A DNA stretch of 36,504 bases from an uncultured Archangium sp. (GCA_903905455.1 CAIVGN010000082.1:1-36504); one strand, 5' to 3'. Shown: positions 1 to 36,504, counted from the first letter of the stretch. Program-made: numbers and translations. Notes: generated by a model not told the origin, from the letters alone.

Positions 1-585
1 CGCCGTCACGTTGCGGGTGGTGTGCAGCACCCCGCGAGGCGCGCCCGTCGAGCCGGAGGTGAAGATGATCTGCGCGATGTGCGCATCGAAGCTCGGCGCG
101 CGGGGCACCGGCGGGGCGATCACGGCCGACTCACCGGTCTCGGAGATCCACCCCACGAAGCGCCCGTTGAGCGCGCGCACGAGGGCCGGGGGCGGCGCCA
201 TGGCGTGCACCGCCAGGCAGCGAGCGGCCCCGGCCACGGTGCCCCAGCGCCTCGAGTCGCGGCCCTCCATCACCACCAGCGCGGGCCGCGTCTGGGCGAG
301 GGCCTCGGCGAGCGGGATCTCGCCCCACTCGCGATCCACCTCCACCACCGTCGCGCCCAGGGACTGCACCGCGAGCCAGCACAACGCGTTCGCCGGCACG
401 TTCGAGAGCGCGAGCATCACGCGATCGCCCTCCACGACGTCGAGGCTCGAGAGCAGCGCCCGCAGCGCGTCGACGCGGAGCTGCGCCTGCCCGTAGGTGA
501 GCCACGGTTGATCCGGCACCCCGAGAAACGGCGCGTCGGGGTTCTTCGCTGCGTGGAACGCCAGCCAATCGACGGGACCTCTCAT
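1..585 (-). CDS. AMP-forming acyl-CoA/acyl-ACP ligase, N-terminal part (cut by window edge)
   Basis: The 195 visible residues are the N-terminal part of an adenylate-forming enzyme of the ANL superfamily, which activates a carboxylic acid with ATP and passes it to CoA or a carrier protein. The signature phosphate-binding loop is present as TSGSTGAPRG at about residues 176-185, preceded by IIF. The start matches acyl ligases (WLAFHAAKNPDAPFL, then LTYGQ near residue 30). The ATG at 585 overlaps the stop of the upstream amidotransferase gene by four bases (ATGA), so translation is probably coupled. The C-terminal catalytic lobe lies outside the window, so substrate class cannot be judged. The nearby acyl carrier protein and acyltransferases suggest the product is loaded on the carrier; that is inference. 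Confidence 0.85.
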   Translation of the reverse strand, partial: MRGPVDWLAFHAAKNPDAPFLGVPDQPWLTYGQAQLRVDALRALLSSLDVVEGDRVMLALSNVPANALCWLAVQSLGATVVEVDREWGEIPLAEALAQTRPALVVMEGRDSRRWGTVAGAARCLAVHAMAPPPALVRALNGRFVGWISETGESAVIAPPVPRAPSFDAHIAQIIFTSGSTGAPRGVLHTTRNVTA

Positions 586-2561
586 GACGTCACCTCCACT
601 GCTTCCAGGTGCGCGCGGGGCACGGGCCTCGGCGCACGGACGAACTGCTGCCAGAGCAACTGCGTCGAGGCGACGGCCATCAGGGCCATGGCGTCGGCCT
701 CCGAGGGCACGCCGGTGCCGGCGCGCAGCTTGGCGATCAACTTCTCCACCTTCGCCCCCTCGAACACCCCGCCCGCATCGACCGCGCCCTGGCTGAGCAA
801 CTCCTGGCTCCACCCCGGCGCCGACGGTCCCACCAGCGCCTCGGCCACCGGCGCGCGGTAGGGGAACTTGGTGCGCGAGAGCACCGTGGCCGGCACGCGC
901 CCCTTCGCCAGGCGCTTCAAGATGAACTTCTCGTCGAGCCCGTTGAGCTTGAAGCGCTGCGGCAGCGTGGCCGAGAGCTCGATGAGCCGGTGATCGAGGA
1001 ACGGGAAGCGCCCCTCGACGGAGTTGCTCATCAGCATGCGATCTCCCTGCGCCGAGAGCAGGTAGCCCGAGAGCAGGGTGTGGAACTCGAGGTACTGCGC
1101 GCGGGCCATGGGCTTCCACCCGCGCACTTCCGGCGGCACGGTGGACAGCATGGCCTCGATGGGCGCGGGGCCACCGAGCTTCGCCGCGAAGGCCTTGCTG
1201 AAGAACCGCGCCACCCGCCCCGAGTTGGTCCACCGGATGCGGTGCGAGAAGTCGAGCGCGTCGGGGGTCTCGAGGCCCAGGCCGAAGAAGCTGCGCAGCA
1301 CCTCGGGCGCCTGCTGCGAGAGCGGGAGGTAGGGGTAGAGCCGGCCGAAGAGCCGCGGCCGCCAGGTGGACTGGGGTTGCCGCGCCCAGAACTGCCGCAC
1401 CGCGGTCTCCTTGAAGAGGTCGTAGCCGAGGAACACCTCGTCGGCGCCTTCCCCGGTGAGCACCACCTTGGTGCCGTGCTGCCGCACCAACCGCGAGAGC
1501 GCGAAGAAGGGCGCCGGCGCCGAGCGCAGCAGCACTTGCTCGGTGTGCCACACCACCTCGGGCAACAGCGCGCCGATGTCCGCGTCGCTGACCTGGGTGA
1601 CGTGGTGCGTGGTGTGGAGCGCCTGCGCCACCTGCTGTTGGAAGTTCCGCTCGTCGAAGCGCGCCTGCTCGAAGGCCACCGAGAAGGTCTGCAACGAGCC
1701 CCCCAACCGCGCCTGGGCGAGCGCACACAGCAGCGACGAGTCGAGGCCCCCGGAGAGGTACGCCGCCACCGGCACGTCGGCGCGCAGCCGCAGCGTGAGC
1801 GCGTCGTCCAATGCGGCGTCGACCTGCTCCATGGCGTCGCTGAAGCTGCGCTGGGGGTCGACCCGCTCGGGCGAGTAGTCGAGCTGCCAGTAGCGCTCGA
1901 GGCGCGTGACCCGGCCCCCTTCCACGCAGGCCAGGTGCGCCGGGGGCAGCTGCGTCACGCCCTCGAAGCTGCTGCGGGGAGAGACCGGCGCCCAGAGGTG
2001 CACCGTCTGGGCAATGGCCTGCGCGTCGAGTTTCGGTGCGAGGTGGCCCCCGGCGAAGAGCGCGCGGGCCTCCGAGGCGAAGGCCACGCCGCCCCCGGGG
2101 AGCTCCGCGAGGTACAGCGGCCGGATGCCCACGCGATCGCGCACCAGCCACAGCTGCTGCGTCTTCGCGTCCCACAGGGCGAAGGCGAACTGGCCCACGA
2201 AGCGCTGCACCGCGGCCGGGCCCCACGCGTCCCAGGCCGCGAGGATGACCTCGGTGTCGCTGTGGGTGCGAAAGGCCCACCCCGGCAGCTGCGCGCGGAG
2301 CTCGAGGTGGTTGAAGATCTCCCCGTTGAAGACGATGGACAGCCCGCGCTCCGGGGCGTGCATCGGCTGGTGACCGGCCGCGAGGTCGACGATGGACAGC
2401 CGGGTGTGACCCAGGGCCACGCCGTCGAGCATCACCGCCCGCTGCGCGTCAGGGCCCCGGTGGTGGAGCGAGGCGGTCATCGCCCGCACCTGCGCCGCCG
2501 CCGTGCCGCGCGCGTCGCCCGTCATCCCGCGGGGGAGGGTGAAGCCGACGATTCCGCACAT
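582..2561 (-). CDS. asnB: Glutamine-hydrolysing asparagine synthetase-like amidotransferase
   Basis: A 659-residue class II glutamine amidotransferase fused to an ATP-pyrophosphatase synthetase domain. The protein begins MCGIVGF, so the nucleophile Cys2 is exposed after Met removal. RGPD (about 35-38) and NGEIFNH (79-85) are the glutamine-site motifs, and SGGLDSS at 270-276 is the PP-loop. Later motifs include GEGADE and EGRFPFLD. Length fits AsnB proteins of biosynthetic and polysaccharide clusters (about 600-660). It starts four bases after the ACP stop and its own stop overlaps the ligase start. In this setting it more likely amidates a carrier-bound or glycan carboxylate than makes free asparagine; the sequence alone cannot decide. 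Exosortase-associated amidotransferases share this architecture, but no exosortase is visible here. Confidence 0.9.
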   Translation of the reverse strand: MCGIVGFTLPRGMTGDARGTAAAQVRAMTASLHHRGPDAQRAVMLDGVALGHTRLSIVDLAAGHQPMHAPERGLSIVFNGEIFNHLELRAQLPGWAFRTHSDTEVILAAWDAWGPAAVQRFVGQFAFALWDAKTQQLWLVRDRVGIRPLYLAELPGGGVAFASEARALFAGGHLAPKLDAQAIAQTVHLWAPVSPRSSFEGVTQLPPAHLACVEGGRVTRLERYWQLDYSPERVDPQRSFSDAMEQVDAALDDALTLRLRADVPVAAYLSGGLDSSLLCALAQARLGGSLQTFSVAFEQARFDERNFQQQVAQALHTTHHVTQVSDADIGALLPEVVWHTEQVLLRSAPAPFFALSRLVRQHGTKVVLTGEGADEVFLGYDLFKETAVRQFWARQPQSTWRPRLFGRLYPYLPLSQQAPEVLRSFFGLGLETPDALDFSHRIRWTNSGRVARFFSKAFAAKLGGPAPIEAMLSTVPPEVRGWKPMARAQYLEFHTLLSGYLLSAQGDRMLMSNSVEGRFPFLDHRLIELSATLPQRFKLNGLDEKFILKRLAKGRVPATVLSRTKFPYRAPVAEALVGPSAPGWSQELLSQGAVDAGGVFEGAKVEKLIAKLRAGTGVPSEADAMALMAVASTQLLWQQFVRAPRPVPRAHLEAVEVTS

Positions 2562-2565
2562 GGCT

Positions 2566-2805
2566 TCAGGCCGCGCGCTTTCTGGCGACGTAGGCCACCA
2601 GGTTGTCGATGGAGTCGAGGTTCGCCGGCACCAACTCCGTGTCCGCCGCCCGGAAGCCGTATTGGCCCTCGACGAAGACGACCAGCTCCATCATGCCCGT
2701 CGAGTCCACCAGCCGGTTCTTGAGGAACGAGTCGGAGTCGGCGAACGAGTCGACGAAGAACGTGTCCTGGATGAAGGTACGCAGCGTGGTTGCGACGTCA
2801 GTCAT
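2566..2805 (-). CDS. Acyl carrier protein
   Basis: A 79-residue acidic helical protein with the size and pattern of a discrete acyl carrier protein. The phosphopantetheine attachment site is Ser35 in the VDSTGMMELV context, which matches the usual D-S-[LMT] motif at the start of helix II. The ATG at 2805 was chosen because GGGGAG lies seven bases upstream and the N-terminus matches ACPs. Longer in-frame starts would be antisense-like arginine-rich sequence. The start overlaps the stop of the upstream acyltransferase by ATGA. It probably shuttles an acyl group between the AMP-ligase and one of the hexapeptide acyltransferases of the same operon (inference from neighbours). Confidence 0.85.
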   Translation of the reverse strand: MTDVATTLRTFIQDTFFVDSFADSDSFLKNRLVDSTGMMELVVFVEGQYGFRAADTELVPANLDSIDNLVAYVARKRAA

Positions 2806-3365
2806 GTCGGTCTCCCCGTCAGTTGTTGGCTCATCACGCGAGCCGGGTTTCCCAGCGCGACCATCCCCGCCGGGACGTCGGTGGTGACCACGGCGCCTGC
2901 CGAGATGACCGCGCCGTTCCCGATGGTGACCCCGGGCTCGATCACCGCGCCGTGGGCGATCCACACGTCGTCACCGATGATGATGGGCTTGCTCGACCCG
3001 TGGGCCGTGTCCTCCAGCCGCACGTACGAGCCGAACATGCAGCGATCTCCGATGCGAACCTTCCGCGCCACGGAGATCGACACCCCGTAGTTGAAGTGAC
3101 ACGCCTGGCCGACCTCGAGCTGCGCCCCGAGCGCCACTTGCACCGAGGTCGGCACCGGGCCGGTGAGGAAGCTCGAGCGCGCGCCGATGTTCGCGTGGCC
3201 ATGAATGGCCAGGTCGAGCGGCCCCACGACCATCACGTCGCGGCCCACCTCGCAGCCCCACAGCTCGACGTGGGCCCGCAGCCGATCGACCATCCGCCAC
3301 GCCCGGTCGATCAGCCGCATCCGGCCCGAGGCCCAGTCACGCAAGCTGGTGGCCAGCGCGCTCAT
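2802..3365 (-). CDS. Hexapeptide-repeat (LbH) acyltransferase
   Basis: A 187-residue protein with left-handed beta-helix hexapeptide repeats of the WbbJ/NodL type. After an N-terminal helical segment (residues 1-35) the repeats run from about 42 to 175. They include the hallmark C-terminal block IGDDVWIAHGAVI, then VTIGNGAVISAGAVV and DVPAGMVALGNPA. Such enzymes are trimeric O- or N-acetyl/acyltransferases acting on sugars or lipids in the cytoplasm. Start and stop overlap both neighbours by four bases (ATGA), so it sits in the middle of the coupled cassette. Donor could be acyl-ACP or acetyl-CoA; the acceptor is unknown. Confidence 0.85.
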   Translation of the reverse strand: MSALATSLRDWASGRMRLIDRAWRMVDRLRAHVELWGCEVGRDVMVVGPLDLAIHGHANIGARSSFLTGPVPTSVQVALGAQLEVGQACHFNYGVSISVARKVRIGDRCMFGSYVRLEDTAHGSSKPIIIGDDVWIAHGAVIEPGVTIGNGAVISAGAVVTTDVPAGMVALGNPARVMSQQLTGRPT

Positions 3366-3859
3366 GGGTGCACCGCGTGCGGGGGGTTGCCGACCAGCGT
3401 GAGTCCCGCCTTGACGTGGCGGCCAATGACCACCCCCGGCTCGAGCGTGACGTTCGCCTCGAGGGCCGCTCCCGGGAGCACGATGGCCTGCGCCCCGAGC
3501 CGCACGCCTTCGCCGAGGTGCACCGGCTTCGAGGTGGGGCGCTCGTGGCGGCGCTCCGGGCAGATGGGGTGAAAGTGGTTGTCCATCACCTTGGTGAACG
3601 GGCCGAGGTGGCAGCGCGGCCCCAGCTCGACGAGCTCCTCGGCCTCGAGCGACACGCCGCCCTCGAGCACGCAGCCGTTGCCGATGCGCAGCACGCCGCG
3701 GGGACCGGCGTGCAACTCGACGGGCACCACGCGGCCGTCGATGCACACGTCGTCGCCGACCTCGATGCGACCGCCTCCCACGACGTACACCGAGCCCAGC
3801 GCGCGTACCCGGGCCCCCACCTTCGTGCACCGCCACAGCTTGAGCCAGGTGAGGTTCAC
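3362..3859 (-). CDS. Second hexapeptide-repeat (LbH) acyltransferase
   Basis: A 165-residue beta-helix protein with repeats such as IEVGDDVCIDG, LRIGNGCVLEGGV, VELGPRCHLGPF and VRLGAQAIVLPGAAL, ending VIGRHVKAGLTLVGNPPHAV. The motif MDNHFHP near the centre is a loop with possible catalytic histidines, as found in acetyltransferases of this fold. The chosen start is the GTG at 3859: it overlaps the stop of the SGNH gene as GTGA and gives VNLTWLKLW. The longer upstream frame would lie in antisense of that gene. It differs from the neighbouring LbH protein, so the pair are not a recent duplication. One member may act on a sugar, the other on the acyl-carrier product (inference). Confidence 0.8.
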   Translation of the reverse strand: MNLTWLKLWRCTKVGARVRALGSVYVVGGGRIEVGDDVCIDGRVVPVELHAGPRGVLRIGNGCVLEGGVSLEAEELVELGPRCHLGPFTKVMDNHFHPICPERRHERPTSKPVHLGEGVRLGAQAIVLPGAALEANVTLEPGVVIGRHVKAGLTLVGNPPHAVHP

Positions 3860-4701
3860 GGGATGCTCCCCAGCCGCGTGATCAACGCCCGGGCCACGCG
3901 CGCGCGACCTTCCCCGTTGAGGTGTTGCCCGTCGTCGGACCACGCGGCCACGAGCGCAGGCACCTGCTCACCGTCGAGCTCCACGGTGTTCAACGAGCCG
4001 TCGGCCTTCGTGGCCTCGGCCTGCGCCAGGTCGAACAGCGGCTCGCCGGCGAGCCTGGTGCGCAGCAGCTCGTTGTAGTGGTGCCGCACCGCGTTCTCGC
4101 GCGCCCCCCCAGGCGCCTTTCCCAGCACCCGCTTGAGCCACGCCACCGGGCCGCTCTGCACCACGGTCAGCGGCGCGGTCACGTGCACGAACGTCACTGC
4201 GGGATACTTCGCATGCAACCGTTGCAGCGCCGCCACGTAGGTGCCGAAGAGCGCGTCCACGTCGGTGGTCGCCGAGAAGTCCACGTAGCAGAACTTGAAG
4301 AGCGCGATGTCTGCGCGGCCACCGATGGCCTCGAGCGCGGCCTCGAAGTCGGCCACCTTGCTCGCCGGGTCTTCGTTGCGGCCCACGCGCGTGTGCACGA
4401 AGGCCGGCGTCACGAAGGCCCCGGGGTCTCGACCCTCCTTGATCACCAGGTGCGCAGCGCCGAGGGCGGCGAGGCCCTCGACGAGGTTCGCGCCCACGGA
4501 CTGGTGCCCGAACAGGATGCGCCGCGTGGCGACGCGCTCGAGCGCTTCAGTGGGAGCGGCCGACGCCGACAGCGCGAACAGGCACGACCACGCCAGGCAG
4601 CGAACGGACCGCAGCCGCAGCGTTTGCGAACCGTTCGCGCGGGGAACGCAGTCGGTGCGTGCGGAGATGATCGATGTGTGAGGCGTGATGCAGTGGTGCA
4701 T
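3856..4701 (-). CDS. Secreted SGNH/GDSL-like hydrolase or acyltransferase
   Basis: A 281-residue protein with a probable export signal after a long basic N-terminus (hydrophobic CLAWSCLFALSASAAP ending near residue 50). LFGHQSVGANLVEGL (about 64-77) sits where SGNH enzymes have block I with the serine nucleophile, and DDGQHLNGEG has the D-x-x-H catalytic pair at about 257 and 260. ADIALFKFCYVDF resembles the central strand of the fold. The ATG at 4701 is preferred because GGGGG lies about nine bases upstream; a GTG at 4710 is also possible. It is the first gene of the coupled cassette and may acylate or deacylate the surface product. Family assignment rests on these two motifs only. Confidence 0.6.
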   Translation of the reverse strand: MHHCITPHTSIISARTDCVPRANGSQTLRLRSVRCLAWSCLFALSASAAPTEALERVATRRILFGHQSVGANLVEGLAALGAAHLVIKEGRDPGAFVTPAFVHTRVGRNEDPASKVADFEAALEAIGGRADIALFKFCYVDFSATTDVDALFGTYVAALQRLHAKYPAVTFVHVTAPLTVVQSGPVAWLKRVLGKAPGGARENAVRHHYNELLRTRLAGEPLFDLAQAEATKADGSLNTVELDGEQVPALVAAWSDDGQHLNGEGRARVARALITRLGSIP

Positions 4702-4788
4702 TTTCGTCACCCCCTGTCCTCAGGAGGTGGTGCACCGCGCAGGCCACCCCTGCCGGTTCAGGCCGTGGCGGAAGTCACCGAGGGGTCG

Positions 4789-5736
4789 CTATTCCCCCAG
4801 CACTTCGGGCTCACAGGTGGTGCGCAGCTCAGCCTCGATGGCGGGACGTCGGCCGGGGTATTCACTGGTGACCCATTCGAGCAAGCTCGTGGCTTCGGTG
4901 TTTCGCCCCAGCTTGCACAGGCTCGAGAGCCGCACGCGCCACGCCTCGTCGCTCCAGCGGCCCGAGGCGCAGTGCTTCTGGTATGCGCCCAGCAACCACA
5001 GCGCGTGCTCGGCCTGGTTGTTGATCAGCAGCCGGCGCGCCGCGAGGGCGGAGCGCATCTCGGTCACCACGTCACAGGAGGGGAAGTTCACCTCCACCGC
5101 GAGCTCGTAGCCCGCTTCATCGACGGCCACGACCAGGCCCGGAGGTGGAGGCGGGGCCGCGACGGCGGGCGGCGAGAGCGCGAGGGCGGGCGTCTCCGCC
5201 GCGGGCTCGGGCTCGACGACCGGCACGACCGGGGTCCGGGTGGGCTCGACGCTCGCCACGCGGGGCCTGGCCGTCGGGGTCGCGGGCTCGGTCGCCGCCT
5301 CGAGGGGCTCGGCAGTGGGCAACACCCCAGGCACCGGCGCAGGTTCGGCGACCGCGGCGACCGCGCGCTGTGGAGGCGCGGGCCGGGGCGCGGCGACCGG
5401 CTTCACCGCGCGCGGGGCTTCAGGCTCCAGCGCGTGCTTCACGCCCACGGTCACCGCCGCGCCCACGCCGAGGGCTGCGACGAAGAGCACCACCTTCGCA
5501 CCGAGGCCCAGCGAGGTGAGGCCCGCCACCGCGCCGCCGTGGGAGAGCGCGGTGGTGGCCGTGGTGGCCGCCGCCGCGCTGGTGGTGCTCGTGGCCACCG
5601 TCACCGCGGCCAGGGGCATGGCCAGGCCCAGGGCCCGCTCGAGGTTCTGCCGCACGCGCCGCTCATCGGCCGCCGTGGGTTCCGCGGGCGCGAGGGCCGC
5701 CAGCGCGGCGCGCGCTTCTTTCGAGAGCGGGTTCAT
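4789..5736 (-). CDS. Membrane-anchored, proline-rich protein coupled to ECF sigma factor (putative anti-sigma)
   Basis: A 315-residue protein. The N-terminus (1-55) is helical and cytosolic in character, followed by a membrane segment near 76-97 (KVVLFVAALGVGAAVTVGV). A Pro/Ala/Val-rich linker follows (about 105-205), then a globular helical C-terminus (about 215-310) containing two conserved-looking cysteines and TPR-like repeats (EHALWLLGAYQKHC). Its start overlaps the sigma factor stop by ATGA, the usual arrangement for an anti-sigma factor. No HxxxCxxC zinc motif is present, so it would be a zinc-less regulator. C-terminal domain would be periplasmic and might sense envelope state. Function is inferred from position and topology. 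Confidence 0.6.
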   Translation of the reverse strand: MNPLSKEARAALAALAPAEPTAADERRVRQNLERALGLAMPLAAVTVATSTTSAAAATTATTALSHGGAVAGLTSLGLGAKVVLFVAALGVGAAVTVGVKHALEPEAPRAVKPVAAPRPAPPQRAVAAVAEPAPVPGVLPTAEPLEAATEPATPTARPRVASVEPTRTPVVPVVEPEPAAETPALALSPPAVAAPPPPPGLVVAVDEAGYELAVEVNFPSCDVVTEMRSALAARRLLINNQAEHALWLLGAYQKHCASGRWSDEAWRVRLSSLCKLGRNTEATSLLEWVTSEYPGRRPAIEAELRTTCEPEVLGE

Positions 5737-6245
5737 CGGTGCTCCTGTGCCTCGCGCGTGACGAGGTCTTCGAACTGCTGCCGCGCTGCGCGCAGCCGCG
5801 TGTACAGCGTGTTGAGGTTGGTGCCCGTGGCCTCGGCGACCTCGGGGACGGAATAGCCTTCGAGATCGACCAGCAGCAGCACCTCGCGGCGCTCGGGCTC
5901 GAGCTTCGAGAGCAGCCGCTCCACCGCCCGCTGCGCCTGCTTCGACTCGGCCACCGCGTCGGGCGAAGGGCCCGCTTCGGGCAGCCGCGGCGAGACCGCT
6001 TCGGTGGGCCGCTGCTTGCGCCGCGTGTCGCTGGCCACGCGCAGCGCGATGCCCAGCAGCCAGGTGCGGTGCGTCGAGCGGCCCTCGAAGTCACCGAACT
6101 TGCGCCAGGCGGTCACGAAGACCTCCTGCGTGGCGTCGTCGATGGAGCCCGGGGCCACGCCCACGCGCGAGAGCGTGCGCCACACGGCGCGAAAATGCTC
6201 GGCGTAGAGGGCGCCGAAGGCCGCGGAATCAGGCGGCTGTCGCAT
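5733..6245 (-). CDS. ECF RNA polymerase sigma factor
   Basis: A sigma-70 family regulator with region 2 (YAEHFRAVWRTLSRVG, DDATQEVFVTAWRKF, HRTWLLGIALRVASD) and region 4 (LEPERREVLLLVDLEGYSVPEVA, then NTLYTRLRAARQQF as the DNA-binding helix). The chosen ATG at 6245 gives 170 residues; an in-frame GTG at 6272 would add nine. The ATG is favoured because a candidate ECF promoter just upstream would start transcription at about 6270. It overlaps the following membrane-protein gene by ATGA. No region 3 is present, as expected for group IV factors. Confidence 0.85.
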   Translation of the reverse strand: MRQPPDSAAFGALYAEHFRAVWRTLSRVGVAPGSIDDATQEVFVTAWRKFGDFEGRSTHRTWLLGIALRVASDTRRKQRPTEAVSPRLPEAGPSPDAVAESKQAQRAVERLLSKLEPERREVLLLVDLEGYSVPEVAEATGTNLNTLYTRLRAARQQFEDLVTREAQEHR

Positions 6246-6276
6246 GCGGAGCACCCGTGCAGTGGCGTTCACTGCC

Positions 6277-6303
6277 CATGAGTGGCGCGGCCCCTTTGGT
6301 TCC
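6277..6303 (-). promoter_or_regulatory. Candidate ECF-type promoter upstream of the sigma gene
   Basis: Reading the minus strand, GGAACC (6303-6298) is followed after 16 bases by TCATG (6281-6277). GGAAC with a 16-17 base spacer is the classic -35 arrangement of ECF promoters, and many ECF genes control themselves. The -10 half is a weak match, so this is a suggestion only. Confidence 0.35.
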
Positions 6304-6325
6304 GTTGCCCGGCGTTACGAAAGGC

Positions 6326-7282
6326 TCAGAGCTTCACTTCCACCACGGCCGCCGCGCGGAGCTCCTGCACGTACTGGTCGGTGTACTTCTCGAGCTGGCC
6401 GCGCAGCATCTTCTCACGCAGCTGGTCCTTCACCTCTTCGAGCGGCGGCGCGGCGAGCACCTTGTGCTCCTCGACCTTGAGCACGTGCCAGCCGAACTTG
6501 GTGCGAATGGGGTCGGAGATGCCGCCCACGGGCAGGGTGAAGGCGGCCTTCTCGAACTCCGCGACCATCACGCCCCGGCGGAAGAAGCCCAGGTCGCCGC
6601 CGTCGGCCTTCGAGGGGCCTTCGCTCTTCTGCTTGGCGAGCTCGGCGAAGTTGGTGCCCGGCTTCTTCGCCTCTTCCATCAGCAGCACGGCCTTGAGGCG
6701 GGCGAGCTCGACCTGCTCGGTCGTGGCCTTGGGCTGGAGCTGCACGAGGATGTGGCGCGCGTGCACCTCGAACTCGGCGGCCTCGTCGTGGCTCCAGCGC
6801 GCGTACTCGGCCTTCATGTCTTCGTCGGAGATCTTCACCTTGCTGCGAACCTTCAGGTTCACCAGCTTGAGCCGCGCGAGGTGCTTGCGCATGAAGGCCT
6901 TGTAGGAGGTCAGGGTGTAGCCCTCCTGGCCCAGCAGCTGCTCGAACTGCTCGCTGCTGATGTTGTTCTGCTTCTTCACGTCTTCCATGCCCAGGTCGAT
7001 CTCCGAGTCGGCGACCTCGATGTTGAGCTCGCGCACCTGGGCCTCCATCAGCTTCTCGCCGATGAGCATCTCGATGCCGCGCTTGACCATCTGGGCACGC
7101 TGCTCGCCGCGCTTGGCGAGGTCCGACTCGCTGCGCAGGCGCTGGAGATCGGGCGCGATGCGGGTCTCGACCTCCGAGAGGGTGATGACGTCGTTGTTCA
7201 CGACCGCGGCGACGCGATCGACGAGCTCCGCGTGGGCGACGAAGGAGGCGAGGGTCAGCGCGCTGATCAACAGGTTCTTCAC
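6326..7282 (-). CDS. SurA-like periplasmic parvulin peptidyl-prolyl isomerase
   Basis: A 318-residue secreted chaperone/isomerase. The GTG at 7282 was chosen because AAGGA lies seven bases upstream and it produces a clean signal peptide (KNLLISALTLASFVAHA, cleavage before ELVDRV). Residues about 20-150 form the SurA_N chaperone region (VAAVVNNDVITLSEVETRI is typical). A single parvulin domain follows at about 180-280 (HARHILVQL, then GGDLGFFRRGVM and GWHVLKVEEH). E. coli SurA has two parvulin domains, so this is the shorter one-domain type (PrsA/PpiC-like). Expected role: folding of outer-membrane proteins. It stands alone between two other units and is transcribed divergently from the TRAP operon. 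Confidence 0.85.
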   Translation of the reverse strand: MKNLLISALTLASFVAHAELVDRVAAVVNNDVITLSEVETRIAPDLQRLRSESDLAKRGEQRAQMVKRGIEMLIGEKLMEAQVRELNIEVADSEIDLGMEDVKKQNNISSEQFEQLLGQEGYTLTSYKAFMRKHLARLKLVNLKVRSKVKISDEDMKAEYARWSHDEAAEFEVHARHILVQLQPKATTEQVELARLKAVLLMEEAKKPGTNFAELAKQKSEGPSKADGGDLGFFRRGVMVAEFEKAAFTLPVGGISDPIRTKFGWHVLKVEEHKVLAAPPLEEVKDQLREKMLRGQLEKYTDQYVQELRAAAVVEVKL

Positions 7283-7351
7283 GGGGTGGTCCTTATTCGC
7301 AGCGGGGGCGCACGTCACCCCCTACGGCAGCCGGGGCCGTCGCTTGCCAAA

Positions 7352-7369
7352 CCCGCCTTTGACGGCGGG
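7352..7369. other. Inverted repeat between divergent genes
   Basis: CCCGCC, six bases, GGCGGG makes a short GC-rich hairpin in the 115-bp gap between the parvulin gene and the TatT gene. There is no T-run, so it is not a convincing terminator; it might be an operator. No clear sigma-70 promoter was resolved in this gap. Confidence 0.25.
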
Positions 7370-7397
7370 CGGTCGATGACGCAGAAGGCCCCCCTCC

Positions 7398-8291
7398 ATG
7401 CGCCTGCTTGCCCTGCTGTGCCTCGTCGGAGCTACCGGCTGTCTCGACCGCATCATCCTCGACGGCACCCTCCAGTCGACCCGCCAGGCCGCGAAGGCCT
7501 TCGACACCCTCTCGGACCTCGAGGTGGCCAAGGAAGGCGCCGGGTCGAGCCTGGTGCAGATCGAGGGCATGAACACGCTGGCGCCGGACAACGAAGACGG
7601 CCTCTTTCTCCTCACCCAGTCGTGGACGGGCTACGCCTCGGCCTTCATCGAGGACAGCTGGGAGCAGGCCGTCGACAAGGGCGACGACGAGGGCGAGGCG
7701 TGGCACGCCGGGCGCGCGAAGAACGCCTACGACCGGGCGGTGAAGTTCGGCACCTCGTTGCTCGAGCAGCAGAAGCCGGGCTTCGTCGTCGCGCAGAAGA
7801 ACTCCGAGACCATCAAGGCCTACCTCGCGGGCTTCGAGAAGCGGGACGCCGAGGCGCTGCTGTGGCTGGGCCTTTCGTGGCTCTCGCGCGGCGGCGTGGC
7901 CGGTGACCAGCCCGAGGTGGTGGCGGACCTCTTCGTGGGCGTGGCCCTGCTCGAGCGCAGCGTGGAGCTGGACGAGACCCTGGCCTACGCCACCGGCCTC
8001 GCGGCCCTGGGCGCCTACCACGCGCGCTCCCCCGACGCGGAGCTGGCCGAGGGGAAGAAGCAGTTCGAGCGCGCCCTCGCGCTGACCGACCGCAAGGCGC
8101 TCACCGTGCAGCTGATGTACGCGCAGAACTTCGCCTGCCAGGCCCACGACGGGGCGCTCTACCGCGCGCTGCTGGAGGAGGTGCTCGCCGCCGGAGACGT
8201 GTTGCCCGCGCAGCGCCTCGAGAACGTCATCGCGCGCCGCAAGGCCGCCCGCTACCTCGGCACGCCGCGCCTCAAGCGCTGCGGCTTCTGA
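7398..8291 (+). CDS. TRAP transporter TatT-type lipoprotein
   Basis: A 297-residue predicted lipoprotein: signal MRLLALLCLVGATGC with Cys15 as the lipidation site, then a helical repeat protein. Features such as LFLLTQSWTGYASAFIEDSWEQA, AKNAYDRAVKFG and WLGLSWLSRGGVAGDQPEVV match the TatT component, a TPR-like trimeric protein that partners the TRAP substrate-binding protein (first described in Treponema as TatT with TatP). Context confirms this: the binding protein starts 18 bases downstream and the permease follows. AAGG nine bases before the ATG serves as ribosome site. It likely sits in the periplasm or at the outer membrane and helps deliver a hydrophobic or unknown ligand. Confidence 0.8.
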   Translation: MRLLALLCLVGATGCLDRIILDGTLQSTRQAAKAFDTLSDLEVAKEGAGSSLVQIEGMNTLAPDNEDGLFLLTQSWTGYASAFIEDSWEQAVDKGDDEGEAWHAGRAKNAYDRAVKFGTSLLEQQKPGFVVAQKNSETIKAYLAGFEKRDAEALLWLGLSWLSRGGVAGDQPEVVADLFVGVALLERSVELDETLAYATGLAALGAYHARSPDAELAEGKKQFERALALTDRKALTVQLMYAQNFACQAHDGALYRALLEEVLAAGDVLPAQRLENVIARRKAARYLGTPRLKRCGF

Positions 8292-8309
8292 ATCGAAAGG
8301 CCCCCGCAC

Positions 8310-9284
8310 ATGCTCCGTCACTTCCTGTGGTTGTCGTTGGTGCTGGCCCCCGTCGTCCAGGCGGCCGAGCCCGTGGTGCTCAAGCTGGGCTCGTCGGTGC
8401 CGCGCGAGTCGCCCTGGGGCGCCGTGCTGCGCGTCTGGCAGAAGGCGGTCTTCGAGAAGACGAACCACGAAGTGACCATCGAGATCTTCTGGAACGGCAC
8501 CCAGGGTGACGAGGCCGCGCAGATGTCGAAGGTGAAGACCGGCCAGCTCGACGGCGCCGTGGTCTCGGCCGTGGGCCTGGGCGTCATCGACCCCAACGTC
8601 AACGTGCTGCAGGTGCCCGGGCTGTACGCCGACTGGGCGCAGCTCGACAAGGTGCGCGACGTGCTCAAGCCGCGCTTCGAGAAGACCTTCCGCGAGGCGG
8701 GCATCGAGCTCGTCGGCTGGGGCGACGTGGGCCTCGATCGCTTCATGTCCAAGGGCTACCCGGTGAAGACGCCGGCAGACTTGAAGGGCAAGCGCGCGTG
8801 GGTGTGGCGTGAAGACCCGGTGCTCCCGCCGCTCTTCCAGCTCACCGGCGCGGTCATCGTTCCCACCAGCCTGCCCGAGGTGCTCCCGGAGCTCTCCACG
8901 GGCAACGTCACCATCCTCTCGGTGAGCGCGCTGGCCGCCGAGCAGCTGCAGTGGGCCAGCCGCTTCGACCACATGACGCGCTCGGTGGTGGCGCCGAACA
9001 TCGGCGGCATGGTGCTGGCAAAGGCGAAGCTCGACGCGCTGCCGACGGCGTGGCGCGAGGTGGTGCTCGAGACCGGCCGCGTGGCCTCCAAGGCGCTGAC
9101 CGACCGCATTCGGGGTGAAGACGCCAAGGCCTTCGCGCGGCTCGAGAAGCGCATGACGGTGGTGGAACTCTCGGCCGAAGACGTGGCGGCCTGGGCGAAG
9201 GTGTTCGCCGAGGCACGCGCGCGGCTGGGCAAGGGCACCTTCCCGGCCAAGCTCATCGAAGAAGTCGAGCAGCTCGCGAAGTGA
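8310..9284 (+). CDS. TRAP transporter substrate-binding protein (DctP/TatP family)
   Basis: A 324-residue periplasmic binding protein with signal peptide MLRHFLWLSLVLAPVVQAAEP. Family hallmarks: VLKLGSSVPRESPWG at the mature N-terminus, IEIFWNGTQGDEAAQMSKVKTGQLDG, and the domain-two block VKTPADLKGKRAWVWRED. That block contains the arginine region that in carboxylate-binding members pairs with the ligand acid. The motif varies from the common GLKxR pattern, so the ligand may not be a simple C4 acid. AAAGG precedes the ATG. Its stop overlaps the permease start (GTGA), so these two are translated together. Confidence 0.88.
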   Translation: MLRHFLWLSLVLAPVVQAAEPVVLKLGSSVPRESPWGAVLRVWQKAVFEKTNHEVTIEIFWNGTQGDEAAQMSKVKTGQLDGAVVSAVGLGVIDPNVNVLQVPGLYADWAQLDKVRDVLKPRFEKTFREAGIELVGWGDVGLDRFMSKGYPVKTPADLKGKRAWVWREDPVLPPLFQLTGAVIVPTSLPEVLPELSTGNVTILSVSALAAEQLQWASRFDHMTRSVVAPNIGGMVLAKAKLDALPTAWREVVLETGRVASKALTDRIRGEDAKAFARLEKRMTVVELSAEDVAAWAKVFAEARARLGKGTFPAKLIEEVEQLAK

Positions 9285-11758
9285 CGCGGCTCGATCGCGC
9301 GCTGACCCGCCTCGAGGTGGGGGTGGTGACGGCGGCGCTGGCGCTGCTGTCCTGCTCCCTGGTCGCGTGGGTCACGCTCAAGGGGCTCTCGTCGCGCACC
9401 TCGGCAGACTTCGTCGCCGGCCTCGTGTTCCGCGCGGGCTTCTCGGCGACGCTGCTGGGGTTCCTCACCTGGCGCTTCTCGCGGTCCACGAAGCGCACCG
9501 GCGCGGTGGTGCTGCTGGCCATCGCCCTCGCGTGGTTCTGGCGGGACCTGGGCGTGGACTGGGCGGCCAACGTGCTGGCGTGGCTGCAAGACGGCTCGGT
9601 GCTCACCTGGTTCGGCGGGCTGCGCGGGCTGGGCACGCGGTTGACCCTGGTGCTGGCCATGGCCGGCGGCGCGCTGGCCACGGCGACCGGGCGCCACGTG
9701 TCCATCGACGTGGTGTCGCGCTCGTTCGGCGAGGCGATGCGGGCGTGGGTGGCGCGCGGGGGCGGGGTGCTCGCGGCGGCGGTGTGTGCCTGCGCGGGCT
9801 GGGGGTTCTTCGACTTCATCGCCATCGACGCGTTCCACGTCCCCCCGGGCGCCAGCGCGGCCGAGAAGGTGGCGGTCACCGGCACCGGCGTGGCGCGGCA
9901 CCTCGCGCTCGCCGGCAAGCAGGTGCGCCTCGACGTGAAGATGGCAGGCCGGGTGCTGGCCGGCCGGCCGTGGGACCGCTCGCTCACCGCCGCGGAGTGG
10001 AACGCGTGGCTGGGTGACGACGAGGCCTTCACCCCGTTGCGCGAGGCGGATCTGTCGCTGACCCGCATGCCGTTGTTGGCGATGCCGGGCGAGGCGCCGC
10101 GCGGGCTGCTGGTCAAGGACCTGAGCCTGATCATCCCCTTCGGGTTGTGGTGGATCGCGCTGCGGTTCCTGTTGTGGGTGCTGTTGGGCACGCCGAACGA
10201 AGGGGCCCACGGCGCGGGCGTCGCCGAGTCGAAGCCCCGGGCGCGCGCGTGGCTCACCGGTGGCGTGGCGTCGGTCTCGGGGCTCTTTGGGTTCTTCGGC
10301 GGTTGGCCGGCGGCGGTGCTCGCGCTGGCGGCGCTCTTCGGGGTGCCCCTGTTCGCCATCATGGCCGGCGGCGCGGAGTTGGCGTGGGTGCTCAGCGGCG
10401 CGCCCCTCAACCGCCTGGCGCCGCGCGTGCTCGACGAGCAGTTCGCGGGCTCGCCGGTGTTGATCACCATCCCCCTCTTCACCGCGCTCGGGTACGTGCT
10501 CGCCGAGTCCAGGGCCCCGCTGCGCATCGTGGAGGCCTCGCGGGCGCTCTTCGGTTGGCTGCCTGGTGGCCTGGCGTTGGTGTGCCTCGCCGCGAGCGCC
10601 TTCTTCACTTCGCTCACCGGCGGCAGCGGCGTGACCATCATCGCCATCGGCGGGTTGCTGTACCCGACGCTGCGCTCGCAAGGGTACCCGGAGCGCTTCT
10701 CCCTGGGACTCGTCACCACCGGTGGCTCGCTGGGGTTGTTGCTGCCGCCGTCGCTGCCCATCCTCGTCTACGCGCTCGTCGCGGGGCTCGAGTTCACCGC
10801 GGCCTTCAAGGCGGGGCTCTTGCCGGCGCTGCTGGTGCTCGTCGTGCTCGGGCTGTGGAGCGCCTACGTGGGCCTCAAGGACAAGGTGCCGCGTGATCGC
10901 TTCGTGCCGAAGGAGGCGGTGAAGGCGCTGGGGCTCGTGAAGTGGGAGCTGGGCATCCCCTTCGTCATCCTCGGGGGCCTCACCACCAGCCTCACCACGC
11001 TCGACGAGTCGGCGGCGATCGTCCTGGTGTACGCGGTGGGGTGCTCGCTCTTCATCCACCAGGACCTGGCGGTGAAGGACCTCCCGCGCATCTTGAAGCA
11101 GGCGGTGGCCCTGGCGGGCGCGGTGATCCTCATCCTGATGATGGCCAACGCGCTGATGAACTTCGTCATCGACCGCCAGGTGCCGGCGCACGTGCTCGAG
11201 CTGTTGATTGGCCTGGGTCTCACTGAGCGGTGGCAGTTCCTGGTGGTGCTCAACGTGTTCCTGCTCGTCATCGGCATGGTGATGGACGGGTTCTCGGCGC
11301 TGCTGGTGGCGGTGCCGCTGGTGCTGCCGTTCGCGGCGCGCTTCGGGCTTCACCCCTTTCACCTGGCGATGATGGTGCTGCTCAACCTCGAGCTGGCGTT
11401 CTGCATGCCGCCGATGGGGTTGAACCTCTTCATCTCCAGCTTCCGGTTTCAGCGGCCCGTGGTGTCGCTCTACCGCGCGGTGCTGCCCTTCGTGGGGCTG
11501 CTGACGCTGTGCCTGGGCCTGGTGATGGCCTTCCCGTGGATCTCCACGGTGCTGGTGCAGCCCGACATCGACGCCGCGCGGGCGAAGGCGGAGAAGCTCG
11601 GCGTGGCTCCTCGAGAAGCGTGGAACCTCGAGTGCGTGCAGGAGGACACGCTCAACCCGAAGGCGTGCAGCGAGGCCGAGCGGGTACAGTACGCGCCGCC
11701 CGATGCGGGCGTCGAAGAGGACGTCGACGACGCGTTGATGAAGGAGATGATGCAATGA
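9281..11758 (+). CDS. Fused TRAP transporter small and large permease (DctQM)
   Basis: An 825-residue membrane protein. Residues about 1-180 carry the four-helix DctQ-like small subunit. About 187-282 is an extra hydrophilic stretch (contains WDRSLTAAEWNAWLGDDE and LSLTRMPLLAMPGEAP), unusual for a DctQ loop. The DctM portion runs from about 320 to 765 and holds the family signatures GGSGVTIIAIGGLLYPTLRSQGY-like in pieces (GVTIIAIGG; LGLLLPPSLPILVYALVAG), and LNLELAFCMPPMGLNLFI near the end. A 60-residue acidic cytosolic tail follows. The GTG start overlaps the binding-protein stop. Uses a sodium or proton gradient to import the ligand. The large central insertion sets it apart from ordinary QM fusions. 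Confidence 0.85.
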   Translation: MTRLDRALTRLEVGVVTAALALLSCSLVAWVTLKGLSSRTSADFVAGLVFRAGFSATLLGFLTWRFSRSTKRTGAVVLLAIALAWFWRDLGVDWAANVLAWLQDGSVLTWFGGLRGLGTRLTLVLAMAGGALATATGRHVSIDVVSRSFGEAMRAWVARGGGVLAAAVCACAGWGFFDFIAIDAFHVPPGASAAEKVAVTGTGVARHLALAGKQVRLDVKMAGRVLAGRPWDRSLTAAEWNAWLGDDEAFTPLREADLSLTRMPLLAMPGEAPRGLLVKDLSLIIPFGLWWIALRFLLWVLLGTPNEGAHGAGVAESKPRARAWLTGGVASVSGLFGFFGGWPAAVLALAALFGVPLFAIMAGGAELAWVLSGAPLNRLAPRVLDEQFAGSPVLITIPLFTALGYVLAESRAPLRIVEASRALFGWLPGGLALVCLAASAFFTSLTGGSGVTIIAIGGLLYPTLRSQGYPERFSLGLVTTGGSLGLLLPPSLPILVYALVAGLEFTAAFKAGLLPALLVLVVLGLWSAYVGLKDKVPRDRFVPKEAVKALGLVKWELGIPFVILGGLTTSLTTLDESAAIVLVYAVGCSLFIHQDLAVKDLPRILKQAVALAGAVILILMMANALMNFVIDRQVPAHVLELLIGLGLTERWQFLVVLNVFLLVIGMVMDGFSALLVAVPLVLPFAARFGLHPFHLAMMVLLNLELAFCMPPMGLNLFISSFRFQRPVVSLYRAVLPFVGLLTLCLGLVMAFPWISTVLVQPDIDAARAKAEKLGVAPREAWNLECVQEDTLNPKACSEAERVQYAPPDAGVEEDVDDALMKEMMQ

Positions 11759-12009
11759 AGAAGCCGAGCCCGAAGAAGAACGCCGCGCGGGCGAAGAAGG
11801 ACGAGCACGCGCTGCTGTTCGAGCAGTTCGGCGTGGCGTGTGATGCGGTGAACGTCGCCTTGAAGGTGCTCGCCACCTCGCCCGAGTTCGCCTCGGTGCC
11901 GAAGGCCGGGCCGGTGATCTTCGCGCTGTCGATCGTGGACCAGGTGAACAAGGTGCTCGGGCGCGTCCACCCCGACGGCCGCTTCGAGCTGCCGCCGCGG
12001 AAGGCGTGA
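11755..12009 (+). CDS. Small hypothetical protein coupled to the TRAP permease
   Basis: An 84-residue protein with a very basic N-terminus (MKKPSPKKNAARAKKDEH) followed by an amphipathic helical region and the tail HPDGRFELPPRKA. The ATG overlaps the permease stop by ATGA, and the same strand and codon bias continue, so it is a true gene of the TRAP operon. No recognised domain and no signal peptide; expected cytosolic. A near-identical tail (HPDGRFELPP) occurs again at 14844-14873. Function unknown; it may be an accessory of transport or an unrelated rider. Confidence 0.7.
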   Translation: MKKPSPKKNAARAKKDEHALLFEQFGVACDAVNVALKVLATSPEFASVPKAGPVIFALSIVDQVNKVLGRVHPDGRFELPPRKA

Positions 12010-12036
12010 CCTGCGCAGGCGGGTCGTTGCGCGAGA

Positions 12037-12420
12037 TCAGGCGAAGATGAGAGGCACTCCGTAGGCCTTCAACGCATCGTCGTGCGAGACGATCGTCAAG
12101 CCCTCGAGCCCGGCCTGGGCGACGAGCATTCGATCGAACGGATCGCGGTGATGGAGCGGCAGGCCTCGCAGGGCGAGCGCGTGGGCAGCGGTGACGGAGA
12201 GTTGCTCGAAGGACTGCGCGTCGAGCGTTTCTTCGAAGTCCGTGGGGAGGTCGACCTTGCCGAGCCCTTCCTTGATTCGCAGCTCCCAGATGCTCGCGGC
12301 GCTGACGAAGACCAGGTTCTCCGGATCGGCAAGGACGGAGCGGACCCTGGCCTTCAGCTTTCGGTCATCCGCGAGCCATCAGAGGAGCACGTGCGTATCG
12401 AGCAGGAGCCGGAGCGTCAC
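12037..12420 (-). pseudogene. PIN-domain toxin (VapC-like) interrupted by an in-frame TGA
   Basis: The frame encodes a complete 127-codon PIN ribonuclease toxin except for TGA at codon 14 (12381-12379). Before it: VTLRLLLDTHVLL with the first catalytic Asp. After it: WLADDRKLK, then ASIWELRIKEGLGKV, LPLHHRDPFDRMLVAQA (late acidic residues) and SHDDALKAYGVPLI. Related toxins read LLWWLAD here, so TGG has become TGA. The GTG start overlaps the antitoxin stop (GTGA), the normal TA arrangement. No useful start exists after the stop that would keep the first Asp. The toxin is therefore probably dead, unless the stop is a sequencing error or is read through. Confidence 0.8.
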
Positions 12421-12653
12421 GGCAACACACCGAACGCTGCGGCGACGTCGTCGGGCAGTTCGTCAAAATCGGCCCGCACGCGGATCCGGCCCTTCATCGC
12501 GCCGGGCTTCCTCGGGGAGGCGGGACCCCGGAACCGAACGAGGCGCGCGACCGGAACCCCCGCCTTGCCAATGAGCACTTCTTCGCCCTTGGAGACCGCC
12601 TCGATGAGGGCGGAGAGCTCTGCCTTCGCCTCGGAGATGTTCTTGAGGATCAC
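12417..12653 (-). CDS. Phd/YefM-type antitoxin of the PIN toxin pair
   Basis: A 78-residue antitoxin. The N-terminus VILKNISEAKAELSALIEAV followed by GEEVLIGKAGVPVARLV matches the Phd/YefM fold that binds DNA and pairs with PIN or Doc toxins. The C-terminal tail (RVRADFDELPDDVAAAF) is the acidic toxin-neutralising segment. The GTG at 12653 was chosen over an ATG at 12737. The fold begins here, and the extra 28 residues would cover a perfect inverted repeat that looks like the operator. It remains intact although its toxin is broken. Confidence 0.8.
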   Translation of the reverse strand: MILKNISEAKAELSALIEAVSKGEEVLIGKAGVPVARLVRFRGPASPRKPGAMKGRIRVRADFDELPDDVAAAFGVLP

Positions 12654-12664
12654 GCCGCGACGGT

Positions 12665-12680
12665 AGACCAGACCTGGTCT
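12665..12680. promoter_or_regulatory. Inverted repeat, candidate antitoxin operator
   Basis: AGACCAG, two bases, CTGGTCT is a perfect seven-base inverted repeat lying 12 bases upstream of the antitoxin GTG. Phd-type antitoxins bind such palindromes to repress their own operon, so this is a good operator candidate by position and symmetry. Confidence 0.45.
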
Positions 12681-12763
12681 GACTCTCAATTGGGGCTCCT
12701 TGATGCCTGCCTCGCGCCGCCCTGGCCAGTGCGGCATCGGGCCCCTTGGCCGATCCTGGTCGC

Positions 12764-13945
12764 ATGACCGGACGGCCAGGAACGATCCTCTCGCTCGATC
12801 CCCACGACGCGCTCGGCTGGATCCAGTTGGATGACGGCGAACGGGTGCGCTTTGGAGGAACGGCGCTCGAGGGCTTCGCGACCGAGGACTTGATCGGCAT
12901 CCGCGTCGTCGTGCTCGGCACCATCGCCGGCTACCAGGGGGTCCCCAAGGCGGTCCGCGTGACGCCGCTCGTGCCGGTGCCGCCCACCGCAGCGAAGGTC
13001 TACCCAGCCACGCCGCGTCGCCATTGGCCGACCTTCGTGCGCGAGCATCCCCGCTGGAGCGATGCCGCAGCGGCCAGCGTTCCGTTCGTTCATTCGCTGC
13101 CGCCGCTCGCGCTGCCGCGACATCCCTTGTTCAGCGCGTGGCACGACGAGATCTGCGCGACTGCGCCCGTGAGCAGGGCCCTCGGCGTGCCCACAGTCCG
13201 TGCCGAAGAGCGCTTCGTTCCGACCGCCGAGGATTGTTTCGCGCACGGGCGCCTCGCGTTTCTCGACGAGGCACGCTGGCCCACGTGCGGCCTCTGCGCG
13301 CGTCCGCTCGAGATGTGCGTCCAACTCAGCTCCGCCGTGCTCGCCGACTGGATCCCGGGCGCTGGCGGATTGGTCGCGCTCTTCTGCTTTCACTGCGGCA
13401 TCAAGAACCCGAGCGACCCTCGGGTCGGCCACGTGCGCTTCGTGCGCGGCTCCATGCGCGTCGAGGGACCGGCGGAGGGCACCTGGAAGTCGGCCTCGAG
13501 CGGATGGCTGGCGGACACGCAGCGCGTCACTCCCTTCGGCCCCGGGCGATTGGCACCGAGCGAGAGCTGGCATGGAGCTCGAGCAGCGAAGGCGCCCTGG
13601 ACGGCCGCGAGCGGGCTGTTCGGCGTGGGCGATGTCGCGTTCGACGAGCTACCGCCGGGCGCGACCGAGGACCTGCTCGACGACCTCGGCGCGAAGTTCG
13701 ACGACTGGCTGGAATCAGGGCCACGACAGCCCGCTTCGGACCGGCCTGGGGGACTGCGGGCCGGCGCGTGGCTCGGTGGCGTTCCCTGTTGGGTCCAGGG
13801 TGATCGGACGCCGAGTTGCGGCGGCCACGGTGAGATGCAGCACCTGCTCGATTACGACGGCGGCCAGTTCCTCGACGGCGCGCTGCACGTCTTCGTGTGC
13901 CCCGATCGCGCGTGCAACGCGCTCGCCTTCGTCGCGGAGTTCTGA
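12764..13945 (+). CDS. DUF1963/PDCD2-like protein with N-terminal OB-like domain and Cys pairs
   Basis: A 393-residue cytosolic protein. Residues about 4-65 look like a small OB or cold-shock-like barrel (GTILSLDPHDALGWIQLDD, then GIRVVVLGTIAGYQGVPKAV). The middle has CGLCARPLEMCVQL and FCFHCGIKNP, two Cys-x2-Cys pairs as in a zinc-binding fold. The end reads LGGVPCWVQ, GEMQHLLDYDGGQFLDG, ALHVFVCPDRACNALAFV, which resembles the DUF1963/YwqG and PDCD2 C-terminal pattern. The ATG at 12764 is preferred to the upstream TTG at 12746. It is transcribed divergently from the TA pair. Role unknown; these families are linked to protein handling or immunity proteins only loosely. Confidence 0.6.
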   Translation: MTGRPGTILSLDPHDALGWIQLDDGERVRFGGTALEGFATEDLIGIRVVVLGTIAGYQGVPKAVRVTPLVPVPPTAAKVYPATPRRHWPTFVREHPRWSDAAAASVPFVHSLPPLALPRHPLFSAWHDEICATAPVSRALGVPTVRAEERFVPTAEDCFAHGRLAFLDEARWPTCGLCARPLEMCVQLSSAVLADWIPGAGGLVALFCFHCGIKNPSDPRVGHVRFVRGSMRVEGPAEGTWKSASSGWLADTQRVTPFGPGRLAPSESWHGARAAKAPWTAASGLFGVGDVAFDELPPGATEDLLDDLGAKFDDWLESGPRQPASDRPGGLRAGAWLGGVPCWVQGDRTPSCGGHGEMQHLLDYDGGQFLDGALHVFVCPDRACNALAFVAEF

Positions 13946-14008
13946 GCCTCGCTGCCAGCGCGTGCGCGCCACCGAGACGTGCGCGTCCCACTCACGTAAC
14001 TTGGAGCC

Positions 14009-14749
14009 ATGTCGGGACGAAGCGTTCACACCTTCAGCGCCTTGACGCTCGAGCGCCTCGAGCGGGGCGGGGCGGGCATGCCGTTCGTGTCGGTGCCGTT
14101 CGTGCCGGCGCCGGGCGAGCTGAGCGCGGCGGTGGACTCCCTCTCTCCCACCCGGGACGTCGCGCTGATCTTGCGCGGCACCCAGGAGGACGGCGCGCCG
14201 TACGAGCTCACTGTCACACCGGTGCGCGACGAGGGCATGGTGGTGCACTTCGCCCAGGGCCGTGTGTTGCGCTTGCTTGGGCGCGGAAGCGACGAGACGC
14301 CGCTCGCCGATGGCGACGGCTACCCTGCGAAGGTGCTCGTCCCGCGCACGTGGGCGTCGACCGCGCTCCTGCTCGCCACGCTCAGCGGGGCGCTGCCGCG
14401 CACGCTGCCGTGGCACGACGCGAAGTTCGTCTCGCTCGGGACGCTGTCGCTCGAAGAGGTGTCATTCGCGCGATGCAGCGCCGACCCGCAGGCCTGCGTG
14501 GTGGTGATGGCCTCGCGGATCGCGACGCACCTCGCGGGCAGCGCAGAGCCCGAGCGGGCGTTCGAAGAGGTGATCGCGGAGTTGCGCCGTGTGGGGCACG
14601 ACCTCTGGTCGTTCGATCAGGGCGATGACATGGGCGGGAGCTGGTGCAGTGACTCCATGCGCCAGGCCGAAGGCCAGGGGCTCACCCTCGAGTTTGGGTG
14701 GATGTCGGTGCGCGTTCGGTTCGGCGACGCGACTGCTGCGGCGCCTTGA
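14009..14749 (+). CDS. Hypothetical protein
   Basis: A 246-residue protein with no signal peptide or membrane segment and no family I recognise. Coding status is supported by strong third-position GC bias and GGAG six bases before the ATG. Sequence features: VSVPFVPAPGELSAAVDSL near residue 27, a mixed alpha/beta middle, and a C-terminal DLWSFDQGDDMGGSWCSDSM segment rich in acidic and aromatic residues. It follows the DUF1963-like gene by 63 bases on the same strand and may be co-transcribed. Confidence 0.6.
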   Translation: MSGRSVHTFSALTLERLERGGAGMPFVSVPFVPAPGELSAAVDSLSPTRDVALILRGTQEDGAPYELTVTPVRDEGMVVHFAQGRVLRLLGRGSDETPLADGDGYPAKVLVPRTWASTALLLATLSGALPRTLPWHDAKFVSLGTLSLEEVSFARCSADPQACVVVMASRIATHLAGSAEPERAFEEVIAELRRVGHDLWSFDQGDDMGGSWCSDSMRQAEGQGLTLEFGWMSVRVRFGDATAAAP

Positions 14750-14815
14750 CCGCGTAGATGGGCGCTGGATCGCTGACTCTCCTTGCCCCGGGCCTCCTCC
14801 CGACTTCCGCGCGTG

Positions 14816-14891
14816 GAACGTCGTCACCCACCGGGCCGGTCATCCCGATGGTCGCTTCGAACTGCCACCGCAGCAGGGGTGAACGTCGTCA
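14816..14891 (+). other. Remnant of the small-protein tail between 11-bp direct repeats
   Basis: One frame here reads GHPDGRFELPPQQG and then stops, matching the C-terminus of the 84-residue protein at 11755-12009 (VHPDGRFELPPRKA). The piece is bounded by the direct repeat GAACGTCGTCA at 14816-14826 and 14881-14891. The 157-bp gap between the flanking genes shows no other feature. It may be the remains of a duplicated gene end. Confidence 0.35.
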
Positions 14892-14906
14892 GGCGGCTCG
14901 TGAGGG

Positions 14907-15449
14907 CTACCCGACGGTGCGGAGCACCACGTTCCCCCGCTTCGCCTCGACGTCGAGCCGCGCCAGCATGCCCGCGACGTCGTAGTAGGTAAGGCGCACC
15001 GCGCCGGCGCCGATCGACAGGCCCGAGGTGAGCGGTGTCCAGGCTCCCGCAGGCGCGGCCTGGTCGCCGAAAGTGGTGGGATGTGGGCACGTCGGCGCCA
15101 CGCTGGCTTCCCACGTCGCGCCGCCTCGCAGCAGCAGGTGCGTTCGAGACAGGGTCAGGTCATTGACGAGAATGTCGCTCGTCGAGGCCCGGCCCAGCGT
15201 GAGCTCGACGCCCGGCTTCTCATCGAGGTGGAAGCAGAATGCGTCCGTCCCCACCGGCCGCGAGGCCCGGCCAAAGACGGAGGGGTCGGTGATGGTCGTG
15301 GCCTGGTTGCTCTGCCGCGTCGTGGTCGCCGGTCGCCACTTGCCGGGCTCCCAGATCAGCCAACTGCAGGGGTACTTCGCTGGGAACGCCGGGGCGAGCT
15401 TCACGGATTCTCTGGCCAGGAAGGTCAACAGGTAGGTCGAGACCGCCAT
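14907..15449 (-). CDS. FHA-domain protein
   Basis: A 180-residue protein containing a forkhead-associated domain at about 70-175. The phosphopeptide-binding motifs are complete: GR at 86-87 within LTLGRASTSDILV, and SRTH at 101-104, followed by LLLRGGATWEASV. The FHA fold recognises phosphothreonine and often works with Ser/Thr kinases, which are abundant in myxobacteria. The N-terminal 60 residues (STYLLTFLARESVKLAP) are not recognised. Its ATG is in register with a plus-strand ATG at 15448, so its start borders the decayed frame on the other strand. No kinase is adjacent; the kinase-like protein at 26413-28440 appears inactive. Confidence 0.75.
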   Translation of the reverse strand: MAVSTYLLTFLARESVKLAPAFPAKYPCSWLIWEPGKWRPATTTRQSNQATTITDPSVFGRASRPVGTDAFCFHLDEKPGVELTLGRASTSDILVNDLTLSRTHLLLRGGATWEASVAPTCPHPTTFGDQAAPAGAWTPLTSGLSIGAGAVRLTYYDVAGMLARLDVEAKRGNVVLRTVG

Positions 15450-15994
15450 GTGGAAGGCTAACTGTCCCCCGCAGTTCTCGCAGGGCTGCTCGCGACCACC
15501 AACGACCTACACCCGCGCACCTGTCGCCTGCCTGGTCGCCTGGGAACGCGACACCCTGCTGCGCCAGCCCCAGCTCTTCGCGCACCCCCGGCCGGCCCTG
15601 TACACCGAGGCCCTCTCGGTGCCCGCGCCCGCGGAGTTCGTGACCCAGGTGCTCGGTGCCGCGCTCGAACCGGCGAAGGCCGACTGTCGGAAGGCGCTCG
15701 TCGCGGTGAAGGGGGGTCGCTCGAGGCTCCACTGGCGCTCGAGCGCGAGGTGAACATGCTGTGCCGGTGGGTGGGCGCGCGCCGCCTGAGGGGAACGTCG
15801 GCGATCGCTGCGGCCTCGGCGGGTGGCGGCAGAACGTCAGGGGCCCCGACCGCGGCGTCGACGATCACTCCGACGACGAGGTCGAGGCGCCTGCGGCGTG
15901 CAAGCCCGGGCTGCAGTGGCGGCGCTGCCGGGTCAGACAGCCACTGCTGGGCTGGGACCGCGCGTCCGGCGCTGCCAAAGCGAGGGGCCGGTGA
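15448..15994 (+). pseudogene. Decayed reading frame with probable frameshifts
   Basis: Three plus-strand stretches keep strong third-position GC bias but lie in different frames. 15500-15720 encodes a sequence with PVACLVAWERDTLLRQPQ and PAEFVTQVLGAALEPAKAD. 15718-15765 continues as SLEAPLALEREVNML. 15761-15994 reads PVGGRAPPEGNVGDRCGLGG, then DHSDDEVEAPAACKPG. The breaks at about 15715 and 15762 look like small indels. The text could once have joined to one protein of about 170 residues, perhaps with a Cys-containing ribbon, next to the FHA gene. A 202-residue minus-strand frame over the same DNA has poor composition and was not accepted. Could alternatively be sequencing errors in one intact gene. 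Confidence 0.45.
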
Positions 15995-16059
15995 TGACCT
16001 GCGCCCTGGCCCGGTCTCGAAGGTGCGTGGGAGCGCCCAGGCGACGGTGCCAGTTCGGC

Positions 16060-16101
16060 CCCTCACCCCGGCCCTCTCCCCGCTCGCGCAGGGCGAGGGA
16101 G
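16060..16101. repeat. REP-like palindromic intergenic element / possible terminator
   Basis: CCCTCTCCC (16072-16080) and GGGCGAGGG (16091-16099) form an imperfect hairpin just past the TolC stop, preceded by CCCTCACCCCGG. This resembles a type of intergenic palindrome seen in many GC-rich bacteria. There is no T-run, so a terminator role is uncertain. Confidence 0.35.
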
Positions 16102-16102
16102 C

Positions 16103-17386
16103 TCAGGTGCGCCCGAGCGCCGCGACCAGGGCGGCCCGCGCCGTCGACAGCGTGAACTTCGCCTGCACTTCCTGGGCGGCGGCCTGCGTCGACTTCACCT
16201 GCGCGTCGGACAGCTCCAGCGCGTTGCCCGCGCCCACCTTGTACCGGCCCTCGGCGAGCCGCAGCTTCTCCTGCGCCGCCGCGCGCGCTTCACCGGCCAC
16301 GTCGACGCCTTGCTTCGCGGCGGCGAGGTCGAGCAACGCCTGCTCGAGATCGAGGCGCACCTGCAGGGTCAGCGAGTCACGCTGGGCCTCGAGCTGCCGC
16401 AGCGTCGCTTCTCCTTCTCGTTCCCTCGCGACCGTGATGCCGCCTTCGTAGATCGACCAGCTCAGCGTCGCCTGCAGGTTCAAGTTGGGCACGATGGTCG
16501 GCAGCGCGCGCGAGGCCAGCGTCCCGCCGAGTTGCACCCCGAGCGAAGGCAGGTAGGCCCCGCGCACCGCGCGAATGGTGAGCTCCTGGGCCTTGACCTG
16601 CGCCTCGAAGGCCTTCGCCTCCGGGCGCGCGGCGAGGGCCTCGTCCATCAATGACGGCAGCTCCCGGGTCTCCCCCTCGACGGCCTCGGCCGCGGTGCCC
16701 GCGAGCGTGCAGTCGACGGGGAGCGGGACGCCGAGCGCCTGCGACAGCTTCGCCCGCGCCACCGCCGCGCTGTTCTTCGCGGTGAGCAGCACGAACCGCG
16801 CGTTGGCGACGTCGGCCCGGGCCTGCGCGAGGTCGATCTCCGGGCGGGTGCCGACCTTCACCATGCCGTCGATCTGCGCGGCGTGCAGCGCGGTGTTCTC
16901 GAACGCGTGCTGCGCGACGAGCGCCAGTTCCTTGAGCGACCCGGCGGCGAAGAAGAGCGTGCGCACCGAGTAGTCGCTGGTGCGGCGCTGCGACTGCTCG
17001 CTGGCGGCCTGGGCCTGGGCCGTCGAGAGGGAGGCCTGGTAGCGGTTCCAGTTCTGCCCGAAGTCCCACAGGGTGGCGCTCGCGGTCAGGTTCCCGTTCC
17101 AGTAGTCGTACGATTGCAGCGAGAGCGTCGAGGTGGTGTCGACGCTGCTGGGCACCGCGCCGGGTCGGGCCACGAAGTTCGCGGTCGAGCGGCTGTAGCC
17201 GACGTTCATCGCCACCGTGGGCAGCAGGGGCGCCAGCGCCTGCCGCGAGCGCGCCTCGGCAGCGTCGACCTGCGCCCGGGCCTGCCTCAAGCCCGGCTGG
17301 TTCTGGTGCGACAAGGCGAGCGCCTCGTCGAGGGTGAGCGAGCTGGGCAGGGCTGCGAAGGCCAGGGCGACGAAGAGGTGCATCAT
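16103..17386 (-). CDS. tolC: TolC-family outer-membrane efflux protein
   Basis: A 427-residue outer-membrane channel protein with signal peptide ([16 protein letters not shown]). Two homologous coiled-coil halves follow. The first includes LTLDEALALSHQNQPGLRQARAQVDAAEAR and the typical FVARPG beta segment. The second has MDEALAARPEAKAFEAQV, YLPSLGVQLG, SWSIYEGG and RLAEGRYKVGAGNALELSDAQ, all family signatures. The ATG overlaps the permease stop by ATGA, so it is the last gene of the export operon. It forms the duct through the outer membrane that docks with the periplasmic adaptor. Confidence 0.9.
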   Translation of the reverse strand: MMHLFVALAFAALPSSLTLDEALALSHQNQPGLRQARAQVDAAEARSRQALAPLLPTVAMNVGYSRSTANFVARPGAVPSSVDTTSTLSLQSYDYWNGNLTASATLWDFGQNWNRYQASLSTAQAQAASEQSQRRTSDYSVRTLFFAAGSLKELALVAQHAFENTALHAAQIDGMVKVGTRPEIDLAQARADVANARFVLLTAKNSAAVARAKLSQALGVPLPVDCTLAGTAAEAVEGETRELPSLMDEALAARPEAKAFEAQVKAQELTIRAVRGAYLPSLGVQLGGTLASRALPTIVPNLNLQATLSWSIYEGGITVAREREGEATLRQLEAQRDSLTLQVRLDLEQALLDLAAAKQGVDVAGEARAAAQEKLRLAEGRYKVGAGNALELSDAQVKSTQAAAQEVQAKFTLSTARAALVAALGRT

Positions 17387-18612
17387 TCGAACCTCAAGGC
17401 GGTGATGGGGTCCATGCGGCTGGCCTTGAGGGCGGGGTAGAGCCCGAAGCCGACGCCCACGAGCCCGCTGAACGCCGTGGCGATGAAGATCACGTCGGTG
17501 CGGATGAGCAGCGGCCAGCCGAAGCCGGCCGACAGTTGCTGGGCGATGAGCACGCCCGCGCCGACGCCGATGAGCCCGCCGAGCAACGAGAGCGTCAGGG
17601 CCTCGCTCAAGAACTGCGCGAGCACCTGGCCCGGCGTCGCGCCCACGGCCATGCGAATGCCGATCTCCCGCGTCCGCTCGGTGACGCTGACCAACATGAT
17701 GTTCATGATGCCGATGCCGCCGACCAGCAACGACACCGCGGCGATGCTCGCCAGCAACGACGACAGGGTGTCCGCGCCCTGCTGCTGGGCCGAGGCGACC
17801 TCCGCGAGGTTCCGGATGTTGAAGTCGTCGTCGGCGCCCACCGCGATGCGGTGCCGCTCGCGCAGCAGGTCGGTCACCTGCTTCTGCGCCCTGGGCACGG
17901 CTTCCCCGCTCACCGCGCTGACGAGAATGGGCCCGGGCAGGAAGGCGCCCAGGGCCGGGCTCAAGCGCGACAAGAAGGTCGAGAGCGGCACCAGCGCGGT
18001 GTCGTCGTTGTCCTGGCCGTTGGCGCTCTGGCCCTTGCGCTCGAGCACGCCCACCACCTGGAAGGGCACGCCCTTGATGCGCACCAGCTGGCCCAGGGCC
18101 TCGGCGTTCGCGCCGAAGAGCTTCTCGGCCACCGTCGCCCCCAGCACCACCACCTTGGCGCCCGAGTCGATGTCCGAGTCGGTCAGCGTCGCCCCCCGCG
18201 CCGCGTTCCACTTGCGAATGCGGAAGAACGACGGCGTGGTGCCGTGCACCGAGGTCGCCCAGTTCTGCTCTTCGCTCTGCAGTTGCGCGCCGGTGCGGAG
18301 ATCCGGCGCGGCGGCGTCGACCATCGTCAACTCGGTGCTGATGGCCTTCAGGTCGTCGCGGGTCAGCGTGGGCTGAGACCCGAAGCCACCGCGCGCGCCC
18401 CCCGACATGCTCGAGCCGGGCATGACGATGAGCAGGTTGGTGCCCATGGACGCGAACGAGGCCTCGACCTGTTGCTTGGCGCCTTCGCCGATGGACACCA
18501 TGGCGATGACCGCCGCCACGCCGATGATGATGCCCAGCGCGGTGAGGAAGCTGCGCAGGAGGTTTCGGCGCAGCGCCTTCAAGGCCAGCCGGAAGATCTG
18601 GAGGGGTCCCAT
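17383..18612 (-). CDS. MacB-type ABC transporter permease (FtsX-like)
   Basis: A 409-residue inner-membrane protein with the MacB/LolC plan. Helix 1 is near residues 18-40 ([20 protein letters not shown]), followed by [13 protein letters not shown] large periplasmic domain runs to about 270, then helices 2-4 at the C-terminus ([29 protein letters not shown] is diagnostic). It ends [16 protein letters not shown]. In E. coli the ATPase and permease are one chain; here they are separate genes one base apart. Mechanotransmission-type exporter for lipids, peptides or drugs. Confidence 0.9.
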
Positions 18613-18613
18613 G

Positions 18614-19318
18614 TCAGGCCGCCCCCTTCACCGGCTGCTGCTTCGCGTCGCTGACGAGCTTCCCGTCCTTCATCACCAGCACCCGCCGGGCCCAGGCCGC
18701 CATGTCGGGCTCGTGCGTCACCAGCACCACGGTCATGCCTTCGTGCGAGAGGTCCGAGAGCAGCTGCATCACCTCGACGCTGGTCTTCGAGTCGAGCGCG
18801 CCGGTGGGCTCGTCGGCGAGCAGCAGCGGCGGCTTGTTCACCAGCGCCCGGGCGATGGCCACGCGCTGCTGCTGTCCGCCCGAGAGCTGGTTGGGCAGGT
18901 GGTCCACGCGTTCGCCCAGCCCGACCCGGGTCAGCGCCCCGGTGGCGCGCTTCTCACGCTCCGCGCCCGACGACACGCCGGCGTAGAGCAGCGGCAGCTC
19001 CACGTTCTCCAGGGCGCTGGTCCGCGAGAGCAGGTTGAAGCTCTGGAAGACGAAGCCGATGGCGCGGTTGCGCAGCCCGGCCAACTCGGCGCGGCTCTTC
19101 GAGGCCACCGACTGCCCGTCGAGCAGGTACTCCCCGGTGGTCGGCCGATCCAGACAGCCCAGGATGTTCATCATCGTGCTCTTCCCCGAGCCCGACGCGC
19201 CCATGATGGCCACGAACTCGCCGCGTTCGATCTGCACCGACACCCCGTCGAGCGCGCGCACGTCGACGTCACCCATGCGGTAGACCTTGGTCACGTCGCG
19301 CAGCTCGAGCAGCGCCAT
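18614..19318 (-). CDS. ABC transporter ATPase (MacB/LolD type)
   Basis: A 234-residue nucleotide-binding protein with every motif intact: Walker [10 protein letters not shown] at about 40-48, Q-loop in FVFQSFNLL, signature [15 protein letters not shown], Walker [13 protein letters not shown] and the switch His in VLVTHEPD. The start [16 protein letters not shown] is typical of the LolD/MacB subfamily. It lies one base from the adaptor stop upstream and one base from the permease start downstream. Powers the MacB-like permease. Confidence 0.93.
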
Positions 19319-19319
19319 G

Positions 19320-20519
19320 TCAGAACATCCTCCCCATGCCCGCGGTGCTGGGCTTGGCGCCCGCGCCCCCGGTGCCCTTCGCGCCGCTGGTGCGATCGGT
19401 GACCACCAGGGCGCCCTCGTCGAGCCCGCTGACCACCTCGGTGAAGCTGCCGTCGGTGATGCCGGTCACGATGGCCACCCGCTCGGTCTTGCCGTCCTTG
19501 AGCACCGTCACCAGGCGCGTGCCGGGGCGGGGCGGGGCGATGCCGTCGAGCTTGCCCACGGCCTCGAGCCGGAAGCGCAGCGCGGCGTTGGGCACGCGCA
19601 GCACGTCGTCGGCCTGCTGGGTGACGAAGGTGACGTTCGCGGTCATGCCCGGCCGCAGCACCAGCTCGGGGTTCTCCACGTCGATGACCGCGTCGTAGGT
19701 GACCACGTTCGAGACTACCGTCGCCGCGTAGCGGATCTGCCGCACCTTGCCGTTGAAGCGCCGGTTGGGGAACGCATCGACGCTGAAGGTGGCCTCGAGG
19801 CCTTCCTTCAGCTTGCCCACGTCGGCCTCGGCGACGCTGGTGTCGACCTGCATGTGCGTGAGGTTCTCGGCGATGGTGAACAACGTCGGCGACGAGAGCG
19901 ACGCGGCCACCGTCTGCCCCACGTCGACGGCCCGGCTGATGATGGTGCCGTCGATGGGGGAGGTGATGGTGGCGTAGGCGAGGTTCACCTGCGCGGTCTG
20001 GCGCCCGGCGCGGGCCTGAGAGAGCGAGGCCTCGGCCGCCTCGATGGTCGCGGTGGCCACGTCGACCTCCGCCTGGGCGGCGTCGAGATCGGCCGGGGCG
20101 ATCAACTTCTGCGCCGCGAGCTCCGAGGCGCGCTTCCACTTGCGCTGCGCATCGGCCGCCTGGGCCTTCGCCTTGCTCACGTTCGCTGCCGCGGCCCGCT
20201 CGTTGGCGTTCGCCTGGGCCAGCGCCGCGTTGAGCAGCTCGGGGTCGAGCTTCGCCAGCACCTGGCCCTTCTTCACCGTCGCGTTGAAGTCCGCCGAGAG
20301 CGTCTGGATGCGCCCCGAGACCTGGGTGCCCACCTGCACCGTCACCAGCGCCGAGAGCGTGCCGGTCGCGGTGACGCGCGAGACGATGTCGCCCTTGCTG
20401 ACCTGGGCCGTGACGAACTGCGGCTCGGCATCGGCCGACTTCGGTTTGAAGACCCACACGAGCGCTGCCGCCCCCGCCACCACGACGACCCCGATCCCGA
20501 CGACCACTGCTCGCTTCAT
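19320..20519 (-). CDS. macA: MacA-like periplasmic adaptor (membrane fusion protein)
   Basis: A 399-residue adaptor with an N-terminal membrane anchor (AVVVGIGVVVVAGAAALVWVF). The split lipoyl domain follows (VTATGTLSALVTVQVGTQVSG and ATITSPIDGTIISRAVDVGQTVAA). It surrounds a long alpha-hairpin rich in Ala (NERAAAANVSKAKAQAADAQ). Beta-barrel and membrane-proximal domains follow (LRPGMTANVTF, VPNAALRFR). The ATG at 20519 has AGGAGG eight bases upstream, the best ribosome site of the region. It is the first gene of the adaptor-ATPase-permease-TolC operon. The C-terminus is Gly/Lys-rich and disordered. Confidence 0.9.
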   Translation of the reverse strand: MKRAVVVGIGVVVVAGAAALVWVFKPKSADAEPQFVTAQVSKGDIVSRVTATGTLSALVTVQVGTQVSGRIQTLSADFNATVKKGQVLAKLDPELLNAALAQANANERAAAANVSKAKAQAADAQRKWKRASELAAQKLIAPADLDAAQAEVDVATATIEAAEASLSQARAGRQTAQVNLAYATITSPIDGTIISRAVDVGQTVAASLSSPTLFTIAENLTHMQVDTSVAEADVGKLKEGLEATFSVDAFPNRRFNGKVRQIRYAATVVSNVVTYDAVIDVENPELVLRPGMTANVTFVTQQADDVLRVPNAALRFRLEAVGKLDGIAPPRPGTRLVTVLKDGKTERVAIVTGITDGSFTEVVSGLDEGALVVTDRTSGAKGTGGAGAKPSTAGMGRMF

Positions 20520-20698
20520 GTGTGGCTCCTCCTGAGGGCTGCACACACCTGACAGCCCTCGAAGGCAAACTGTGACTGCGGCTGGACGGTGCGGTCGTCA
20601 CCTAACGTCCCCGAACTACGGGCTGGGAGTTCCCTGAATCCAGCTACTTGGCGGCCCGGTTAACGGGGAGCAGAGTCCGGGCCTCCTGTGCCCTGCCG

Positions 20699-21295
20699 AT
20701 GGCGCTCTCCGCAGCACCGCTCGATGAGCCCCGGGGCCTGCGCGCTCCAGAGCGGGTGCGCGCCGTGTGGGTGAGCTGGGTCGCCGCGGCGCGGTCGGGT
20801 GATCACGACGCCTTCGCCTCGCTGCACGGGCACTTCGGCCGCCTGGTGCACGCGGTGATCATCGCGCGGGTGCCGGCCGCAGACGCCTCCGACCTGGTGC
20901 AAGACGTCTTCCTCCTGGTCTTCCAGAAGCTCTCTCAGCTCGAGGACGACCAGTCGTTCCCGGCCTGGCTCACCCAGCTGGCGCGCAACCGCGCTTCCCG
21001 GCACCTGCGCGATGCCCACCCCAGCGCGCCGCTCGAAGACGCGCCGCAGGTCGCCGCGCCCGATCGTTCGGCGGGGCCCGACGCGAAGAAGATCCTCACC
21101 GCGCTGCACGCGCTCCCCGAGGCCTACGCCGAGACGCTGGCCATGCGCCTCATCGAAGGCATGACCGGCCCGGAGATCGCCGAACGCACCGGGCTCACCC
21201 CCGGCAGCGTGCGCGTCAACCTGCACCGCGGCATGGCCCTGCTTCGCCAGAAGCTCGGCCTGTCGCCACCGAACGAGGCGCTCGACGATGAGTGA
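20699..21295 (+). CDS. ECF RNA polymerase sigma factor (partner of the CpaB fusion)
   Basis: A 198-residue group IV sigma factor. Region 2: DHDAFASLHGHFGRLVHAVI, then ASDLVQDVFLLVFQKLSQL and FPAWLTQLARNRASRHL. Region 4: HALPEAYAETLAMRLIEGM, TGPEIAERTGLTPGSVR and NLHRGMALLRQKL as the recognition helix. The ATG at 20699 is chosen because the upstream frame lacks family similarity. Its last eight bases overlap the CpaB-fusion gene, so the two are tightly coupled, as in sigma/anti-sigma pairs. The 179-bp gap to the divergent macA holds GTTAACG at 20659-20665 but no clear promoter. Confidence 0.87.
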   Translation: MALSAAPLDEPRGLRAPERVRAVWVSWVAAARSGDHDAFASLHGHFGRLVHAVIIARVPAADASDLVQDVFLLVFQKLSQLEDDQSFPAWLTQLARNRASRHLRDAHPSAPLEDAPQVAAPDRSAGPDAKKILTALHALPEAYAETLAMRLIEGMTGPEIAERTGLTPGSVRVNLHRGMALLRQKLGLSPPNEALDDE

Positions 21296-22259
21296 CTACC
21301 TCTGGGACCAGTCGGGTTCCGACCCCGACGTCCAACAGCTCGAGGCCGCGCTCAGTGGCCTCGCCTATGACGGCGACCCGCCCGTGCTCCCCTCGCCGGT
21401 CCGCGCGCCCCTGCCCTCGCCGCCGTTGCCGCGGGTCAGGCCGCCCCCCTACCGCCCCGGCGCCCCGTGGACGCACGCCCGGCTCACTCCCCTCGCGCTC
21501 GCCGCCGGCCTGATGCTCATGGGCTTCGGGGTGGCCTTCAGCGCGCTGCAGCGCGAGCGCGCCCAGGTGCGCCAGGGCTGGAACCTGGTGCCGGTGGTGG
21601 TCGCCGCGGTCGATCTCGCGGAGGGCACGGTGGTCACCCTCGAGCACCTCTCGCAGCGCAGCGTGCCCGAGCAGTTCGTCACCTCGTCGGTGATCAAGCC
21701 CGACTCCGCCAGCTACGTGGTGGGGCAGAAGGTGCAGGTCGCGGTGGCCGCCGGTGACCCGCTGCTGTGGAACGAGTTCGAGACCTCGCGCGCGGCCGAG
21801 CGCCTCGCGGCGCGGGTGATGAAGCGGGCCCGCGCCCTGGCGGTGGAGGTCAAGGGCACCACCGGCGTCGGCGGTTTCATGCGCCCCAACGATCACGTGG
21901 ACATCATCGGCAGCTTCAAGGACCCGCTCACCAACCTCCCCGTCGCCGTCACCTTGATGCAGAACGTGATGGTGCTCGCCACCGGCAAGCTCACCGGCAC
22001 CACCAACGTGAACCTCGTGCCCGAGGCCGAGCGCGCCTACGGCCACGTCTCGCTGATGGTGCTGCCCGAGGAGGCCGAGATGCTGGCCCTGGCCCAGGGC
22101 CTGGGCAACCTCACCTTCACCCTGCGCAACGAGGACGACCTCGACGTGCTCGAGGAACGCGGCCGGGCGACGCTCCAGACGCTGCTGTCCGGCGAGCGCT
22201 CGAAGGTGCTGCAGCAGAAGCGGTTCAACACCATCCAGGTCATCCGCGGCACGAAGTAG
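21288..22259 (+). CDS. cpaB: Anti-sigma-like N-terminus fused to CpaB (Flp pilus assembly/SAF) domain
   Basis: A 323-residue protein. Residues 4-20 (YLWDQSGSDPDVQQLEA) resemble the YLWD-type motif at the N-terminus of many anti-sigma factors. A Pro-rich linker spans about 31-60, and one membrane helix lies at about 67-87. The rest is CpaB/RcpC: WNLVPVVVAAVDLAEGTVV and DSASYVVGQKVQV form the SAF domain (about 100-165), and RPNDHVDIIGSFKD, VLATGKLTG and VIRGTK the C-terminal domain. Ordinary CpaB has no such N-terminus. The gene overlaps the sigma gene by eight bases. Inference: it tethers the sigma factor and releases it in response to periplasmic assembly state. A paralogue is at 23454-24257. 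Confidence 0.8.
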   Translation: MSDYLWDQSGSDPDVQQLEAALSGLAYDGDPPVLPSPVRAPLPSPPLPRVRPPPYRPGAPWTHARLTPLALAAGLMLMGFGVAFSALQRERAQVRQGWNLVPVVVAAVDLAEGTVVTLEHLSQRSVPEQFVTSSVIKPDSASYVVGQKVQVAVAAGDPLLWNEFETSRAAERLAARVMKRARALAVEVKGTTGVGGFMRPNDHVDIIGSFKDPLTNLPVAVTLMQNVMVLATGKLTGTTNVNLVPEAERAYGHVSLMVLPEEAEMLALAQGLGNLTFTLRNEDDLDVLEERGRATLQTLLSGERSKVLQQKRFNTIQVIRGTK

Positions 22260-22330
22260 GGCGGATGAGGTCCCTCGCGCTGACCATTCCCAGCAAGGAG
22301 GCGCGGAGCATGCCCCGGGGGAACTGAGGC

Positions 22331-22501
22331 GTGGACGGGCGCTGGCGGGCCTCGAGCGACGAGGGGTCCTGGGTGCCCTACCGTGCTCGTGCCGAACTGG
22401 CCCCTCTCTTCGCGCGCCACGGATGCGTGTTTCGCTTCAGCTTCGTCGTGGATTCGTCCGCGAGCGAGGCCTCCGAGGAGCCGACCTGCGTTTTGTCATA
22501 G
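22331..22501 (+). CDS. Possible small hypothetical protein
   Basis: A GTG-started frame of 56 residues (VDGRWRASSDEGSWVPY at the start, then LAPLFARHGCVFRFSF) ending in SEEPTCVLS. Codon bias is fairly GC3 and composition protein-like, and it lies on the same strand between the CpaB fusion and the next gene. The ribosome site is weak and no relative is known, so it could also be the remnant of a larger gene. An AGGAGG followed by ATG and an early stop (22297-22327) precedes it. Confidence 0.3.
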   Translation: MDGRWRASSDEGSWVPYRARAELAPLFARHGCVFRFSFVVDSSASEASEEPTCVLS

Positions 22502-22621
22502 GTGCTCGAACCACCCGGCCCCTGGCGTCACCACCACCTCGCCCCGCTCACTCCAGGAAGGTGCGCTGGAGCGCGAAGCAACGAGCGGTACCAGGCGAGA
22601 CGCTGGGCTATCTGGATCCCC

Positions 22622-23230
22622 ATGAGTACCGACTCCAAGGCGCGTGGGCTGCAGGGCTTCCTCGTCGGCGCGCTGGTGGCTGGCGCCGTCGCAGCCGGCA
22701 TCTTCCTCTCGAAGCCGCCCGAGCAGGTGCCGTCCGGCCCGAGCGTTCCGATGGCCGCGCCGACGTTGGCCCCGGTAGAACCGCTCGCCCCCGCGGAGGC
22801 GCCAGCGCCGGCGAGCCCGCGCGAGGCGGCCGACCTGCTCTTCAACGAGGCGATGGTGGCCAGTGAGCAGGGCGACCAGGGTCGGTTGGCGCAGGTGCTG
22901 CCCGGCGCGATCGCCGCGTACCGCTCACTGGGCGAGCTCGACGCCGACGAGACCTACCACCTCGCGCTCCTCGAGCTGGCGGGTGGGATCCTCACCGAAG
23001 CGCGCGCCGCCTGCGCTTCGCTCCTCGCCAAGAACCCGAACCACCTGCTCGGGCTGGGCGTCTCCTTGCGTGTGGCCATGAAGGCGAACGACGCGTCGGC
23101 CGCGCGGGCCTTCGGGCAGCGGCTGCTGAAGGCGTATGACATCGAGGCGGCGCGCCCGCTCCCCGAGTACCAGGACCACCAGCGTGTGCTCGCCATCCTC
23201 CGCGCCGAGGCGATGGCCGCCGCGAAGTGA
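22622..23230 (+). CDS. Membrane-anchored TPR-like protein
   Basis: A 202-residue protein: short cytosolic start (MSTDSKARG), membrane helix at about 10-28 (LQGFLVGALVAGAVAAGIFL), Pro/Ala-rich periplasmic spacer (about 30-65), then helical repeats (AADLLFNEAMVASEQGDQG, DADETYHLALLELAGGILTEA, NPNHLLGLGVSLRVAMKAND) resembling TPRs. It sits between two CpaB-type genes, so a role as scaffold for the same envelope structure is suggested by position only. No enzymatic motif. Confidence 0.65.
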   Translation: MSTDSKARGLQGFLVGALVAGAVAAGIFLSKPPEQVPSGPSVPMAAPTLAPVEPLAPAEAPAPASPREAADLLFNEAMVASEQGDQGRLAQVLPGAIAAYRSLGELDADETYHLALLELAGGILTEARAACASLLAKNPNHLLGLGVSLRVAMKANDASAARAFGQRLLKAYDIEAARPLPEYQDHQRVLAILRAEAMAAAK

Positions 23231-23252
23231 CCAGCCCATGCGCTGAAAGCCG

Positions 23253-23396
23253 ATGACCCGCGTCGTCAGCTGTTCCGTCGACGGCACTCCAAGCGCCTCT
23301 TGGCAGGACCGCGGCCGGGCGACCGTCGAGATGTTGCGCTCCGCTGAGCGAAGCAGGGTGCCTGAAGATGATGCGGTCGCCGAGCGCCTTGGGTGA
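23253..23396 (+). pseudogene. Decayed CpaB C-terminal fragment
   Basis: A 47-codon frame contains DRGRATVEMLRSAERSRV, which aligns with ERGRATLQTLLSGERSKV near the end of the CpaB fusion upstream (about 12 of 18 positions equal by eye). The preceding 28 codons show no CpaB similarity and the end diverges (PEDDAVAERLG then stop). It is best read as what is left of a third CpaB copy lost by deletion, lying 57 bases before the intact second CpaB. Confidence 0.5.
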
Positions 23397-23453
23397 ACTC
23401 GCCGGGAAATGATCGCTGTTAACGCTTCCTGCGGCGCGTGACTCCTGTGCGGC

Positions 23454-24257
23454 ATGTTCAAGGGAAAGACGCCGCTCATCGTCGCCGTGGTGCTGGGCCT
23501 CGCCTCGTTCGTCGTCGGCTGGTCGGGCCTGCAGAAGCAGCGCGCCGACGCGCGCAAGGGCTGGAACCTGGTGCCGGTGGTGGTGGCCGCCGTCGACGTG
23601 TCCGAGGGCACGGTGGTCACCATGGAGATGGTCAGCCAGCGCTCCATCCCCGAGCAGTTCGTCACCGCCTCGGTCGTCAAGCCAGACTCGGCCAGCTACG
23701 TGGTGGGGCAGAAGGTGATGGTCTCGCTGCAGGCCGGTGACCCGCTGCTGTGGAGCCAGTTCGAGACCTCCCGCGCCGCCGAGCGCCTCACCACCAAGGT
23801 GGTCAAGCGCATGCGCGCCATCACCATCGAGGCCCGCTCCACCAGCGCCGTGGGCGGCTGGGTGCGCCCCAACGATCACATCGACGTCATCGGCACCTTC
23901 AAGGACCCCGACGGCAACCAGCAGGTGGCCCTCACGCTGCTGCAGAACGTGGTGGTGCTCGCCACCGGCAAGCTCACCGGCAACACCAACATCAACCTCA
24001 TTCCGGAGAACGAGCGCAGCTACGGCAACGTGACCCTGATGGTGGTGCCGGAAGAGGGCGAGATCCTCACCCTGGCCCAGGAGCTGGGCAACTTGACGCT
24101 CGCGCTGCGCAACGACGACGACCTCGACACCATCAACAACCGCGCGCCCACCACCGTGCGCACGCTCTTCGACGGCGAGCGCATCGCCATTCACCACAAG
24201 CAGCGCGAGGCGATCATCGACGTCATCCGCGGCAACGTGCGGCGAGACGCGAAGTGA
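23454..24257 (+). CDS. cpaB: CpaB-like Flp pilus assembly protein (second copy)
   Basis: A 267-residue protein with one N-terminal membrane helix (about 7-24) and the SAF and RcpC/CpaB domains: WNLVPVVVAAVDVSEG, DSASYVVGQKVMV, FETSRAAERL, RPNDHIDVIGTFKD, LATGKLTGNTNINLIP. More than half the residues equal those of the fusion protein upstream, but it lacks the anti-sigma-like N-terminus. CpaB proteins act in the inner-membrane side of Tad/Flp pilus secretion near CpaC. No cpaC, cpaF, tadB, tadC or pilin gene is in the window. Its stop overlaps the following 45-residue gene by GTGA. Confidence 0.85.
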   Translation: MFKGKTPLIVAVVLGLASFVVGWSGLQKQRADARKGWNLVPVVVAAVDVSEGTVVTMEMVSQRSIPEQFVTASVVKPDSASYVVGQKVMVSLQAGDPLLWSQFETSRAAERLTTKVVKRMRAITIEARSTSAVGGWVRPNDHIDVIGTFKDPDGNQQVALTLLQNVVVLATGKLTGNTNINLIPENERSYGNVTLMVVPEEGEILTLAQELGNLTLALRNDDDLDTINNRAPTTVRTLFDGERIAIHHKQREAIIDVIRGNVRRDAK

Positions 24258-24391
24258 CCACGCTCGCGGCGCTGCTGTGGGGCGCGGCGGTCGGCCTGCT
24301 CACCGTGACGCTCTGGCCCCGGCACCCGGCGGCGCCCCCTCGTCGGCTCGCGCTCGAGGAAGAGGACGGCGGTCCCCGCACCCTGCACTGA
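24254..24391 (+). CDS. Small single-pass membrane peptide coupled to CpaB
   Basis: A 45-residue peptide beginning with GTG that overlaps the CpaB stop (GTGA). It has one hydrophobic helix (LAALLWGAAVGLLTVTLW, residues 4-21) followed by a charged cytosolic or periplasmic tail (RRLALEEEDGG). Tight coupling and the helix support a real gene. Function unknown; a CpaB accessory is a guess from position. It meets the parvulin lipoprotein gene tail to tail three bases later. Confidence 0.55.
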   Translation: MTTLAALLWGAAVGLLTVTLWPRHPAAPPRRLALEEEDGGPRTLH

Positions 24392-24394
24392 GCG

Positions 24395-25375
24395 CTACGG
24401 CTCGCCCGACTGGGCCGGCGCGGTGTGCCCCGAGACCAGCACCAGGGTCTCGTCGTTGACCACGATGCCCGCCCTGGCCCGCAGCGCCGCCACGTAGGCC
24501 TTCTGCGCGTCGGATCGCAGGCTCGAGAGCAGCTTCTCCTCGATGAGCCCGCGCACTTCGGCCAGCTCCCGCTTGCGCGCCGGCTTCTTCTCCGAGACGC
24601 GGAAGAGGTGGAACCCGTACTCGGTGCTCACCACCTCGCTGGTGCCTCCCACGCTGAGCTTGAAGACCACCTCGTCGAAGGCCGGCGGCATGGTGCCCCG
24701 GGCGAAGAAGCCCAGGTCCCCACCCACGCGGGCGTCGGGGGACAGCGAGTAGCGCCGCGCGAGGTCCTGGAACTTCTTGCCCTGCCACAGCTGCTGCTGC
24801 ACCCGCTTCGCCTCGTCGAGGCCCTTGACCACGATCTGCTGGGCGTGGACCTGCTCGGGCTCGGCGAAGTCGGCGGTGTGCTCGTCGTAGTACTGGCGAA
24901 CCTGCTCCTCGCTGACCGCCACGCGCGAGTGCACCTCCTGGGTGAGCAGCTTCTCGATGGTCAACTGCTCGCGGGTGCTGCGGGTCAGCGCGGCGCGCGA
25001 GGTCTGGCTCTTGGCCAGGGCCTCGTCGAAGGTGCCGGCGGGGTACTCGGAGCTCAGCGCCAGCACCCGGCGATCGACCTCCTCGGTGGTCACCGTCACG
25101 TTCGCCGCCCGGGCAGCCTGCATCAGCAGGGCGCGCTCGATCAACGTCTCCAGCAGCGCCTGCTTGTAGGGCTCGACCTGCTCCGGGGTGCGCGGGCCGT
25201 TGCCTTCCATGGCCTGGGCCTCGCGCGCCAGCAGCCGCTCGAAGTCCACGCGCGAGAGCACCTCGCCGTTGACGGTGGCCACGACGGTGGGGTCTTGCTT
25301 GGGCTTCTGCTGCTGGGGGCAGCCGACCAAAGCGACGCAGGTAACGAGCAGTGCCAGCCGGGCCATCACGCGCAT
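24395..25375 (-). CDS. Lipoprotein parvulin-type peptidyl-prolyl isomerase (PpiC/PrsA-like)
   Basis: A 326-residue lipoprotein: signal ending in VALVGC with Cys19 as the lipid site. SurA_N-like region (VVATVNGEVLSRVDFERLL) follows, then a full parvulin domain at about 175-265 (HAQQIVVKGLDEAKRVQQQL, SLSPDARVGGDLGFFARG, GFHLFRVSEKKPAR). The C-terminal helix (RGLIEEKLLSSLRSDAQKAY) closes the chaperone fold. It is 10 bases from the preceding isomerase gene. Expected to assist folding of secreted proteins. Confidence 0.85.
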   Translation of the reverse strand: MRVMARLALLVTCVALVGCPQQQKPKQDPTVVATVNGEVLSRVDFERLLAREAQAMEGNGPRTPEQVEPYKQALLETLIERALLMQAARAANVTVTTEEVDRRVLALSSEYPAGTFDEALAKSQTSRAALTRSTREQLTIEKLLTQEVHSRVAVSEEQVRQYYDEHTADFAEPEQVHAQQIVVKGLDEAKRVQQQLWQGKKFQDLARRYSLSPDARVGGDLGFFARGTMPPAFDEVVFKLSVGGTSEVVSTEYGFHLFRVSEKKPARKRELAEVRGLIEEKLLSSLRSDAQKAYVAALRARAGIVVNDETLVLVSGHTAPAQSGEP

Positions 25376-25385
25376 CGGCGTACCA

Positions 25386-26366
25386 TTACTTCGTGGCCGG
25401 GGGCGCGGGAATGAAGCCCGGCGACGGCGTGGTGGGCGGCACCGCGGGGGCCTTCGGGTCCACCACCATCGCGGCCAGCGACGCGTCGTTGAGCTCGAGG
25501 TGCGCGTCCTTCTTGAGCCGTTCCATGAGCGCGCGAAAGCGCTCCTGCTTCGACTCGTTGGCCAGCAGCTGCACGATGCTCGGCCGGGCCTGCTCGAGGC
25601 CCAGGTTGAGCGCCAACTGCCGGCCCTGGAGCTTGAGGATGTGCAGGGCCTTGGGCGTCTCGATCAGCGCCTCGCTCACGTCGCCCACCTTCACCAACTG
25701 CGCGGCCGCGGCGGCCACTTCGGCGCCGTACTGGGTGCCCAGCTCGTCGTCCGACAGGAAGCGCAGGTCCCCGTCGAGTTCCCGGCTGCGCACGTCTTCG
25801 CTGTGCTCGCGCGCCAGCTTGCCGAAGCCCGCCGCGTCGAGCGGGGCCAGGGCCTTGACCTGCGCGAAGATCGTTTCGGCCTTCTCCCGGTGGTCCTTGC
25901 CGAAGGCGATGTGCGAGAGGCGGGTCATCGCCGGCTTCACGTAGTCGGCCTTGTGCGCCTCGTACCAGGCGGCGACCTGCGCGTCGGTGACGCCGCCGCT
26001 GCCCTCGTCGAGCTCCTTCTTGAGCAGCTGCTGCACCATCACCCGGCGCGCGGCCTCGACCACCTCGGGGTCGTCGTGCAGCCCGCGACGCACGGCCTCC
26101 TGGGCCAGCAGCTCGAAGCGCACCACGCCCTCGACGTAGTCCTTGCGCTGCTCCACCGTCTGGAACCGCGCGCGCGCGTAGGGGTTCATCTCCGCGAAGC
26201 GCTGGGCGAGCTCCTTGTCGGTGAGCGCCTGGCCGCTGAACTTCGCCACCCACTGGCCACCGCTGACGCCGGCGGGCGGGGTGCGGCGGAAGTCCATCTT
26301 CGCCACGCCGGGGGGAGACTCGCAGGCCGTCAACGCGAGGAGGGAGCCGAGGAGCAGTCGGTGCAT
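25386..26366 (-). CDS. Second lipoprotein parvulin-family protein
   Basis: A 326-residue lipoprotein with lipobox LTAC (Cys15). NPYARARFQTVEQRKDYVEG and FELLAQEAVRRGLHDDPEV match the SurA N-terminal chaperone fold. The region from about 175 to 265 corresponds to the parvulin domain but is divergent: MTRLSHIAFG replaces the usual HARHILV, and GDLRFLSDDELG replaces GGDLGFF. Catalysis is therefore doubtful, and it may be a chaperone without isomerase activity. C-terminus is Pro-rich. Probably one operon with its neighbours on the minus strand. Confidence 0.75.
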   Translation of the reverse strand: MHRLLLGSLLALTACESPPGVAKMDFRRTPPAGVSGGQWVAKFSGQALTDKELAQRFAEMNPYARARFQTVEQRKDYVEGVVRFELLAQEAVRRGLHDDPEVVEAARRVMVQQLLKKELDEGSGGVTDAQVAAWYEAHKADYVKPAMTRLSHIAFGKDHREKAETIFAQVKALAPLDAAGFGKLAREHSEDVRSRELDGDLRFLSDDELGTQYGAEVAAAAAQLVKVGDVSEALIETPKALHILKLQGRQLALNLGLEQARPSIVQLLANESKQERFRALMERLKKDAHLELNDASLAAMVVDPKAPAVPPTTPSPGFIPAPPATK

Positions 26367-26412
26367 GGCGCCGAGGACTACACCGTTTCGTCGCGGCTCG
26401 TGGCGTCTCGAC

Positions 26413-28440
26413 TCAGCCCGTCAGCTCGCGCGAGAGCAGGTCGAAGATGGGCTGCGCCAGCTGGTGCCGGGTGCGGAAGCTGCTCAGGGCCCCGCCCAGC
26501 CGCGCCCCGGCGGGCCGCGCCTCGCCCGCGTGGGCCGCGAAGGCGAAGGCCAGCACCACCGCCTTGACCACCGGCCGCTCGGGCATGCGCGCGGGAAAGG
26601 CGTGCAGCGCCTCGACAAAGGCGTCGGCCTCGGTGCCGAAGCCCACGAGCTGCTGCACGTCGACCAGCTTCGGCACGTCGTGGGGCAGGCGGTTGCTCGC
26701 GAGCGCGCTGGTCACCAGGGCCATCGCCCCCAGCCGCGCGAGGGCCACGTCGCTTTCGGGCAGGCCCATGCGCCGGGTGAGCCCGCAGGCGAGCAGGACC
26801 AGCTGTTGGGCCTGCGCGCCGCGCAAGCCCTGGAGCCCCAGCAGCGCGTCGATGACCCGCGTGGGGAGCTCGGAGACCGGGAGGGCCGCGGCCACCGGCG
26901 CGGAGATCAACGCCAGCGGGTCGAAGGTGGCGCCGCGCGGCGCGAGCTCGAGCTCTCCGGTCCACGAGCTGGTGGCGCCCGTGTAGAGGCGGGCCCGGGT
27001 GTCGGCCAGCGCCACTTCGCCGGCGCGAAAGGCGATGAGGCTGCGCGGGCCCAGCGCGGCCTTGAGCTGGGCGACGGCCTGCAGGTCCATCGGGTCGGCC
27101 ATGGCCACCATGAGCTGGGTGCCGCCCTTGAGCCCCAGCGGCACGGCCCGGGTGGCGCGCGAGAGCTCGAGGGGCAGCAGGGCCAGCGCGTCGGGGCCGG
27201 GGGTGGCGTCGGTGAGCTTCTTGCGGCCGACCGACGGGGTGTGGGTCAGCTCGCTCAAGGTCGCGACCAGCACGTCTTCGTCGGCGCCCAGCGAGGCCAG
27301 CACCGCGAGCAGCGACTGGCTGGAGGTCGCGGCCTGTTCCTTCGCCGCCTGCACCTGCTGCCGGGTGAGCTGGCCGCGCTCGACGAGGAGCTGTGCCGCC
27401 TGGAGCTCCGGGGGGAGCGCCTCGCCCTGCACCGGCGTCTCGGTGCGCACCGCCGCGAGCTCCTCGCGCGTCATCTTCTTGGTGGCGATGCGGGCCACCA
27501 CGGCGCCGGGGGGCGGGGTGAGGCTCGGGGCGCTCGGGGGCGGGCCCAGGGCCGTGAGCACCAGCTCGTGGCCGGTGATCACCGCGCCGGTGTAGATCGA
27601 CGTGCGGCCCTGGCCGGCGCGCGCGAAGAGCCGGGCGATGTCGGTCTCCGTCACGCCCCAGCCGTTGAGGGTGACCGCCTGCTCGAGCACCGCGCCCACC
27701 TCTTCCATCGACGGGCGCGCGCCGGGCTCGGCGTTGAGCATGGTCACCAACAGCGTCAGCCACGGCTCGGGCACCTGCTTGACCCGCTCGCGCGTCAGCC
27801 CCGCCCAGCTCGCCGCGGCCTGGCCGAGATGCCCGGGGCTGGGCCCGGTCCACAACGGGCGGCCGACGGCCAGCTCGTAGAGCAGCAACCCGAGGCGGAA
27901 CACGTCGCTGGCCGGGGTCGCCGGTCCGGTGAGCTGCTCGGGCGCCAGCGAGTTCACCTCGCTGCGGTAGGGCCCCTGCTCGCCCTGCATGCCCATGGCG
28001 GCGGCGATGCCCGCGTCGAGCACCTGCACCTCGCCGCGGGTGGTGACGAAGATGGTCGAGGGGCAGACGTCGCCGTGGAGGTTGCCCGCCCGGTGCAGGC
28101 CATCGAGGGCGGCCGCGACGCGCGCCACCACCGCCAGGCCCTCGTTGGGCGCGATGAAGCCCGAGGCCCGCGCCAGCGTGCTCATCACCCAGCGCAGCGA
28201 CTCGCCCTCCGTGGCCTCGGTGACGACCCACACCGCGTCGTGGTCGGTGCCCACCTCCAGCACGCCGGGCAGCGCCGGCCCCCGCAGCGTCCGCGTCAGC
28301 TCCACCAGGCGCTCACCGAGGCCCGGCCTGCTGTCGACCACGCGCTTGAGCGACACCGGCCGCTCGCCCACGCGCCCCGCCCACGCCTCGAGGAACGCAC
28401 CGGGCGCGCTGAGCTGACGGGTAAGGCGGTACGAAGCCAC
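26413..28440 (-). CDS. Pseudokinase-MshEN-HD-like fusion protein
   Basis: A 675-residue cytosolic protein. Residues about 1-255 have the Ser/Thr kinase plan: beta-3 Lys in VSLKRVV, HGDVCPSTI in place of HRDLKPEN, DAG in place of DFG, intact APEQ. The loss of the catalytic-loop Lys (now Cys) and Asn (now Thr) points to a pseudokinase. About 345-487 is an MshEN domain as in type II secretion and type IV pilus ATPases (LTRQQVQAAKEQAATSSQ, TPSVGRKKL, ADPMDLQAVAQLK), which in relatives binds cyclic di-GMP. About 520-675 is helical and resembles a degenerate HD domain. The GTG at 28440 is preferred; codons upstream lose GC3 bias. Confidence 0.65.
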   Translation of the reverse strand: MASYRLTRQLSAPGAFLEAWAGRVGERPVSLKRVVDSRPGLGERLVELTRTLRGPALPGVLEVGTDHDAVWVVTEATEGESLRWVMSTLARASGFIAPNEGLAVVARVAAALDGLHRAGNLHGDVCPSTIFVTTRGEVQVLDAGIAAAMGMQGEQGPYRSEVNSLAPEQLTGPATPASDVFRLGLLLYELAVGRPLWTGPSPGHLGQAAASWAGLTRERVKQVPEPWLTLLVTMLNAEPGARPSMEEVGAVLEQAVTLNGWGVTETDIARLFARAGQGRTSIYTGAVITGHELVLTALGPPPSAPSLTPPPGAVVARIATKKMTREELAAVRTETPVQGEALPPELQAAQLLVERGQLTRQQVQAAKEQAATSSQSLLAVLASLGADEDVLVATLSELTHTPSVGRKKLTDATPGPDALALLPLELSRATRAVPLGLKGGTQLMVAMADPMDLQAVAQLKAALGPRSLIAFRAGEVALADTRARLYTGATSSWTGELELAPRGATFDPLALISAPVAAALPVSELPTRVIDALLGLQGLRGAQAQQLVLLACGLTRRMGLPESDVALARLGAMALVTSALASNRLPHDVPKLVDVQQLVGFGTEADAFVEALHAFPARMPERPVVKAVVLAFAFAAHAGEARPAGARLGGALSSFRTRHQLAQPIFDLLSRELTG

Positions 28441-28459
28441 TCGAAGTGCCTTTTTCTTG

Positions 28460-28490
28460 AGTTGCGACCCAAGCGGAAAAAGTTGCGACC
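28460..28490. repeat. Direct repeat with 21-bp period upstream of the pseudokinase gene
   Basis: AGTTGCGACC occurs at 28460-28469 and 28481-28490, exactly two DNA turns apart. It lies in an AT-richer stretch just upstream of the preferred GTG. A pair of regulator half-sites on one DNA face is likely. If translation started at the GTG at 28545 the repeats would be coding instead. Confidence 0.35.
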
Positions 28491-28633
28491 AGAGTGTAGG
28501 GTGACTCAGTGGCCGGAGCCATGTTTGAAGAGTCTTTTCGGGCACCGGGCGAATGAGACGGGCTCACCGGGCACACAACAGTCAGGGCTGCCCGCGGGCC
28601 GACGCGGCGACCCCCACCAAAGGACCACCCAAG

Positions 28634-29254
28634 ATGCGACGTTCATGGATGCTGGCGACGATGGCCCTGGCTGCGTGTGGTCCGGTGGAGCTGCGGATCG
28701 ACGAGAGCAAGGGCGTGCCGTCGGTGAAGGGCTCGACGGAGGTCAGCCTCAGCGCGACCTTCACCTGTGGCCAGGCGCTGCCCGCCGGCACCAAGACGGT
28801 CACCACCCGCATCGTTCCCGGGGGCTGTGAGTTCACCTTCGACGACACCCTCGAGGCGCTCAAGGCGAGCGACTACGAGCAGATCGGCGAGCTCAAGTCG
28901 GCGACCAACCTCCTGCAGCGCGTGGAGCTGTCGATCACCAAGCTCAACTTCGTCGACGGGGCCACGGGCACCACGCTCGATCTCGCGACGCGCATCACCT
29001 CGGCGACGCTGGCGGTCAACGGCCAGCAGGTGGCGGACAAGGCGGCCCTCGCGGCCCTGCCCACGGTGGTCACGCTCGAGGGCGCGGCGCTGTCCACCAT
29101 CAAGGCCAAGGTCGACGCGCGGCAGCCGGTGACGGTGGCGGTCAAGGCCGTCGCGGTGTTGCCCGACAGCCCCAAGCCTCCCGAGAAGCTGAAGATCGAC
29201 TACGAGGCGCAGCCGGCGTTCATCATCGGGCCGGGCGCGGTGAAGATCTTCTGA
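28634..29254 (+). CDS. Hypothetical lipoprotein
   Basis: A 206-residue lipoprotein: MRRSWMLATMALAAC with Cys15 as lipid site. Beta-rich body (VEVSLSATF-like strands, TKTVTTRIVPGG, LATRITSATLAVNG, QPVTVAVKAVAV) suggests an immunoglobulin-like or jellyroll fold. AAAGGA ten bases before the ATG supports this start. It is divergent from the pseudokinase gene and shares its upstream region. No family recognised. Confidence 0.65.
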   Translation: MRRSWMLATMALAACGPVELRIDESKGVPSVKGSTEVSLSATFTCGQALPAGTKTVTTRIVPGGCEFTFDDTLEALKASDYEQIGELKSATNLLQRVELSITKLNFVDGATGTTLDLATRITSATLAVNGQQVADKAALAALPTVVTLEGAALSTIKAKVDARQPVTVAVKAVAVLPDSPKPPEKLKIDYEAQPAFIIGPGAVKIF

Positions 29255-29342
29255 AGCGCCGTCAGGGTGCGTGAAGCGCGCCGCTCGACGGCGTCCCCCA
29301 AGGTGAAGTCGGCGGCACAAGGTGGGCGTCCAGGTGGCACTC

Positions 29343-29591
29343 ATGTCTCAAGTGACCATCTACCTCCCCGATGACGTCGAGCGTGAGCTCCGGGCGGCCG
29401 CGCGCAAGGCGAAGAAGAGCTTCTCGGCCTCCGTGGTCGAGTTGGCGACGAAGAAGCGCGCGCGCAAGACCTGGCCGCGCGTGTTCCTCGAGACCTTCGG
29501 AAGCTGGCAGGGCCCGCCGCCCGAACCGTTTCAGGGCGCGGCGTCGATGGCGCGCTGCAGGGTCTGGGCGTCTTCGCTGCGCCCCAGGTGA
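29343..29591 (+). CDS. Orphan ribbon-helix-helix antitoxin-like protein with replaced tail
   Basis: An 82-residue protein. MSQVTIYLPDDVERELRAAA is a typical ribbon-helix-helix beta strand and helix, continuing KAKKSFSASVVELA. RKTWPRVFLETFGSWQG resembles the toxin-binding tail of MetJ/CopG-type antitoxins found with PIN toxins. The natural end is missing: residues 63-82 are read from antisense of the convergent anti-sigma gene. No toxin follows. It therefore looks like a remnant of a TA pair. Confidence 0.55.
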   Translation: MSQVTIYLPDDVERELRAAARKAKKSFSASVVELATKKRARKTWPRVFLETFGSWQGPPPEPFQGAASMARCRVWASSLRPR

Positions 29592-30946
29592 TTCAGGCAC
29601 CGCACCCGCGAGAGCTGCACCATGCGCCGCAGCTGCGGCTCGTTGGCGGCGCCGGTCACCGGCTCGAGGAGCCACTGCTGCGAGAGGAGCAGGGTGTGCT
29701 CGCAGTCGTTGGCGTCGGCCGAGAGGGCGATGTTGCGCGCCCGGGCCTCGCGACCTGACGGGGTGGTGATGGTGGCGCCGATCTCGCGCAGCTTGCGCTC
29801 GATGTTGCGCAGCGAGAACGTGCGCGCCGAGCTGGTGACCACCGTGCCCCGGGGCGGCGGTGCGAAGGCGGAGACCGGCGGCAGGCGCTGCTGCGCCGGC
29901 AACGCGGCCCACTGCTCATCGGCGGCCACCGGCGTCTGATCAGGCGCCTGCGCGGGCGGCAGCTGCGACTCTTCCGGCGGCGCCGAGTCGTCGTCTTCTT
30001 CCTCGAGGCGCGCCACCGAGTCAGGCGGGATCTCCGGCGTCTGCGGTTCGGTGGGCGCGGCCACGGCCACCGGCTGGACCGCGGGCACGGGCGTCTGTTC
30101 CCAGGCCATCTCCGAGAGCTGGCCCTGGCGCCAGGTCACCGCGTGGCCCGCGCGCACCTGCCGCGTGCCGCCCGGCGTCTTCACTTCGACCACGCCCTCT
30201 TCGACGGCCACCACGGTGTGGCTCGGCTCGCGCGAGACGAGGAAGCGGGTGCCGAGGTCGCGCACCTCGAGGTCCCCGGCGCGCACGGTGAGCACCCGGT
30301 CTTCGCGGTGCGGCACCACCAGCGCGAGGCTGCCCTTGAGGATGTCGAGGGTGAGGGTCTTCGCCTCGAGGGTCTGGAGCTTCACCTCCGAGGCGGAGGT
30401 CAACCCGGCGCGCGAGCCGTCGGGCAGTTGCATCCACAGGCTGCCGCCGGTCTGGGTGGAGATGGTCGCGCCTTCCTTGAGCACCTGCTTCCTGCTCGCG
30501 GTGGCCCTCTTCGCGCTGGCGACGGTGACGCTGAGCTTGGGCTGGGCCGGCGCGGTCACCGGCTGCGGCGTGGGCGTGGCCACCGGCGTCGGCGCCTCGC
30601 CCGGGGTCGCCAGCAGGTACGCCCCGGCGATGACCACCGCGACGGCGAGGGCCGAGGCGAGCATGAAGCGCGGGCTGAAGAGCGACTGCCACCACGAGGT
30701 GAACGAGCGGGCGGCCTGGGCGTCGGCGGCCTCGGCGAGCTGCTGGCCCACGCGGCGAGCCATGGCCTCGGGCATCGCGGGCACCGGCGGCAGGTCCATC
30801 AACAGGCCCTGGGCGAGCTGCACGTCTTCGAGCGCCACGCGGCAGTCGGGGCAGCCCTCGAGGTGCCGCTTCACGGCTTGCTGCTCGTCGGCCGCCAGCT
30901 CGGTGCGGACCAGCGACCAGAGGGTCTCGGCGTCGAGGTGGCTCAC
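29531..30946 (-). CDS. Zinc-finger anti-sigma factor with FecR domain
   Basis: A 471-residue membrane regulator. The N-terminal zinc-binding anti-sigma motif is HLEGCPDC (His28, Cys32, Cys35). One membrane helix lies at about 95-113 (MLASALAVAVVIAGAYLLA). A FecR domain follows (about 140-290: MQLPDGSRAGLTSASEV, LVVPHREDRVLTVRAG, RVTWRQG-like strands). A disordered Pro/Glu linker (VARLEEEDDDSAPPEE) and a C-terminal helical domain complete it. The GTG start overlaps the sigma stop by GTGA, so it is co-translated with its sigma factor. Likely senses a periplasmic signal through FecR. Confidence 0.85.
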   Translation of the reverse strand: MSHLDAETLWSLVRTELAADEQQAVKRHLEGCPDCRVALEDVQLAQGLLMDLPPVPAMPEAMARRVGQQLAEAADAQAARSFTSWWQSLFSPRFMLASALAVAVVIAGAYLLATPGEAPTPVATPTPQPVTAPAQPKLSVTVASAKRATASRKQVLKEGATISTQTGGSLWMQLPDGSRAGLTSASEVKLQTLEAKTLTLDILKGSLALVVPHREDRVLTVRAGDLEVRDLGTRFLVSREPSHTVVAVEEGVVEVKTPGGTRQVRAGHAVTWRQGQLSEMAWEQTPVPAVQPVAVAAPTEPQTPEIPPDSVARLEEEDDDSAPPEESQLPPAQAPDQTPVAADEQWAALPAQQRLPPVSAFAPPPRGTVVTSSARTFSLRNIERKLREIGATITTPSGREARARNIALSADANDCEHTLLLSQQWLLEPVTGAANEPQLRRMVQLSRVRCLNHLGRSEDAQTLQRAIDAAP

Positions 30947-31551
30947 GATTCGCCCCGCTTCAGCCGCACCACCACCTCGGTGAAGTCGATGCGCGCGCGG
31001 TTGAGTCGCGAGCGCACGGTGTTCACCGGGCAGTCCACCAGCTCTGAGATCTCCTCCGGCTTCATGCCCAGGAGCTCGTGGTACACGAACACCGACGCTT
31101 TCTCCTCACTGAGTGTGGCCAGGGCCTTCTGCACCAGCGAGGCGGCCTGCTTGACCTGCGCGGCGCGCTCCGGGTCGTGGCGCTCGTCGCTCGGGTGCTC
31201 CGGCATCTCGTCGGTCGTCTCTTCCTTGCGCCGCCGCTTGCCCCGCAGGTGCATCAGTCCCACGTTGACGCACACCCGGTGCAGGAAGGTCGAGACTCGC
31301 GACTCGCCCCGGTACGTCTTCAGGGCCCGCATCAGCTGGATGTAGGACTCCTGGACCAGGTCTTCCAGGTCGGGGCTGTGGCCCACCACGCGGAACAGGA
31401 CCCGCCACGCCTGTTCGCGCGTGCGCTCGTAAAGCTGCGTAAAGGCAATGCTTTCACCATCGCGGGCTGCGAGCGCGAGCATACGGAGGGGATCGGCCAC
31501 CGCGGCGAGGTCGTTCGGCATGTGTCCGAGGGGGAAGGCGAGGGCCGTCAT
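30943..31551 (-). CDS. ECF RNA polymerase sigma factor
   Basis: A 202-residue group IV factor. Region 2: FTQLYERTREQAWRVLFRVV, DLEDLVQESYIQLMRALK and TFLHRVCVNVGLMHL with the basic RGKRRRKEE. Region 4: ATLSEEKASVFVYHELLGM, KPEEISELVDCPVNTVRS and RLNRARIDF. It is followed, with a GTGA overlap, by its FecR anti-sigma partner. It is the third ECF factor in the window and, by its zinc-finger anti-sigma, distinct in type from the other two. Confidence 0.88.
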   Translation of the reverse strand: MTALAFPLGHMPNDLAAVADPLRMLALAARDGESIAFTQLYERTREQAWRVLFRVVGHSPDLEDLVQESYIQLMRALKTYRGESRVSTFLHRVCVNVGLMHLRGKRRRKEETTDEMPEHPSDERHDPERAAQVKQAASLVQKALATLSEEKASVFVYHELLGMKPEEISELVDCPVNTVRSRLNRARIDFTEVVVRLKRGES

Positions 31552-31617
31552 GGCAAACGTTGGTTGCCGGGCGCAAGCCGGTTGATCCTTCTTTCTTCAA
31601 GGTCTTAAGGGGAGCCC

Positions 31618-32670
31618 ATGTTCGTGGCTCTCCTGGTGACTGCCGTCCTTGGTGCCGCGCCGGTCGACTTCGACGCCGCGGCCGCCGCCCGGTTCGCGAA
31701 GTTGGCCCTGGACTGCGTGCACCGAGAGTACCCCAACAAGCTCTCGCACGTGCTCAACGACGCCCGCGACGTGAAGGCGCCGCGGCAGCTCACGCCGGCC
31801 TTCTACGGCTGCTACGACTGGCACTCCTCGGTGCACGGGCACTGGCTGCTGGTGCGGTTGGCGCGCACCTTCCCGGACGCGCCCTTCGCGGCCGAGGCGC
31901 GCAAGGCCGTGGGGCAGAGCCTCACCGCGAAGAACCTCGCCGCCGAGCTCAAGTACCTCGAGGGGCCGGGGCGGGTGAGCTTCGAGCGGCCCTACGGGCT
32001 CGCGTGGCTGCTGCAGCTGGGCACGGAATTGCGCGAGTGGGACACGCCCGAGGCCCGGCAGTGGGCGAAGGCGTTGGCCCCCCTGGAGGCCGCCGCGTCG
32101 GCGCGGCTCTCGGCGTGGTTGCCCAAGCTGACCCGGCCCATTCGCATCGGGGAACACGACCAGACGGCCTTCGCCTTCGGGTTGGTGCTCGACTGGGCGC
32201 GCGTCGCCGGCCACGCGCCGCTCGAGGCGCTGCTCACCGAGCGCATCGAGACCTGGTACGCGAAGGACCGCGGCTGCCCGCTCTCGTGGGAACCCAACGG
32301 CCAGGACTTCCTCTCGCCCTGCCTGGCGGAGGCGGACCTGCTGCGGCGGGTGATGAAGCCCGAGGCCTACGCCACGTGGCTGCGCGCGTTTCTTCCCGGC
32401 GACGCGTGGCCGGCGCCGGAGGTGGTGAGCGATCGCTCCGACCCCAAGCTGGCGCACCTCGACGGGCTCAACCTCTCTCGCGCGTGGATGCTGGAGGGCA
32501 TGGCCTCGGGTCTCCCCGCGGGAGACGCGCGCAGGCCGGCGCTCGAGGCCGCGGCGCGCAGCCACCGCACGGCGGGGCTCGAGGCGGTCAAGGGCGAGCA
32601 CTACGAAGGGGGCCATTGGCTGGGCAGCTTCGCGGTGTACCTCACCACGCAGCGTGGGCTGACGCCCTGA
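31618..32670 (+). CDS. DUF2891 family protein, exported
   Basis: A 350-residue protein with a signal peptide (MFVALLVTAVLGAAP). Hallmarks of DUF2891: YPNKLSHVLNDARDV, FYGCYDWHSSVHGHWLLVRL, FERPYGLAWLLQL, EPNGQDFLSPCLAEADLL and GGHWLGSFAVYLTT. The conserved Trp, His and aromatic pairs suggest an alpha/alpha toroid, as in some glycan-active enzymes, but activity is unknown. AAGGGGAG lies close before the ATG. Divergent from the ECF sigma gene with 66 bp between. Confidence 0.8.
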   Translation: MFVALLVTAVLGAAPVDFDAAAAARFAKLALDCVHREYPNKLSHVLNDARDVKAPRQLTPAFYGCYDWHSSVHGHWLLVRLARTFPDAPFAAEARKAVGQSLTAKNLAAELKYLEGPGRVSFERPYGLAWLLQLGTELREWDTPEARQWAKALAPLEAAASARLSAWLPKLTRPIRIGEHDQTAFAFGLVLDWARVAGHAPLEALLTERIETWYAKDRGCPLSWEPNGQDFLSPCLAEADLLRRVMKPEAYATWLRAFLPGDAWPAPEVVSDRSDPKLAHLDGLNLSRAWMLEGMASGLPAGDARRPALEAAARSHRTAGLEAVKGEHYEGGHWLGSFAVYLTTQRGLTP

Positions 32671-32690
32671 GGGTCTCGCGCCGGTGTACC

Positions 32691-34853
32691 GTGGCGTCCG
32701 TGCTCTCCACCCACCGGGTTCGTGAAGCGTGCGCGCTGCTGCTGACGCTGCTCCTCGCCGGCTGTGAACAGGCCCCTGCGGCGCTGGTGCTCAATCACGA
32801 TCGCCTCGCGTTCGGCGAGGTAGAGGTCGGCGGCACCTACCGGCTGCGGCTCGCGCTCTCCAACCCCGGCGACCAACCGCTGGCCGTGAAGTCGGTGCGC
32901 CTCGACCCTGCGTCCGAGGCGCTCTCGCTCGAAGGGCTCCCCCTCGAGACGCTCGGCGCCGGCGAGCGCCACGTGGTGACCGTCGTCCTTGCGCCGACCG
33001 GCGAGGGGGCGCTGAGCGCGGTGCTCCACGTGGAGGCCGCCGACGGCGCGCACGCGCTGCCCGTCGACGCCCTCGCGGTGCGGCTGGGCGCGGTGGTGCA
33101 CGCGGCGCCGGGGGCGAGCTGCCCGGGGGCCGAGGGCTCGATCGACTTCGGGACCACCGTCAGCGGCACGCCCGGGACGCGCACGCTCACGGTGGAGTCC
33201 ACCGGCACGGGCACCATCTCCATCCTCAACGCCGCCCTGTCGCCCGCCGACGCCGGCTTCACCCTCGAGGGCCTCGGTGACGGCCTGTTCCTCGCGCCGG
33301 GCCAGGTCAGCACGCTGACCGTGCGCTACGACCCGACGCGCGCGGGGCCGCAAGCCGGCGTGATCTCGCTCCAGACCAGCTCGCTGGTGGCGCCGCGGCT
33401 GGAGGTGCCCATCTGCGGCACGGGCATGGTCGCAGCGCTGTGCACCACGCCGGCCTCGCTCTCGTTTGGGGCCGTGGCGCCCGGGGCCGCGAGCGCCGCG
33501 CGCTTCACGGTGTCGAGCTGCGGCAACCTCCCGGTGACGATGACCACGGCCTCCGTGGTGCCCGAGGTGGCGACCGCGCCGGGCTTCACCCTCGACCCCG
33601 CGCCGGGCCTGCCGCTCGAGCTGGCGCCGGGGCAGCAGGCCTTCGTCGACGTGCGCTTCGCGGCGACCTCGGCGCTGACCGCCCGCGGCCGCGTGCGCCT
33701 GGGTTCGACGTCACCGGTGACGCCAGAGGTCTTCGTCGCCCTGGGCGCGAACCTGCCCCCTCCGTGCAACGCGACCCTGGGGCCGGCCTCGCTGCGCTTC
33801 TACAAGGACCTCGCCTCGGCCCAGTCGGTGCGGCTGGTCAATCACGGGGGGACCGCCTGTCGCATCGATCGCCTCGACTTCGTGCCGGCGGGAACGGGCT
33901 TCGCGATCGATCGCCAACCGACGCTGCCCGCGGTGCTGGCCGCGCACGCGTCGATGGACCTGCTGCTGACCTACGCCCCGCCGCCCACCGCGACGAGCCT
34001 CACCACGGCCCGGCTGCAGGTGGAGCTCGACTGGGTGCACGAGGTGCTCCTCACCGGCGACCCGCGCCCGCCTCCCGGCTGTCACCTGGTGCCCGCGCTC
34101 CCGGCGGTCTACTTCGGGCTGGTCGGTGGCGGCGGGCTCCTCAGCCGCTCGTTGGATCTGATCAACGTCGGCGCGGGCCCCTGCGTGCTCCACGGCGTCA
34201 CCGTCGACCACCCCGGGTACACGGTGGAGCTGGCCTCGATGCTGATCGACAGTCGCGACCGGATCGCCGTGACCCTTACCTGGTGGAAGGGCCAGTTCGA
34301 GTACGGCCCGCCGGCGCCGGCGACGATGACCATCTCCAGCAGCGACCGCGACCAACCGCAGCTCGAGGTGCCCATCACCTCGGGCCAGTCTCGCTGCGAC
34401 CCCAACTGCGACTGTGCGGCGACCCAGACCGCGACCTACTGGCGCTTCGCCGACCACTCCGTGGGCAGCGGGGTGACGCCGGCCGACGGTGGGCTCGGCG
34501 CCTTCCAGGAGAGCTGCGAGCCGGGCCGGTGCACGGGCACCGACGTCTCGGTGGAGATCGACCGCGGGGTGCTGGTGTGTGAACCAAAGCCGCCCACCTG
34601 CACCGACGGCAACGGCCTCGAGTTCCAGAACGAGGGGTGGAGCTGCGTGCCCTGCGAGCTCATCGTGCAGTTCGGCGGCCTCTTCGCCGGCCAGCGCGCC
34701 TGCGCCCCGGCGCCGACCCTGAGCTGCCAGGCCGGCCTGGCGCCGACCTTCGACGCCGTGCTGCGCACCTGGGACTGCGTGCGCACCTGCAACAACGGCC
34801 AATACGATCAGCGCGTGCTGGCCGACGGCACGCTGGTCTGCGTGCCGTGCTGA
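32691..34853 (+). CDS. Large HYDIN/ASPM-like repeat lipoprotein
   Basis: About 720 residues with lipobox LLLAGC. Four or more choice-of-anchor/ASPM-SPD-2-Hydin-type beta-sandwich repeats follow: LAFGEVEVGGTYRLRLALSN, SIDFGTTVSGTPGTRTL, LSFGAVAPGAASAARF, SLRFYKDLASAQSVRLVNHG, AVYFGLVGGGGLLSRSLDL. The C-terminal 150 residues are Cys-rich (CDPNCDCAA, CEPGRC, CVPCELIV, CVPC at the very end) and likely disulfide-bonded. GTG at 32691 or 32700 could start it. Probable surface or periplasmic adhesive or structural protein. Confidence 0.75.
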   Translation: MASVLSTHRVREACALLLTLLLAGCEQAPAALVLNHDRLAFGEVEVGGTYRLRLALSNPGDQPLAVKSVRLDPASEALSLEGLPLETLGAGERHVVTVVLAPTGEGALSAVLHVEAADGAHALPVDALAVRLGAVVHAAPGASCPGAEGSIDFGTTVSGTPGTRTLTVESTGTGTISILNAALSPADAGFTLEGLGDGLFLAPGQVSTLTVRYDPTRAGPQAGVISLQTSSLVAPRLEVPICGTGMVAALCTTPASLSFGAVAPGAASAARFTVSSCGNLPVTMTTASVVPEVATAPGFTLDPAPGLPLELAPGQQAFVDVRFAATSALTARGRVRLGSTSPVTPEVFVALGANLPPPCNATLGPASLRFYKDLASAQSVRLVNHGGTACRIDRLDFVPAGTGFAIDRQPTLPAVLAAHASMDLLLTYAPPPTATSLTTARLQVELDWVHEVLLTGDPRPPPGCHLVPALPAVYFGLVGGGGLLSRSLDLINVGAGPCVLHGVTVDHPGYTVELASMLIDSRDRIAVTLTWWKGQFEYGPPAPATMTISSSDRDQPQLEVPITSGQSRCDPNCDCAATQTATYWRFADHSVGSGVTPADGGLGAFQESCEPGRCTGTDVSVEIDRGVLVCEPKPPTCTDGNGLEFQNEGWSCVPCELIVQFGGLFAGQRACAPAPTLSCQAGLAPTFDAVLRTWDCVRTCNNGQYDQRVLADGTLVCVPC

Positions 34854-34885
34854 ACCGCGGCCCGCCTGGGGCTACGGTGGGCGGC

Positions 34886-35383
34886 GTGCGGAACCAGGCC
34901 ATCGCAGGGTCTTTGGTGGTGCTCGGCGCGCTCGTCGCCGTGTTCGGCGTCGTCGATGGGGTCACCGCGTTCAAGGTGCACCGCTGGGCTTCGGCCCCTG
35001 GCGTGGTGAAGACCTCGACCATCGGCCGGCACAGCGAGCAGGTGCGCAGGAACAACACCACGCGCGAGCGCTCGTTCTGCTGGCCCGAGGTCACCTACGA
35101 GTACGCGGTCGGCGGCGAGGCCCTCACGGGCACCGAGGTCTCGCCCTTCAGCCCCCGCGAGCCGCGGCTGCTCGATCGCGTGTTCTCGAACTCGTACCGG
35201 CGGGCCGAGACGCTCGCCAACCGGTACCGCGCCGAGCAGGCGGTCACGGTACGCTACGACCCCGCGTCGCCCGGCAACGCATACCTCGAGGCCGAGCTCT
35301 CGTTCGAGGCGATGCTCGGGCTGTTGCTGGCGCTGGTGCTGCCCGCGGTCGGCGCGGCGATGCTGATCAAGGCGCGCCGCTGA
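34886..35383 (+). CDS. DUF3592-like membrane protein
   Basis: A 165-residue protein with an N-terminal helix (AIAGSLVVLGALVAVFGVVDG) and a C-terminal one (AMLGLLLALVLPAVGAAMLI). Between them is the DUF3592 pattern: ASAPGVVKTSTI, CWPEVTYEYAVGGEALTGT, and AVTVRYDPASPGNAYLE. The GTG at 34886 was chosen to start just before the first helix. Small envelope proteins of unknown role. Follows the HYDIN-like gene by 32 bases. Confidence 0.75.
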   Translation: MRNQAIAGSLVVLGALVAVFGVVDGVTAFKVHRWASAPGVVKTSTIGRHSEQVRRNNTTRERSFCWPEVTYEYAVGGEALTGTEVSPFSPREPRLLDRVFSNSYRRAETLANRYRAEQAVTVRYDPASPGNAYLEAELSFEAMLGLLLALVLPAVGAAMLIKARR

Positions 35384-35515
35384 GTCGCCCCGGACTGCGT
35401 CGCATCACGCTGAGCCGACTGCTGATTGTGTGATTTACCGAATGCGGCAACTTTTGTTGACGCGGTTCGACAATGTAGGTGTTCGCAGCACTTTCCTAAA
35501 CCCTCGGAGTTCCCC

Positions 35516-36010
35516 ATGCCCATCCACTTCAACCCGTTCAACCCGATGTCGTACTTCAACGCGATGAAGACGGCGGCGACGAACACGGAACTGGCGCTCC
35601 CCAAGGTGGCGAAGGGCACGGCGATCCCCGTCGCGGTGAAGAGCGACGACGCGGGCATCAAGGTCGCGAAGAAGTCGGTCGGCGGGCAGGTCGAAGTGAG
35701 CTTCTCGGGCACGGGCAAGGGCCCGGCGATGCAGAAGCCCAACGAGTATTACGGCGCCCAGCCTTCGGCCCGCGCGGTGACGCTGAAGGTCGCCATCGAC
35801 GAGGCGCCCACCACCGATTCTTTCGGCAACACCAACTACACCGAGAAGAACCACCGCTCGCTGGTGACCGGCACCAAGAAGGGCCAGACGGGACGGGCCA
35901 TCGCCGAAGACTTCGCCAAGCAGATCAACTCCACGCTCCTCGCCTTCCACGCCACGGTCGTCCCGGGCGCGACGGCCGACGCGGCGAAGCTGGTCATCAC
36001 CCGCCGTTGA
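35516..36010 (+). CDS. Hypothetical protein
   Basis: A 164-residue protein without signal peptide or membrane segment. The N-terminus is Asn/Phe/Pro-rich (MPIHFNPFNPMSYFNAMK), then a basic mixed region (AIPVAVKSDDAGIKVAKK) and KVAIDEAPTTDSFGNTNY. GGAG seven bases before the ATG supports the start. The 132 bp before it is AT-richer than the rest (TTTTGTTGACG near 35452-35462), suggesting a promoter, though no -10 could be placed. Unknown function. Confidence 0.65.
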   Translation: MPIHFNPFNPMSYFNAMKTAATNTELALPKVAKGTAIPVAVKSDDAGIKVAKKSVGGQVEVSFSGTGKGPAMQKPNEYYGAQPSARAVTLKVAIDEAPTTDSFGNTNYTEKNHRSLVTGTKKGQTGRAIAEDFAKQINSTLLAFHATVVPGATADAAKLVITRR

Positions 36011-36024
36011 AGTGAGTGGAGTAG

Positions 36025-36050
36025 AGAGGGCCCGGTGCGTTGGGCCCTCT
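36025..36050 (+). promoter_or_regulatory. Hairpin enclosing the lptC-like start codon
   Basis: AGAGGGCCC, an eight-base loop, GGGCCCTCT: a perfect nine-base-pair stem. The GTG start (36035) is in the loop and the purine-rich ribosome site in the 5' arm. It could control translation of the gene or act as a terminator for the preceding gene; a short T/C-rich stretch follows. Confidence 0.45.
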
Positions 36051-36504
36051 TCCTCGTCGTGCTGTGTGGTGCGTGCTCGCGGCCAGCCTCGCCGCAGCGT
36101 GACCCTACCAAGGCCGATCTGGCGCTGAAGCAGGTGAGCGTGCGTTCGTACTCGGGCGGCTCCCTGCGCGTGGTCACCACCGCTGACACGCTCGACGTCT
36201 TTCGCGAGGCGGGTACCCCCGGCGATCTCGTGGCGCACGATGCGGGCGTGCTGTTGGTGCGTGACGGCACCCGCCTCACCGCGCCGCTGGTCACCGGCAA
36301 CTTCCTCTCGGGCCAGCTGGAGGGCACCGGGGGGGTGGTGATGTTCGGCAAAGGCGGCCTGCGCGCGAAGTCACCCCACGTGGCCTTCGACCGGGCGCAA
36401 GGGGCCGGCGGCATGGCCTCTTCGGACGCCGGGGTGTGGCTGGCCCAGCCGGGGCTGACGCTGACGGCCGACGGGTTCGTGATGGACCTCGCCGACGAGC
36501 ACGC
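36035..36504 (+). CDS. lptC: LptC-like lipoprotein of LPS export (cut by window edge)
   Basis: The first 156 residues of a lipoprotein with signal VRWALFLVVLCGAC (Cys14). The body is a beta-jellyroll like LptC/OstA: LALKQVSVRSYSGGSLRVV, AHDAGVLLVRDGTRLTAPLV, LEGTGGVVMFGKGGLRAK, DAGVWLAQPGLTLTADG. LptC bridges the inner-membrane LptBFG pump and the LptA bridge. The frame is open to the last base. GAGAGG precedes the GTG but lies in a hairpin. Assignment is from fold pattern, not from a search. Confidence 0.65.
   Translation, partial: MRWALFLVVLCGACSRPASPQRDPTKADLALKQVSVRSYSGGSLRVVTTADTLDVFREAGTPGDLVAHDAGVLLVRDGTRLTAPLVTGNFLSGQLEGTGGVVMFGKGGLRAKSPHVAFDRAQGAGGMASSDAGVWLAQPGLTLTADGFVMDLADEH

Follow-up and report, generated by a model that had tools for sequence, protein, structure and literature searches.

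A gene for a sigma factor and a gene for a CpaB-type protein overlap by eight nucleotides in the window, which is the whole 36,504-base contig (C82) of an 8.6-Mb genome. The host group comprises predatory soil bacteria that have been little studied. The near relatives are MAGs recorded as Archangium sp., Myxococcus sp. or Myxococcaceae, and the clade is seen only as metagenome bins. All results reported here are computational. The first gene (20699..21295, + strand, as are all features below) encodes an ECF sigma factor of 198 aa, with sigma2 and sigma4 domains above the Pfam cut-off and no sigma3, the ECF layout (Sigma70_r2, 5.5e-11; Sigma70_r4_2, 1.7e-13; TIGR02937, 70.5 bits). The second gene (21288..22259) starts inside the first, shares ATGAGTGA with it (21288..21295) and encodes a putative anti-sigma/CpaB fusion of 323 aa, identified from Pfam, TIGR03177 and orthologues. 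Residues 2-28 of the fusion (21291..21371), with DYLWD at residues 3-7, form the YLWD module, a segment predicted to bind the sigma factor from its profile, its recurrence at related loci and AF2 modelling of homologues. A Pro-rich linker follows (residues 29-62, 21372..21473; the Pro-rich stretch itself is residues 31-58), then a membrane helix at about residues 67-87 (21486..21548), a hydrophobic stretch read by eye from the sequence. The remainder consists of a SAF domain (residues 102-164, 21591..21779; Pfam PF08666, 2.3e-9) and an RcpC/CpaB domain (residues 172-280, 21801..22127; Pfam PF16976, 1.2e-20). With both domains present, the fusion scores 166.9 bits against the TIGR03177 pilus_cpaB model (cut-off 71). 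A Pfam search of the fusion gives no FecR domain at E<=1 and no match to an anti-sigma model.

A second CpaB gene, CpaB2 (23454..24257; 267 aa; TIGR03177, 175.5 bits against a cut-off of 71), lacks the YLWD module and starts 1194 nt past the end of the fusion. CpaB2 overlaps by 4 nt a gene for a 45-aa single-helix peptide with a C-terminal PRTLH (24254..24391), of which 43-44 aa homologues occur in G003 and G004, two relatives of the same genus. The sequence-only reading had described 20699-24391 in these terms, from the eight-base overlap and the fusion's YLWD N-terminus, Pro-rich linker, membrane helix and full CpaB/SAF to a paralogous CpaB without that N-terminus 1.2 kb on and a coupled 45-residue peptide after it, and each detail checked is correct. 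Between the two CpaB genes it placed a TPR-like membrane protein. A gene is present there (22622..23230); the likeness of its product to TPR proteins is weak (TPR_6, E=0.0077, which falls short of the cut-off), and no such gene occurs in the syntenic relatives' loci inspected. The claimed absence of other Tad genes nearby agrees with the lack of any T2SSE secretion ATPase or secretin on the contig, which is not a Tad pilus locus.

GTDB genomes were scanned with the sigma family, yielding 80 loci of which 79 are evaluable. Twelve loci are of the Myxococcaceae type and the rest are mostly from Acidobacteriota, with Gemmatimonadetes, Planctomycetota, Eisenbacteria, Lysobacter and others as minor taxa. 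Directly downstream of the sigma gene, 79/79 evaluable loci encode a YLW[DN]-type protein whose motif is followed by a hydrophobic segment; the count was made with a loose pattern and a check by eye, so that a few start positions may be off. The two genes overlap in roughly 65-90% of the 79 loci, or between two thirds and nine tenths (by 4 nt in 49 and by 8 nt in 12). Pfam assigns FecR to 30 of the 79 partner proteins, a set that contains the window's fusion, and RcpC/SAF, the CpaB signature, to 11 (the window's and those of 10 other Myxococcaceae); most of the remaining proteins have no recurrent known domain. Because FecR and CpaB account for 30 and 11 of the 79, respectively, what the partners have in common is the YLWD module, whose conserved core reads YLWD..G..D..V..LE..L. 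Two members of the genus (loci L106 and L107) combine the same sigma family with a YLWD-TM-FecR protein. The simplest reading is that YLWD is a short partner module joined to various periplasmic sensors. No Pfam model covers the module, FecR-type models included, and a YLWD profile searched against PDB sequences returned nothing relevant. Literature searches found no work on YLWD with anti-sigma factors and, for CpaB with anti-sigma factors, only papers apparently unrelated by title and abstract. YLW[DN] is apparently a short, widespread and undescribed anti-sigma module.

The genome search for the same overlapping pair that the sequence-only reading had proposed was carried out in relatives, first querying with the fusion and next with a YLWD-segment profile, and the loci were then inspected. 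The overlapping sigma/YLWD-CpaB pair is kept in 13 Myxococcaceae genomes besides the window's (14 in total), a recurrence beyond chance. The carriers are four genomes of the same genus (G002-G005) together with G006, G009, G010, G022, G156 and G157-G160; contig ends cut the pair in G006 and G156. Two tandem YLWD copies are present in each of G003, G004 and G005, and in these three genomes CpaB2 adjoins the pair. In G160, CpaB2 comes 2 kb further along; in the other genomes it is either on the contig of the pair or on a different one. Within the genus, the YLWD segment has a dN/dS of about 0.18-0.39, indicating purifying selection. Outside Myxococcaceae, 195 genomes of the phylum were searched and gave weak partial matches only.

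The same elements also occur fused in one chain. In 10 genomes, a single protein starts with a sigma-like region, continues with YLW and a long linker, and then has a membrane helix and SAF-CpaB; the window's own genome is among them (L009, on C6). Genus g5 and G006 have a single-chain form that lacks CpaB and terminates in the membrane helix. The single-chain form also occurs in 13 of the 14 genomes with the two-gene form, a count that ignores relatedness. The sigma-like part of L009 matches region 4 below the Pfam cut-off and has no region 2 match, and the helix-turn-helix of the single chains has lost basic residues. Given the sub-cut-off scores and the lost residues, the sigma-like part of the single chains is probably inactive as a sigma factor.

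In four loci (L141, L173, L198 and L199), sigma and YLWD lie in one frame with a stop between them. An acidobacterial homologue with this same-frame arrangement was modelled as one chain by AF2, with the intervening stop read as Gly and an 80-row alignment. The chain is modelled with a mean pLDDT of 92.4 and a pTM of 0.89; the YLWD segment (171-200), which consists of only two short helices, one longer than the other, reaches a pLDDT of about 93-97. This confidence suggests that YLWD docks on the sigma factor. The best structural matches of the modelled sigma are SigW from the RsiW complex (Z 14.0), CnrH from the CnrY complex (Z 13.6, 3.5 A over 149) and RpoE from the NepR complex (Z 13.0); its alignment with polymerase-bound sigma is poor (about 27 A). 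A compact sigma2/sigma4 arrangement was considered as a sign of inhibition and dropped: in a control, the window sigma modelled alone (pTM 0.80) is equally compact and gives the same structural matches, so compactness says nothing about YLWD. The recurrence at 79/79 loci, the single-chain sigma-YLW-CpaB relatives and the confident AF2 model uphold the earlier proposal that the YLWD segment is a sigma partner module, and the predicted anti-sigma role of the fusion's YLWD has good contextual support.

An alignment of the sequences that precede sigma genes yielded the promoter-like pattern GTTAAC-N18/19-TCCT. An exact match with N19 precedes the window sigma gene (20659..20687), where it is putatively autoregulatory, with the ATG 11 nt downstream, and is kept in relatives; a second exact GTTAAC-N19-TCCT (23418..23446) lies 7 nt before the ATG of CpaB2. 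These are the only two exact matches to GTTAAC-N18/19-TCCT in the 8.6-Mb genome, but the reversed pattern used as a control is likewise present twice, so that the matches are significant by their position and not by their number. The pattern stands before both sigma and CpaB2 again in G002-G005, G022 and several g5 genomes. G010 has the pattern before CpaB2 and a one-base variant before sigma, and a search of G009 for an exact CpaB2 promoter found none. Extra targets occur occasionally: in G005 a SAF-protein operon, and in G156, G157 and G160 a 497-aa protein with carboxypeptidase-regulatory-like repeats, as judged by sequence. A promoter match near a Tad locus in G003 and G004 was judged to be chance, as it lies within the coding region of the ECF sigma gene that belongs to the locus itself.

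The same hexamer recurs in the wider family. Upstream of the sigma genes at 66 loci that fall outside the A-type set, GTTAAC is the top enriched 6-mer (present at 35, with 1.7 expected), and is usually followed by 18-19 nt and then a CGTCT or CGTCC-like word. This enrichment upstream of sigma genes suggests that the sigma family is probably autoregulated via the GTTAAC promoter. CpaB2 is probably the core second target of the window sigma. The sequence-only reading had tied CpaB2 to the sigma/fusion circuit, a tie that the promoter common to both substantiates; a role for CpaB2 as a sigma target, to which the promoter data point, was not foreseen there.

The Tad/Kil machine kills prey in Myxococcus. 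Tad genes, which the sequence-only reading had proposed to look for elsewhere in the genome, are present: a split Kil-like Tad apparatus on C46 (CpaB, two T2SSF platform proteins and an FHA protein) and C224 (a secretin beside an FHA-ATPase, FHA being assigned by eye), and a second, ordinary Tad cluster on C70. The Kil system of M. xanthus provides the comparison for the split apparatus (PMC8460266), and in Tad machines the alignment subcomplex in the periplasm is formed by CpaB (PMC13170226). The C46 CpaB is 71% identical to CpaB2 and 71% identical to the fusion, and the fusion and CpaB2 share 64% identity. In a tree, the two-gene-form CpaB, CpaB2 and the Tad CpaB lie close together on short branches; the single-chain CpaB evolves fast. 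A search of the kil-like clusters for the GTTAAC pattern found none, so the link to the pilus is one of CpaB homology only.

The locus likely encodes an autoregulated ECF sigma/anti-sigma switch in which CpaB is the sensor and the targets are the switch's own operon and CpaB2. The cytoplasmic YLWD module very probably binds the sigma factor and holds it at the membrane, and the membrane helix would join YLWD to the periplasmic SAF-CpaB, the sensor. Free sigma would transcribe its own operon, the anti-sigma gene included, and CpaB2 from GTTAAC-N18/19-TCCT, a use of the promoter that its placement suggests. The CpaB domain of the fusion might pair with CpaB, CpaB2 or the secretin. More tentatively, the signal might be the assembly state of a CpaB-containing complex, such that altered pairing frees sigma, raises CpaB2 and resets the switch; this part of the scheme is possible, though the odds are somewhat against it. 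The sequence-only reading, which had the fusion sense an envelope complex containing the other CpaB and release sigma, is borne out in part: the sensing of such a complex and the place of CpaB2 in it are conjectural. The switch would be a novel form of sigma/anti-sigma signalling, one whose sensor derives from a pilus. A more elaborate partner switch, in which the fusion sits in a Kil-like Tad alignment ring, the single-chain pseudo-sigma/YLW/CpaB of the same genome competes for YLWD as a sigma mimic and assembly of a predation pilus leads to CpaB2 transcription, is quite unlikely.

FecR can activate its sigma factor and not just inhibit it. YLWD might similarly be a co-activator or two-way regulator, in which case sigma would need the fusion and a signal from CpaB would switch sigma on. 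The FecR domains in 30 of the 79 YLWD partners and the invariable position of the partner gene within the sigma operon are consistent with this alternative, but the YLWD module itself is matched by no Pfam model, the FecR-type models included, and this alternative is unlikely. Alternatively, CpaB might be a mere membrane and periplasmic anchor, or a recent capture, that senses nothing, with the switch set by proteolysis or expression level. The genus g5 single chains, which have dispensed with CpaB and kept the membrane helix alone, and the fast evolution of the single-chain CpaB domains would suit an anchor. Against this, the CpaB of the two-gene form lies near the Tad CpaB on short branches and the gene apparently under control is another CpaB, which a neutral anchor leaves unexplained, making this account improbable. 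A further account, in which the fusion serves chiefly as a variant CpaB in the structure of the Tad machine and pilus assembly leads only incidentally to the tethering of sigma by YLWD, is very unlikely: the fusion is a full-length CpaB by TIGR03177 with high identity to the Tad CpaB, but it is encoded with sigma and not with tad genes, both copies lie outside any tad cluster, and YLWD is an old sigma partner that is also joined to other sensor domains.

If the autoregulated switch with a CpaB sensor is correct, a transcription switch has recruited a structural pilus component as its sensor, and this would offer a direct handle on how cells monitor assembly of the Tad/Kil machine. The combination of YLW[DN] and the GTTAAC-N18/19 promoter would likewise make the regulons of many sigma factors of Acidobacteriota and Myxococcota predictable.

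The organization of the locus resembles that of FecI/FecR pairs, in which an ECF sigma gene precedes one for a membrane protein that has a single helix, a short N-terminus in the cytoplasm and a sensor in the periplasm, and L106 and L107, close relatives within the sigma family, have a true FecR behind YLWD. Unlike in FecI/FecR, the window's fusion has SAF-CpaB in the place of FecR and a cytoplasmic YLWD for which Pfam has no model. Class I anti-sigma factors (RseA, RsiW, ChrR) are, like the fusion, often membrane-bound and co-encoded with sigma (PMC7406223), but their anti-sigma domain has four helices (ASDI), where YLWD, some 27 residues in length, is modelled with one short and one longer helix and carries no zinc motif. 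Class II anti-sigma factors such as CnrY and NepR (PMC8103513) are, like YLWD, short, helical and peptide-like. The modelled sigma matches the class II partners CnrH and RpoE, a match that does not assign YLWD to this class because it concerns sigma and holds for sigma alone; the PDB search gave no sequence similarity between YLWD and CnrY or NepR. The single-chain relatives recall PhyR/NepR in joining a sigma-like domain without sigma features to YLW, and show a weak match to the PhyR family (E=0.0011). Unlike PhyR, they are membrane-bound and have no response-regulator domain; three single chains scanned contain no receiver domain, and their sigma-like part is mostly below Pfam cut-offs. The putative sensor half of the fusion resembles CpaB/RcpC and KilB of the Myxococcus Kil apparatus (PMC8460266) in its SAF and RcpC domains and N-terminal membrane helix; unlike these proteins, the fusion carries an additional cytoplasmic YLWD module and linker and is encoded with a sigma factor.

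Because the start codons of the sigma gene and CpaB2 lie only 7-11 nt past the putative -10 element (20659-20699 and 23418-23454), both transcripts are suggested to be leaderless or to have very short leaders. A gene coupled to CpaB2 (24254-24391) encodes a 45-aa peptide with a conserved C-terminal PRTLH. A predicted GTTAAC promoter also stands ahead of a pair of SAF/RcpC genes in a relative, G005 (L067:4610-8994); both N-termini are lipoprotein-like, and one protein, of 1205 aa, carries a VIT domain.

The YLWD module is duplicated in tandem in the fusion genes of three genus members (L050, L051, L052), possibly providing two sigma-binding sites. Membrane-tethered, YLW-bearing pseudo-sigma proteins without CpaB (L100-L105, L109) are kept across the related genus g5 and G006.

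Elsewhere in the window's own genome, an ECF-like sigma gene lies immediately 5' of a gene for a single protein (L010:6062-7900, contig C211) that joins a zinc-finger-like N-terminus, a Ser/Thr kinase, a membrane helix and two SAF domains, a second signalling use of SAF domains. On contig C46, ECF sigma and zinc-finger anti-sigma genes (L008:4317-6366) sit just 5' of the CpaB gene of the cluster to which they belong, one part of a split Tad gene set resembling the Myxococcus Kil apparatus.
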